From a virus, in IMG/VR virus record IMGVR_UViG_3300042367_000484, positions 1 through 48,278 of that record: 48,278 nt of DNA. The stretch is one strand, 5' to 3'. This document shows, piece by piece, positions 1 to 48,278 of this stretch; position 1 is the stretch's first letter; the number at the start of each line of letters is the position of its first letter. The translations under genes were made by a program, and so were the position numbers. The notes beneath the pieces are model-generated. The model searched no databases and had not been told where the DNA came from. It saw nothing but the letters and a program-made list of their open reading frames with translations.

Positions 1-917
1 GTAGAGCCACCATATTTACGTCGTTTACCACCCTTAGAAAAAACCATCAGGTGAAGTTGACGACGACTAATAGGAGGACGTTTGATGACAGCAAAGGGAG
101 CGTTTGTTACTTTAACAGAACCTTTCCAATCATGTCCATGTCCATTATAAGTATGGAATGGCAAATAATTTAAAAATTGAAAACAGGCAAGAGCAATTCC
201 ATCGTTAGCATGACTTTCTGGTGATTGTTCTGCTTTATTTTTAGACTTTTCTAGTCGCAAATGTTTTCTGAGATTAGAGGTTTGCCAACCAAAGCGAGTA
301 TGGACTGTTGCAAACTGAGACAGTTGCTCAATAGCCCATTTCTGTCCAACCATAACTGGCGAGAAACCTTTTCCAAACTTAGCTCCTTTCCTACCCGAAG
401 TTAAATCAACATCGGCTTTAACGTACTCAAAGTAAATATCAGAAATAGGATAGATTCTGGCTAATTCAGAAACAACTCTTAATTCGAGTTGACGATTAGC
501 TCTGATTGAGGGAGCCAACTTAGCTTTTCTTCTGTTGGAGAATCGTTTTTGACGATGCGCCCGTGACTTAAAAGGAATGTGGCGGTTGATACGCCGTCCC
601 CTTCTACCCCGTCGCATTAATCGCCGATTATCCATGCGTTCTCTTACTCGCTTAAAGGGAAGTTCTAAGTGAGCTTTCCAGAGAGTGAAAAGAGAGGATT
701 GAACGCCAATTCCAGAGAATAATTTACCCGGGTCAATACCAATGGCAATCGGTTGGGTTTTACTATCGGAAGGCTCGGTGATTAACTGGACATAGAAAAT
801 ATCTAAGTCGTTGAATTTACCGATAGCTTTTCCTTCCTTAATCCACCGTCTGGCCCGACTGGGTTTGGTGGGCATTAACGGCTTTCCGTCTTTTGAGATA
901 ACAGGAACTCTTGGCAT
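1..917 (-). CDS. isrB: IsrB-type RuvC nuclease, OrfB relative without HNH (C-terminus outside window)
   Basis: An open frame of 305 codons runs from an ATG at 917 off the left edge. The N-terminus carries the PLMP motif (residues 13-16) followed by a KPSRARRW stretch, as in IscB/IsrB. RuvC-I is AIGIDPG (catalytic D62). An arginine-rich bridge helix lies at about 98-131. RuvC-II is YFEYVK (E164) and RuvC-III is SHANDG (H236, D239). Only about 70 residues separate RuvC-II and RuvC-III and no HNH module lies between them, so this is IsrB rather than IscB. Known IsrB proteins are RNA-guided nickases that use an omega RNA encoded just upstream, and a structured RNA lies there (918-1100). The element end is at the adjacent repeat array. 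Cyanobacterial transposons commonly carry this family. Confidence 0.88.
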
Positions 918-1130
918 AGGAGATAATCCTTAAGAGTAAAGTTAAAGTCCCTTCCCGCAACACAATCAAGATGTCTTGTCTAACAACGTCTCACCAATAA
1001 AGCTTAGAGAGAATCCGAACTAGGGAAGTATTCGGAAGTCTGTGCCAGATTGTGTCTCGATGCGGTAGTCTCTACTTGCGTCGCCTAAATTGGTCTAGGC
1101 AAGCCCTACCCTAAAAAGGACGGGGTTAGT
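918..1130 (-). ncRNA. omega RNA (HEARO-like) of the IsrB element
   Basis: The leader upstream of isrB folds well. Local hairpins pair 1083-1087 with 1096-1100, 1065-1068 with 1072-1075, 1015-1019 with 1031-1035, and 976-979 with 983-986. A long-range 8-bp stem pairs 1048-1055 with 960-967. A six-base pseudoknot is possible between 1023-1028 (loop of a hairpin) and 951-956, just before the ORF. This arrangement, next to an IscB/IsrB start codon, matches HEARO/omega RNA. In this family the guide is the 5'-terminal segment, taken from DNA flanking the element, so it would lie near 1101-1130, which is repeat-array sequence. The exact 5' end is inferred. Confidence 0.75.
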
Positions 1131-1473
1131 GACACTCCAGATATAGGGTAGGGTTAGTGACCTAGCCTTGCCTCTATAGCTTTTATTTGATCCGTAACTT
1201 CCAGATATAGGGTAGGGTTAGTAACAGATTTTGCTCCTGTCCTTTTAGGGTAGGGTTAGTGACTGGCAATATTAGCTTTTAGGGTGGGGTTAGTGACATT
1301 TACTCCTGCCTTTTAGGGTGGGGTTAATGATCTCCCGTTCCCGGAAAATGTAGAAAAAGGAGGTTAGTGATTCCCAGATATAGGGTAGGGTTAGTGACTC
1401 TTTACCACTTCTAGATATAGGATAGGGTTAGTGACAATTTTTGCTCCTGCCCTTTTAGGGTAGGGTTAGTGAC
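1118..1473 (+). repeat. Array of about ten 18-bp iteron-like repeats
   Basis: The unit is TAGGGTAGGGTTAGTGAC. Copies start near 1118 (degenerate), 1144, 1208, 1246, 1280, 1314, 1354 (degenerate), 1381, 1418 and 1456. Copies at 1144, 1246, 1381 and 1456 are exact; the others differ at one to several positions. Spacing is mostly 27-40 bp with one 64-bp step. Units are preceded either by an AGATA motif or by a CTCCTGCCCTTTT-like motif. A partial inverted copy lies at 1107-1119, at the edge of the IsrB RNA. Paired GGGTAGGG runs could form G-quadruplexes on the plus strand. The last copy ends just before the stop codon of the next gene. Iterons, a regulator-binding array or a recombination site are all possible. 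Confidence 0.8.
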
Positions 1474-1475
1474 AC

Positions 1476-2561
1476 TTAAGTCTGAATTTCGAAGCTTTCG
1501 GGATCTATGCCTTTATTGAATTCGATTACAGCTTCGCGGGCTGAAGTGTGCGCGGGATCAACACGTACTGCATGATAATGATTAGTGCTAGGGCAGCGCA
1601 TGGTTAGAATATGCGCGTCCTCGCCACCGAAGTCACCGCGGATAATGTGTAATTCATACTCATTACCGTCACCTACGTAGCTAGTAGTATTATAGGTGCT
1701 AATGATCTCACTATCCAAGCGCGATAAAATATTCTCGTAGCCCAACGCCTCAATGAGGATACGGCGGTGCTCAGAGTTCATGCCCTTCTCATCATCGAGT
1801 AACCACTTGGGATCCCAGGTGGAGCTATGACACTGCATGAAGGACGGTAACGGGGTACCGTGCCATAACCACAATTCAACGCCATCAGAGAACTTAATCG
1901 CGGGCCCACCATCACAATGAATATCGCCGTCCAGTGTATAATGTACCTTGGGCCGCTCACATACAATACATAACTCCTCATAGGTGTATACCCACGATAA
2001 GTTCTCAGCAATGAGCATATACTTATCGTAATCCTCCATAGTCACGCCGAGTACCTCGACGCTGAAGTTAGCGAATGCAGCGAAGCTCATACGACACTCG
2101 TAAGAGAAGTGACCATTAGCAATATAATTGCTACACTCTTTATCCTTAATAGGATCAATGGGGCCCCGCTCTGCAACGTAAGCATCGACGAGTTCCTGGA
2201 GTACAGCCTCGTTCTTAGGAGTAGCGGGCTTACGCTTAAAGAACTCCTTGATTAATGTGAGTTCAGTCTTAGTAAATTTAGTTTTAGTCTTCTTACCCTT
2301 AATAATACTCTGCTCTTCCTCCTCAGCTTTATTGAGAAGAGCAATAATACTAGCCGCCATGATGGGCGAGCTAGTGAAGATAGTACGCGGACAGTCGAGA
2401 TCTCCTAAGTCACAGTGTTTCTTGAGTAGGGCATATAGTTCAGTAACTGCCTGGCGGGCTAGGGCCTTATCAAAGGGGCGATCCACCATACGGATCCAAC
2501 GCTCCTTGTAGGTAGGGATTAGCTTTTCATGTTCTGGAGTTAATTCAAGATAGGTAGACAT
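1476..2561 (-). CDS. DUF6745-type protein
   Basis: This 361-residue protein has the pattern of the DUF6745 family: a CERP motif followed by a HYTLDGDIHCDGGPAIKFSDG-like stretch and an LWLWHGTPLP segment, then a conserved tail in which an EALGYENIL-like helix precedes a short beta-rich region ending with a SAREAVIEF helix. The biochemical function of the family is unknown to me. It is preceded on the same strand by a small protein with an EVTGHKH motif (2646-3020), a pairing I recall from bacterial genomes. A terminator-like hairpin separates the two. The initiating ATG has no strong Shine-Dalgarno. The 3' end touches the repeat array. Confidence 0.7.
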   Translation of the reverse strand: MSTYLELTPEHEKLIPTYKERWIRMVDRPFDKALARQAVTELYALLKKHCDLGDLDCPRTIFTSSPIMAASIIALLNKAEEEEQSIIKGKKTKTKFTKTELTLIKEFFKRKPATPKNEAVLQELVDAYVAERGPIDPIKDKECSNYIANGHFSYECRMSFAAFANFSVEVLGVTMEDYDKYMLIAENLSWVYTYEELCIVCERPKVHYTLDGDIHCDGGPAIKFSDGVELWLWHGTPLPSFMQCHSSTWDPKWLLDDEKGMNSEHRRILIEALGYENILSRLDSEIISTYNTTSYVGDGNEYELHIIRGDFGGEDAHILTMRCPSTNHYHAVRVDPAHTSAREAVIEFNKGIDPESFEIQT

Positions 2562-2593
2562 TTTCTTATGCTCTGTAGTTAATGGTCTATAAA

Positions 2594-2620
2594 CAATAAA
2601 AGGCCAGCACTAGGCCGGCC
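2594..2620 (-). terminator. Rho-independent terminator
   Basis: On the minus strand a 7-bp stem (2614-2620 with 2602-2608, one G-U pair) with a 5-base loop is followed by TTTTATTGTTT. It lies between the small EVTGHKH gene and the DUF6745 gene. Confidence 0.75.
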
Positions 2621-2645
2621 ACGGTAGAGGTTGCAGAAATTAATA

Positions 2646-3020
2646 CTAGTCAGCTACAGAGCGAAAACCAGAAGGAGTATACTCTTGCTGAATGCCGATT
2701 TCGTAGAGCCCCCGCTTAAAGATAATGGGACCGTGTTCTTCGTGCTGAAGACGGGCCGTACTAGCATTTACGCGGAGGTACAGAGTACCACTGTCATCAA
2801 TACGGAAGAGTTCAGCAGCCTTATGTTCACCAATGATTGCATTGTTAGTGTCTGTTTCAATAGGAACAACCTGATGTTTATGGCCAGTGACTTCACCGTA
2901 TGCTAAGACAGTATTATCAATACGAGTAGCTTTCGATAAGTCGATGCTGTCTTCTGAAATACGTCTGATAAGTACGTCACCTTGACGAGCGAATTTATTG
3001 AAAGTAGGAATAGTAGACAT
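2646..3020 (-). CDS. Small conserved protein with EVTGHKH motif
   Basis: A 124-residue protein. An N-terminal FARQGDVLIRR strand is followed by LAYGEVTGHKHQV near residues 40-52, a LYLRVNASTARLQHEEHGPI stretch near 80-100, and a C-terminal YEIGIQQEYTPSGFRSVAD. I recognise this as the small partner often encoded beside DUF6745 proteins; its function is not known to me. The conserved histidines (GHKH, HEEH) could bind metal, but that is inference. The gene is followed by a clear terminator. Confidence 0.65.
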   Translation of the reverse strand: MSTIPTFNKFARQGDVLIRRISEDSIDLSKATRIDNTVLAYGEVTGHKHQVVPIETDTNNAIIGEHKAAELFRIDDSGTLYLRVNASTARLQHEEHGPIIFKRGLYEIGIQQEYTPSGFRSVAD

Positions 3021-3091
3021 TGATTATAACTCCGAGAATTTACTGACCCCACGGACTGGGGATATTGACATTAACCTAGTTTTTGATTAAA

Positions 3092-3113
3092 CCGGGTTGA
3101 CTAGAAACCCAGG
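3092..3113 (-). terminator. Weak terminator-like hairpin after the clamp gene
   Basis: On the minus strand GGGTT pairs with AACCC around a TCTAGTC loop, just after the stop codon of the 3117-4214 gene, followed by a modestly T-rich GGTTTAATC. The uridine tract is poor, so termination is uncertain. Confidence 0.35.
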
Positions 3114-3116
3114 CTG

Positions 3117-4214
3117 TTACCTTACTACGGTAACATTCTCAGTGAGTAGAGCCCTAGTAGATAAACTATTAACCTCCTTCTCTAGGAGAAGTATAGATAT
3201 AGTCTTATCTCCTATTATAAAGGCTCTAACAGTAAGTTGGATAGGTCCCTCCCCTCGTAGGACTGTTGTAAGATCACAGGCCCGCAGATTAATAGAGGCC
3301 TCACCAGTAATAGTGCACGGTATAGAAGCGGGCTCCTCTGCACCCTGCACTAATAGATTATTATTAGTGAAGTGCAGTTGTATAGCCTGCCCCACACTGG
3401 CTCCTGTACTCTGCCAATTGATAGCGCCCAATAGTAATCGAGTATCAACTGTAGTTGATGCACGGAACTCAGCATCAGGTGCTCTATCGAAGTGGGGTAT
3501 CTTATCTGCTTCCTTACCGGTGAGTATAGTGAGGGAGCCCCGCGCGCTATCTAATATTAGTCGACGAGGAGTGCGGCCTACTGATAAGGTGAGGGGACTC
3601 TCTAGATAAGATACTAATTGAAGCTGACGGGAGGTCAGGTTAGCAGACCAACGAGCAATTGGGTTATCAGCCCACGATACCTGTACATAGGCACTAGCTG
3701 CTACACGACGGGTAAGAGAACAGCCATCAGGTGTGATATCCAGACGTATGTGATTCTCCTTACTCTTATAGTCAGTTATGAGACGCATAGCCCCGGCTAT
3801 CAGATTACTCTCTAGTATGCCCTCACTCTCTAGTACCACAGGAGTAGCAGGGGAGCCACTATAGATAGGAGTAGAGTTAGTACCATACACACCTAGTCTA
3901 TAGACTATCTTATCCTCTTCTATATCAATAACAAGCGAGGTAGGTGTACCCATACGACAAGTTAGATTAAGGAGGGGCCCGCCAGGTACTAGGATATCTG
4001 CATCATCTGCCTGCACTGGTAGTTTGAGTACTAGGCTATGAGAGCCCAGGTGATTACCACTCAGTTGCATTTGTCCTTTACTTATAGTCATACGCACACA
4101 AGATGCGTCAACTCGCGGGCTGTCTTTATCTAGGCAGGACACTACTGCCTTTAATGCAGCTACGTACTGAGGTACATTAATTTGGGCTACCGATACTGTC
4201 ATTGCCGTCGTCAT
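3117..4214 (-). CDS. Probable DNA polymerase sliding clamp (DnaN-like)
   Basis: A 365-residue protein, the normal length of a bacterial beta clamp (about 366). It is strand-rich with no catalytic motifs. The C-terminal third follows the clamp domain III pattern: a LLGAINWQ helix, then GQAIQLHFTNNNLLVQGAE, then an SINLRACDLTTVLRG helix and IQLTVRAF strands. The gene sits directly downstream of the split polymerase genes and overlaps the preceding ORF by about 38 bases, so translation is probably coupled. ATG at 4202 is an alternative start. Similarity is by fold pattern rather than strong motifs. Confidence 0.6.
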   Translation of the reverse strand: MTTAMTVSVAQINVPQYVAALKAVVSCLDKDSPRVDASCVRMTISKGQMQLSGNHLGSHSLVLKLPVQADDADILVPGGPLLNLTCRMGTPTSLVIDIEEDKIVYRLGVYGTNSTPIYSGSPATPVVLESEGILESNLIAGAMRLITDYKSKENHIRLDITPDGCSLTRRVAASAYVQVSWADNPIARWSANLTSRQLQLVSYLESPLTLSVGRTPRRLILDSARGSLTILTGKEADKIPHFDRAPDAEFRASTTVDTRLLLGAINWQSTGASVGQAIQLHFTNNNLLVQGAEEPASIPCTITGEASINLRACDLTTVLRGEGPIQLTVRAFIIGDKTISILLLEKEVNSLSTRALLTENVTVVR

Positions 4215-4743
4215 CAGGATCTATATTGAATGAAGAGAAGTCCATGATATCCATATTATCACCGTCGAGGGTAATGCCCTGATTGATTAGAGCTTCTATG
4301 GCCTCTCTTCTCTTATCCTTTGCGTAGCTTTCAGTATAGCTATTGAGTATATGCACAGCACGCCACACTCGACTTAGGAACTTATCCATCTTCTCCTTAT
4401 TTAACGTAGCGTAGTTAAAGGCGGCCCTGTACTCTAACACTATAGCTGCATCATTTGGGTCATGTTTTGTATAAGCATAGAGATAACCAAAGTCCAGCAC
4501 TAGGGCCATATGGTCAGACATAACCAACATATCCACATGACTCATTGGGTTAAACTGTACCCATTCGTAACGAAACTCACCTATACCGGTATCACCTACG
4601 ATATCCAGATAACTCCTATCATTAATGGCTACCTGCTGAGCAAAATCGTCTGTTAGTGGGAAGTTACTTAATGAAGCCTCGATGGCCTTCATGGGGTTAT
4701 ATAGCCCCAGTAATCGTAATATTTTATCCATTAATGTGACCAA
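4177..4743 (-). CDS. Hypothetical protein between polymerase and clamp
   Basis: I do not recognise this 188-residue protein. It has a mainly helical middle and a strongly acidic C-terminal tail with several DDD/DGD runs (about residues 155-188), as in some DNA mimics or protein-docking tails. It overlaps the polymerase gene by 13 bases and the clamp gene by 38, so it is translated within the replication operon. A role in replication is inferred only from position. Confidence 0.7.
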   Translation of the reverse strand: MVTLMDKILRLLGLYNPMKAIEASLSNFPLTDDFAQQVAINDRSYLDIVGDTGIGEFRYEWVQFNPMSHVDMLVMSDHMALVLDFGYLYAYTKHDPNDAAIVLEYRAAFNYATLNKEKMDKFLSRVWRAVHILNSYTESYAKDKRREAIEALINQGITLDGDNMDIMDFSSFNIDPDDDGNDSIGSPN

Positions 4744-5693
4744 TAGCGATGTATATTTGGCTTAGCCCGGCATGGTATATCGGAGCCCAGCACATCCCTA
4801 AGTATATAGTTACCTGCGCTCTCCATCTGATGTAATGCAGCAGCGGCGTAACGTTGTGCCAGCATAAACTCATCGAGCTGCGGACCAGTATAGTAGTCCT
4901 GATCCAGGATAGGTACTACTCGAGAGTTATCTACTTGCCATGCCACATAGCCCGGCACTAGTAGATTAATTTCATCGTGAGTAGCGTTGATAATACTAGC
5001 CCGCCGTTCTCCTGCATCTATAGTCTCTATAGCCTGCCTTACTCGCGGTAGTGAGATCTTCAGCATCTCACTACCTGAGCTCTGGATAACAGAATTAACT
5101 GCCTTTCGCCGCGTAGTACTCTTACCAGCTATACCCTTAGCATTATCCTCATTGACATTGATGAAGCGGCCCATAGCGCTACGAACCCATCGAGTACGGG
5201 AACATAGGCTCCCCGTAATCTCAATCCAGGTATAGAGGCCATGGAAACCTGTGAAGTATTGCTTGAGTAGACGACCTGCCTCCTTGTCATCACAGTTGAG
5301 GTCTGCTGCTAAACTACTAGCGCTACCACCATATATCACCTTGAAGTTCATAATCTTACCCTTCTTTCGCCAGGGTGAGATGACAGGATCATCTGCACTC
5401 ACAGTCCAGGGCTCGTTTACCATGCGCCATTCTATATCCTTATTCAGGAACGTACTAGCGACTAGGTGCTGATCTACCTTGGGGTCAGTATAGGCTAGAC
5501 CCTCAGGCGATAGAGGGAGGGGGCGTATACCTCTATGATACTCATCTTCGAGTACGTAAATCTCTGTAATAGCAGAATCCTTACTGAAGGCCCCCGCCAA
5601 TCTTAATTCTTGACTCGAGAAGTCTACGCTTACCCATGCATAGCCTGGTGGGGCCTGCAGAGCAAAGCGACTATTCATCTTTATTTTCGTCAT
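4731..5693 (-). CDS. polA: DNA polymerase I family, palm/fingers half
   Basis: A 320-residue protein with the three family A motifs: motif A VDFSSQELR (D24), motif B RKKGKIMNFKVIYGG (R109, K113, Y121) and motif C ATHDEINL (H239, D240, E241), plus VNSVIQSSGSEMLK near 199-212, the usual helix before motif C. It lacks the exonuclease and thumb, which are encoded by the separate upstream ORF 5810-7084. The break falls between the TGR motif and motif A. Both halves have intact frames, so this is probably a two-subunit replicative polymerase. A 50-codon ORF spans the junction. The start MTKIKMNSRF directly precedes the conserved entry to motif A. Confidence 0.93.
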   Translation of the reverse strand: MTKIKMNSRFALQAPPGYAWVSVDFSSQELRLAGAFSKDSAITEIYVLEDEYHRGIRPLPLSPEGLAYTDPKVDQHLVASTFLNKDIEWRMVNEPWTVSADDPVISPWRKKGKIMNFKVIYGGSASSLAADLNCDDKEAGRLLKQYFTGFHGLYTWIEITGSLCSRTRWVRSAMGRFINVNEDNAKGIAGKSTTRRKAVNSVIQSSGSEMLKISLPRVRQAIETIDAGERRASIINATHDEINLLVPGYVAWQVDNSRVVPILDQDYYTGPQLDEFMLAQRYAAAALHQMESAGNYILRDVLGSDIPCRAKPNIHRYWSH

Positions 5694-5823
5694 GTCTATA
5701 TTGACTGAGGTCTATTACTCTAACCCTACCAGTATTAACATCATATAATAATGCCGTATCCTTCTCAGAGGGATAACGGTTGGCTAGTATACCGCGTAAT
5801 CGTTTACTACTAATTGTCTTCAA
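5671..5823 (-). CDS. Tiny ORF spanning the polymerase junction (TTG start)
   Basis: Between the two polymerase halves a third frame stays open for 50 codons and overlaps both neighbours. A TTG at 5823 lies about eight bases after a strong AGAGGAGGATAG ribosome-binding site inside the end of the exonuclease half. The product begins MKTISSKRLRG, continues through LLYDVNTGRVRVIDLSQY and ends HDENKDE, with no internal stop and a believable composition. It could be a small accessory protein or a remnant of an insertion that split the polymerase. I do not recognise it. Confidence 0.55.
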   Translation of the reverse strand: MKTISSKRLRGILANRYPSEKDTALLYDVNTGRVRVIDLSQYRHDENKDE

Positions 5824-7084
5824 ACAAACTATCCTCCTCTATATCTACCATCAGCTCAACATTACTAATCTGCTGTGCATTGAATTTATTAGTATCTCCG
5901 CTACTAGAACTACTCATACGGCCTGTACTGGTGCCGATGGTCTGGTAACGGGCGTGGACATTACCTGTGCGCGGGTTAATCAGGGCCGCCCAGTTAGTAC
6001 TAACCATCTTGGTCAGCTTCTTATATCGCAGTAGATCTGATATAACCTGAATACCCAGGTCGCGTATACCCTCTTCACTAGTAGCGCCATCCTCGTCATC
6101 CTCGCTATCTAGTTCTCGCAGCACTGTTTCTAGTGTCTTCTGCTGCAGGTTATCTAGCTCAACGGGTAGGAGCTTCTGGATACGACTCACTAAGGCAGTG
6201 GGGTTGTTCAATAGGACCGTTATCTTATCAGGTACTACTAGAGTCACCTGAGGGGCCCCCGAGTTCCAATCGACTACCTGATCTACACTGAAGTCAAAGT
6301 GAGCACTCATACGCAGCTTATAATTATCTAGCTCTGATTGAGCTGTACTCAGAAAGCTACGCATGACATTCATGTTAATGGGCAATCCATTCCATTCCAT
6401 GCGCGCTATCTCCATAAAGGCAGCCTGGTCTATCTCTTCTACTTGGGGCATCTCATAGGTATAGAGTAATTCATTGCGTAGTAGAGTATAGGCCTCTAGC
6501 AGGAGGCTAGTGTAATTAGAATTACGAGGGGCCCCTACATCTAGAGCGGCGTACTGTAATTGAGCGGGTGTTAACTCACCTGACCAGTCACTACTAGCGA
6601 GTTCCTTATTCAGAGGAGTATCTAGTATATCACGTACTAGACTACCATAAGAATAGCCTCTAGTACGGCCCGCCTTGAATCCAGTAGCAGCGCCTATCTG
6701 CTGAAATAGCACCATAGCGCAGTATATATTATCAGGCCATACGCCCCACGTAGCTTGCGTTACTAGGGCTTCGAAGCGTGCGTTGAAACAGACCTTCCTG
6801 ACACTACTATCAAGCCATATGTCCCGTATCTCAGTGGGCCAGTCTAGAGCGCGGAGATCAATCACATACGGTATTGCATTACCAGGCCAGTTAATTTGTA
6901 GCAGGCGGGCTACTAACGTATGGGGATCTAGTGCACTAGCTTGGGGCCCCCATGTTTCTACATCTGCATAGGTTTCATAATCCATAGCAAGTAGAGGGCG
7001 GCCCTCTAGTTCTAATAGTAGTGCATCTAGCTCCTCTCGAGTAGTGATATACTCTAGGTCAATTAGATCAGTATTAACTCTCAT
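5810..7084 (-). CDS. polA: DNA polymerase I family, 3'-5' exonuclease and thumb half
   Basis: A 424-residue protein. A DEDDy exonuclease domain starts with LAMDYETYAD (D35, E37), continues with CFNARFEAL (about 100-107) and ends with LQYAALDVG (Y178, D182). A helical thumb follows, then the start of the polymerase domain, a GTSTGRMSSSSSG stretch and FNAQQI, the equivalent of the family's TGRLSS and NLQNIP. The frame then stops, and motifs A-C are in the next gene. Position E105 replaces the usual Asp of the Exo II motif. The gene abuts the dUTPase gene, whose end it overlaps by four bases. Confidence 0.9.
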   Translation of the reverse strand: MRVNTDLIDLEYITTREELDALLLELEGRPLLAMDYETYADVETWGPQASALDPHTLVARLLQINWPGNAIPYVIDLRALDWPTEIRDIWLDSSVRKVCFNARFEALVTQATWGVWPDNIYCAMVLFQQIGAATGFKAGRTRGYSYGSLVRDILDTPLNKELASSDWSGELTPAQLQYAALDVGAPRNSNYTSLLLEAYTLLRNELLYTYEMPQVEEIDQAAFMEIARMEWNGLPINMNVMRSFLSTAQSELDNYKLRMSAHFDFSVDQVVDWNSGAPQVTLVVPDKITVLLNNPTALVSRIQKLLPVELDNLQQKTLETVLRELDSEDDEDGATSEEGIRDLGIQVISDLLRYKKLTKMVSTNWAALINPRTGNVHARYQTIGTSTGRMSSSSSGDTNKFNAQQISNVELMVDIEEDSLFEDN

Positions 7085-7725
7085 ACACCACTCGAGCCGA
7101 AGCCGCGGGGGCCCCGCGCAGTAGCACCTAAGTCAACCTCATCTCGTACGAGATACTTAGATAAGTCCCCCATATCGGCTACCAGTTCGAATGTGAATTG
7201 GGCAATACGGGCTCCATCACCGAATAGGTGAACATCGTAACCTCTATTCTCTAGTAGCACTAGGATCTCCCCTACGTATGTCTCCATATCATCGAGGCCC
7301 GGCGTATTAGCTACACTAATACCATGCTTAGCTAATCCTGAGCGGGGCTGGATACGACCAATACGCACTAGGCGACCTATACCCATCTCCACTAACTTAT
7401 CCTGAGTTTCTTCAGGTAAACCAGGCGAGGTTACATAGAAACCTGTATGGATAGGGACAGATTGATCTGGCAGCAGGGCATAGAAGCCCTTCTCATCGAG
7501 TAGGCATGTCTCTAGTGCATCTTCTATATGGCCATGCTCTACGAGACTCCCATTAATGAATAGATCAGTATCAGACTTTAACAATTTCCGTAGTGATATA
7601 TTCTTCAGGAGACACTCAGCTACATACTTATGCTCTTCTGTGACGCGGGCCTTAAGATCATACCCACCATCCCGACTATTATTCTTAGTAGGGAGATAAC
7701 GGTCTGCGGTAACGAATGTTTTCAT
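7081..7725 (-). CDS. dut: dUTPase
   Basis: Hydrolyses dUTP to dUMP and pyrophosphate, keeping uracil out of phage DNA and feeding thymidylate synthesis. All five trimeric dUTPase motifs are visible: RDGGYDLKA (18-26), QPRSGLAKHG (126-135), VANTPGLDD (138-146), ARIAQFTFE (172-180) and the C-terminal arm ARGPRGFGSSG. At 214 residues it is longer than the usual 150 because of an insertion at about residues 33-110 between motifs 1 and 2. The start codon directly follows the T-run of a terminator hairpin and has no obvious Shine-Dalgarno. Confidence 0.92.
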   Translation of the reverse strand: MKTFVTADRYLPTKNNSRDGGYDLKARVTEEHKYVAECLLKNISLRKLLKSDTDLFINGSLVEHGHIEDALETCLLDEKGFYALLPDQSVPIHTGFYVTSPGLPEETQDKLVEMGIGRLVRIGRIQPRSGLAKHGISVANTPGLDDMETYVGEILVLLENRGYDVHLFGDGARIAQFTFELVADMGDLSKYLVRDEVDLGATARGPRGFGSSGV

Positions 7726-7751
7726 AAGAAAAAGACCTGTCTAGACAGGTC
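7726..7751 (-). terminator. Perfect palindromic terminator flush with the dUTPase start
   Basis: GACCTGTCTAGACAGGTC (7734-7751) is a perfect 18-bp palindrome. On the minus strand it is followed by TTTTTCTT, which runs straight into the dUTPase ATG at 7725. Confidence 0.75.
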
Positions 7752-7779
7752 AAGTAATAAGTAAGAATAAGGATTATAT

Positions 7780-7989
7780 CTAGTGTGAACTATCTCGATA
7801 TTTACCCATACCGAAGGCCCCCATGGAGCCTGCGGCGAGATCACGAAATATGTTCATCGCCATCTCGATACCCTGTGCCTGCTCTGGACTAATAGGACGA
7901 TAAGTACTAAAAACAGCAAGAAATAAAGAGCATGAAGCACAAATTAATGCTAGGTAGAATGCAAGAGCAGTATCAGAAATGCGAGGCAT
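7780..7989 (-). CDS. Small membrane protein
   Basis: A 69-residue protein. Residues 9-28 form one transmembrane segment (LAFYLALICASCSLFLAVF), followed by a polar linker, an amphipathic helix and a Gly-rich AAGSMGAFGMGKYR tail. The tail resembles the second, weaker hydrophobic segment of small holin-like proteins, but a holin role is speculative. It ends just before a strong terminator and starts two bases after the PhoH stop codon, so the two are probably cotranscribed. Confidence 0.6.
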   Translation of the reverse strand: MPRISDTALAFYLALICASCSLFLAVFSTYRPISPEQAQGIEMAMNIFRDLAAGSMGAFGMGKYRDSSH

Positions 7990-7991
7990 AG

Positions 7992-8663
7992 TTAATAACG
8001 CGATAGGACGTGCTGAATGATACGATGACGTTGAATATCCTCTGGTTCGAAGCGTGTTATAGCTACGTCATCAAGACCCACAAATCTACGTAGCGCATCA
8101 GCTAGACCATTAGGTGCGCTAAGCTCTCCTAAATCAGCCTGTCCCAAATCACCTATTACTACTACCTTACTGTTCTCAGCAACACGAGTTAATACTGCCT
8201 TGAGCCCATTGATAGATATGTTCTGGGCCTCATCTACTATGATTAGCGAGTTACGAAAGGAGCGGCCCCGAATGAGACTAACTACTGTAGGAATAATATG
8301 CTCATTCTCGATAGCGGCCTTAGCATCCCCCTCACTCATGAAGGTTATTAGATTATCCAGCACAGGCGCTGCGAGGGGCCATATCTTCTCTAGTAGAGAG
8401 CCCTTGAGATAACCGACATCACGCTCATCCTTAACACCAACATTAGGACGTACGTATATAATTCTCTCTAGCCCATTCTCAGGCGCATTAATCATAGCAA
8501 TAGCCGTATGAAGTGCAAGTAGCGTCTTACCGCATCCTGGCACCCCATCGGCTATGGTTATTGTATTGCGCTTGATGTTCTTAACAAATGCGCGCTGGTT
8601 TTCTGTAGCTGGGCGAATGAGAGTATGCGTACGGAAGACGGGGCCTGCGTTGTTTCTTCGCAT
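7992..8663 (-). CDS. phoH: PhoH-like ATPase
   Basis: A 223-residue P-loop protein of the PhoH family, common in cyanophages. Walker A is GVPGCGKT (40-47) and Walker B is SLIIVDEAQN (139-148). The IIYVRPNVGV and GYLKGSLLEKIWP segments are typical of PhoH. The family binds ATP and is thought to act in RNA metabolism or phosphate stress; its phage function is unsettled. It is in the same orientation as the rII genes upstream. Confidence 0.88.
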   Translation of the reverse strand: MRRNNAGPVFRTHTLIRPATENQRAFVKNIKRNTITIADGVPGCGKTLLALHTAIAMINAPENGLERIIYVRPNVGVKDERDVGYLKGSLLEKIWPLAAPVLDNLITFMSEGDAKAAIENEHIIPTVVSLIRGRSFRNSLIIVDEAQNISINGLKAVLTRVAENSKVVVIGDLGQADLGELSAPNGLADALRRFVGLDDVAITRFEPEDIQRHRIIQHVLSRY

Positions 8664-8720
8664 GATAATGGTTTCAAGACAACCACTATCAAGTCATGCG
8701 GCAGACCCCGAAGTGTAGGA

Positions 8721-9536
8721 CTAACAACTCACGCCTACGCTCTGGAACTCACGCACTACAGGTTCTGCGACAGAGACACGATTGTGAATCATTTGCATCA
8801 GGTAGTGCTGTAAGTTATCCTCTGTGTAGGGTAAGCGTACCAGGATTTCATTGCCCAGTGAGTTAGTTAGAGTATGAACTAAGTGGATCTTATCCATTTC
8901 ACGGTAGCCTTCTTCGACATAACTGAGGAAGCGATATTCTGACACCTTCACTATACCGTAGTCAACCGACAGTACGTGCTGAGGCTGTACTTCCACATCG
9001 GACATAACACCCTGATCTGGGCACAGCGAAATAATCCAGTCCAGACTGCCTAGACGCAGAGGTTCGTCATTCTGTGTAACCACAGTACCAGGCGTCACTA
9101 CACTATGCCACTGGCCATTATTATTCCAGGACGCGCGCTTATAAAGCACGATGTTACCATCGTAGGTAAGGGCTACCTCCTTACTAGCCACTAGATGTTG
9201 TAGATCTGCGGTAATATTCTGGTCGACTGATTGCAACTTAGTCAGAAAATTAAGGATAGGGGTATAGTCGTACCCCTGGTCAATGAGCTGACTAAGGCGT
9301 TGACTCATATTTGGTGTTAGACGCATATTCTTGAAGTAATACGCGTTATCTCGCCACACAACATTATAGTCAGTAGCGCTTTGTAGTGGGTGGCTATCAA
9401 ATTCAAAGTCAGTATTGCGCGCTAGTGCATCAGATAACTGATTAAAGAGTGTCGGATAGGTAGGTTTGTCGACAGTAATAACGCTATCCCCATCGAAAAA
9501 GGATAGGCTATTACTCAACTGTACATAATTAAACAT
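8721..9536 (-). CDS. rIIB: rIIB-like protein
   Basis: A 271-residue protein with the rIIB pattern: an MRLTPNMSQRLSQL helix (about 91-104), a YTPILNFLTKL segment, a VALTYDGNIVLYKRA stretch (about 133-147) and a later histidine-containing region near QPQHVLSVDYG. In T4 the rII proteins act in the membrane against superinfection or exclusion systems. It directly follows an rIIA-like gene, as in T4-type phages. ATG at 9536 is preceded by a GGAG ribosome-binding site. Confidence 0.72.
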   Translation of the reverse strand: MFNYVQLSNSLSFFDGDSVITVDKPTYPTLFNQLSDALARNTDFEFDSHPLQSATDYNVVWRDNAYYFKNMRLTPNMSQRLSQLIDQGYDYTPILNFLTKLQSVDQNITADLQHLVASKEVALTYDGNIVLYKRASWNNNGQWHSVVTPGTVVTQNDEPLRLGSLDWIISLCPDQGVMSDVEVQPQHVLSVDYGIVKVSEYRFLSYVEEGYREMDKIHLVHTLTNSLGNEILVRLPYTEDNLQHYLMQMIHNRVSVAEPVVREFQSVGVSC

Positions 9537-9564
9537 TAGGAATCTCCACTTAGTTTATATTGAG

Positions 9565-11952
9565 TTAGGCAACAACTTGGTCCAACGGACTAGGCCCTCC
9601 CAAGCTATTGCCATGCACCTTGTAGTAAGCACTAATTAAGGGCATTATAATATTAGTATCTACTACTTGGCTTTTAGCGTACTCTAGAAATGCACAGGCA
9701 TCATAATAATCACCTAGTAGGTATTTAAGCCATACTATACATCTATTACTGCCAGCAGATTCATAAAGTCTCTTTGTTGCATCACCATCTGCAGCTATTA
9801 AGCCATTGTCTATTAAATGCTGCATAAACATCCAGTAGCCATCATCTATTAGAGCCCGGACATTCTTATTGAAGTGTTCAGGATAGGGATAGGTTCTTAT
9901 AAATGTCTGGATATCAGATAGTGGCCAAGCAGTAGTGCGCGCTAGATATAGGTTATCAGCCCCATATTTTGCAGCTAGTTCGTCGTGTTTATCCTCAGCC
10001 CACGTATCTATATCGCGCCACTCGGGATAATGAACAGCAATAATCTCAGCCTGTCTAGGTGTCAGATAATATAGATCACTACCATCATCAGCATAATTCC
10101 AGTAAGGATATACACCACAATGTCGATGGCTAACACAATACACTGCCTTAGTTGGTAAATCATGATAGTTGACTACAGACAAGTGATCGTATATATCCCT
10201 ACCATAACGACAGGTATACGTTTTATTAACTATGCGAATACCGCGCAGGCCGCTTAGTCGTAAAGGATCGCTCCCCTGTTTCTCCTGTTCCTGTTTTTGT
10301 TCCTGCTCTTTTAGTTTTAAAGATTTAATAGGTTTAATTAGGCCTGTTACACTCCGGAAGAAGCGTATATAGGGCCACGTGGTGTGGGCCCGCTCTTCTA
10401 AGTCTGTACTAGATAATATATCAGCCCAATCCTCACACTCAGTTACGTCTATCCATAAGATAGGTGTATAATTTGGTATACCAGTAGTAGCGCGAATACT
10501 TCTAGCATTATAGTGTCCGCGAGTTACAACTACCGCTACCCTTTGTATGTCTTCCAAAGTAATGCTATACGCCATACTTTCTATAACATTATCTGTTTTA
10601 CATACAACACAAGTACCAGCATTTAGGCTTCCTGGCACTCGCGAATTATAACGGCGTATATTACGAAGCACACGATACGTATTATACCATTTTCCCTCGT
10701 TCATGTCTTCAGAACAGCCTATTAACCGCAGATTTCTACTACTCTTTACTATAAAGTTAAGAGGTAGTATAGTATTGTCAACTGGCCCTGCTGGTTCATC
10801 CATAACGTTAATTTTAACATTACAGTAGCGTGTACCTCTCCATGTAAAGTACTTATCACCCAGATACCACTTGTTTATGACACCAGTTGCTTTGGTTAAC
10901 GAATCGCACGCTTCTATTTCTGCCTGTCTTCTGTCAACTAGACCTTTGATAGCATTAAGAGATAACTCCTTCAGCTTCTCAATATTAGACTCTGACCACG
11001 CGAGGGTCTCGCGTTGTGGGGGCAGCTCCAGATAACCTATGGGTACTGGAATAATGATAGAATCAACAACATTATATGTATGCTCCCAATTAGGATCTAT
11101 ATTGTAGAGATTTATGGAGTACCCCTGTTCTTTTAGATAGGTAATAATAGTATCAAATACCTTACTATCTGAAATAGTGTAAGGTATACCGCCGATAGTA
11201 AAGCACAGCAGTGTGTATTTACGTTTAGAAAAGGACTTACTAATAAAGGGGCCGGGAGCGCCATATTCGTAGTCGTAATCATTACGATAATCCAATAGGC
11301 GACGAGTAGTCTCCCCTCCCGTATCCTCAGGATTATAGATATTAGTAACGGCGCGGGACCACATTACTATACTCATAACCTCATTATAACACTGACGACG
11401 GTTGTGTTGTTCTACGATAGGAATGGCCACACGCGTGCCACTGCTGTCACTGGAGGGCCGACTATTTAATAGGGCAGCAGTAGGCATGCCATTATTAAGA
11501 GAACAGGCATAGATGTACTCTATACCATCATAGATAGTCGTGACTGTAAATTGACTAGCGATAGCATAGGGGCTCTTACTACCCAGGCCGTATCCGCCGC
11601 ACTGAATATTATCACCTCGCTTAGTGCTAGTCATAAATGTAAAGAAACCCGGCGCACGTTCAGGACTAATACCGATGCCGTAATCACGAATGATGAGCTG
11701 GTTAGACTGCGGCTCTAGGGGAATTATAGCTGGTAATGTAATGTCAATGGGATGGTTAGGGCGCCCCGCCTCGACATTAGCATCGACAGCATTAGTGAAT
11801 ATCTCACGTATGACAGCCGTTAGCTTATTAGTATACATTCGGGAGGTCAATACCTCCATTAGGAGGCGCACACCTACCTCATCGGTAGGGAGCTGATAAT
11901 TAACTAGACTCACATTAGTGTTAACAATGTCTAGATCCTTACATAATTCCAT
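9565..11952 (-). CDS. rIIA: rIIA-like GHKL ATPase
   Basis: A 795-residue protein with an N-terminal GHKL ATPase domain: AVIREIFTNAVDAN (N box), LIIRDYGIGISPE (G1 box, DxGxG) and CGGYGLGSKSPYA (G2). This is the rIIA pattern, and an rIIB-like gene follows. A Gln/Glu/Lys-rich linker (KLKEQEQKQEQEKQ) lies near residue 565. A TTG-started version from 11970 is possible, but ATG at 11952 is preferred. The GGAGGGG that would serve as ribosome-binding site lies inside the 3' arm of a terminator-like hairpin, so translation may depend on opening it. Confidence 0.75.
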   Translation of the reverse strand: MELCKDLDIVNTNVSLVNYQLPTDEVGVRLLMEVLTSRMYTNKLTAVIREIFTNAVDANVEAGRPNHPIDITLPAIIPLEPQSNQLIIRDYGIGISPERAPGFFTFMTSTKRGDNIQCGGYGLGSKSPYAIASQFTVTTIYDGIEYIYACSLNNGMPTAALLNSRPSSDSSGTRVAIPIVEQHNRRQCYNEVMSIVMWSRAVTNIYNPEDTGGETTRRLLDYRNDYDYEYGAPGPFISKSFSKRKYTLLCFTIGGIPYTISDSKVFDTIITYLKEQGYSINLYNIDPNWEHTYNVVDSIIIPVPIGYLELPPQRETLAWSESNIEKLKELSLNAIKGLVDRRQAEIEACDSLTKATGVINKWYLGDKYFTWRGTRYCNVKINVMDEPAGPVDNTILPLNFIVKSSRNLRLIGCSEDMNEGKWYNTYRVLRNIRRYNSRVPGSLNAGTCVVCKTDNVIESMAYSITLEDIQRVAVVVTRGHYNARSIRATTGIPNYTPILWIDVTECEDWADILSSTDLEERAHTTWPYIRFFRSVTGLIKPIKSLKLKEQEQKQEQEKQGSDPLRLSGLRGIRIVNKTYTCRYGRDIYDHLSVVNYHDLPTKAVYCVSHRHCGVYPYWNYADDGSDLYYLTPRQAEIIAVHYPEWRDIDTWAEDKHDELAAKYGADNLYLARTTAWPLSDIQTFIRTYPYPEHFNKNVRALIDDGYWMFMQHLIDNGLIAADGDATKRLYESAGSNRCIVWLKYLLGDYYDACAFLEYAKSQVVDTNIIMPLISAYYKVHGNSLGGPSPLDQVVA

Positions 11953-11979
11953 ACAATAAAGCCCCTCCAACGGAGGGGC
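11953..11979 (-). terminator. Terminator hairpin overlapping the rIIA ribosome-binding site
   Basis: An 8-bp perfect stem (11972-11979 with 11961-11968) is followed on the minus strand by TTTATTGT and then the rIIA ATG. It should end the NrdB transcript, and its 3' arm (GGAGGGGC) also looks like a Shine-Dalgarno. Confidence 0.7.
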
Positions 11980-12003
11980 GGTGTAGTTAATTAACTGTTG
12001 TGT

Positions 12004-13050
12004 TTAGATAGAATCCCAACCGTCTACTACCTTAGCGGGGTTACGATAAATAACACCACTCTCAAAGAAGTTATCTCGAGTGATAGAGTCTTCACCAGTA
12101 GTAGCGGCGAATCTATCGAGGTGGGCGTAGGGATTGCGGCTATACTGGCGCCCCTCAAATACAGTAGGTAAGCCTATTGCGCGGGCTCTAATATTACATA
12201 GATACTTAGCATATTGTTCGATAGTAGTAGCACTAATACCATTCACACCAAGTCCAATATGGAGGCCCCATTCAATCTCATACTCGGCGGCCTTACGGAA
12301 TAGATCCATAATCTCATCCGTATCCCACATGAGAGTACCCTCAGCTAGGCCGGTACGAATTATATTAGCGATTAATTTAAGGTGGGTCTGTTCATCACGC
12401 TCGATGAGCTTAATGATATCAGCTGTAGCGGACATATAGCGCTCATTAGCTATAGCGTAGAATAAACGGAAGCCCGGAAAGAAGTATATACCCTCTAGTA
12501 AGAAATCCCCCACCAGACTGATAGTATAATTCTCCATAGTCATATCGTGAATATACCTATCATAGAGACTCTGGATATACTCACAGCGCCTCAATAACAC
12601 AGGATCCTCCCGCCATAACTCGTAGATATAATCTCGCTTATCCGTGGGGATTACAGTCTCGATAATATATGCGTATGACTGAGAGTGTACCTGTTCCTGT
12701 GATAACTGCTCGCCCATACATATACTAACCTCAGGTGCAGTAATGACAGGCATAAGTAGCGGTAACACGCGGGTCTGTAGACTATCCAAGAAAGTGAGAT
12801 AGGATAACATACCATCGAAGGCCCGCCTCATATTAGGTGGCATCGTGACATAGTTATTAATATCAGGCGTGAGATCAGTGGCTTGAGGAATCCATATATT
12901 GGCCCTCATCTCTGTAAAGAGATGGCTGGCCCATTTGTATTTGACATCCTTTAGATTAATGATATTAGTAGGGTTACCACCAAATAGTCTACGCTTCTGG
13001 GGGCTATCGTCACCATTGGGATTAAAGATAGGGGGGATATGTGCTTGCAT
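12004..13050 (-). CDS. nrdB: Class I ribonucleotide reductase, small subunit
   Basis: Supplies the radical for reduction of ribonucleotides. The 348-residue protein keeps the diiron ligands: an Asp in LTFLDSLQTR, the Glu and His of SQEQVHSQSY, a Glu in the DFLLEGIYF helix and the E..H of IERDEQTHLK. The Tyr of HSQSY aligns with the radical tyrosine of E. coli NrdB (Y122). IWIPQATDL near the N-terminus corresponds to FWxPEEIDL. The large subunit lies upstream at 14684-16912, separated by the decayed ligase, a hypothetical gene and nblA. Confidence 0.93.
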   Translation of the reverse strand: MQAHIPPIFNPNGDDSPQKRRLFGGNPTNIINLKDVKYKWASHLFTEMRANIWIPQATDLTPDINNYVTMPPNMRRAFDGMLSYLTFLDSLQTRVLPLLMPVITAPEVSICMGEQLSQEQVHSQSYAYIIETVIPTDKRDYIYELWREDPVLLRRCEYIQSLYDRYIHDMTMENYTISLVGDFLLEGIYFFPGFRLFYAIANERYMSATADIIKLIERDEQTHLKLIANIIRTGLAEGTLMWDTDEIMDLFRKAAEYEIEWGLHIGLGVNGISATTIEQYAKYLCNIRARAIGLPTVFEGRQYSRNPYAHLDRFAATTGEDSITRDNFFESGVIYRNPAKVVDGWDSI

Positions 13051-13054
13051 TAAT

Positions 13055-13855
13055 TTAACGTGGCTTAACCACGAATTGATATGGCTCGGGCCCCTCTGCT
13101 TTCAACAATACGTGACTGTTAGGTACGGTAGTATTGGCAGTAGAGCACAGTATACGAAGAGTATCAGCAGTTAGAGGTAACGAGGCATGTCTCTCAATTA
13201 ATAAACTCTGGAGGGGCACTTCTAGTAGGAAATCTTCTATCTCTTCTAGAGTGGCATAACGCTGCTGATCTATAAAATATAGATCATATATTAAGAATAT
13301 ACCACTGTATCTACCCCATACTACTAGATCTCCGCCCCATGCGCGCATACACGCTGATATAGTCGTGGTGTCATAATCAACACTTACGGGGCCAGAACCA
13401 AATACACCATCTATGACGTATAGAGCGCAGTCTTGACCGGGGGGTAACTCATACCAACTATACATGCCCAGGGCCCGCGCTTCACTATAATTACTGCACT
13501 CGGTAAGGCGCGGGGCAGGTATAATAGCGGGCAGAGTCGTAGTAGGATAGTCAATAGCTAGTTCCTGACTGACATCGTGTCCTAGTTGATAATTAATAAA
13601 ATTAAGAGGGGTCTGTAATATTAACCCCTGGCTAGTATAGCCATTGTAACTACGTATCTTAACTCTATAGCCGGGTTTATAGGGCCCTAGCCCATTCCGT
13701 AGAATAGAGCCAGGGGCCACATAAATACATAGACTACCGACTGCGAACAGTCCGCGTTGTACTATCACCTGGCGATGCTTGATTATAGCCAGCTCTATTG
13801 TATTGCCGAGAGGGCGAAGGGCGCGTATCTCATCAATATAAGCGTAAGCGTGCAT
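13055..13855 (-). CDS. Degenerate RNA ligase-like protein, probably inactive
   Basis: The architecture matches DRB0094-type (TIGR02306) RNA ligases: an N-terminal OB-like domain (VIVQRGLFAVGSLCIYVAPG, then GYRVKIRSYNGYTSQGLIL), followed by a nucleotidyltransferase core. In place of the motif I lysine (EKxDG) the protein reads YVIDG, so the adenylated Lys is Val. Motif III, usually GE, reads VVWGRYSG. FLIYDLYFIDQQRYATLEE matches the family's YxFDI region, and VLLKAEG near the end may be a motif IV/V relic. At 266 residues it is shorter than active members (about 340). It may be a regulatory or RNA-binding pseudo-ligase. It shares a TAATG stop-start with the upstream gene. Confidence 0.6.
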   Translation of the reverse strand: MHAYAYIDEIRALRPLGNTIELAIIKHRQVIVQRGLFAVGSLCIYVAPGSILRNGLGPYKPGYRVKIRSYNGYTSQGLILQTPLNFINYQLGHDVSQELAIDYPTTTLPAIIPAPRLTECSNYSEARALGMYSWYELPPGQDCALYVIDGVFGSGPVSVDYDTTTISACMRAWGGDLVVWGRYSGIFLIYDLYFIDQQRYATLEEIEDFLLEVPLQSLLIERHASLPLTADTLRILCSTANTTVPNSHVLLKAEGPEPYQFVVKPR

Positions 13856-14418
13856 TAGTCTTGGGGTGCTTTAGATTCTACATTCGTGATTAAGCCCAAC
13901 TCCTCCACGAACTCGGCGGCTAGTTCTTGAAGCTCATCATCGAGCTCCTCCTCCTCATCGTCATAATCAGGTAACTCGAGTACCTCAGTAGTAGCAAGGC
14001 CCATTAACTTAGTAAACTTAGCATAGGCCTTCTGCCCATCCGGGTCACCTACTGTACGAGGGAGGGCCTTATAAACTAGGGTACGGAGAGCCTGAAAGTG
14101 ATCTCGACTGAGGATATTAAACTCGAAATCGGGGGCCTCTGGTAACTCAATAGTTAGTAGAATATCACGCAATAGAGCTAACTGAAGGGGCACATTACGG
14201 CGGGTACCTTGTACAACATCTAGTAGAGTCTTACGCTCTAGTCTGTCATAGAAGGCTTTAGTAGCTAGCTCAGGTGTCTTATTTCCGGCTGCTACTGAGT
14301 TAATGAGAGTAGTGACATAACAATTGTCCTCTGCACCGAGTAGGCTGATAGCGACATCAGTAGTGACTACCTTACCGGCTACCATATTAAAGACGTTACG
14401 TACGAGTTGATTATCCAT
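13855..14418 (-). CDS. Hypothetical protein with acidic tail
   Basis: I do not recognise this 187-residue protein. It is mostly helical to about residue 145, then very acidic (YDDEEEELDDELQELAAEF). The start ATG has a GGAG ribosome-binding site just after a GC-rich terminator. Its stop codon overlaps the start of the ligase-like gene, so the two are translated together. Confidence 0.7.
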   Translation of the reverse strand: MDNQLVRNVFNMVAGKVVTTDVAISLLGAEDNCYVTTLINSVAAGNKTPELATKAFYDRLERKTLLDVVQGTRRNVPLQLALLRDILLTIELPEAPDFEFNILSRDHFQALRTLVYKALPRTVGDPDGQKAYAKFTKLMGLATTEVLELPDYDDEEEELDDELQELAAEFVEELGLITNVESKAPQD

Positions 14419-14429
14419 ATATCTCCAAA

Positions 14430-14455
14430 TAAAAAAGGGGGCGGGGCCCCCAAGT
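14430..14455 (-). terminator. GC-rich terminator after nblA
   Basis: On the minus strand GGGGG and CCCCC arms enclose a CCCCG loop and are followed by TTTTTTATTT. It separates nblA from the hypothetical gene at 13855-14418 and allows nblA its own 3' end. Confidence 0.75.
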
Positions 14456-14460
14456 AGGTG

Positions 14461-14667
14461 TTAGTGATTAGGCGGGGTCGTTAGCTCTAGACCCCAATCC
14501 TTTTTGATGATAGCCTTGTATAGATTATCTCTAATCATTGCTTGCCTCATCATATCCTTGAGCATATGGCGAGCCTGCTCTAACGTCATCTTATCAATAG
14601 TATCTGACGTAGCGCGCAGCCGTAATTCTTGCTCAAGTGTTAGTGAATTTGTATCCTTTGTATCCAT
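14461..14667 (-). CDS. nblA: NblA phycobilisome degradation protein
   Basis: A 68-residue protein starting MDTKDTNSLTLEQEL. It matches NblA along its length: SLTLEQELRLRATSD, then MTLEQARHMLKDMM, then MIRDNLYKAIIKKDWGLEL. NblA is an adaptor that brings phycobilisomes to the Clp protease. Phage copies are known from freshwater cyanophages and are thought to lower light harvesting or free amino acids during infection. I chose ATG at 14667 because AGGAGA lies eight bases before it; an upstream ATG at 14709 would add 14 residues and overlap nrdA. A terminator follows. Confidence 0.88.
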   Translation of the reverse strand: MDTKDTNSLTLEQELRLRATSDTIDKMTLEQARHMLKDMMRQAMIRDNLYKAIIKKDWGLELTTPPNH

Positions 14668-14683
14668 TGGTACTTCTCCTAGT

Positions 14684-16912
14684 TTAACTAGCGCAGGAAT
14701 GGCACTCATTCTTCTCAGTTACCTTATCCTGCCATATACTCCGCACGTAATATAATGTCTTGAGGCCCTCACGCCACGCCTGCAGATAGACATCATTTAG
14801 ATCCTTAGCAGTGGCTACGATGTCGAGGCCATAGGCGTGTTCATTGAAATTGAATAACAACTCAGTGCTAAGACCAGTATCTATCCATTTCTGAATAACT
14901 GCTGCAGCAGAGACTACGACACTGGGATGAGTATAGCGGCTCTCTTGATAAAAGTGAAATGCCTCTTTGATATAGAGTGGGACAATGGTATTAATACCGG
15001 CCCCATTCTTATCAATGGTAAGACGAGAGAAGACAGGTAAGAAGGAGGCTGTGGTGCCCTGTACCAACGAGGTGCTGGAATTAGGAGCAGTAGCCAGGAT
15101 GTGAGAATTACGAATACCCGATACGATTATACGCTCCATGAGGGCATACCATCTCTCGGGGTCGGTGCTATTATCTCTCACCCACTCCTTATCACGACCA
15201 CCCAGGATAAGGCCCTTACTCCACTCACTACCAGGGAATGCAGGATAAGCCCCGCGCTCCTCTGCTAGTTCTACACTAGCCTGAGTAGTATAGAAGCAGA
15301 TATCTTCGAATAGTCTTTCTATGACATCGAGATCCTGATACTTAAGGTGTCTAATAGCTAACCAGTCAGCCAGTCCCATGACACCTACGCCTATGGTACG
15401 ATAGCGGTTCACATGGGCGCGGGCCTCATAAGTAGGGCTAGTAGTGAGATCACACGCGGTATCTAATAGACGAACAGCCATACGGCTGACATCAGCCATC
15501 TCATCATCAGCGATACGAGGTAATACTAACGATAGAAGTATACAGCAATGTGAGTAGCTGCTATTGAATAAACTATATGACTCAACGCATAGATTTACTC
15601 CACCGATAATACCCTCGTGCTTATTAGGGTTAAGCGCATTAATGCGGTCTTTAAAGGCTACGTAAGGAGTACCTGTCTCAAGTAAGAGCATCAGCATCTT
15701 CTTCCATATAGCCTTAGCGCTGACCCTTTTAACTACGTCGAGCGGAGGGGCAGAGGAGTTGATATAGGCCTCGATATCGTGATAGGCATTGGTAAATTCA
15801 TCGCCGTACATATCGGCTAATTGATATCCAAATACATTCTCGATTTCAGTAGGGCACACTAGGTACCAGTCCTTATCTAGAATTACACGACGCATGAACT
15901 CATCAGAGATAATGAATTGCAGCAGGATATCACGAGCCTTCGTATGTTCACTACCAGCATCACCCCGCAGATCCATGTACTCAAGGAGGTCAGCATGCCA
16001 TACGTCTATACCTACGGTACAGGCCCCTGCGCGTACACCACGTTGGTTAGTAGCGACGATGGTAGCATTGATAATCTTAATCCAAGGGCATACACCGCCA
16101 CTGGCGCCCTTCTTCTTACGAATGCGACTACCGCGGGCCCGCACCTTACTAATGCGTACGCCTACCCCACCGCCATTAGCACTCATCGCTGCTAACTGCT
16201 TGATATTATCAAAGATACTCTCGCGACTATCATCGATATCGATGATATGACAACTACTGAGGCTACCATCTGCCTGACGCAGATTACTCATAAGAGGAGT
16301 GGCCAGGCTAATCTTACCGAGGCTGAGTAGGTCATAGGCCTTATGAGCAAAGGTCATGCGCTCGTGGGCGGGCTCCAGCATACTGAGAAGTAATGCTTGT
16401 GTTAGCCACATCTCCTGTAGTAACTCACCCTCTAGTAGATAGCGCGAGACGAGAAGATCAGCGCCGCTTATATCAAAGCGCATATCGCGCTCTGGGTCTA
16501 TCCAGGTGCCGGCTTCAGCAATGTCATTAGCACTGTACGTGTCTAAGAACTTCTTTATTAGGTATCCTTCATAGAAGCCCTCAGACCTCAGGTACTCGAA
16601 GGCCACTGGATAATTACCATAGAGATAGCCGCGGCGGGCCTTAACCTTACGCCGCCAATCCCACATACGAAGACGACCACTGACCTTCAGCCAATCGGGG
16701 TAATGCAAATCGGCTAATTCAGCTGCTGATCTAATCAGACCATTCTGTATCGCTTCTGTAGTGATATCATCATTAAAGCGACGACTAAGTCGCCGAGATA
16801 ACTTATCGGGATCTACCTCTAGGCCCTCGCAGGCCCAGTTAATTACCTCGATAGCGCGATTGGCATCATAGGGGGTACGAGTACCATCTGTGTGTATAAC
16901 GTTGATTTGCAT
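14684..16912 (-). CDS. nrdA: Class I ribonucleotide reductase, large subunit
   Basis: A 742-residue catalytic subunit. An ATP-cone occupies roughly residues 1-90 (VIHTDGTRTPYDANRAIEV onward), so allosteric activity control is likely kept. LSSCHIID carries the first redox cysteine. NLCVES contains the Asn, Cys and Glu of the active site. SYSHCCILL carries the partner cysteine. The paired tyrosines of the radical path are in TLYYVRS, and ECHSCAS at the end is the thioredoxin/glutaredoxin-reactive pair. It works with the NrdB at 12004-13050. Confidence 0.95.
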   Translation of the reverse strand: MQINVIHTDGTRTPYDANRAIEVINWACEGLEVDPDKLSRRLSRRFNDDITTEAIQNGLIRSAAELADLHYPDWLKVSGRLRMWDWRRKVKARRGYLYGNYPVAFEYLRSEGFYEGYLIKKFLDTYSANDIAEAGTWIDPERDMRFDISGADLLVSRYLLEGELLQEMWLTQALLLSMLEPAHERMTFAHKAYDLLSLGKISLATPLMSNLRQADGSLSSCHIIDIDDSRESIFDNIKQLAAMSANGGGVGVRISKVRARGSRIRKKKGASGGVCPWIKIINATIVATNQRGVRAGACTVGIDVWHADLLEYMDLRGDAGSEHTKARDILLQFIISDEFMRRVILDKDWYLVCPTEIENVFGYQLADMYGDEFTNAYHDIEAYINSSAPPLDVVKRVSAKAIWKKMLMLLLETGTPYVAFKDRINALNPNKHEGIIGGVNLCVESYSLFNSSYSHCCILLSLVLPRIADDEMADVSRMAVRLLDTACDLTTSPTYEARAHVNRYRTIGVGVMGLADWLAIRHLKYQDLDVIERLFEDICFYTTQASVELAEERGAYPAFPGSEWSKGLILGGRDKEWVRDNSTDPERWYALMERIIVSGIRNSHILATAPNSSTSLVQGTTASFLPVFSRLTIDKNGAGINTIVPLYIKEAFHFYQESRYTHPSVVVSAAAVIQKWIDTGLSTELLFNFNEHAYGLDIVATAKDLNDVYLQAWREGLKTLYYVRSIWQDKVTEKNECHSCAS

Positions 16913-16913
16913 A

Positions 16914-17348
16914 TTATTGTTGCTGGCTGCTTCTTATGCTATTTAATAGATCGAGCCGTTCTTGCTCTTCTGCAAACTCCTCAGTAGACAGATCTACCTC
17001 TCTACGGAACTCGTCCTCTAGTGTGCTATCTACGATAGCTAGTCGTCCATCAAATAGAGCTGGAGCACCAGTAGGAGTATAATTATTGTTAACCCCCATA
17101 CTAGCATCACTGCCCATATCACTATGCCCATCAGTATGGCGCGGGGCACTATAGAAAATGTCATTCCTAGATTGCTGGGGCATATAACCCGCATCCTTAA
17201 GATGCTTATTCATATACTCACTAATAACTTGCAGAGCCTGCTTGAGACTAGCTATACTGCTTGTTAACTCTGATAGTGTCATATTCGCTAATTGTTTCTG
17301 ATTTGGTGGTGTCACCTTATACTGAGGTTGTGTTGTCTTGTTTGTCAT
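16914..17348 (-). CDS. Hypothetical protein, RecA-linked
   Basis: A 144-residue protein with no family I recognise. An N-terminal helical or coiled-coil segment (LSELTSSIASLKQALQVISE, about 26-45) is followed by a Gly/Asn-rich low-complexity middle and a second acidic helix near 115-140. Its ATG overlaps the recA stop (ATGA), so it is translated with RecA; a recombination accessory role is inferred only from this. Confidence 0.65.
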   Translation of the reverse strand: MTNKTTQPQYKVTPPNQKQLANMTLSELTSSIASLKQALQVISEYMNKHLKDAGYMPQQSRNDIFYSAPRHTDGHSDMGSDASMGVNNNYTPTGAPALFDGRLAIVDSTLEDEFRREVDLSTEEFAEEQERLDLLNSIRSSQQQ

Positions 17349-18403
17349 ACGTGCTCATCGTTAATTGTTTCTTCGGTGTCATCACCTGCTGCGTTGTCTT
17401 GGTACTCCGACAACTGACTGTAAATAGAATCTAGCATACTCTGGTTAATACCAGCACGAACTGCTGCTAGGCCCTGAAACTTAGTACCATCAGGTAAGGT
17501 ATAGAAGGCCCCACTACGAGTAACTATACCAGTTTTAACAGCCTGACGTACAATATCGCCCACTAGATCCACGCCCGCCAGCAAGTCCCCATTGGGGCCT
17601 GTATAGGGTAATAGTAAATCTAACTCTGCCTCACGAAAGGGGATAGCTACTCTATTCTTAGTGTTCTTGACTGTAATAGTCATGCCAGTTATAACGCCCC
17701 GCTGCTTAAGGGTATCTCCTCGTCCTAGCCGCAGTTGTACGGCAGCATTATAGGCCAGGGCCTTACCACCAGTGGAGCCGACGGGGGCCCCATAACTACC
17801 TACCTTAGTGCGATACTGATTAATCAACACTACGATAGCACCAGTCTTATTAGCAGCATTGACTACTTGGGGTAGTTTCTTACTAAGCAGACGGGCCAAT
17901 TGAGCAACAGTAGCATCAGCAGAGCCCTTCTCCATCTCAACAGCCCCTATCATATTCGCTACTGAATCAATAACGACTATCTTGACTAGACCACTGTCTA
18001 ATAGAGTAATAAGACTATCCATACCCTCCTCTCCTGTATCGGGGCGGAACATGGCTATCTGGTCCATCTTCATACCCATCATCCGAGCATAACCAACCTC
18101 GAATGACTTCTCGTGATCTAACCACGCTGCCATGTATCCCTTAGCCTGTAATAGACTAACGCACTGTTTCATAAGTGTGGTCTTACCTACACTAGTCTCA
18201 CCTGCAATCTCTACTATTTTACCTACGGGCCACCCACCTCCCAATACATAGTCCAATGAGAATATACCACTGGGTATAAAAGTAGTAGGCTCGATAGAAC
18301 TAGTAGAGCCAAGGCCCCCCATGTAATTAGAACACTTTGCTCTAAGCTCAGTATCTAGCTTTCGAGCAAGCTTAAGTTGCTCTGATATCTCATTCTTAGC
18401 CAT
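17345..18403 (-). CDS. recA: RecA recombinase
   Basis: A 352-residue RecA homologue for strand exchange and replication-linked recombination. Walker A is AGETSVGKTT (68-77), Walker B is KIVVIDSVANM, and a VLINQYRTKVGSYG stretch corresponds to the L1/L2 region of bacterial RecA. SGIFSLDYVLGGGWPVGKIVEI is the usual approach to the P-loop. It is closer to bacterial RecA than to UvsX in these motifs. The C-terminal region is short and acidic. A hypothetical gene is coupled downstream. Confidence 0.93.
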   Translation of the reverse strand: MAKNEISEQLKLARKLDTELRAKCSNYMGGLGSTSSIEPTTFIPSGIFSLDYVLGGGWPVGKIVEIAGETSVGKTTLMKQCVSLLQAKGYMAAWLDHEKSFEVGYARMMGMKMDQIAMFRPDTGEEGMDSLITLLDSGLVKIVVIDSVANMIGAVEMEKGSADATVAQLARLLSKKLPQVVNAANKTGAIVVLINQYRTKVGSYGAPVGSTGGKALAYNAAVQLRLGRGDTLKQRGVITGMTITVKNTKNRVAIPFREAELDLLLPYTGPNGDLLAGVDLVGDIVRQAVKTGIVTRSGAFYTLPDGTKFQGLAAVRAGINQSMLDSIYSQLSEYQDNAAGDDTEETINDEHV

Positions 18404-18486
18404 ATTTATATCTCAATAAATTAACACTCCGCTCACGCGCGCTGCAAGACTAATCGTATAGCCAGGGAACGCGCGGGGCTCTATCT

Positions 18487-18981
18487 CTAATTGTGGGCCT
18501 CTACCGTATCTGCAAACAACATAGCATCAAGTGCACGTATCATTGTATGTTTATGCGGCGTGAGTAAACTTGATATAACTATAGTAACCAGAAGGATTAT
18601 AATAGTCTCAAGATAAATACAAGGGCGACGCCGATACCTAGATAAGCTAATGGTCTTATAAATAGGCACGACGTCAGATAATACCATGTCCCCTACCACC
18701 ATGTCTTCTATGCGGCGCAGGAACAGGGCAAGGTTATTCGTCTTATCTATCTTCTGTATATGGATAAGCCTATATACGGCGGGCAAGGATATAATAGGTA
18801 TATCCCTTGCACCATTAGTATCAGTAATAGTAAAGGTAGCGCACTCCTTAGGATTTAGCGCCTCTGTGCTACGGAGGCCTAATACATTGAGTATGTCGTC
18901 CTTTACAAACCAGGGTTGCTTACATTTGATGATTACCCGTATTACGGTACTATTAAAGATGTAAGTTCTTATGTTAGGCAT
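18487..18981 (-). CDS. BRO-N-like protein with C-terminal membrane anchor
   Basis: A 164-residue protein. The first 70 residues follow the Bro-N pattern: a TVIRVIIKCKQPWFVKDDIL strand-turn-helix, a VLGLRST turn and an ISLPAVYRLIH helix, as in phage antirepressors. Instead of a DNA-binding C-terminal domain it has a hydrophobic segment near residues 121-141 (CIYLETIIILLVTIVISSLL), probably one membrane span. A membrane-tethered Bro-N protein is unusual. Confidence 0.55.
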   Translation of the reverse strand: MPNIRTYIFNSTVIRVIIKCKQPWFVKDDILNVLGLRSTEALNPKECATFTITDTNGARDIPIISLPAVYRLIHIQKIDKTNNLALFLRRIEDMVVGDMVLSDVVPIYKTISLSRYRRRPCIYLETIIILLVTIVISSLLTPHKHTMIRALDAMLFADTVEAHN

Positions 18982-19105
18982 GGTTTATTAGATTACAGGT
19001 TATGGAGTGAAGAGCCTACCATTAACCATTATTCTTTATGTGGATAGAATCAAGACTTTATTAAACCACTTGATATCATCGCTGCCGTAAACGGACGGCG
19101 ATTCC

Positions 19106-19633
19106 CTACAGATCAAACGGGGTTTTCCTCATAACGCCGATACATCCTTCCAGCCAGATGCCTAACGTAGAATCGACCATGCGGGCCAACTCAAGAGCTA
19201 CATCTGCAGAGACCCACCTCACACGACTATCATCAGGCTTATACTCATACGTATCCCCATTTCGCCAGTCAGTAAAACGAACATTACTATTATAATGAGT
19301 GGCTACGATACTATTTAAGGAGAATACTGGCTCCTGCCCCTCGTATCTGTAGTATACCTTTTTATCATTGATGTAAGTTAATGTGTAGGTTTCAAAGTCC
19401 ATGTTGCGGATAGATATCAACCACTTCTCGAAATCATCCGTAGGGCAATTATTATCCTCTAGAATTACAGCTAGATTATCTGCTGATACCCATAGTCTAT
19501 TTGACTTCATGAGCTCTGAGTAAATACTACAATCAAGCACCTCCTTTAAGGACACAGCGTCGATATACACATTACTGTTATCAGTTAGTCCGTATACAAC
19601 CCTGTCATTATAAATTGCTTCTAATTCTTCCAT
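19106..19633 (-). CDS. Hypothetical protein with two related WVSAD segments
   Basis: A 175-residue protein that I cannot assign. It contains two similar pieces, RLWVSADNLAVILED (about 46-60) and VRWVSADVALELARM (about 138-152), each followed by a W-containing helix. This suggests an internal duplication of a Bro-N/KilA-type fragment. An AAGGA ribosome-binding site precedes the ATG. The sequence just upstream reads as a transposase scrap in another frame. Confidence 0.6.
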   Translation of the reverse strand: MEELEAIYNDRVVYGLTDNSNVYIDAVSLKEVLDCSIYSELMKSNRLWVSADNLAVILEDNNCPTDDFEKWLISIRNMDFETYTLTYINDKKVYYRYEGQEPVFSLNSIVATHYNSNVRFTDWRNGDTYEYKPDDSRVRWVSADVALELARMVDSTLGIWLEGCIGVMRKTPFDL

Positions 19634-19743
19634 GATGTTCCTTGATATGATAATTTTAATCCAGGGATACCTCGGTCTTCAAACTGAGTTTTCCATTTAT
19701 CAATAAAACTTAGAGAGACATTGAGTATGGGGGCGACCGTTGG
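19621..19743 (-). pseudogene. IS630-type transposase fragment
   Basis: In one minus-strand frame the sequence reads APILNVSLSFIDKWKTQFED and then RGIPGLKLSYQGTSW before a stop. This is the helix-turn-helix pattern of IS630-family transposases (xILxVSxSFxxKWKxxFxxxGIxGLKxxxxG). Only this segment is recognisable, and stops flank it. It is a relic and implies that a transposon was once inserted upstream of the 19106-19633 gene. Confidence 0.45.
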
Positions 19744-19853
19744 TTAAGATACAAGATTTTTGAGCCACCAGCTTGAAAATCCTGCAGCTGCTTGGTCAAA
19801 CAGGCCGCTAAACCCCTTACCTTGTCTATACACATTTATTCAGCCAACCCTAC

Positions 19854-20675
19854 TTAAATCTCTGCAAAAATTGCCCCTCGTCGAATTAAATCCTGTTTTT
19901 GTTCAGGGGTGATACCCGTTGCATCGGGAAAAATAGCGTTTTTAACGTCAGCCCTTCTCAGGTTAGCCCTTCTCAGGTTAGCCTCTCTCAGGATAACCCC
20001 ACTCAGAATAGCCCCACTCAGAATAGCCCCACTCAGGTTAGCCTCTCTCAGGTAAGTCCCCCTTAGGAAAGCCCCTTTCAGGTTAGCCCTTCTCAGGTTA
20101 GCCTCTCTCAGGATAGCCCCACTCAGGTCAGCCCCACTCAGATCAGCCCCACTCAGGCAAGCCCCACTCAGGTCAGCCTCACTCAGATCAGCCCCACTCA
20201 GATCAGCCCCACTCAGGCAAGCCCCACTCAGGTCAGCCTCACTCAGATCAGCCCCACTCAGAATAGCCCCACTCAGAATAGCCCCACTCAGAATAGCCCC
20301 ACTCAGGTTAGCCTCTCTCAGGTAAGTCCCCCTTAGGAAAGCCCCTTTCAGGTCAGCCTCACTCAGGTAAGCCCCACTCAGGTTAACCTTACTCAGGTTA
20401 GCTTCACTCAGGTCAGCCCCACTCAGGTCAGCCCCACTCAGATCAGCCCCACTCAAATTAACTTGTTGTAGAGTTGTTTTATCTATCGTTCCTTCTCGAA
20501 TTGCCTTAATTAATTCGACTTTTTCAATAACTTTTGCATCTGTAGTGAACTCGACTCCTGATTTAAGTTCATTGAGGAGGGCCTGCAATTCCCCTGATTG
20601 ATGTAAATCTGTTAGGTGCTGGAATCCATCTTCTGAACCTTCTAAAAATAACCGAATACTGCCTTTAAGTTTCAT
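19854..20675 (-). CDS. Pentapeptide-repeat protein A
   Basis: A 273-residue protein. Residues 1-70 form a helical cap (GSIRLFLEGSEDGFQHLTDL and a TTDAKVIEKVELIKAI region). Then come about 33 tandem pentapeptides of A(D/N)LSG type (about 71-243), which fold as a right-handed quadrilateral beta helix. The C-terminal cap is GITPEQKQDLIRRGAIF. A close paralogue lies at 40238-41062 with the same caps. The DNA contains long internal duplications (20131-20202 repeated at 20191-20262), so repeat number probably changes by recombination or slippage. Function is unknown; such proteins are common in cyanobacteria. Confidence 0.85.
   Translation of the reverse strand: MKLKGSIRLFLEGSEDGFQHLTDLHQSGELQALLNELKSGVEFTTDAKVIEKVELIKAIREGTIDKTTLQQVNLSGADLSGADLSGADLSEANLSKVNLSGAYLSEADLKGAFLRGTYLREANLSGAILSGAILSGAILSGADLSEADLSGACLSGADLSGADLSEADLSGACLSGADLSGADLSGAILREANLRRANLKGAFLRGTYLREANLSGAILSGAILSGVILREANLRRANLRRADVKNAIFPDATGITPEQKQDLIRRGAIFAEI
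20131..20352 (-). repeat. Long internal duplications inside the pentapeptide gene
   Basis: A 72-base stretch at 20131-20202 recurs identically at 20191-20262 (60-base period, four pentapeptides). A second stretch of about 50 bases beginning at 20030 recurs near 20302. These are in-frame coding repeats, not a CRISPR array. Confidence 0.8.
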
Positions 20676-20787
20676 AATAGGTTTGATTGTATCGCCTTCT
20701 GTTTGTATATTTGGTTTGACCAGTTTAGCATTCTTGAAAAATTCATCATCTAGGGGAGGAATATCTAGACGGTGCTGCTCCTGTTTC

Positions 20788-20807
20788 TAGCCCAGCTCGA
20801 GCTGGGC
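20788..20807. other. 20-bp perfect palindrome in the leader of the pentapeptide gene
   Basis: AGCCCAGCTCGAGCTGGGCT is a perfect palindrome about 115 bases upstream of the pentapeptide start. No T-run follows on either strand, so it is not a standard terminator; operator or transcript-end hairpin are options. The rest of 20676-20826 shows nothing else. Confidence 0.5.
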
Positions 20808-20826
20808 TCAATTAATTAACCTTACC

Positions 20827-20859
20827 TTGGCTTCTATAGGGCAGCGAGGCGCTACTCTA
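20827..20859 (-). repeat. Direct repeat copy A: duplicated 3' end of the 21306-21707 gene
   Basis: This copies 21299-21331: 27 identical bases, one mismatch, then five more. Copy B contains the RLAAL-stop end of the 21306-21707 gene. Copies A and B flank the 20857-21258 gene and its upstream terminator. Confidence 0.75.
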
Positions 20860-21258
20860 GGTGTTAGTTAGTAACTTTAAAGCTAGGTGAATGTTATTGT
20901 CATCTTCTTCAGACCACTCTCCTCCAGACGTCTGGCGGGCCTCCTTTAGCTTTCGTCCGCAGTAACAACAGTAAATCATACCGTTCTCTGAAGGGGTGCC
21001 GTTGTTAACGACAAACTGGTTGGCACATGAGGTATTCCAAGCCCCTTCTTCCTCCCAAGTCGTCCCCTCTTCCTCCCAAGTCCAAGTACAATAAGGCACT
21101 TCTTTCTCAAACTCTATAGCTTCTTCTACTGTCTTAAAGGGTCCGTGGAAGATGACCGTATCTTTTTCTGCCTCGGACTTATCGGACTCTGTTAGTAGTT
21201 GAATATTAAATCTGTTGAGGTACTCTGTTGTGTACCAGTGTGGTTGGTCGTTAATCAT
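20857..21258 (-). CDS. Inserted small protein with zinc-ribbon motif
   Basis: A 133-residue hypothetical protein. A WNTSCANQF segment (about 78-86) and an YCCYCGRKL segment (about 97-105) together look like a small zinc ribbon of a type seen in many phage proteins. An EEEGTTWEEEG tandem lies near residues 62-72. It is flanked by a direct repeat of its upstream neighbour's 3' end, so it looks like an inserted cassette. The ATG lies just after a terminator hairpin and its T-run. Confidence 0.65.
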   Translation of the reverse strand: MINDQPHWYTTEYLNRFNIQLLTESDKSEAEKDTVIFHGPFKTVEEAIEFEKEVPYCTWTWEEEGTTWEEEGAWNTSCANQFVVNNGTPSENGMIYCCYCGRKLKEARQTSGGEWSEEDDNNIHLALKLLTNT

Positions 21259-21259
21259 C

Positions 21260-21279
21260 AGAAAAATGGGGCTGAAACC
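21260..21279 (-). terminator. Terminator between the 21306 gene and the inserted gene
   Basis: On the minus strand ATGGGG and CCCCAT arms enclose a TTTCAG loop, followed by TTTTTC and, a few bases later, the ATG at 21258. Confidence 0.75.
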
Positions 21280-21298
21280 CCATCCTTTAGCTATTACT

Positions 21299-21331
21299 TT
21301 GGCTTCTATAGGGCAGCGAGGCGCTGCTCTA
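21299..21331 (-). repeat. Direct repeat copy B (3' end of the 21306-21707 gene)
   Basis: This is the native copy: it includes the last codons and stop of the 21306-21707 gene. The distance to copy A at 20827 is 472 bases. Confidence 0.75.
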
Positions 21332-21707
21332 ATTCTTCGATACTCTCTTCAGCGAGGAGATCATTCTTCTTACGCTCAATGAGAGCCAGTAAGTTCTGCC
21401 GATTCTCTTCTCTAGCGAGGGCCTGCTTAGTGGCCTCAGCACGATTCTTAACATGAGCAATGACAAATTTGACTATGTCGAGCTTTCTTTGTAAGATAAT
21501 AATCTCGTTGTTATCATCGACGAAGTCTACGCCACCGCAGGCTATGATACGCTTGTTAAGCTCAATAGCAACATTATTAAGAGAGGGTGTATTGGTTGAT
21601 TTAGACCTGAGGTTAAGACAGAATAAATCTTCAAGCGTGAGGTCACCGCTAACAGAGGGAAAGCGGTACCGACCAACGAGAGCACCAATAATGATATTGA
21701 GTTCCAT
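21306..21707 (-). CDS. Conserved phage-type hypothetical, helical
   Basis: A 133-residue protein. The N-terminal part (LTLEDLFCLNLRSKS, then SLNNVAIELNKRI) and a long helical or coiled-coil C-terminus (KLDIVKFVIAHVKNRAEATK onward) match a small protein frequent in tailed phages. I know no function for it. It follows the large 21715-23745 gene by seven bases and is probably cotranscribed. Its 3' end is the target of the duplication described at 20827. Confidence 0.7.
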   Translation of the reverse strand: MELNIIIGALVGRYRFPSVSGDLTLEDLFCLNLRSKSTNTPSLNNVAIELNKRIIACGGVDFVDDNNEIIILQRKLDIVKFVIAHVKNRAEATKQALAREENRQNLLALIERKKNDLLAEESIEELEQRLAAL

Positions 21708-21714
21708 AGTTCCT

Positions 21715-23745
21715 CTAGAATGTGACTTTGAAAATACGTTTACGTGTGGGGCTATCCCCCCCCACGCGGCATGTGAAACTAGCGCGAGTGGTGCTAGAGA
21801 AGCCTAGGCCAGCAAGTCCATTAGGAGTACTGTTGACTGGTACCATGCTACCTAGTAACTCGAACACGCGCTTGTGATCTCGTAGTAGATCAGCGCGAAT
21901 AAACTCATTAAAGAAGGGGCGGATGGGCCCCTCGGGTACAGCCTTATCTAAGAAGATAAAGAAGTGTAAGTTACCGCGCTGTGTATCCCCCCAGTGATTA
22001 GGGCTGGTAGTAATGAGACGGACCTTCTGCCACTGATTAGTGCCCATACCCCACGTAGTAAGAGAGCGGCTTGTAGCACTAGATGGTTTAAGTAAGTCAC
22101 TATCTGTATCTAATTTTAGCACACCATTAACCATACTGAAGCGGGCTACGTTTACAGTTTTTCCAGTAGGCATCAGGGTTTTATACGTGAAGGTGTAGAA
22201 CTGGCCCCCCTCTGTCTCGATGTCTACCTGGAAGCCGATATCAACGCTACTACGTCTATTAAATTGATTAACAGACAATAGATACTTAGCATTAGGTGCC
22301 TTATTGGCAAATGCTATATTCTCAACGGGGGTATTAGTTAGAGAAGAAGTACTGGCGTTAGCATCTACATCGAGCTCACCGCCACAGGCCTTCTTACTTC
22401 CATAGTAGATTCTATTGCCGTTCCACTCGAGATGAAGGTCTAAGTCATCAGTATTATACCACATCAACCGGCAGCACAGAGCCCCATCTACCTTACCGCC
22501 AGCAGCCTTGACACGCTGACGACTACTATCAGCTAACTGATTATTGTAGCTCCAGCCCATACTATTAGGCCACTGGAAGAAGTTAGGGGTATCCGTATCT
22601 ACAGGAGCTGTCATAGTAACTAAATTATTTATCAGCTTATCTTCAAATAGGATCTCCATAGATGTGGTATGGGGCACTACGCTGCTAAGGAACTCGCTGA
22701 AGCTAATATCTTGCTGAGTAGTACGCGGGTTAGCCACTACAAGCATATTGTCGAAGAAGTCAGTCTCGTATATTCTTTTTGGTAGTCTATCAACATATAA
22801 CCACTGGTCAATAGGGACATCATCGATAGTAGCCTGACGACGCTCTAGACTAGACTGACTGAAGCCCATAGCGAGAAAGTCAGCCCGGGCTCTAGCCTTC
22901 ATATTCTCAGTAACGATGGCAGTAGGACGACGATAGTTCTCGGGGGCCACCTTACTCTCATAAGATGTAACAGCCTTATCTAGATCGCGGCCCTCACTAA
23001 TATCAGTCAGCAGAGTACCGATGACTGTATTGCGGATATGGCTAAATTTAGCAGACATTACCCAGCAGAAGGTTTTATGCTGCTCCTCTTTAGGATTACG
23101 TAGATGATTCTGACGATTGGCCTCTTGCAGGGCTAGAAACTTAGTTAACAGGGGCTTAAACTCAGTACCGCGATAGAGAGCACCTTGATTGATGAGTTCG
23201 AGGACAGTATTCACTGAGTCAATAGAGATCATTTCTAGATCTCTCTTGAGGCCCGCCGCCCTATTACGGGCATCACTCTGACTACCATTTACATCACTGG
23301 AAGCATAGGCTGTAGGAAACTTATAGTATAGATGGTGCCACTTAATAGTGCTGCCGTCCTCTAGACGCTGCAAGTCACTTGCGTGCCCTACGGTCAATTC
23401 ACTACGGTCTAATAAGAACGTGTCTCGAATGCTGGCTCCTGTCACTAGAGCATTGAGCTTATCAACTACTCCCTGTAAGTAACCTGGTACAGTTACATTC
23501 CACATACTGATGAGATTATAATTCTCATCTGGTTTAACGAGACCCCCCGCCTTCTTAATGAATTGTCGACAGGCCATACAGTTATGCGCCTGTCGCTCGT
23601 GTGGGGGGAAGGCATCGAGGTAGGTCTGCCAGAGTACATCTCCTGGTACGTCGACAATAAATAAGGGCTGCTTATCCTTACACATATTGTCTAGCTGTTT
23701 AACGCATGCAGCCTGGATATCACGGAAATCAATTGTAGTAATCAT
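21715..23745 (-). CDS. Large conserved phage protein
   Basis: A 676-residue protein. Near the N-terminus CMACRQFIKKAGG (about 76-88) gives a C-x2-C pair. A helical middle includes YESKVAPENYRRPTAIVTENM. Near residue 450 LDLHLEWNGNRIYYGSK, then GGELDVDANAS and PVENIAFA, form a beta-sandwich module resembling DUF2135-like domains. I recall such proteins from tailed phages but not a function. I chose ATG at 23745 (MITTIDFRDIQ); a longer frame to 23805 would run into the transposon end. A terminator hairpin lies immediately before the start. Confidence 0.7.
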   Translation of the reverse strand: MITTIDFRDIQAACVKQLDNMCKDKQPLFIVDVPGDVLWQTYLDAFPPHERQAHNCMACRQFIKKAGGLVKPDENYNLISMWNVTVPGYLQGVVDKLNALVTGASIRDTFLLDRSELTVGHASDLQRLEDGSTIKWHHLYYKFPTAYASSDVNGSQSDARNRAAGLKRDLEMISIDSVNTVLELINQGALYRGTEFKPLLTKFLALQEANRQNHLRNPKEEQHKTFCWVMSAKFSHIRNTVIGTLLTDISEGRDLDKAVTSYESKVAPENYRRPTAIVTENMKARARADFLAMGFSQSSLERRQATIDDVPIDQWLYVDRLPKRIYETDFFDNMLVVANPRTTQQDISFSEFLSSVVPHTTSMEILFEDKLINNLVTMTAPVDTDTPNFFQWPNSMGWSYNNQLADSSRQRVKAAGGKVDGALCCRLMWYNTDDLDLHLEWNGNRIYYGSKKACGGELDVDANASTSSLTNTPVENIAFANKAPNAKYLLSVNQFNRRSSVDIGFQVDIETEGGQFYTFTYKTLMPTGKTVNVARFSMVNGVLKLDTDSDLLKPSSATSRSLTTWGMGTNQWQKVRLITTSPNHWGDTQRGNLHFFIFLDKAVPEGPIRPFFNEFIRADLLRDHKRVFELLGSMVPVNSTPNGLAGLGFSSTTRASFTCRVGGDSPTRKRIFKVTF

Positions 23746-23768
23746 AAAAATACGGGGTCCACCCCCGT
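23746..23768 (-). terminator. Terminator flush with the start of the large phage gene
   Basis: ACGGGG and CCCCGT arms (23763-23768 with 23752-23757) with a 5-base loop are followed on the minus strand by ATTTTT and the ATG at 23745. It would end transcripts coming from the IS607-type element. Confidence 0.75.
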
Positions 23769-23784
23769 TGTTATAGTTTCCACT

Positions 23785-23881
23785 TGCAACATTTAACCTA
23801 AACAAAGTTGAGTATCGCTACTCAAACCTTGAAAAAGTACGGCATCATCTCGAAAGATAACGGCTGTTGCCTGCAAAGCAC
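23785..23881 (-). ncRNA. Likely right-end guide RNA (reRNA) scaffold of tnpB
   Basis: TnpB guide RNAs cover the 3' end of tnpB and extend past the element end, with the guide read from flanking DNA. Here an ATCT-TTCG-AGAT hairpin and a 7-bp TTGAGTA/TACTCAA hairpin sit inside the last coding part. The guide would begin after 23785 (minus strand AGTGGAAACTATAACAACGG). The structure is supported by hairpins at equivalent places in the solo copy. Confidence 0.55.
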
Positions 23882-24926
23882 GAAACATAATATTTCGTGC
23901 GCCGTGCCAATCTCGTGGCGCTTGATATCCACAATGAGGACACTTAAAGACCTTGGAACCACCCAGTTTTTCGTGAATATGCCCGCACTCGGGACAGGTT
24001 TTGGATGTATAGGACTCGTTGCAACGAATCACTAAAACACCATGCCTATCTGCTGTTTGCTGTAAGTGTTGAGCGAATCGGTAGTGACTCCATGTTAGGA
24101 GATTCCGTGCCGACTTCTTGTTGAGCTTCCGGGTGGATTTTGAGACCATTTGGCCCGTCTCAAAAGTGGGCAAAAAGATAAGCTTGTAATGCTGAACCAA
24201 AAACGACGCAGTTTTAGCGTGAAGGTCTTTGATTAAGTTTTTAATCCGACCCCGAAGCTGACTAGCGGCCCGACGCATTTTGTAACGCTGACGTTTTGAT
24301 TTAGACGTGCTAATCCGAGAGCAGAGTTGGTCGAGATGCAGGCAAAGACGATGTATTGCTCCGATGTCTTTCCCGCCAACTTCTAAAACAGTTTCTCCGT
24401 CATAACCAGTTAAAAAGGTTCTTACTCCTGGGTCTAGAGCAATAACTCGATTTTCACTGGTCAACTCAATTGGTTTTAACACAGGAAAGCAGGCAAACCA
24501 TTGCCGCCGAGTGTAAACCAACTGAGTGCCATAATCGCAATGAGAAGGAATTTCTTGGGGGGACGTAAAAGATAATCCTTTGGTAAGTAAAGGATACCAC
24601 GTCCCCTTTTTGAAATTTCCCGCCTTGAATTTGATGACTTGCGACGTTGCTCGGCATGACTTTAAGTGAGCGGAACCCTTGTTAGCAATAGCCTGTCGAT
24701 GCGCGTCACAAGCATCCGCAACGGCTTCTTGTAACTGGTGTCCGGGTAAGGTTTTAACCCATTCGGGCTTGGCTAAATCCCGAAGCTCGGCTTGCATATC
24801 ATAGATATTAGGTTTGGCACCTTGGCAAAGTAAATTAATCGTTTGGTTGTAGATCCATCGATAAGCTGCCAACCATTGTTTCCAGACTTGATGCAACTCC
24901 CTAGATGGAAAGACCCTGATCTTCAA
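23793..24926 (-). CDS. tnpB: TnpB RNA-guided nuclease
   Basis: About 377 residues. RuvC-I is VIALDPGVRTF (D165), RuvC-II is LIFLPTFETGQM (E256), and the zinc finger is CPECGHIH...CPHCGYQ (C311, C314, C329, C332). RuvC-III is RDWHGARN (D339). The first recognisable family sequence is VLKIRVFPSRELHQVWKQWL. No ATG is placed correctly, so I take TTG at 24926, which overlaps tnpA by 26 bases. The frame stays open further upstream through most of tnpA, but that part is not TnpB. The enzyme should cut DNA with a right-end RNA guide and promote element retention. Confidence 0.85.
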   Translation of the reverse strand: MKIRVFPSRELHQVWKQWLAAYRWIYNQTINLLCQGAKPNIYDMQAELRDLAKPEWVKTLPGHQLQEAVADACDAHRQAIANKGSAHLKSCRATSQVIKFKAGNFKKGTWYPLLTKGLSFTSPQEIPSHCDYGTQLVYTRRQWFACFPVLKPIELTSENRVIALDPGVRTFLTGYDGETVLEVGGKDIGAIHRLCLHLDQLCSRISTSKSKRQRYKMRRAASQLRGRIKNLIKDLHAKTASFLVQHYKLIFLPTFETGQMVSKSTRKLNKKSARNLLTWSHYRFAQHLQQTADRHGVLVIRCNESYTSKTCPECGHIHEKLGGSKVFKCPHCGYQAPRDWHGARNIMFRALQATAVIFRDDAVLFQGLSSDTQLCLG

Positions 24927-25527
24927 GACACTGTTGGGTTTTTCCTTCTTCGACTTGTTGCGGGGATTCTTCTTGAAGGGCTTTTTCGGTTTGCTTTTGG
25001 TATTTTCGCAATCCGTAAAGCCTAGTAGAGAAACAGTGGAGGATGGACAGAATATCTTGAACGAGTTCTTCGTGGGGAGAGAGTTTAGATTCATTGAGAA
25101 CCACGAGTTTGCACTCACTCTGCTGACAAATCCACTCAATAAGTGGGAACCCAAATCGAGCGAGTCTGTCAGGGTAGGCAACGGCAAGCAAGCCGACATC
25201 TCTTTGATATATTCGCTCCAAAATAGAGAGGAACCGCTTCCGTTTAAAATTGAGTCCGCTTCCAATTTCTGTGATAATTTCAGCCCGAGGATACTTTGAG
25301 CGTAGAAATTCAGCTTGTCTTTCGAGGTCGTCTTTTTGTCCGTGGGTGGAAACCCTTGCGTAACAGACAATGGACTTACCTTCCGACTCGTACTCTTCAA
25401 TGCAGTAACGGCGTTGCCCTCCGGGTGTTCGGATGCTTTTGACTTTTCCTTCAGCTTCCCACCTTCTGAGGGAGGAGACGCTGACCCCGAGGTTTTGGGC
25501 GGCCTCTTTCGGTGTGACATACTTCAT
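24901..25527 (-). CDS. tnpA: IS607-type serine recombinase TnpA
   Basis: A 208-residue transposase. A MerR-like helix-turn-helix (VTPKEAAQNLGVSVSSLRRW, residues 4-23) is followed by a resolvase catalytic domain with YARVSTHGQKDDLERQ (nucleophile S60) and PDRLARFGFPLIEW with the conserved arginines. The order, DNA-binding domain before catalytic domain, is typical of IS607. A C-terminal Gln/Glu-rich stretch extends past the usual end. It appears complete. Confidence 0.9.
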   Translation of the reverse strand: MKYVTPKEAAQNLGVSVSSLRRWEAEGKVKSIRTPGGQRRYCIEEYESEGKSIVCYARVSTHGQKDDLERQAEFLRSKYPRAEIITEIGSGLNFKRKRFLSILERIYQRDVGLLAVAYPDRLARFGFPLIEWICQQSECKLVVLNESKLSPHEELVQDILSILHCFSTRLYGLRKYQKQTEKALQEESPQQVEEGKTQQCLEDQGLSI

Positions 25528-25625
25528 TTGTGGTTAAAAGTTTGTATCTGACTATAGTGTAACACACTTAGCGACTTTTGGGGATGTTTAAGTAGAAAAA
25601 AGACTACTAGGAATGAGTCTCGCCG

Positions 25626-25916
25626 ATGGAGAATTGCCTTGTGGCTCAAGCAATCCGTAGTGAGTGCGGTAGCCGTGTACTACACGGTAAGACTATTCCA
25701 TTCAACCGGCAAGGACGTCTCGTTAAGAACCCCATCGCGTACTTTGTAAGTATTGTTAAGTTGAGCATCGAACGCACCTTCGCTACACTCGGTCTACAGG
25801 TGGACGCAGTGAATGTGCTACTCGAGCTGCCCCGTGACTTCGGCATCGCTCGAGTGAGCTGGGCCCCCCGCTTCTTCGTTAACGCCCTCCGTAAACTCGG
25901 GTGGCAATACGACTAG
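25626..25916 (+). CDS. Hypothetical small protein
   Basis: An unrecognised 96-residue protein with even composition and no low-complexity runs. It has a basic N-terminal half, a hydrophobic strand near VKLSIERTFATLGLQVDAV, and a FFVNALRKLGWQYD end. It is the only plus-strand gene in this block and its last 99 bases overlap, antisense, the end of the resolvase-like gene. The overlap lowers confidence slightly. Confidence 0.55.
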   Translation: MENCLVAQAIRSECGSRVLHGKTIPFNRQGRLVKNPIAYFVSIVKLSIERTFATLGLQVDAVNVLLELPRDFGIARVSWAPRFFVNALRKLGWQYD

Positions 25917-26396
25917 GCTCTTGAGATCAGCTATATCCATAGTGACGACACTTCGATTATTATGAGTAGTGATGAATAGGCGGCACCCCTGCGCCTGAGC
26001 AGTAGCCCACTCATCTTCAGTAGGGCCTAGTGTATTACGCCGGGCCACTCGCGTCTTATGTTCTATACGCCAGGTCTCCCCATCTATAACAATAGAGCCA
26101 TCCCCGTCTCCGAAGATGGCCCCACTGGCCACTGTTGTTCTTGCACCTAGATTCCGTAACACGCGTCTCTCAGTAGCGCGTCCTATCTTCGATGCAGTGT
26201 TAGTCTGCTGCGATGCAGTGTTAGTCTGCTTGCGAGGGGGCGGAGGGGGCTTCTCATATGCGGGGTGACTCTTAATAGAGGGGCTACCAGCCAGTGGTAA
26301 ATAGGCCAGCTCACCCTCTCCTATCTCAGCTCTACATTTATGACATGCTATATCCAGATTACGGCAGGCCTGCTGCCACTTTAGTGGACAGGTCAT
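25818..26396 (-). CDS. Holliday-junction resolvase-like nuclease (PD-(D/E)XK)
   Basis: A 192-residue protein. After a C-x2-C-type N-terminus (DIACHKCRAEIGEGE) and a Pro-rich, repeat-containing linker (RKQTNTASQQTNTAS), residues 72-150 fit an archaeal Hjc/phage resolvase core: GRATERRVLRNLGARTTVAS, GDGDGSIVIDG and WRIEHKTR (the E-x-K catalytic pair). It probably cuts recombination or packaging intermediates. Its ATG overlaps the stop of the upstream gene (ATGA). The C-terminal 25 residues past the fold overlap the plus-strand gene. Confidence 0.6.
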   Translation of the reverse strand: MTCPLKWQQACRNLDIACHKCRAEIGEGELAYLPLAGSPSIKSHPAYEKPPPPPRKQTNTASQQTNTASKIGRATERRVLRNLGARTTVASGAIFGDGDGSIVIDGETWRIEHKTRVARRNTLGPTEDEWATAQAQGCRLFITTHNNRSVVTMDIADLKSLVVLPPEFTEGVNEEAGGPAHSSDAEVTGQLE

Positions 26397-26752
26397 GCTA
26401 CGCCGGCGTATACTAACTGTAGCGGTACGGGCGCAGTGCCTACGGCTTCTAGTTCTATCTTAGCATCGACTATGTTTACATTATTAAAGTGATAGGAGCC
26501 AGCTACTACTTTTGGTAGATTAATAATAGTGCTACCATTATTAATAACAGTGAGGTTAACAGAACCTGTCTCACACGAGAGAGCTATTACCTGTAGCGCA
26601 GTAATATCGATTAGATCAATTGATACTTCTGCGCCGGGGCTCAGGGTTAGAGTAACCGTGCGGGGCAGCGTGGTATCTGCAAATGTGTAACTAGCAGAGA
26701 GCTGTGTATACAATCTACCACGTGTACCACTAAATTCAACTGTATAATGCAT
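26393..26752 (-). CDS. Hypothetical strand-rich protein
   Basis: A 119-residue protein with alternating hydrophobic and polar residues, typical of an all-beta fold (FADTTLPRTVTLTLSPGAEV, then VNLTVINNGSTIINLP). There are no catalytic motifs. It has the look of a small virion or decoration protein, which is speculation. Translation is coupled to the resolvase-like gene. Confidence 0.55.
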   Translation of the reverse strand: MHYTVEFSGTRGRLYTQLSASYTFADTTLPRTVTLTLSPGAEVSIDLIDITALQVIALSCETGSVNLTVINNGSTIINLPKVVAGSYHFNNVNIVDAKIELEAVGTAPVPLQLVYAGVA

Positions 26753-26756
26753 TAAT

Positions 26757-26981
26757 TTAATCCTTTATGCGACATCCAACGTACAATCTAGGCGCCTCAT
26801 TAGGCTTAACTCGATAGAGCCGACTAATATATAACTCGTATCCATCCTCTATCTCGTAGCTAGTCCTTAGACCACTATTAGGCCTAAGGACTATATCATT
26901 TAGGTGGGGCCAATCACTATATATAGTAATTGGCACCTGATAGGGATTTGCTATATCCATATGCCACATTTCGCTACTCAC
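26757..26981 (-). CDS. Hypothetical small protein (GTG start)
   Basis: A 74-residue protein of unknown function, mostly strands (PITIYSDWPHLNDIVLRP, then YELYISRLYRV). The GTG at 26981 is supported by AGGAG seven bases upstream; ATG four codons later is the alternative. It is the first gene of a minus-strand run divergent from the tail-fibre gene at 27057, and the 75-base gap should hold both promoters. Confidence 0.6.
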   Translation of the reverse strand: MSSEMWHMDIANPYQVPITIYSDWPHLNDIVLRPNSGLRTSYEIEDGYELYISRLYRVKPNEAPRLYVGCRIKD

Positions 26982-27056
26982 TGATATCTCCTTTCTAATG
27001 CTTACAGTACGCCATACACCGATAGTATAACTAAATTAACCACTAGCTACAATTCT

Positions 27057-27971
27057 ATGCCAATTATACTATCGGTGAGTAAGGGAAGTCCTCTTACTTG
27101 TGCTGAACTCGACAATAACTTTCTAGAGGCTGCTAATCGCGCCAATCATACGGGAACACAGGCCGCCAATACTATATACGATCTATCTGACACAGTGCGG
27201 GCGTTTGCGTTTATTGCCGACATGCTGGCTGATATAGCCACTCTAGAGAATGAACTACAGGAATTACGCGACGATCTATTCGGTGACGGTGAGTTACGGC
27301 GGATCATTGAGAACATACAGCAGTTAATCAATGATCTAATTAATAACCTAGCTACTGTCATAGGTGAGCTAACTATAATCCGGAACCTACAGACATGCTG
27401 CGATACTAACACAACTGCTATCAATGGCCTACAGTCTCAATTTACTACATTGAGTAATCAACTAACTGCTCAGATAGCCACCATCAATGCCACAGTCAGC
27501 GCTTTAAACGACAGGCTCAATCTAGAGATACCCAAGATAGTAGCATTACAGAATACTGTAGGTAGTCTACAGACACAAGTAACTAATCTATCGAACACTA
27601 AGGCTAATATAGATAGCCCTTTCCTAACGGGTAACCCCCGTACTGTATCGCCCACTACTAATGACAGTATAGCTCGAGTAGACTGGGTTAACCAGAAAAT
27701 AGCGGATAGCTTCAGCCAGGCGGGCCTTGCAATAGGTTCTATAATCATATGGCCTGCTATGCAATCAACCGTCCCTAGCTACCCTACTAATTGGATACCA
27801 TGCGATGGGCGGAATATCAGCAGGACGCAATACCCAGAGCTATTCGCGGTGATAGGTACTACGTATTCGGTGACGAATTTGGATCCTACTCTCTTCTACA
27901 TCCCTGATATGTCATACTGGATATGGTCTGGATTAGGCCCTGGCTTCGGATTCATAATGCGCGCGCGCTAA
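27057..27971 (+). CDS. Tail fibre with collar domain
   Basis: A 304-residue virion protein. The N-terminal segment is followed by a long coiled coil (about 50-190) with repeated polar/hydrophobic heptads such as LINDLINNLATVIGELTIIRNL and LNDRLNLEIPKIVALQNTV. The C-terminal domain is a phage tail collar: AIGSIIIWPAM, NWIPCDGRNISRTQYPELFAVIG (in two pieces) and LFYIPDMS. It probably forms a trimeric fibre used in host contact. It converges with thyX, overlapping by four bases. Confidence 0.82.
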   Translation: MPIILSVSKGSPLTCAELDNNFLEAANRANHTGTQAANTIYDLSDTVRAFAFIADMLADIATLENELQELRDDLFGDGELRRIIENIQQLINDLINNLATVIGELTIIRNLQTCCDTNTTAINGLQSQFTTLSNQLTAQIATINATVSALNDRLNLEIPKIVALQNTVGSLQTQVTNLSNTKANIDSPFLTGNPRTVSPTTNDSIARVDWVNQKIADSFSQAGLAIGSIIIWPAMQSTVPSYPTNWIPCDGRNISRTQYPELFAVIGTTYSVTNLDPTLFYIPDMSYWIWSGLGPGFGFIMRAR

Positions 27972-29443
27972 CGACTCAGGAACTCATCTCGGCCATTCTC
28001 GACTACACGTATGATGTGAGTAAGGTCGAATAGTGGATTAACCTCAGCTATACTATTGGCCCACTCATTAGCTATCACACGATAGTTGATATGGCCCCCT
28101 ACTCGAGAGCGAAGCTGGCACACATAGGCCATATGCTTATGTGTGCCACCTATACAGTATCGTATATTATGGGCTAGTGGTATACGGTACTGTATAGCAG
28201 GGCCGCCCAGTGTCTCGTAATATTTATCCAGCACCTCTCTATAACGCTCAGCTATAGGGAGGTGCTCTATATAGAGTGGTAGAGTATAACCAGCATCCCC
28301 CCGTAATAGCTCTACATTAGTTAGAGCAGGAAAGTACCGCCATATACTGCGGTGACGATTGAAGTCGCGGGCCGCACCCACATCCATATAACCACTCATG
28401 TACATATGCGGGGCATTGAACTGAGTAGGTAATCTATCGTAATGCCGCCACGTAGTCAGCTCCTCTCGCAGCGTAGCTAATAGTCTTCTACCAGTAGATA
28501 GGACTAGGGCTGGCCGGTACACATCATTCTGAAGTAATAGGGCGAGGTTACCAACGATATCGCGGTCTTGCTCCTGTACAATTACTAGCTTTGAGCGATA
28601 ATATTCATCTCTCATATTAACAGTGAGAGATGATTGAGCTGCCCGCGCCATGTTACCTAGACTAACGCTTAGGTCATGCCGTGCCTCTGCATGACGTATG
28701 AGCCCAGGGGCACCTGCTACGTAGCCCTGGGCCTCTAGCTCAGGACAACCACCCAGTAGTTGCTTCAGCATGTGCCCAATACTACTGTATAACTCATCGG
28801 GCCCCGAGTTAATTTGATTACTCAGTAGGTCACTGATGAATCGACTCCACGTCTCGGCATCCGATGTGATACCCAGACTAGTGCGGGCTCCCATAGGTAA
28901 TAGATAACGCGTACAGTCCAGCGTACGGGCATCCAGCGCCTGTACCTGGCGTTTATCGCTCATGTCTACGTCGTAAGCGCGGGCCAATGCCTCTCGAGTG
29001 GGCTCATATAGTTCCTCATATGCGCTGAATAGATAGTCCATTGACTTGTCATAGGACTCATCACTGACTCTATAGTAATCGCCCATCTTCTGATAACGAG
29101 TACTGCGTTCCTGCCCTGCTCCTAGAGGCATAGTATTGAACAGATAGAACGCAAACCATAGGGGAATACCTTCAAAGCACACTGATAACGTGGCTAGGCC
29201 CTGTATACTACCGTGACCATAATTATAGAATATATTATGAAGACGTTTATCCGCATCTACTCCCCGTGCCTCATCGAGTAGATTCTCTACTGACTCAGCG
29301 CTGCGGGAATATCGTGCCATAGTATAGGCTATAGTGGCCTCATACTTCTGCCCTGGGCGGGCCACAGGACAGAGGACCTTAATATTGCGCTCAGTATCAG
29401 TAATACAGGCAAGCCCTAATTGACTATCATAATTATAATTCAC
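27968..29443 (-). CDS. thyX: Long, two-module ThyX-type thymidylate synthase
   Basis: Methylates dUMP using methylene-tetrahydrofolate and FAD, complementing dUTPase and RNR. At 491 residues it is twice normal length. The N-terminal half has AGQERSTRYQKMGDYY (about 108-123) and HGSIQGLATLSVCFEG; the C-terminal half has ARDFNRHRSIWRYFPA (about 360-375) and GHINYRVIANEW. Each half thus holds part of the classic RHRxxSxNxxSxRY signature, which suggests tandem duplication with division of labour. Similar long ThyX-like proteins occur in bacteria. Activity is not assured. Confidence 0.75.
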   Translation of the reverse strand: MNYNYDSQLGLACITDTERNIKVLCPVARPGQKYEATIAYTMARYSRSAESVENLLDEARGVDADKRLHNIFYNYGHGSIQGLATLSVCFEGIPLWFAFYLFNTMPLGAGQERSTRYQKMGDYYRVSDESYDKSMDYLFSAYEELYEPTREALARAYDVDMSDKRQVQALDARTLDCTRYLLPMGARTSLGITSDAETWSRFISDLLSNQINSGPDELYSSIGHMLKQLLGGCPELEAQGYVAGAPGLIRHAEARHDLSVSLGNMARAAQSSLTVNMRDEYYRSKLVIVQEQDRDIVGNLALLLQNDVYRPALVLSTGRRLLATLREELTTWRHYDRLPTQFNAPHMYMSGYMDVGAARDFNRHRSIWRYFPALTNVELLRGDAGYTLPLYIEHLPIAERYREVLDKYYETLGGPAIQYRIPLAHNIRYCIGGTHKHMAYVCQLRSRVGGHINYRVIANEWANSIAEVNPLFDLTHIIRVVENGRDEFLSR

Positions 29444-29535
29444 CTACAAAGTCCTCGTGAATAAATATAAAACTAGAAGCACTTAGACACTAACTTAAGG
29501 ATGTACTTAAAGGCCTGAGGAATGCCCCATCAAAC

Positions 29536-30219
29536 ATGAATGTACCACAGAATGATAAGGCCTACACTATTCATTTAGCTCCGCACACTCTGGTTAAAGA
29601 AGCTCTACCGCAGGTCACTGATTTCCTATGGCAGAACACGTTTAGTCTGACTCTATTTATTATAATCTTTATTGGGCGATGGATATTCCGCAATCAGATA
29701 GAGCGCAGGTACGCTATACAGGATCTGATACGCCATGTTAGCACTATAGATAAGGACATCTATATCCTTGATCTACTCAACCAGATACGGATTACAACGG
29801 CGGCCGATAGAGTCTTACTCCACCAGTTCCATAATCCTGGTCGTAGTATATCTGGTCTTAAGTTCCTCAAGATGACGTGTACTCATGAGAGTCTGGCCCC
29901 CGGGATTAGCAGTATAGCTAATCTCTATAGGCAGGTATTAATTAGCGACCATTGCTATGACCTACCTACTTTAGTGCAACACGCTAGTACCCGATCCTTT
30001 ATGAAGACTGATGCTAACTCTATACTACTTAGCTTTAAGCAGCGGGCCCATCTAGATATAATAGGAGTGCGACATCTATACCAACAACTACTATTAGATG
30101 ATGATAGCCCTATAGCTCTCATTAGCGTCCACTTCATAGGGGAGGGGGGTACAGCTATGGATACCACGCAGGTGAATGATATAGTTAATATAGTGACCTA
30201 TAATCTACTCGTCATCTAA
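29536..30219 (+). CDS. Membrane-anchored protein with possible GAF-like domain
   Basis: A 227-residue protein. A membrane segment at about residues 35-50 (FSLTLFIIIFIGRWIF) follows an amphipathic N-terminus. The soluble part resembles a small GAF-like fold: ADRVLLHQFHNPGRSISGLK, then a helical middle and a PIALISVHFIGEGG strand near the end. I do not know a family for it. A signalling or lysis role is speculation. It converges with the KGG-type gene, overlapping by 15 bases. Confidence 0.55.
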   Translation: MNVPQNDKAYTIHLAPHTLVKEALPQVTDFLWQNTFSLTLFIIIFIGRWIFRNQIERRYAIQDLIRHVSTIDKDIYILDLLNQIRITTAADRVLLHQFHNPGRSISGLKFLKMTCTHESLAPGISSIANLYRQVLISDHCYDLPTLVQHASTRSFMKTDANSILLSFKQRAHLDIIGVRHLYQQLLLDDDSPIALISVHFIGEGGTAMDTTQVNDIVNIVTYNLLVI

Positions 30220-30369
30220 TGGACGCTGCTGTTTCTTCTCAGCGAGCCGCTGTTGGGCCTTCAGTCCGCCCCGACGACCTATCTCTCTCATGTGCTCTTT
30301 ATTCTGAGCTGTCTTCTCACCACCGCGGCGCCCCATACTAGACGCTGTATCTGAATTAAACTTAGCCAT
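30205..30369 (-). CDS. KGG-type stress-induced small protein
   Basis: A 54-residue basic protein, MAKFNSDTASSMGRRGG followed by EKTAQNKEHMREIGRRGGLK. The repeated G-R-(K/R)-G-G motif with an intervening EHMREIG helix is the pattern of bacterial stress-induced KGG-repeat proteins. The cellular function is unclear. The stop overlaps the end of the convergent plus-strand gene. Confidence 0.7.
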   Translation of the reverse strand: MAKFNSDTASSMGRRGGEKTAQNKEHMREIGRRGGLKAQQRLAEKKQQRPLDDE

Positions 30370-30427
30370 AGTTATCTACTTAATGTGATTAGGTAGGTGG
30401 CCAGAATTAAATATAGGATAAGCGTAG

Positions 30428-30450
30428 GTTGGGCTTCATGTCAGCCCAAC
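30428..30450. other. Hairpin in intergenic DNA
   Basis: GTTGGGCT pairs with AGCCCAAC around a 7-base loop. No T-run follows on either strand. The surrounding 30370-30581 holds no gene I can support. Confidence 0.4.
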
Positions 30451-30581
30451 ACTCGTGTAAGCTAATCGCTAACCTATCATACAAATAATTGTGCTCCCTA
30501 CCTAAGTAAATTACTATGACTGTGAGCATGACATTATGTGGGCGACTTCCTAATTAGGCTCACTAAGTGCCGAGCCAGTTG

Positions 30582-30947
30582 TTACTTATCGCCTAGTCCT
30601 TCAGTTTTGGAATTAATAGAAGTTGATGGATTATTAACTAGGTCTATTAGCCGAACCAAGCCTAATCCTTCAGTTTTGGAATTAGAGGTTGATGGATTAG
30701 TCGGTGGACTAACTAATTGAGTAATTGGTGATACGAGGTCTGCGATAGCCCGCCACGCGTGCCACAGGCCCAACACACAGAGTACATCGCCGAGGCCCAA
30801 CACCCCCGCTGCGTAAACAAGGCGACCAACAATAACCGCCAGACTATAGACTAATAACAAGCCGATAGTTACAAGCAGTGTACGGAACTGCACCTTGCCG
30901 AGTTTTTCCAATAGATAATTGATGAGATTCATAATAGTCATAGTCAA
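30582..30947 (-). CDS. Small membrane protein with C-terminal duplication
   Basis: A 121-residue protein with two membrane segments (about 22-42 LLVTIGLLLVYSLAVIVG and 48-66). The C-terminal tail contains NPSTSNSKTEGLG and NPSTSINSKTEGLG in tandem, encoded by an imperfect DNA repeat at 30591-30697. Start is one of several close ATG codons. It could be a holin-like or structural membrane protein; there is no specific evidence. Confidence 0.5.
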   Translation of the reverse strand: MTMTIMNLINYLLEKLGKVQFRTLLVTIGLLLVYSLAVIVGRLVYAAGVLGLGDVLCVLGLWHAWRAIADLVSPITQLVSPPTNPSTSNSKTEGLGLVRLIDLVNNPSTSINSKTEGLGDK

Positions 30948-30978
30948 TAAGTTGTAATTGTGGTTTACGGGAACAATA

Positions 30979-31773
30979 CTATTCTACAAGCTCATATGCC
31001 GCTTCTAGTTGTGATTCTAGTTGCTTTAACTTCTTCGCTATGTATAACTGACCTTTAGCCGTTATAACAGTAACGCTATCAAAGATACCAGGTTGATGGG
31101 GGCGCTCTTTGCGGAACACCTCTGCTCTGGCAGCTAATACATGTCGCTGATAGGGTAGCCGACTTGGCATCATCATAATAAAGCGAATGTCACGCAACAT
31201 ATTGAAGAACGTTGTACGACCTACGCCATAAGCTTTAGCCAAATCTCCTATTAGGACAGCATCGGCGTCGCTGACTGTCAACGTCTCTGCTAATTTAATT
31301 AGTGGGGCCTGCTCTTCTAAGGTAGCACTAACTTGCTCTAAGGTGGCATTAGTTTGTTCTAATTCTAAGGCCAGGCGCCCCGCTTCGAGTAAGGCCTCAC
31401 CATAAGTAGTAGGTATCTTGAAATCACTAACAGAATAGCGGCCAGTCTTGCGAATGGTAGGTAGTACTTCTTGTACTACCCAGTCTTGAAATAACTCTGC
31501 CTGTGGTTTGCGGCTGCTGAGTACTAATCTATATAAGCCAGATTCTGAAATGGCTGATATATATTGATTTGAGACTGACCCTAAGTATTGTTTAGGGTCA
31601 ACTAATTGTTTTTCATACACCTTTAACCGAAGTAGAGCTACTGACGTATTAGTGTGTTCGAGAACAGCGCAAACGTCGGCTGCTATAAACCAGGGCTCAT
31701 TATCAATGATTATAACGCGGATTTCTTGGTTGTTAAAGTTAAAGGTAGATAATTGAGTCTGGGTGCATCTCAT
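30979..31773 (-). CDS. BRO-type antirepressor (Bro-N plus KilAC-like domain)
   Basis: A 264-residue protein. The Bro-N domain covers about residues 1-115: IRVIIIDNEPWFIAADVCAV, then ISESGLYRLVLSSRKPQAE and WVVQEVLPTIRKTGRYS. A coiled-coil linker (LELEQTNATLEQVSATLEEQ) leads to a KilAC-like DNA-binding domain with LIGDLAKAYGVGRTTFFNML. Such proteins relieve phage repression or control late genes. Its ATG overlaps the stop of the short upstream gene (ATGA). Confidence 0.85.
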   Translation of the reverse strand: MRCTQTQLSTFNFNNQEIRVIIIDNEPWFIAADVCAVLEHTNTSVALLRLKVYEKQLVDPKQYLGSVSNQYISAISESGLYRLVLSSRKPQAELFQDWVVQEVLPTIRKTGRYSVSDFKIPTTYGEALLEAGRLALELEQTNATLEQVSATLEEQAPLIKLAETLTVSDADAVLIGDLAKAYGVGRTTFFNMLRDIRFIMMMPSRLPYQRHVLAARAEVFRKERPHQPGIFDSVTVITAKGQLYIAKKLKQLESQLEAAYELVE

Positions 31774-31955
31774 TTTTGATCCTGTTGTTGTTGATAATGA
31801 TCAAAGTTTTGGGCTAAATCTTTTGGTAGTTTTGCCCATTCTTCATTGGGAATTTTAGCAGAAAGTCGAGCCGCTAATTCCCAGATTGGTTCTGCATTAT
31901 AGTCAAATTTAATATTCGCTAAAGAGAAACTCTCGATAGGTGTTTGATTATTCAT
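31770..31955 (-). CDS. Short cyanobacterium-like protein
   Basis: A 61-residue protein. The core IWELAARLSAKIPNEEWAKL and then PKDLAQNFDHYQQQ resembles small cyanobacterial proteins that precede toxins or are found beside transposons; I cannot assign a function and an antitoxin role is only a guess. It is coupled to the antirepressor downstream. Its start is eight bases from the solo tnpB end, so it may have arrived with that element. Confidence 0.55.
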   Translation of the reverse strand: MNNQTPIESFSLANIKFDYNAEPIWELAARLSAKIPNEEWAKLPKDLAQNFDHYQQQQDQK

Positions 31956-31962
31956 ATGCTTT

Positions 31963-32059
31963 GTGCTTTGCAGGCAATGGCCTTCACCATTACTGGTGAT
32001 GCCATACCTAATATATATTTACTCGGTAATGGATAAGTTTAAGAAGGTTAAATGTTGCA
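31963..32059 (+). mobile_element. Solo right end of a tnpB element (decayed coding, retained RNA hairpins)
   Basis: This 97-base segment aligns without gaps to the last 97 bases of the IS607-type element (23785-23881, opposite strand). The first 15 bases (GTGCTTTGCAGGCAA) and the last 15 (AGGTTAAATGTTGCA) are identical and the middle is diverged. Read in the tnpB frame it gives ALQAMAF followed by TITGDAIPNIYLLGNG and stops, against ALQATAV in the intact gene. Hairpins (CACCA-TTAC-TGGTG and TTAC-TCG-GTAA) occupy the same places as different hairpins in the intact copy, suggesting the RNA fold is kept. Confidence 0.75.
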
Positions 32060-32069
32060 CAATAAGTTA

Positions 32070-32096
32070 ATAACCCCGCGTTCCGTGCGGGGTTAT
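32070..32096 (-). terminator. Strong hairpin after the phosphatase gene
   Basis: A 10-bp perfect stem (32070-32079 with 32087-32096) with a 7-base loop lies just past the stop of the phosphatase gene. The minus strand continues TAACTTATTG, a moderate T-run. It also abuts the solo tnpB end. Confidence 0.55.
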
Positions 32097-32114
32097 CGGT
32101 AACAACGTACGCGA

Positions 32115-33266
32115 CTAGGCTGAAGCCTTAACCAAATGAGGCACGTTTCTTCTAACGCTACTTGCATCCTGTATTGCAGACGCAATGGGATTAAGGCGCA
32201 TAGTATTACGCGCGGAGTTCACACTCTCTGTGGATATGAATTGACAAGTAGAGCCCATGACATGAGCTGCTGTTAGATAACAACCTAGGAAGGCACCTGT
32301 ATCAATCATGGCGCGATTATTAATTAGTAGCGGGCGCTTAGTAGTGACATGACCATTAACAACTAATGGCCAGTTAGGCTGGCCATTGAAGTACGGATAT
32401 AGTATTTCATCTACGCTGGTATTCTGCTTATTGGCCTGACCTCGAATACTGGGTAGGTGAATCTGCTTCTGTATAGAGATAGGGTCAGACTTACCCACAT
32501 ACCTATAGGCGCAAGGAGAATGGTGAACAGCAGAGGTGCGACTACGGGATACAAGGTAGGGCACACTCTCCCTATATATCTCATTGAACATATTACGCTG
32601 CATGCGATTAGCCCTAATTGTAGTGAGATAATCGAAGTAGCGCCTATTAGGCTTCTCATCATCTATGTGCTGCATAATATAGAGCTCGTGATTACCTAGT
32701 ACGACCTTGAAGTCAGGGTGACCTAGGTTAGAGTACACGAATCTAATAACGTCAGCAGAGCTGGGGCCCTTATTCACTAGGTCTCCATTGAGCACTAATT
32801 GCATGGGGTAATGAGTAATCTCATCCCCTGCAAATAAGAAGCCCGCCTTTCTAAGTAGCGCACGCAGATGGCCGTAACAACCATGAATATCCCCTACTAC
32901 TAGGGCCTCATCATTCATAGTGTAGTGAGGCACTTGCTCTACACTAAGCGCTATATCTTCCTGCCGTTCTATAAGATGACTGAGCTCAGCTCCTACGCTG
33001 CTCTCGGCATTGAATAGTATTTCTCCTACGCCGTAGTGATGGCAGCCCGCCATCATTATAACCTGATCGGCCTCTTCTTGATTCTTAATTTCTACTAGCA
33101 CGTGGTGCGCTGAGAGAGAGCTAGGATACGATATCGTATTCTCTAGTAGATGAGGGCTCTCTACATAAAGGGCCCCTACTTCCTGAGCGGCCCTCATTAA
33201 TATCTTCTTCTTTTGTGAATATGGCCTCACGACCATATATACGGTGTGAGCCTTCATGTTAATCAT
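32115..33266 (-). CDS. PPP-family metallophosphatase
   Basis: A 383-residue protein. The N-terminal 110 residues are not recognised. The catalytic part has the serine/threonine phosphatase motifs VVGDIHGCYG (about 123-132), LNGDLVNKGP (about 159-168) and VVLGNHELYIM (about 189-199), then VVNGHVTTKRP for the downstream histidine. Substrate is unknown: protein phosphatase, bis(nucleosyl)-tetraphosphatase or RNA end processing are options. The first ATG (MINMKAH) is used; the fourth codon is also ATG. Confidence 0.82.
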   Translation of the reverse strand: MINMKAHTVYMVVRPYSQKKKILMRAAQEVGALYVESPHLLENTISYPSSLSAHHVLVEIKNQEEADQVIMMAGCHHYGVGEILFNAESSVGAELSHLIERQEDIALSVEQVPHYTMNDEALVVGDIHGCYGHLRALLRKAGFLFAGDEITHYPMQLVLNGDLVNKGPSSADVIRFVYSNLGHPDFKVVLGNHELYIMQHIDDEKPNRRYFDYLTTIRANRMQRNMFNEIYRESVPYLVSRSRTSAVHHSPCAYRYVGKSDPISIQKQIHLPSIRGQANKQNTSVDEILYPYFNGQPNWPLVVNGHVTTKRPLLINNRAMIDTGAFLGCYLTAAHVMGSTCQFISTESVNSARNTMRLNPIASAIQDASSVRRNVPHLVKASA

Positions 33267-33369
33267 GGCTATACTCCAATTGTGTGATTAATCTTGTGTA
33301 CCATAGAAAGTTGTTTGATAGTGAGGTTAATATTAATTTGACTAACGCCCCCCGGCTGACTGCACAGTT

Positions 33370-33436
33370 AACCTCTAGCAATCAATGATTAAGCTAACGG
33401 ATTGAAGGTCGACTTAATCATTGATTGCTAGAGGTT
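33370..33436. repeat. 24-bp perfect inverted repeat with 19-base loop
   Basis: The arms 33370-33393 and 33413-33436 are exact reverse complements, with a 19-base loop (CTAACGGATTGAAGGTCGA). It is the largest perfect hairpin I see in the window. It sits in a gene-free stretch (33267-33533) with no other feature. Options are a small element, a processed RNA or a replication/recombination site. Confidence 0.8.
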
Positions 33437-33533
33437 ATATGATATAGACAGGCATATATAAGAACGCAAAGCGAATAGTTCACTTGCAATATTAAACGTA
33501 TATATAACCCCTACATTCAAAGTAAATAATTGG

Positions 33534-33716
33534 TCAATCTGCTGTATAACGTAAACTCCTTAGATAGTTACCAATATGTCTAGGAACATCATCTACATTG
33601 TACATAATTACACACAATATATAAGATAACATAGCATAGTCGCTCTTCTTAATACGAGGCTCTATATCTGGGTACCTATGGTATATTTCTTGCATGGCTT
33701 TAATCACAGTTTGCAT
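33534..33716 (-). CDS. Hypothetical small protein
   Basis: A 60-residue helical protein of unknown function (MQTVIKAMQEIYHRYPDIEP start). A longer frame to 33755 exists, but its first 13 codons read through the duplicated 3' end of another gene (33742-33760). ATG at 33716 occupies the same place, relative to that duplicated end, as the inserted FGE gene's ATG does in the other copy, so it is the likely original start. Confidence 0.5.
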   Translation of the reverse strand: MQTVIKAMQEIYHRYPDIEPRIKKSDYAMLSYILCVIMYNVDDVPRHIGNYLRSLRYTAD

Positions 33717-33741
33717 ATCTAACAAATCAAGTATCAGTGGC

Positions 33742-33760
33742 GCAGCTGAGGGCATCGGCC
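33742..33760 (-). repeat. Direct repeat copy A: duplicated 3' end of the 34757-35248 gene
   Basis: GCAGCTGAGGGCATCGGCC is identical to 34799-34817. Similarity continues weakly to the stop/start junction. Copies A and B flank the FGE-type gene. Confidence 0.7.
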
Positions 33761-33806
33761 ACCTAATTTTTGCAAGTCTGCTAGCACTAAGTTGAATTCC
33801 TTTTTG

Positions 33807-34760
33807 CTACAGAGTCCTCCCAGCACCGCACACCACCCGAAAACCGAGGCTGCTGTTGAGGCTGTCGCGGCTGTCGCTATTGCTGCGGTAAGCAGAACGG
33901 CAGCGACGGGAATAGCTGAACCAAGAACCGCCCCGCCGAGGAGAACAATTATGATCCCCATTTTCTATCCAGGCACTGCCATCCGTTGGCGCACCGTAGT
34001 TATCGTGCCAGGTATCGGCGCACCATTCCCAGACATTGCCGTGCATATCATACAAACCAAAGGCATTGGGTGGAAATTGTCCCACGGGAGTTGTTTCGTT
34101 TTGATATTCTCCTTTGGGTTCATCAGCGTAGGTTTTGTTGGCATCATAGTTAGCCAATTCCCCCGTAATGGTTTCCCCAAAGTGAAAGGCGGTTGTTGTC
34201 CCCGCTCTACAGGCGTATTCCCATTCTGCCTCACTCGGTAGTCGGTATTCCCCTCCTGTTAGTTTCGATAATCTCGCGCAGAACTCGACGGCATCGTACC
34301 AGTTGACTTGTTCTACGGGTCTATCCCGGCGCGCGTATGATCCTTCCCTATCTTTAAAGTGGGAGGGATCAGGATCAAGGTCTTTTTCTACTTTCAAATC
34401 CTTGCGAGAGGCAACTGCTCTCCACTGTGTCTGGGTGATGAAATACTTGCCCATGAAAAAGGGGCGGACGTTAACCTCATGTTGAGGACGTTCATCATCG
34501 TAACTATCTTTTTCGTCTTGTGGTGAACCCATCAGGAAAGTTCCCTCTGGGATGGCAACCATTTCTAAGGTGATGTCGTTGTCTAAATCTTGGCTGAAAT
34601 ATTGGGACTGTTTTGACTCTTTGTTAATTTGTTCACCCTTCTCATTTACTCCCACCACCTCAAAGTTAAATGATAACAATTCTAACTTTTGCAACGGTTT
34701 AACTGAATCTGGATTAACTGAGACTGGAACCTTCTTTGATTGCGTATTTTGATGTTTCAT
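33807..34760 (-). CDS. FGE-sulfatase/C-type-lectin-fold protein 1 with variable C-terminus
   Basis: A 317-residue protein. After an 80-residue N-terminal extension the FGE fold begins at MVAIPEGTFLMGSPQDE, then KYFITQTQWRAV, RPVEQVNWYDAVEFCARL, YRLPSEAEWEYACRAGTTT, FGLYDMHGNVWEWCADTW and RRGGSW. The last 25 codons before GFRVVC (33846-33920) are rich in AGC, GAC, CGC and other NNC codons, the pattern of a diversity-generating-retroelement variable region. Many such proteins bind ligands rather than make formylglycine. It lies between duplicated copies of its neighbour's 3' end, and its ATG overlaps that gene's TGA. Confidence 0.85.
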   Translation of the reverse strand: MKHQNTQSKKVPVSVNPDSVKPLQKLELLSFNFEVVGVNEKGEQINKESKQSQYFSQDLDNDITLEMVAIPEGTFLMGSPQDEKDSYDDERPQHEVNVRPFFMGKYFITQTQWRAVASRKDLKVEKDLDPDPSHFKDREGSYARRDRPVEQVNWYDAVEFCARLSKLTGGEYRLPSEAEWEYACRAGTTTAFHFGETITGELANYDANKTYADEPKGEYQNETTPVGQFPPNAFGLYDMHGNVWEWCADTWHDNYGAPTDGSAWIENGDHNCSPRRGGSWFSYSRRCRSAYRSNSDSRDSLNSSLGFRVVCGAGRTL

Positions 34761-35248
34761 AATAATATATCAAGTAATGTATTGATGTCCCCAATAGTGC
34801 AGCTGAGGGCATCGGCCTCTATAAAGCGTATCTCACCACCTACACGATGAAAGGCCTGGGCCTTTTCCTTATCGAGGGGCCGCTCCTTATTAGTAAAGAC
34901 TACCTCCTCTGTCTCCTGCTGCAGTGCGTAGTTGATAGCCGTACGATAGAGGTCCTGGTCTACTACGTAGCGGAGGGCCGTTTCGTTAGGGTTAAGCCCA
35001 TCTGTCACGTAACGGCGACCCACTACTAAGAAGGGGCTGTTCTGATAACGCACTACTAGAACAGTCCAATACATAGTGCCATAGTGTGTGCCCTGGGCCC
35101 ACGGACTAGTAGCCACTACGTTAATAGTGATGTCAGGAATGACATCTTCTATACTCAGGAGAGTATAGAGGGATAACTCTGGGAAGACAAAGGGTAACGC
35201 TGTTCTATCTTGTCTAATGGCGGGCAGCGCCAATACAGTCTCAAGCAA
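34757..35248 (-). CDS. Hypothetical protein
   Basis: A 163-residue protein that I do not recognise, with mixed strands and helices (a WTVLVVRYQNSPFLVVGRRY stretch and an LYRTAINYALQQET helix). It overlaps the upstream gene by eight bases. Its 3' end, encoding EADALSC, is the part duplicated at 33742, so the inserted FGE gene now uses the stop-start junction that probably served the 33534-33716 gene. Confidence 0.6.
   Translation of the reverse strand: MLETVLALPAIRQDRTALPFVFPELSLYTLLSIEDVIPDITINVVATSPWAQGTHYGTMYWTVLVVRYQNSPFLVVGRRYVTDGLNPNETALRYVVDQDLYRTAINYALQQETEEVVFTNKERPLDKEKAQAFHRVGGEIRFIEADALSCTIGDINTLLDILL
34799..34817 (-). repeat. Direct repeat copy B (native 3' end)
   Basis: This is the native partner of the repeat at 33742-33760, inside the last codons of the 34757-35248 gene. 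Confidence 0.7.
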
Positions 35249-35843
35249 TGTATTCTCCTGCTATCTCGTAGCATACTGTTAACGCGTCCTCGTACATAAC
35301 CTCAGACTTTATATTGACGTGTATATCAGGGAACGTAGATAGAAAGAGTCGAGGATGAGGATGGCCGCGCTCCTTTAACTTATCTATTATCTGCTGCCAT
35401 ACAGACAGTTCGGCATCATATTTAGATATATCACTCTTATACTCTCGTGCTGCGATTAGTTGATTAACTATGCGGGGCAGCTTATCGACAGCATCGGGGG
35501 CATCCATAATATCCTTGAGGATACGCCGAGCCTTCATGTAATTACTCATACGCAACATCGACTCCTTAGCAACAGCCAGGGCTTCGTCGCTGTACCAGTC
35601 CCAGAAGTCTATCTCATCATTGATAAGAACCAGCTGATATACACCAGCTGGTTCTAGCACCATTGTTGAGTTCTTCATAAGCTTGTTATGACTAGTGACC
35701 TGTTCTAGAGCATCGTCAGAGAGATTGAGAGCTCTGAGAACATCCCTAGCGCTAACATAAACATCAATGAATTCTATAGATAGGTTATTGTATTGTTGAA
35801 TCAAGGCACACGTCTCCCTTGTACGGGTATTAATTACTATCAT
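35241..35843 (-). CDS. BRO/KilA-like protein
   Basis: A 200-residue protein. IDVYVSARDVLRALNLSDDA (about 26-45), then LEPAGVYQLVLINDEIDFWDW, follows the Bro-N layout (helix-turn, then the YxLxxxSxxxxAxxFxxW box) but is weakly conserved. The rest is helical with a KSDISKYDAELSVWQQIIDK segment. ATG at 35843 is chosen because it overlaps the end of the upstream gene by only 14 bases; a longer frame runs 96 bases further into that gene. Confidence 0.5.
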   Translation of the reverse strand: MIVINTRTRETCALIQQYNNLSIEFIDVYVSARDVLRALNLSDDALEQVTSHNKLMKNSTMVLEPAGVYQLVLINDEIDFWDWYSDEALAVAKESMLRMSNYMKARRILKDIMDAPDAVDKLPRIVNQLIAAREYKSDISKYDAELSVWQQIIDKLKERGHPHPRLFLSTFPDIHVNIKSEVMYEDALTVCYEIAGEYIA

Positions 35844-37302
35844 CAGCGCTGAGATTCGATGTATCAGCGCTGCTATCTGATCTACTAATGGTATTCTTAT
35901 GGGGGGTGGGGGCCCAGTCACCGTATCCCGATGTGGCATGGAGCCGCGTACCCGCGCCCATAATGATGTCCGCGATGTTGGCGCACTCTGCGTTGAATGG
36001 TATGATCTCGATCTGGCGGCCGCACACGGAGACGGACTCCTCGGGGTCGGGTGTGGATATGGGTTTGGGGTGCACGAGTAGGTAGCCCGATTCTACCTCG
36101 TTGATGTCGATGGAGTTGTGAATTAGGGCTCCGTCGTGCTGATTATTGGATGCGAGGTCGTGGATGTCTCGAAGGCTGTCTACCTCTATACGTTGTAGCA
36201 GGGCCGACATGGCTGCTATCTTCTCATGCTTGGGAATCAGTTTAGACCACTTCGCTATGCTGGTAGCTATGCCTTTAAGGTATCCTACTAAGCTAGCGAG
36301 GGCCTGCGCCTTAGTGGGTACATCCTTATCAGCTAGGAGCGGTTCTTCTAGTACTAAGCGCGGTATAGTGAAGCGGTTACTGAGACGCTTAACGAGTCGG
36401 GCCCCATTGATTACTGCTAACACAGCTGTTTTCACAGTGCCTACGGATAGTAGGGGGTCAGGGGAACTCACACGGCCCGATAGCATCTCATCCAGATGAG
36501 AGCTGATACCTAACTTCTCCATCTCATGATGGGCAATCGTCGCGTGGCACTTGACGACATCATAGTTAATCACAGGGCTGGATATTAGCAGCACCTCTCT
36601 GAAGTTCCGACTAGCACCCTGGAGGCCGCCCCCCTTCTCGTACACGCGGAGCCCCTCGTGAGGTTGGGTCAGCTCCTGCGAATACTCTGCCTGACGTTTC
36701 GTGTAGTCGATACTAGTCACGCGCTCGAGTATACCCTGATAGCAGTTCAGGTTGTGAAGGTAGCGGGCCCGTTTACTAGCCAGCTCAGCATCACTCAGGC
36801 TATCGCGAGTACGCTCTATCCTATCTCGTTGTCGAATAAGCCACGCGATGCCATAGCCCAAGTCAACCTGTGTTGGCGGAGCACTACTAAGCGGCCTATT
36901 GAGCTTAGGAAGCGGGCGGCCATCTGCATCAACGAACCACTGATCCTGTAGTCGAGAGGGGCTCAATAGTAAATCCTCTCCCTTCTCGATGAAGGTATCG
37001 ATGATGTGCTCGTGAATACGGTAGCGGAAGCAGATTCCTTCCTTAGCGTAATAGGGGGCCCGCGTCATAAACGCCTCTACGCTCTCCCAGTTATAGTTTC
37101 TGCAGTAAACGTGAATGAAGCTCTTACGAGGCAACGGCACTCCCTTCCACGCGTGGTAATCAGACTTAGCACGTATCTGGCGCTGGCACAAAAACGTGTG
37201 GATGAATAAACGCCGACTATCACTATTCATACCAGCCGTTAGCTCGCGCAAATAATGATACTGACTAATAGTGAGTTTTAGATTAGTTTGGATGTACGGC
37301 AT
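35830..37302 (-). CDS. Possible polymerase-like replication protein
   Basis: A 490-residue protein. Three spaced motifs recall a family A or single-subunit polymerase palm: INYDVVKCHATIAHHEMEKL (about 246-265, Asp with downstream His), VGTVKTAVLAVINGAR (about 288-303, Lys and NG) and NNQHDGALIH (about 385-394, HDG). The N-terminal 240 residues are unassigned and the C-terminal 60 are Ser/Asp-rich and probably disordered. The motif match is mine and needs a profile search. A promoter-like sequence lies upstream. Confidence 0.4.
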   Translation of the reverse strand: MPYIQTNLKLTISQYHYLRELTAGMNSDSRRLFIHTFLCQRQIRAKSDYHAWKGVPLPRKSFIHVYCRNYNWESVEAFMTRAPYYAKEGICFRYRIHEHIIDTFIEKGEDLLLSPSRLQDQWFVDADGRPLPKLNRPLSSAPPTQVDLGYGIAWLIRQRDRIERTRDSLSDAELASKRARYLHNLNCYQGILERVTSIDYTKRQAEYSQELTQPHEGLRVYEKGGGLQGASRNFREVLLISSPVINYDVVKCHATIAHHEMEKLGISSHLDEMLSGRVSSPDPLLSVGTVKTAVLAVINGARLVKRLSNRFTIPRLVLEEPLLADKDVPTKAQALASLVGYLKGIATSIAKWSKLIPKHEKIAAMSALLQRIEVDSLRDIHDLASNNQHDGALIHNSIDINEVESGYLLVHPKPISTPDPEESVSVCGRQIEIIPFNAECANIADIIMGAGTRLHATSGYGDWAPTPHKNTISRSDSSADTSNLSADDSN

Positions 37303-37322
37303 AAATTCTCCACCTTAATTTA

Positions 37323-37351
37323 ATTTTAGCACGATCTAGAGGTTTAAACAA
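37323..37351 (-). promoter_or_regulatory. Sigma70-like promoter for the 35830-37302 gene
   Basis: On the minus strand TTGTTT (37346-37351) and TAAAAT (37323-37328) are separated by exactly 17 bases, followed by AAGGTGGAG as ribosome-binding site and the ATG at 37302. Confidence 0.5.
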
Positions 37352-37457
37352 GCTAATTTTACTAGACGCTGGATGGTATCGTATAAATTCATTAGTAAAG
37401 GTTTACTATTAGGGCCCGCCCATCTGTCAGCATAACCATATCTAGTCAACAACATAT

Positions 37458-37694
37458 ATGAAGAGAACTAAGAAGGGCAATGTAACGGCAGAAGCGCGGG
37501 CCGAGTATGGTACAGTAGGGGATAGATTCCCTATATTCGATAAGCGCAGTGCATTGAGTGCTCTTAAACTGCGGGGCCACGGCTCTCTAACTAAGCAGGA
37601 GAGGGCACGTGTTATTAACAAGGCCGCTAAGTTTGTTCCTGAGGCAGCTCGGGCTGCTCGGGAGGCGGATCAACGACGCCCTCGTCGTAGTTAG
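37458..37694 (+). CDS. Small basic protein
   Basis: A 78-residue, highly basic, Ala/Arg-rich protein (MKRTKKGNVTAEARAEYGTV start; a KQERARVINKAAKFVPEA helix). Composition suits a nucleic-acid-binding or virion-associated protein, but no family is evident. It is divergent from the 37302 gene and its last 68 bases overlap the minus-strand gene 37627-37875, tail to tail. Confidence 0.55.
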   Translation: MKRTKKGNVTAEARAEYGTVGDRFPIFDKRSALSALKLRGHGSLTKQERARVINKAAKFVPEAARAAREADQRRPRRS

Positions 37695-37875
37695 AGAGGA
37701 GGAAGGTGTTAATCCAGTCTATATTGCTCTGGGTTAACTCTCTACCAGTCTCCTCGTAGTATTCTCGAAGGGCTAATACGCTTTGTATCCAATCGAGTTC
37801 TTTATCTGATACGCCCTGGAGGTCATCTAGGATCCAATTATTGTCGCGTAATCTCTGAATCTGTTCTGGGGTCAT
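37627..37875 (-). CDS. Hypothetical small protein
   Basis: An 82-residue protein of unknown function, helical (WILDDLQGVSDKELDWIQSV) with a Pro/Glu-rich end (DPPPEQPELPQEQT). It overlaps the upstream gene by 38 bases. Its start lies in the second copy of a 16-base tandem duplication. Confidence 0.55.
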   Translation of the reverse strand: MTPEQIQRLRDNNWILDDLQGVSDKELDWIQSVLALREYYEETGRELTQSNIDWINTFLLSNYDEGVVDPPPEQPELPQEQT

Positions 37876-38245
37876 GGTAATCTTTATCTGTTATGAGGTC
37901 ATGGTGATCTTTGAGAATATGGCTTGCAGGGGAGAGAGACTTACCATCTACAATATCGTTTATACTGCCGATTAATATAGAGGGGTCACCTTCTTCATCG
38001 ACTCTATCACGAGCGACAATTACATCTCCATTAGTGGCTAGGAAGATAGAGACATCTACATTATAATAGATATATGATAGGAAGTACATATCACCATCAT
38101 TATCATCAGGACGGTCTTCTCTAGTATTGTTGATTACTACGTAACTAGATCGATTGACATGAACTTCAATAAATTTATTATTGGAATCTAGACCTAGATT
38201 CTGATAGGCCCACGTCTTCACGATATCAATCGCGTTATCCTGCAT
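37838..38245 (-). CDS. Hypothetical protein with duplicated tail
   Basis: A 135-residue protein with no recognised domain. The C-terminus contains KDHHDLITDKDYHDPRTD, an internal duplication encoded by direct repeats 37870-37885 and 37898-37913. The duplication extends the gene across the start of its neighbour. Confidence 0.55.
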   Translation of the reverse strand: MQDNAIDIVKTWAYQNLGLDSNNKFIEVHVNRSSYVVINNTREDRPDDNDGDMYFLSYIYYNVDVSIFLATNGDVIVARDRVDEEGDPSILIGSINDIVDGKSLSPASHILKDHHDLITDKDYHDPRTDSEITRQ

Positions 38246-38918
38246 TTTGTCTCCTCCCTTGTTTAAGTCTGCCTATCTCGAGAGCATCACTGCCCATGAT
38301 GTGGAGCTCCTTATTGCTATTAAGTAATAAGTGTCGTGTTCGTGCGCCGGGCCAATAGTAGTAATCGCCCCACTTTATCAACAGGCCCGTCTCGAGTATA
38401 GGTTCTATATTCTTTACTACTAATTGCATCTCCTCCTTAGTCATACCGAACTCACCATGGTTATGGCGGTCATAACTATCGCGCCGATAATGTTGAGTGC
38501 GACGAGCCCATACTCCTTTAACGGATTCAGAGTTAGCTATCATAGCCAGCTGGCAATAATAGCGTAGATTACCCCCCGGCATACGTAGAGGGGTGCTCTC
38601 AACAAGGCGGCGTATAGTAGGGCTATAGTAGTGAATACGCCATTGGTCCACTGAATTCTTATCGTTATAGAAGTCGGCCCCCCATGCGGTTATACCTAAC
38701 TCGAGCACATTAGTTAGGTAGTATTTATTAGAGTTATCCTGACCACCACTCATCCTAGCATGTAACCGCGTATAGTTAATGTGGGGCTCCATATCCTCGA
38801 ACCAGAGTTGGATAAAGCGTCCTCCCTCCTCAGGGGTAGGTTTGTATAATGATAGAAACTGGTAGTCTGTAGCTCCCCATATAATGTTGGAGATCTGCAA
38901 TGTTTTAGCTAGGTACAT
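38235..38918 (-). CDS. Hypothetical protein, last core gene before the accessory block
   Basis: A 227-residue protein that I do not recognise, rich in Tyr, Arg and Trp (ELGITAWGADFYND, VWARRTQHYRRDSYD, YYYWPGARTRHLLL). A fold with aromatic and basic surface could bind nucleic acid. It shares a TAATG stop-start with the accessory gene upstream, so the accessory operon reads into the phage core. Confidence 0.6.
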   Translation of the reverse strand: MYLAKTLQISNIIWGATDYQFLSLYKPTPEEGGRFIQLWFEDMEPHINYTRLHARMSGGQDNSNKYYLTNVLELGITAWGADFYNDKNSVDQWRIHYYSPTIRRLVESTPLRMPGGNLRYYCQLAMIANSESVKGVWARRTQHYRRDSYDRHNHGEFGMTKEEMQLVVKNIEPILETGLLIKWGDYYYWPGARTRHLLLNSNKELHIMGSDALEIGRLKQGRRQNAG

Positions 38919-39319
38919 TAGAAATTGTAAGTTAGTGCATGATATCTTTCTTTATAGTCTCCCTCTACTACAAAATTAGAGGCTATAGCTATAGAAAGCA
39001 TAAATAAGTTAGCATCTTTTTTCAACTGTTTAGGGGTAGAAACGCCTGTTAAAAATGTGACAACAAATAACCAAGCTTTAAAAGCTACAAACGAAATCCA
39101 ATCTTTTTTGACATCATTAGCCTCATTGGCATCACTGTATTTTAATTGTATGTATGTATCCATTACATTGGATTTAATTGCGTCTTTATAGAATTGTTCT
39201 AAGTATTTCGACTTAGGATTCTGTTTTGCTTCATTGACTAAAGCGTCAACGTATTGTTTAGCTTCGGTAGGTAAGCTATCGTATTGGTTTCTAACCAATA
39301 TTGAGCGTCGAATATCCAT
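38918..39319 (-). CDS. Accessory protein family X, copy 1
   Basis: A 133-residue protein of unknown function. An N-terminal helical region (YDSLPTEAKQYVDALVNEAK) precedes a hydrophobic helix (FKAWLFVVTFLTGV, about 84-97) and PKQLKKDANLFMLSIAIAS. Two paralogues follow upstream (39362-39759, frameshifted, and 39764-40171), giving a tandem triplet. An AGGAGTAAA leader precedes the start. The hydrophobic stretch suggests membrane contact. Confidence 0.65.
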   Translation of the reverse strand: MDIRRSILVRNQYDSLPTEAKQYVDALVNEAKQNPKSKYLEQFYKDAIKSNVMDTYIQLKYSDANEANDVKKDWISFVAFKAWLFVVTFLTGVSTPKQLKKDANLFMLSIAIASNFVVEGDYKERYHALTYNF

Positions 39320-39361
39320 TGGTTTACTCCTGTTTTAGGTTATTTTTAGCTGTTTCTTACT

Positions 39362-39759
39362 TTATTCGTAGTCCCAATAATAGGGAGATTCATTGACATA
39401 ACCCTCCTTTACAAGGTAACTAACTATAACAACAGATCGCAGAAAAAGACAAAAGTTTTCTTTGAGAAGCTTAGGTATTGTCACACCTGTTAGTAGCGAA
39501 TAAATAAACAGGAATATCTTGATTTTTAAGTACCAAAAACACCCTGCTTTTTCAAATGGATCAGAGTCGATAAATGCACCGCTTAAAAGTACATCTACGT
39601 TGTTTGATTTGATTGCGCTACTATGGAATCCTTTAGTATTGAAAGTACAAAAGGTTTTTTCGATACTTTAGTTACTAATCGGTTGACGTAATGCTTGGCT
39701 TCGATTGGTAACTCATCGTAGCTTGAATCGATTAGTATTTGATAGATTTGAGTGTCCAT
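39362..39759 (-). pseudogene. Accessory protein family X, copy 2, frameshifted
   Basis: It starts MDTQIYQILIDSSYDEL after an AGGAGTAAA leader and runs to a stop after about 53 codons. The remaining homology (HSSAIKSNNVDVLLSGAF, then KIKIFLFIYSLLTGVTIPK and SVVIVSYLVKEGYVNE) continues in another frame. The shift is most easily placed at the run of six A residues in CGAAAAAACC (about 39650-39660). The length is not a multiple of three. Confidence 0.8.
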
Positions 39760-39763
39760 TTTT

Positions 39764-40171
39764 TTACTCCTTAGTTGTATTGTCGGTTATTTCTTTATAC
39801 CAGCTTTTTTCTACTAGAAAAATCGACGCTAGTGTTAAAGCTTTTCTGAAAAGATCAAAGTCTTTTCTAAGAGGAGAAGGAATAGCAACTCCTGTACACA
39901 TAGGTATAATAATAGTTATAACCCAAAACTTAAACCGGTCAAAAAAGGAAAGATTCCATTTATCATTGGATAAATACGAATAGAAGTATCCTTCTTCTAT
40001 ATCCCCTTCCCACCACCAGATTAATATCTCGTTAGTTACTTGGCTAGTTTGAGATTTTTTTAATAAATCATCAATCCAGTTTTGTGACTCAAGGGATAAT
40101 TCGATATACTTATTTCTAATCATGAGTTTGAGTAGTCGATCTTTGAATTGAGGATTAATGTTAATGTTCAT
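39764..40171 (-). CDS. Accessory protein family X, copy 3
   Basis: A 135-residue protein. It shares the family layout with 38918-39319: an N-terminal helix (YIELSLESQNWIDDLLKKSQ), a hydrophobic segment (FKFWVITIIIPMCTGVAIP) and an LRKDFDLFRKALTLASIFLV helix. Function unknown. An AGGAGTAAA leader precedes the ATG. Divergence between copies is high, so the duplication is not recent. Confidence 0.65.
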   Translation of the reverse strand: MNININPQFKDRLLKLMIRNKYIELSLESQNWIDDLLKKSQTSQVTNEILIWWWEGDIEEGYFYSYLSNDKWNLSFFDRFKFWVITIIIPMCTGVAIPSPLRKDFDLFRKALTLASIFLVEKSWYKEITDNTTKE

Positions 40172-40237
40172 TGCTTTACTCCTGTTTTACTTTATGTAGT
40201 CCCAGTTTTACTCTGAAGGTGGAGATTAAAGGCTGTT

Positions 40238-41062
40238 TTAAACTAATGCTTTACTGCAATTGTTAGAATTATCCTCAAAAATTGCCCCTCGTTGAATTAA
40301 ATCCTGTTCTTGTTCAGAGGTGATCCCCGCTGCATCGATAAAGATAGCGTTTTCAACATCAGCCCCACTTAGGTCAGCCCCACTCAGAATAGCCCCTCTT
40401 AGGTCAGCCCCACTCAGATTAACCCCTCTCAGGTTAGCTCCACTCAGAATGGCCCCTCTCAGAAAAGCCTCACTCAGATTAGCTCCACTCAGAATGGTCT
40501 CACTCAGGTCAGCCTCTCTCAAGAAAGCCCCACTCAGAGTAGCCCCACTTAGAGTAGCCCCTCTCAGGTTAGCCCCACTCAGAGTAGCCCCACTTAGGTC
40601 AGCCCCACTCAGGTCAGCCTCTCTTAGGAAGGCCCCCCACAGGTCAGCCTCTTTCAGGAAAGCCCCACTCAGGTCAGTTTGAGTTAGAGTAGCCCCACTC
40701 AGATCAGCCTCTTTTAGGAAGGCTCCCCACAGGTTAGCCCCACTCAGGTAAGCCTCACTCAGGTTAGCATCACTCAAGAAAGCCCCCCACAGATTAGCCC
40801 CACTTAAATCAACTTGTTGTAAAGTTGTCTTATCAATTGTTTCTTCTCGAATTGCCTTAATTAATTCGGCTTTTTCAATAACTTTTGCATCTGTAGTGAA
40901 CTCGACTTTTGCGACGACAATTTCGGGTATATCGTCTGATTTAACATTGAGAAAGGCTTGCAATTCCCCCGATTGATGTAAATCTACTAGGCGCTGTAGT
41001 CCATCTTCTGAACCTTCTAAAAATAGCCGAATACTGCCTTTAAGTTGAGGTTTAATGTTCAT
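40238..41062 (-). CDS. Pentapeptide-repeat protein B
   Basis: A 274-residue paralogue of the protein at 19854-20675, with the same N-terminal cap (KGSIRLFLEGSEDGLQRLVD; TTDAKVIEKAELIKAI) and C-terminal cap (GITSEQEQDLIQRGAIF). The repeat region (about 85-245) has the A(D/N)LSG pattern with more W and T variants (ANLWGAFL, GATLSG). A 14-residue insertion (SDDIPEIVVAKVEF) separates the caps compared with copy A. AGGAGTAAA leader. Confidence 0.85.
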   Translation of the reverse strand: MNIKPQLKGSIRLFLEGSEDGLQRLVDLHQSGELQAFLNVKSDDIPEIVVAKVEFTTDAKVIEKAELIKAIREETIDKTTLQQVDLSGANLWGAFLSDANLSEAYLSGANLWGAFLKEADLSGATLTQTDLSGAFLKEADLWGAFLREADLSGADLSGATLSGANLRGATLSGATLSGAFLREADLSETILSGANLSEAFLRGAILSGANLRGVNLSGADLRGAILSGADLSGADVENAIFIDAAGITSEQEQDLIQRGAIFEDNSNNCSKALV

Positions 41063-41107
41063 TGGTTTACTCCTGATTAATTACAAGAACTGATTGTTAA
41101 TTTTGCA

Positions 41108-41341
41108 TTAATCTAATTTAGACAACAAAGCTAAAATTGTATTTAATGCAGTACCTTCTGGTGTATATCTTGCTACAGATGATATGGTTAATAGCTCTTC
41201 AAGCATCTGACTAAAAAACTCTAATTGCTCTTCTTTATCAGAAAAAGGAAAAACTAAATTACCGACTGTAACTGTTAACTTATTTGACATCAGTGGAATC
41301 TGATGTTCTGTGCGTGCGTGATAGTAAATTTTTTGGCTCAT
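41108..41341 (-). CDS. Small hypothetical protein
   Basis: A 77-residue protein (LTVTVGNLVFPFSDKEEQLE strand-helix, then LEELLTISSVARYTPEGTAL). Function unknown. It lacks the AGGAGTAAA leader of its neighbours. Confidence 0.5.
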   Translation of the reverse strand: MSQKIYYHARTEHQIPLMSNKLTVTVGNLVFPFSDKEEQLEFFSQMLEELLTISSVARYTPEGTALNTILALLSKLD

Positions 41342-41368
41342 TGATTTTTTTTCAACTCATTAGGGTGA

Positions 41369-41908
41369 TTACAAAAAATCGTAAACAAAATAATTGACAA
41401 CCTTGACCGCTTCTTTGATCTTTGGGATAAAATCAATGTCTAAGCTAATAAAGATAAAAGGGTTTTCTGTTTTCCTTGTATTTTCTAGTTTATGGTAGAA
41501 TGAAATATCTAACAGCAAAATATCCCCTGCTTTTAATATTAGCCTTTGAGTGTTTTTTCTGCGAACTAACAGATTATCTATTCGCTCATCCATACTCCTA
41601 AAAGTGGTGTCGCAATCTGTTTTTAAAAGTTTTTCTATTTTTTTATTATTTACTGATGATGCGTAAAGTTCATAATTGGCACTTTCGACGACTAAAATAA
41701 TTGAGTATTTTTTATCTTTATAAATGTCGTCGACGTGCCATTCTACTCCCAGAGTAGCCCATAAAGTATAAGAGTAATCGTACTCATTATAGAGAGGGTT
41801 TACATAATTATGTTTTGTAGGAAACTTATCAGTAAAACAAGAATCGGTTGCTATTTTGTTTAGCTTCTCTAGATTGTGATATTTACCCAGTTTATGCAAA
41901 GGTTTCAT
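41369..41908 (-). CDS. Possible Fe(II)/2-oxoglutarate oxygenase-like protein
   Basis: A 179-residue protein. GVEWHVDDIYKDKKYSIILV (about 53-72) gives an H-x-D pair, LILKAGDILLLDISFYHKLE (about 123-142) gives a distal His, and NPFIFISLDID ends the core. The order fits the double-stranded beta-helix oxygenases, but the 2-oxoglutarate-binding residue is not clear to me. Substrate unknown. Confidence 0.4.
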   Translation of the reverse strand: MKPLHKLGKYHNLEKLNKIATDSCFTDKFPTKHNYVNPLYNEYDYSYTLWATLGVEWHVDDIYKDKKYSIILVVESANYELYASSVNNKKIEKLLKTDCDTTFRSMDERIDNLLVRRKNTQRLILKAGDILLLDISFYHKLENTRKTENPFIFISLDIDFIPKIKEAVKVVNYFVYDFL

Positions 41909-41952
41909 TTTTTTGTTTGATTAAGGATTACTAACTGATAACTGGTAATTGA

Positions 41953-42426
41953 TTACCTACCAAATAAGAAAGATGCGGCGCCAAGTAAATACACCCATTC
42001 TTCTTCAAGCATTAATTCCGTTTTAGAAGGGTTGGCTATATCAAATAAACAAAAGTCAACTTCATCTATACGGCCACCATCGTAATATAACTCAATATCA
42101 GTATTTGGAAATACTGTCATAAAGCTAAATTTAAATGCGGCATTTTGGCGATTCTCACAGGTTAGTGTAGCTGAATGACTTGGATTCTCCCACGGAATCC
42201 TATCTTTAGAGTTTTGATAAGTTACTTTTAACTTCCAATCGATAACCGAGGGGAAGTCTTCTTTAAAATGAGTTTCTCTTACCCATTTAGCGATTTCATC
42301 TACTATCCATCCCTGATCCTTTTGGATAAAATAATGGATTCCTTCTGAATATCGAAACGGATATAACTTTGTTTCGTACCAGTTTATCTCAATCTTAGCA
42401 AATTGTCCTATGTCTATCATCGTCAT
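41953..42426 (-). CDS. Hypothetical accessory protein
   Basis: A 157-residue protein with no recognised domain, strand-rich with several aromatic residues (INWYETKLYPFRYSEGIHYF, then FKFSFMTVFPNTDIELYYDG). An AGGAGTAAAGC leader precedes the ATG. Confidence 0.6.
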   Translation of the reverse strand: MTMIDIGQFAKIEINWYETKLYPFRYSEGIHYFIQKDQGWIVDEIAKWVRETHFKEDFPSVIDWKLKVTYQNSKDRIPWENPSHSATLTCENRQNAAFKFSFMTVFPNTDIELYYDGGRIDEVDFCLFDIANPSKTELMLEEEWVYLLGAASFLFGR

Positions 42427-42475
42427 TGCTTTACTCCTAAGTTATTTTGTTTACTGATAATTGATAGCTGATAAA

Positions 42476-42697
42476 TTAACTGTTCCATTGACGCAATTCA
42501 GGTGATAACTCAAGCGTAGTTATAATTGGCTGCAGTTGAATAATGGGATCAAAAACTACATAGTACTGCGTTTCCGTATCCAATTGTCGCGAAGGCAATA
42601 CATCTCCGTAAATATAAGCCACGTACAGTATATATTTTGAGTCGATAATTATACCAACTTTACTGCACCCACAAATACCTTCAATACGAATCTTCAT
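42476..42697 (-). CDS. Small hypothetical protein
   Basis: A 73-residue protein, start MKIRIEGICGCSKVGIIID, with two close cysteines. Function unknown. ATG at 42697 is chosen over an upstream one (42724) because TTTAGGAGTAAAA precedes it, the leader used throughout this block. Confidence 0.55.
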   Translation of the reverse strand: MKIRIEGICGCSKVGIIIDSKYILYVAYIYGDVLPSRQLDTETQYYVVFDPIIQLQPIITTLELSPELRQWNS

Positions 42698-42745
42698 TTT
42701 TACTCCTAAATAATGAGTGAACACTGATAACTAATAAATACCTGA

Positions 42746-43441
42746 TTAGTAACTGTCACAAACTACCCGAAAACCGACATCGTCGTAGCGGATGAGGCTG
42801 AAGTTGTAGTCGCAAAACTCAGAACGGCAGTAATAAGAACAGCTGTTCCAGGAACCGCCCCGCAGACACTTATCAATACACCATTCCCAGACGTTGCCAC
42901 TCATGTCATAGAGTCCCCAAGCATTAGGTAATTTTTGCCCTACATGATGGGTTATCAACCAAACATTAGGTGATTTTGCTGCGCCTACAGGATAGGTTGC
43001 CAGCCCAGAGTTGTCTTCATACCAGGCGTAATCTCCTAATTGATTAGCATCATCTCCAAAATAATAGTCAGTAGTAGTCCCTGCACGACACGCATACTCC
43101 CACTCTGATTTTGTGGGGAGGCGATAATTCTTACCAGTTACTTGACTTAGTTCTTGACAAAAGGCTACGGCATCATTATAACTAACACTTTCCACTGGGT
43201 TTTGAGGATTGCCTTGAAAATGGGAAGGATTAACTCCCATTACCGCCTGATACTGTTTCTGAGTGACTGGATATTTTCCTATTGCAAAAGTTGCGTCAGG
43301 AACTTTTACCATTTCAATCTGAATTGCGGATTTAGGGTCTAAACCCGCAAGTTTAGCTAACTCAATCATATTATCTGTATCTGCATCAGCAAGACGCAGA
43401 TACAGTTCTTCAACTTCTCGAATAAAATCTGTATCATTCAT
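42746..43441 (-). CDS. FGE-fold protein 2 with variable C-terminus
   Basis: A 231-residue protein (start MNDTDFIREVEELY). FGE-fold landmarks are IQIEMVKVPDATFAIGKYPV, QYQAVMGVNPSHF, YRLPTKSEWEYACRAGTTT, AWGLYDMSGNVWEWCIDK and CLRGGSW. The 24 codons before GFRVVC (42776-42847) carry mostly C or T in the third position with varied first two bases. An extra 16-residue segment, AKSPNVWLITHHVGQ, looks like a local duplication around PVGxxxPN. The leader is a weakened AGAAGCAAAA. Confidence 0.82.
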   Translation of the reverse strand: MNDTDFIREVEELYLRLADADTDNMIELAKLAGLDPKSAIQIEMVKVPDATFAIGKYPVTQKQYQAVMGVNPSHFQGNPQNPVESVSYNDAVAFCQELSQVTGKNYRLPTKSEWEYACRAGTTTDYYFGDDANQLGDYAWYEDNSGLATYPVGAAKSPNVWLITHHVGQKLPNAWGLYDMSGNVWEWCIDKCLRGGSWNSCSYYCRSEFCDYNFSLIRYDDVGFRVVCDSY

Positions 43442-43501
43442 TTTTGCTTCTAAATAATTGTTAGTTGACAACTAATAGCTGATAGTCAAGCGAACGCAGA
43501 G

Positions 43502-44212
43502 TTAAGAACTATAATCATCTATGTGATCCAAAGACGTTTGAAACCCCGACCAGTATATAGCAGTCAGAAGCTTTCCTTTTTCTTCTTTAGTCTGCAGAGT
43601 CTCTAGGTAATCTACTACTTCAGATAGGATCATGTCTTCATAAGGCTCAGGTAACTGTGCTTCCCACATCTCCTCAGCTAATAGTGTTGGTCTAATAGTT
43701 TCTGCCACTCGAAAACCGATACTGTCGTAGCGGCTGCCGCGGCGTATGTAGTCGATGCGAAGCGCGGAACGGAAGTTAAGAGGATCGGTGCCCCAGGAAC
43801 CGCCCCGTATTACAACCTGCTGGCACCATTCCCAGACGTTGCCGCGCATATCATACAGTCCCCAAGCATTGGGCTTCTTCTGTCCTACAGGATGAGTTGT
43901 CTGCTGAGAATTTCCTTTATACCAAGCGTAATCTCCATAATAGTCGCTAGTTGTCCCTGCACGACAGGCATATTCCCATTCAGCTTCCGTTGGTAAGCGA
44001 TATTGTTTCCCTGTTGCTTTACTTAATTTCTGGCAAAAAGTTTCAGCATCATCATAGCTGACATTTTCTACTGGATTTTGAGGATTACCTTGAAAGTAAG
44101 AGGGATTAGCTCCCATTACCGCCTGATATTGTACTTGAGTTACAGGATATTTGCCAATCCTAAAACTTTTAATTTCTTGACTCGCTGGTATCTCTACCAT
44201 TGTAATTGCCAT
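43502..44212 (-). CDS. FGE-fold protein 3 with variable segment and helical tail
   Basis: A 236-residue protein. FGE landmarks: ITMVEIPASQEIKSFRIG, YRLPTEAEWEYACRAGTT, AWGLYDMRGNVWEWC and VIRGGSW. Codons 141-165 (43718-43792) are the variable segment, followed by GFRVAETIRPTLLAEEMWEA and a helical tail that the fourth copy shares. The tail implies that the variable lectin-like face is joined to an unknown partner domain. AGGAGTAAG leader. Confidence 0.82.
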   Translation of the reverse strand: MAITMVEIPASQEIKSFRIGKYPVTQVQYQAVMGANPSYFQGNPQNPVENVSYDDAETFCQKLSKATGKQYRLPTEAEWEYACRAGTTSDYYGDYAWYKGNSQQTTHPVGQKKPNAWGLYDMRGNVWEWCQQVVIRGGSWGTDPLNFRSALRIDYIRRGSRYDSIGFRVAETIRPTLLAEEMWEAQLPEPYEDMILSEVVDYLETLQTKEEKGKLLTAIYWSGFQTSLDHIDDYSS

Positions 44213-44284
44213 TTCTTACTCCTAAGTGCTTTATTTTTAATAACTGATAGTTAACTTCTTGGGAGGGGCTCTACTCTAATCATC

Positions 44285-45013
44285 TTAATCATCCAGACAC
44301 GCTTGAAACCCTGACCAGTATATAGCAGTTATAAACTTCTCTTTTTCCTCTTTAGTTTGCATAGTCTCTAGATATTCTACTACTTCAGATAGGATCATAT
44401 CTTTATACGGTTCAGGCAGATCTGCTTCCCACATCTCCTCAGCTAATAGTGTTGGTCTAATAGTTTGTACTACCCGAAAACCATTACAGGTGCTGTGATT
44501 GACGATGCCGTTGTTGCAGTTGTAAATTGAGATACGGCAGTCATCAGCAAAGCTGCCTCAGGAACCGCCCCGCAGACAACTACTATCTTCACACCATTCC
44601 CAGACGTTGCCACTCATGTCATAGAGTCCCCAAGCATTAGGTAATTTTTGCCCTACAGGATGGGTTGTCTTCTGAGAATTTACGCTATACCAAACGTAAT
44701 CTCCTAATTGATTAGCATCATCTCCGAAATAATAGTCAGTAGTAGTTCCCGCACGACAGGCATATTCCCATTCTTCTTGTGTGGGGAGGCGATACTTATG
44801 GCCAGTCATTCCATTTAATTTTATGCAAAAAGCTTGGACATCGTTCCAACTTACACTTTCCACTGGATTTTGGAGATTGTTTTTAAACCAAGAGGGATTG
44901 GTTCCCATTACTGCTTTATATTGTTCTTGAGTCACTGGATATTTACCAATCGCAAAACTATTGATTTGATCCTGGCTTGCTGGTATTTCTACCATTTCAA
45001 TTTTAATCATCAT
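44285..45013 (-). pseudogene. FGE-fold protein 4, interrupted by a single TGA before its variable segment
   Basis: The frame runs through MIKIEMVEIPASQDQINSF, YRLPTQEEWEYACRAGTTT, AWGLYDMSGNVWEWCEDSSC and LRGGS, then meets TGA (44558-44560) where the other copies have TGG (Trp). The same frame is then open for 91 codons: a 25-codon variable segment (44483-44557), GFRVVQTIRPTLLAEEMWEA and the helical tail to the stop at 44285. One base change therefore separates this from a 242-residue protein. AGGAGTAAA leader. Confidence 0.85.
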
Positions 45014-45068
45014 TTTTACTCCTAGTTTTGTTTTTGACGGATGATAACTGATAACTGGAAACTGGCAT

Positions 45069-46100
45069 CTAACTAATCTCTATCCCGCTACTGTCAACAA
45101 AGTCATAAACATTCATAAAATGCTCTTTCCATTCATCGGGATCAGACATACTTACTTTGTCAATTGTCCACGTCCACTCTCCAGGCTGTAAATATAGCCC
45201 TGCTTTCCACTTATTAGGGTATGGAGGTGTTGTGCTTTTCACTGGAGTAAGGATAAATTGAAGAATGTCTTTTTCCCATTTACCTTTTTTGATATTGTAA
45301 AAGCAGGATAGCTCATCAACTAAGTCATCGCACTCTTGCTGATAGTCAGCAAAATTCTCTGGTAATTTGAATTTAGGTTGTTTTTTAGTTGTCGGTTTAG
45401 GTTCTAGTTTAGTTTCTGGTTGAGGCTCTGGTTTGGTTTCTGCTTGATTGTTCTTCAGTTGTTTATTTTCCTGTTGCAGTAGATAAACCGCGCATTCTAA
45501 ATCGTGAACTCGTTGTTTTAAGTTGTCAATCCACGTTTGGTTGTATTCTTTGTTCTGTTCTAATTCCCGATTTTTCTCCCATAGAATCTTATTTTTTTGT
45601 TCTGGTTCCTCAACTAATTTGTTTAGCGTTGAGACTTTGGTATTTAATTGAAAGGTAGGTGATTGGGGTATCAAACTAATAGTCCAATCATCCAGACTGG
45701 AAGATTTAGTTATGAGTACAGGTACAGGTTCACTTAACAACATATCGACAAGTGCAACCTGTCTTTTTTTAGAAAGCGATAATTCATCATCAGTTTTTAA
45801 TTTATTGTCAGATTCCTGATTTTCTGACTTGTACTTGCAATGATCTAAATAGTCCCATAGTCCATAAGGAAAAAGAAACTCTTGATCTTCTTGACCAAAA
45901 CTTTCTAGCGCGTCAAAAAGTTTTTGAGTGTCATAGTCAGCAGTGTAAACACCTTGATTTTTAACCGTAATATAATTACCGTTATCAGTGACGTACAATA
46001 TCCCGTGGGTTCCCTTGAAATAGTCTCGGTTAATTTGATTAATATTGTCCTTAATACGCTTGATAACTGTATCTCTTTCGTAAAAATTAATGGAAGTCAT
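45069..46100 (-). CDS. Coiled-coil accessory protein
   Basis: A 343-residue hypothetical protein. An N-terminal domain of about 90 residues is followed by a coiled coil (about 165-225: EEPEQKNKILWEKNRELEQN, then VHDLECAVYLLQQENKQLK), a Lys/Pro/Glu linker with repeats of the type TKPEPQPETKLEPKPTTK, and a C-terminal region rich in Trp (WKAGLYLQPGEWTWTID). It is the first gene of the accessory operon, 36 bases after the promoter -10. Confidence 0.6.
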   Translation of the reverse strand: MTSINFYERDTVIKRIKDNINQINRDYFKGTHGILYVTDNGNYITVKNQGVYTADYDTQKLFDALESFGQEDQEFLFPYGLWDYLDHCKYKSENQESDNKLKTDDELSLSKKRQVALVDMLLSEPVPVLITKSSSLDDWTISLIPQSPTFQLNTKVSTLNKLVEEPEQKNKILWEKNRELEQNKEYNQTWIDNLKQRVHDLECAVYLLQQENKQLKNNQAETKPEPQPETKLEPKPTTKKQPKFKLPENFADYQQECDDLVDELSCFYNIKKGKWEKDILQFILTPVKSTTPPYPNKWKAGLYLQPGEWTWTIDKVSMSDPDEWKEHFMNVYDFVDSSGIEIS

Positions 46101-46135
46101 GATTCGTTGCCTCTGTTTGTTTTGCTTATATATCC

Positions 46136-46164
46136 CATATATCCGATTCTCCCAATAAAGTCAA
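46136..46164 (-). promoter_or_regulatory. Sigma70-type promoter of the accessory operon
   Basis: On the minus strand TTGACT (46159-46164) and TATATG (46136-46141) are separated by 17 bases, and the first ATG (46100) follows within 40 bases. It is the best promoter I see in the window and would drive 46100 to 38918. Confidence 0.65.
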
Positions 46165-46245
46165 CCATCTGGGAAAATTATTCCCGTTTTGACTTAATTG
46201 CTTGTTACCAAATGCTGTAAAAGTAATAGCTACTTTTTATAACCT

Positions 46246-46476
46246 CTACGCTGAAATGGGCGTTATTGTGGCATCGTATATCTCTTTTGCCGTCGGCAAC
46301 TCTAGAGACAAATCAACTAAAGCCGTCACGTTGTAGAGTGTGTCGTGGATGCCACGAGATAAACCTCCTGTAGGAACCATAACTAACTCTGAAACATAGA
46401 TAGTGGTGTAATCTAGAACGTCGGGCATATTATGACTGTGTTTTGTGTGAATAGCCTTTGCTATAAAACTAGCCAC
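46246..46476 (-). CDS. Hypothetical small protein (GTG start)
   Basis: A 76-residue protein of unknown function (VLDYTTIYVSELVMVPTGGL region). It lies between the accessory operon promoter and the divergent tail genes. Coding status is uncertain; a GTG start is assumed. Confidence 0.4.
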   Translation of the reverse strand: MASFIAKAIHTKHSHNMPDVLDYTTIYVSELVMVPTGGLSRGIHDTLYNVTALVDLSLELPTAKEIYDATITPISA

Positions 46477-46545
46477 GCATAGTTTTAGTTAGTGCGTGCC
46501 TGCCTAGTGCCTGCCTAATCCTGTATGTGTAAATTATAATCAACG

Positions 46546-47022
46546 ATGTCTCTCATGAGCCCACCAATTACTCTAGTAATCCCGGATTCGGGTCAGACCA
46601 GTTTAATAATAACGGATACGCCCAGCGACCTCATCGCCGTAGGTGGAGGTAATCTATCAGAGGCTGCCAGTGCTATTGGTATACGCGACAAGATAGGTAG
46701 TCTTCAGGGAGAACAGCGCCTAAGTGCATTAGTGCTTAAAGATGTTCCTCCTGGATTTCCTGGCCCGCCTGGTCCGCCTCTATTAATTAAAGGTAATCTT
46801 AATTCTATAGGCGATCTGCCTACTAACCCCTCTATAGGACATGGTTATTTAATTCAAGGTATTCTTTACACTTGGTCGGGTATAGAGTGGGTTAATGGTG
46901 GACAACTACAGGGCCCTATTGGGCTATCCGCTTATCAAGTAGCCTTGGACAATAGTTTTATTGGCACGGAGCAAGAATGGCTCGATAGCCTAAAACAACA
47001 ATGGATTGTTACAGACTGGTAA
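46546..47022 (+). CDS. Tail-fibre-type protein with short collagen-like segment
   Basis: A 158-residue protein. GFPGPPGPP (about 70-78) is a short collagen-like triplet run, then YLIQGILYTWSGIEWVNGGQ and a C-terminal SAYQVALDNSFIGTEQEWLD, a motif often found in phage fibre and receptor-binding proteins. A TATAAT box at 46535 lies only six bases before the first ATG, so a second ATG at 46555 may be the real start. It heads a plus-strand virion gene run. Confidence 0.65.
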   Translation: MSLMSPPITLVIPDSGQTSLIITDTPSDLIAVGGGNLSEAASAIGIRDKIGSLQGEQRLSALVLKDVPPGFPGPPGPPLLIKGNLNSIGDLPTNPSIGHGYLIQGILYTWSGIEWVNGGQLQGPIGLSAYQVALDNSFIGTEQEWLDSLKQQWIVTDW

Positions 47023-47026
47023 AAAT

Positions 47027-47605
47027 ATGAGTACAACTTTTAAGCCCTCTAAATTAACTGCAGTCCCATCGCTACCCTGCGAGGGTAACGCTGTATTTTT
47101 TGTTGCGCCTCAGGGCAAACCGAACTATATTGAAATATATGTAAGCAATACTTCTGGGACTGCTCTAAAGCGACTATTGACAGATGTAGATATTCAGGCA
47201 TTAATCGATGCTTCAATTTCTGGATTAGCTGGCGAAATGCCGATTGTAGCTAATATAGCAGCTAGAAATGCCCTATCTCCAACTGAGAATACTCAGGTTC
47301 TGGTACTAGACGCAACTGGCGATGCCACTGTGGCAAGCGGCGCAGCCACTTATATCTATCGATTTTCTACAACTTCTTGGATTAAAATAAGTGAAGCGGA
47401 ATCACTCGATCTAATTCTCCAGTGGGCTAATATTCAGGGAAGGCCTATTAGCTCTCCTAGTGCTATCGATACGGCAGTATCTAATAGCCACGTTCACAAT
47501 GGGAATTTGAGCCAACTTAATAAAATAGGAGAAAATGCTGACGGACTTTTTACCTATAATAATGCCTTGCCCAAAATTGGCTGGGAGGGGCCTATCGCAT
47601 GGTAG
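47027..47605 (+). CDS. Probable tail-fibre component
   Basis: A 192-residue protein (start MSTTFKPSKLTAVPSLPCEG). AVFFVAPQGKPNYIEIYVSN and the IVANIAARNALSPTENTQVL, VLDATGD, YIYRFSTTSWIKISE sequence form modules typical of phage fibre proteins. A C-terminal NSHVHNGNLSQLNKIGENAD matches fibre-tip adaptor sequences. I use ATG at 47027 five bases after the previous stop rather than the longer TTG frame. Confidence 0.65.
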   Translation: MSTTFKPSKLTAVPSLPCEGNAVFFVAPQGKPNYIEIYVSNTSGTALKRLLTDVDIQALIDASISGLAGEMPIVANIAARNALSPTENTQVLVLDATGDATVASGAATYIYRFSTTSWIKISEAESLDLILQWANIQGRPISSPSAIDTAVSNSHVHNGNLSQLNKIGENADGLFTYNNALPKIGWEGPIAW

Positions 47606-47820
47606 TTTTTCACCCTGAAAAGGTATTAGGAGGCCTTCCCTCTACCCTAACGCCTAATGCCATCTACTTTGTCAGGGTAGGAGCTGGGATCATGGTCTAT
47701 GTCGCTGATGCTACGGGAAGCGCGGCTTATTCTATAAATCAGGAGAGTGGGGGCGGCGGGGGCTCTGAAATTACCTCTCTGGCTACTTACGAGTACCTCC
47801 TAGCTATAGGATTAGGATAA
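47599..47820 (+). CDS. Small virion-type protein
   Basis: A 73-residue protein (GGLPSTLTPNAIYFVRVGAG then IMVYVADATGSAAYSINQ). The NAIYFVRVGxGIxxYVxD pattern is common in phage fibre-associated proteins. A GGGGG linker lies near residue 52. Its ATG overlaps the upstream stop region. Confidence 0.6.
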   Translation: MVVFHPEKVLGGLPSTLTPNAIYFVRVGAGIMVYVADATGSAAYSINQESGGGGGSEITSLATYEYLLAIGLG

Positions 47821-47823
47821 TAA

Positions 47824-48150
47824 ATGGCACTAAATAACGCTACTTTTTCAGGACTGACGACATCCTTTCAGGATGTGTACGTCCCTCCTAGCGGCGTATC
47901 AGTCGTATCTGTCTTCTCAATTCTTTGTTGTAATAGGGCGTCGACGGCAACCGACTTAAACCTGGTTCTAACTAATAGCGAAAACGTGACTTTGTGTTTC
48001 ATTAGCTTTACGATACCAATTCCAGTTGGGTCCAGTTTTGTTCCTATTTCTAGTCCTATTATCATTAAGCCGAATCAGAAATTAAGGGCTTCAGCTTCTG
48101 CCCCTAACGTAATGGATATGTTAATAAGTTGTTCGGAGTTTTTGACATGA
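47824..48150 (+). CDS. Small virion-type beta protein
   Basis: A 108-residue beta-rich protein (SFQDVYVPPSGVSVVSVFSI, then IPVGSSFVPISSPIIIKPNQ). It has the pattern of small fibre or baseplate accessory proteins. Function unknown. Its stop overlaps the next start (ATGA). Confidence 0.6.
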   Translation: MALNNATFSGLTTSFQDVYVPPSGVSVVSVFSILCCNRASTATDLNLVLTNSENVTLCFISFTIPIPVGSSFVPISSPIIIKPNQKLRASASAPNVMDMLISCSEFLT

Positions 48151-48278
48151 CGCGTGAGGGCGGCTTTATCGGAACCCAACCTAATTGGGATGCAGCCAAT
48201 AGATCAGGGAATTGGAATGTCCTTGACGTTTATAATCGACAAAGGCGAAATCTTTGGATTCAATCCAGTGATCCTTTT
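48147..48278 (+). CDS. Partial protein at window end
   Basis: Starts MTREGGFIGTQPNWDAANRS and stays open for 44 codons to the window edge. It is translationally coupled to the preceding gene. Probably another virion protein; too short to assign. Confidence 0.5.
   Translation, partial: MTREGGFIGTQPNWDAANRSGNWNVLDVYNRQRRNLWIQSSDPF

Follow-up and report, generated by a model that had tools for sequence, protein, structure and literature searches.

A solo IS607 right end in a Microcystis phage is probably the decaying remnant of a second element lineage, and related TnpB-less elements in cyanobacteria are candidate trans-acting guides

Can the right end of a transposon, left alone in a phage genome, still work as a guide RNA, or is it debris? 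The question is raised by the window, the whole 48,278-nucleotide stretch of a virus record (IMGVR_UViG_3300042367_000484) analysed here, whose related phages are the Microcystis phages Ma-LMM01, MaMV-DC and MaMV-DL01. The window holds an intact IS607 element and, elsewhere, a short segment that resembles the end of one. A preliminary description proposed that this segment is an orphan guide RNA, loaded in trans by the intact TnpB. The features concerned are the following.

23785..25527, − strand: resident intact IS607 (tnpA 25527-24901; tnpB end 23793; right end 23785)
23784..23903, − strand: complete reRNA of the resident element (126 bits, model R1)
30979..31773, − strand: Bro-N/KilAC antirepressor gene (bro), adjoining the antitoxin-like ORF; shortened by a deletion in phages of the MaMV-DC group
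31772..31954, − strand: captured Microcystis gene fragment, a 61-aa antitoxin-like ORF; its 5′ edge forms the junction at which the reRNA is cut short
31955..32059, + strand: remnant, by sequence homology the last tnpB codons of a second IS607 lineage plus the right end
32069..32097, − strand: intrinsic-terminator-like hairpin downstream of the metallophosphatase gene

The left end of the resident element lies near 25615, just upstream of tnpA and outside 23785..25527. Its TnpB has DPG in RuvC-I (ALDPGVRTF) and, six residues ahead of the zinc finger, a glutamate (E-x6-CxxC; NESYTSKTCPEC). This fingerprint, DPG with an alternative glutamate, is that of the cyanobacterial 'pro-Fanzors' (PMC10711439), and places the resident TnpB among them. 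Of 63 tnpB-linked upstream stretches, 45 matched the regular expression used, nearly all of them with DPG. The left flank of the resident element is common to related contigs and the right flanks are of three kinds (L043 5143-5543; L044; L045); relative to L043, DNA beside the right end at 23785 is absent from the window, starting exactly at the element edge. The IS607 of Ma-LMM01 itself (gp135/136) lies outside Ma-LMM01 108000-128000.

Positions 31963-32059 were correctly described as collinear with the end of the resident element, its last 97 bases (− strand, 23881-23785), and no gap interrupts the match. The two are identical at 63/97 positions, including the first and last 15 bases, and the middle has diverged (33/67 identical). 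Homology begins upstream of 31963, at 31955, giving a segment of 105 bases that terminates in ..AGGTTAAATGTTGCA followed by the usual C. Although the segment is short, a chance likeness to an IS607 end is refuted: 68/104 bases match the resident end, while shuffled copies gave 28 on average and never more than 44, and a covariance-model search matched the segment with E = 6e-21 (82.6 bits, inside the range of the complete solo elements described below). Full-length matches also occur in many genomes. A search of 196 genomes of the host's order yielded those at about 80% identity, which are the 3′ ends of tnpB genes in other cyanobacteria; three of these ends (G137, G123 and G028) share 79-81/104 bases with the segment. 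Since these ends are closer than the resident one, the segment derives from a different IS607 lineage, now lost, as judged by sequence; the idea of two diverging copies of one element failed, and a recent or drifting copy of the resident IS607 was rejected on the same grounds. Nor is the segment devoid of coding sense, a reading that had missed its origin. In the window it reads as the C-terminus of TnpB (MLCALQAMAFTITGDAIPNIYLLGNG, then stop), and the phage alleles closest to the tnpB family of other cyanobacteria encode an ordinary TnpB C-terminus (MLRALQATAFTITGDAIPNIYLFGNG, then stop). It is thus homologous both to the TnpB C-terminus and to the IS607 right end.

What the hairpins mean depends on the family to which they belong. 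Alignment of 16 tnpB-linked ends revealed that the 3′ end of tnpB and the right end together encode a strongly covarying reRNA (omegaRNA). Its fold comprises four stems, a 7-bp 5′ stem, a small hairpin 1b and hairpins 2 and 3, and the 1b loop pairs with the right end in a pseudoknot. In these 16 ends 93% of cells were paired and 17/26 pairs had changed on both sides; none of 500 shuffles did as well, and all slid controls stayed at or below 47%. The pseudoknot, which was left out of the covariance model, occurs as GCAAC/GTTGC, GCAGC/GCTGC, GCTAC/GTAGC, GATTC/GAATC, GATAC/GTATC, GGAGC/GCTCC and GGTAC/GTACC. A pseudoknot of this sort is reported to be necessary for IS607 TnpB activity (PMC10711439). 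No Rfam match to this RNA was found at the gathering threshold in eight sources, including the window, or at the E-value threshold in 13 solo-bearing loci.

The RNA structure noticed at the outset is therefore real at the family level, as the covariation demonstrates, and the hairpins of the segment are genuine inherited guide-RNA architecture. The inference of compensatory divergence is another matter. Because both lineages compared each carried tnpB, different hairpins at the same place reflect divergence inherited between lineages, and so provide no evidence of selection on the solo copy. The segment retains the following elements.

31970..31981, + strand: hairpin 1b (GCAG GCAA TGGC), from the family alignment; the window allele has lost one pair (A.G) and has G.U in place of another
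31985..31998, + strand: hairpin 2 (CACCA TTAC TGGTG), intact
32019..32036, + strand: hairpin 3 in the family register (TTACTC GGTAAT GGATAA), with one C.A mismatch
32054..32058, + strand: 3′ strand of the pseudoknot (GTTGC), partner GCAAT in the 1b loop

The first hairpin originally compared, CACCA/TGGTG against ATCT/AGAT, is in register and is a true family feature. The second was not: TTAC/GTAA is out of register with TTGAGTA/TACTCAA, and the family register is TTACTC...GGATAA with its C.A mismatch. The pseudoknot of the window allele is formed by four Watson-Crick pairs and one G.U.

What the segment lacks is the 5′ stem. The junction at 31955/31956 lies in the loop of that stem, so that its 5′ arm is gone, replaced by host DNA: the junction coincides with the end of a match of 95.5% identity (31779-31956) to a Microcystis chromosomal gene (L046). 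The best model alignment recovered 5/7 pairs of the stem, only 2 of them Watson-Crick, and the region folds at −2.2 kcal/mol, compared with −11.1 for the resident element and −6.1 to −10.4 for complete solos. Nothing resembling a left end was found within 4 kb, and the segment thus is not a complete, mobile IS607. The host copy of the captured gene is the C-terminal part of an HsdS-like protein and stands beside a PIN-domain toxin (L046 1073-3159; PIN and Methylase_S domains in the neighbours). The PIN toxin is absent from the phage beside the antitoxin-like ORF, and this 61-aa ORF, upstream of the Bro-N/KilAC antirepressor, may represent an orphan antitoxin taken up from the host. The possibility that the segment belongs to a composite IS607 with bro as its cargo was considered and rejected, there being no left end and bro persisting in part where the segment is lost.

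Comparison among phages provided a second view of the segment, which at least 12 viral contigs share with Ma-LMM01 and MaMV-DL01. Seven of its 105 sites vary and none of the changes is compensatory. Variation at 31979 breaks one pair of hairpin 1b. Position 32022 alternates between paired and unpaired, the T allele (L004/L015/L016) pairing in hairpin 3. In L005/L006/L010/L017, G32057 is replaced by A, breaking a pseudoknot pair that is invariant across the 16 tnpB-linked ends. In MaMV-DC, CH01, CH02 and DH01 a deletion that starts within bro, with short homology at its junction, has left only the last ~18 bases of the segment and has taken the rest of it, the antitoxin-like ORF and the 5′ half of bro together. 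The segment is less variable than third codon positions of bro (7/105 versus 58/263, p = 0.0003) and does not differ from those of the adjacent captured gene (6/60, p = 0.55). Because the captured gene is also less variable than bro (p = 0.047), the simplest reading suggests that the segment is young.

Searches for a working guide were negative. The target that the segment RNA would address is AATAAGTTAATAACCCC. In viral contigs the proposed guide matched nothing beyond its own locus; in 12 Microcystis genomes, where the reversed control had 68 matches at 3 mismatches, the guide had 69 at that distance and none closer. No + strand promoter was found in 31700-32200, and the terminator-like hairpin would absorb the 3′ half of that guide. 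The loop and arm of that hairpin at 32080-32087 are inverted between phages (CCCCGCGTTCCGTGCGGGG versus CCCCGCACGGAACGCGGGG). RNA of such IS607 elements was found in 3 of the 12 Microcystis genomes; no tnpB-linked copy of it was found in Ma-LMM01, MaMV-DL01 or contigs G250 and G251, all of which have the segment.

We conclude, with a probability of roughly 0.86, that the segment is the decaying 3′ remnant of a pro-Fanzor-type IS607 from a lineage other than the resident one. Homology, lineage, the junction with host DNA, loss of the 5′ stem, lack of a recognisable left end and deletion in four phage isolates are all observed. An IS607 of that other lineage would have inserted beside the metallophosphatase gene; a fragment of a host antitoxin gene would then have joined it within the last tnpB codons, with loss of nearly all of the element. 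The 105 bases left over would hold the right end, the codons for the TnpB C-terminus and the greater part of the reRNA core. Such a remnant is probably neither transcribed nor loaded, and linkage to the antitoxin-like and bro genes, rather than RNA function, presumably accounts for its persistence. Several findings weigh against the remnant reading: the part kept (1b, pseudoknot, hairpins 2 and 3, tail) is about what suffices in ISDra2 (PMC10097598), the pseudoknot is formed in the window allele, the score reaches 82.6 bits, variability is below that of bro, and the segment has persisted in phages.

The same findings bear on the original proposal, according to which a pro-Fanzor TnpB, resident or of the host, loads a transcript of the segment in trans, its guide being the adjoining phage sequence. 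In favour of it, the segment still has the pseudoknot and the greater part of the reRNA core, the 5′ region is dispensable in ISDra2 (PMC10097598), orphan reRNA elements do exist in cyanobacteria, this phage has a TnpB of the family and the element RNA occurs in some host genomes. An initial view that the missing 5′ stem is fatal to function was accordingly softened, ISDra2 tolerating loss of its 5′ region (PMC10097598). However, that stem is paired in nearly all orphan elements (99% of cells), there is no promoter and no target beyond chance, a terminator stem lies inside the guide, the pseudoknot is broken in one set of phage contigs and the whole segment deleted in another, and Ma-LMM01 and MaMV-DL01 yielded no tnpB-linked copy of the RNA. 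We consider the proposal improbable for the phage segment; residual activity in trans is not nil, because the segment keeps the core that suffices in ISDra2. Just as slim are the odds of a broader version, in which the segment is a trimmed, still loadable trans-acting reRNA and one TnpB serves the many solo guides of a wider TnpB-less IS607 population. A present use of another kind, compatible with a remnant origin, is somewhat easier to entertain but still unlikely: the segment may be kept as the promoter or 5′ UTR region of the − strand antitoxin-like/bro pair. It lies directly upstream of the start codon of the pair (31954), and in the MaMV-DC group one deletion has removed the segment, the ORF and the 5′ half of bro jointly. 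Against this, no site of sigma-70 type, the only type searched, was found on the − strand in 31955-32059, and the sole − strand sigma-70-like site (31736-31709) is within the bro ORF.

The idea of orphan guides, unfavoured for the phage segment by its 5′ stem, promoter, target and alleles, did hold elsewhere to the extent that tnpB-less solos keeping the RNA exist in cyanobacterial chromosomes. Model R1 matched in 56 of 245 genomes of the host's order. Among 116 distinct hits fetched, 69 had tnpB upstream and 46 did not. In eight of these 46 a short piece of tnpB survives, and these are remnants, as the phage segment is. Most of the other 38 are not remnants, having exact ends shared across different flanks and lengths of 319-443 nt; one element of 332-333 nt, for example, is present in eleven copies in five genomes (including G171). 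The TnpB-less elements listed here have a complete covarying reRNA, measure 319-443 nt where ends were mapped and, in several cases, have a promoter-like site.

L197, L198, L202, L199, L200, L204-L206, L210, L211, L214
L128, L129, L166, L192, L187, L188, L190, L193, L186, L208, L167, L215, L220

Their 5′ stem is entirely rewritten yet paired (GCTTAACTTTCGAGTTAAGC, GCAATGCTTTTGGCATTGC, GCTAATCCTTAAAGGATTAGC). Across 19 solos, 93% of cells pair and 19/26 pairs have changed on both sides, figures that lean towards structure for the nested stems, to which the alignment was fitted, though not for the pseudoknot, one pair of which alternates between A-U and G-C. A sigma-70-like promoter site (≥10/12 matches) was present in 16/38 solos and 0/65 tnpB-linked controls; many of the promoter-bearing solos are copies of one element, and the counts are not treated as independent. 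A tnpB-linked copy was also found in 14 of 17 solo-bearing genomes. These elements are candidates for trans-acting guides of pro-Fanzor TnpB.

The leaders between promoter and reRNA are conserved, about 150 nt upstream of the reRNA, and fall into three sequence types, A (L197, L129, L213), B (L186, L208, L215, L220, L128) and C (L166, L188, L167), without an Rfam match; no fold common to them was convincing. The predicted promoters lie about 190 nt upstream of the 5′ stem. In L128, a group II intron domain V (RF00029, 57 bits) occupies 2632-2710, inside or just upstream of the solo reRNA element. Genome G110 has three short tnpB remnants (L136, L138 and L172), each with a whole reRNA, those of L136 and L138 being ~134-148 nt; truncation points seem clustered just upstream of the 5′ stem.

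How do these elements and the segment relate to known systems? The resident tnpB has the DPG and the glutamate six residues before the zinc finger of the pro-Fanzor IS607 of cyanobacteria, and shares with them a 3′ reRNA whose apical loop forms a pseudoknot with nucleotides before the guide (PMC10711439); the segment differs in having no tnpA, no left end, no 5′ reRNA stem and hardly any of tnpB. The omegaRNA of ISDra2 TnpB similarly has a stem loop pseudoknotted with the 3′ end and a trimmable 5′ region (PMC10097598), but ISDra2 belongs to the IS200/IS605 family and has another sequence, and the 5′ stem is strongly conserved in the cyanobacterial family. IS607 TnpB guided by RAGATH-18 likewise has a structured 3′ reRNA with pseudoknots (PMC11061315), whereas the cyanobacterial RNA has no Rfam (RAGATH-18) match. 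The TnpB-less solos (such as L197, L128, L166 and L188) are, like the segment, solo right ends with reRNA and no tnpB. Unlike it, they have the whole 5′ stem in rewritten form; among those examined, most possess a left end and dispersed copies, and several a sigma-70-like promoter. The segment, compared with an orphan reRNA element such as L197, has none of these. IStrons without ORFs are known in Bacillus (PMC4227781). We found no description of TnpB-less IS607 elements retaining reRNA in the literature searched, which excluded subscription papers, and claim no priority.

Taken together, these results indicate that an IS607 remnant owes its hairpins to inherited guide-RNA architecture. Divergence between two elements must therefore not be taken for selection acting on the solo. 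The complete orphan elements provide a better test of the original hypothesis than the phage segment, and matter more than it does. Solos without tnpA and tnpB, with a fully covarying reRNA and pseudoknot and in several cases a promoter, would naturally serve in trans as guides for pro-Fanzor TnpB, the group considered closest among bacteria to the eukaryotic Fanzors. Through them it can be tested whether a single RNA-guided nuclease gives protection to a whole family of non-autonomous elements.
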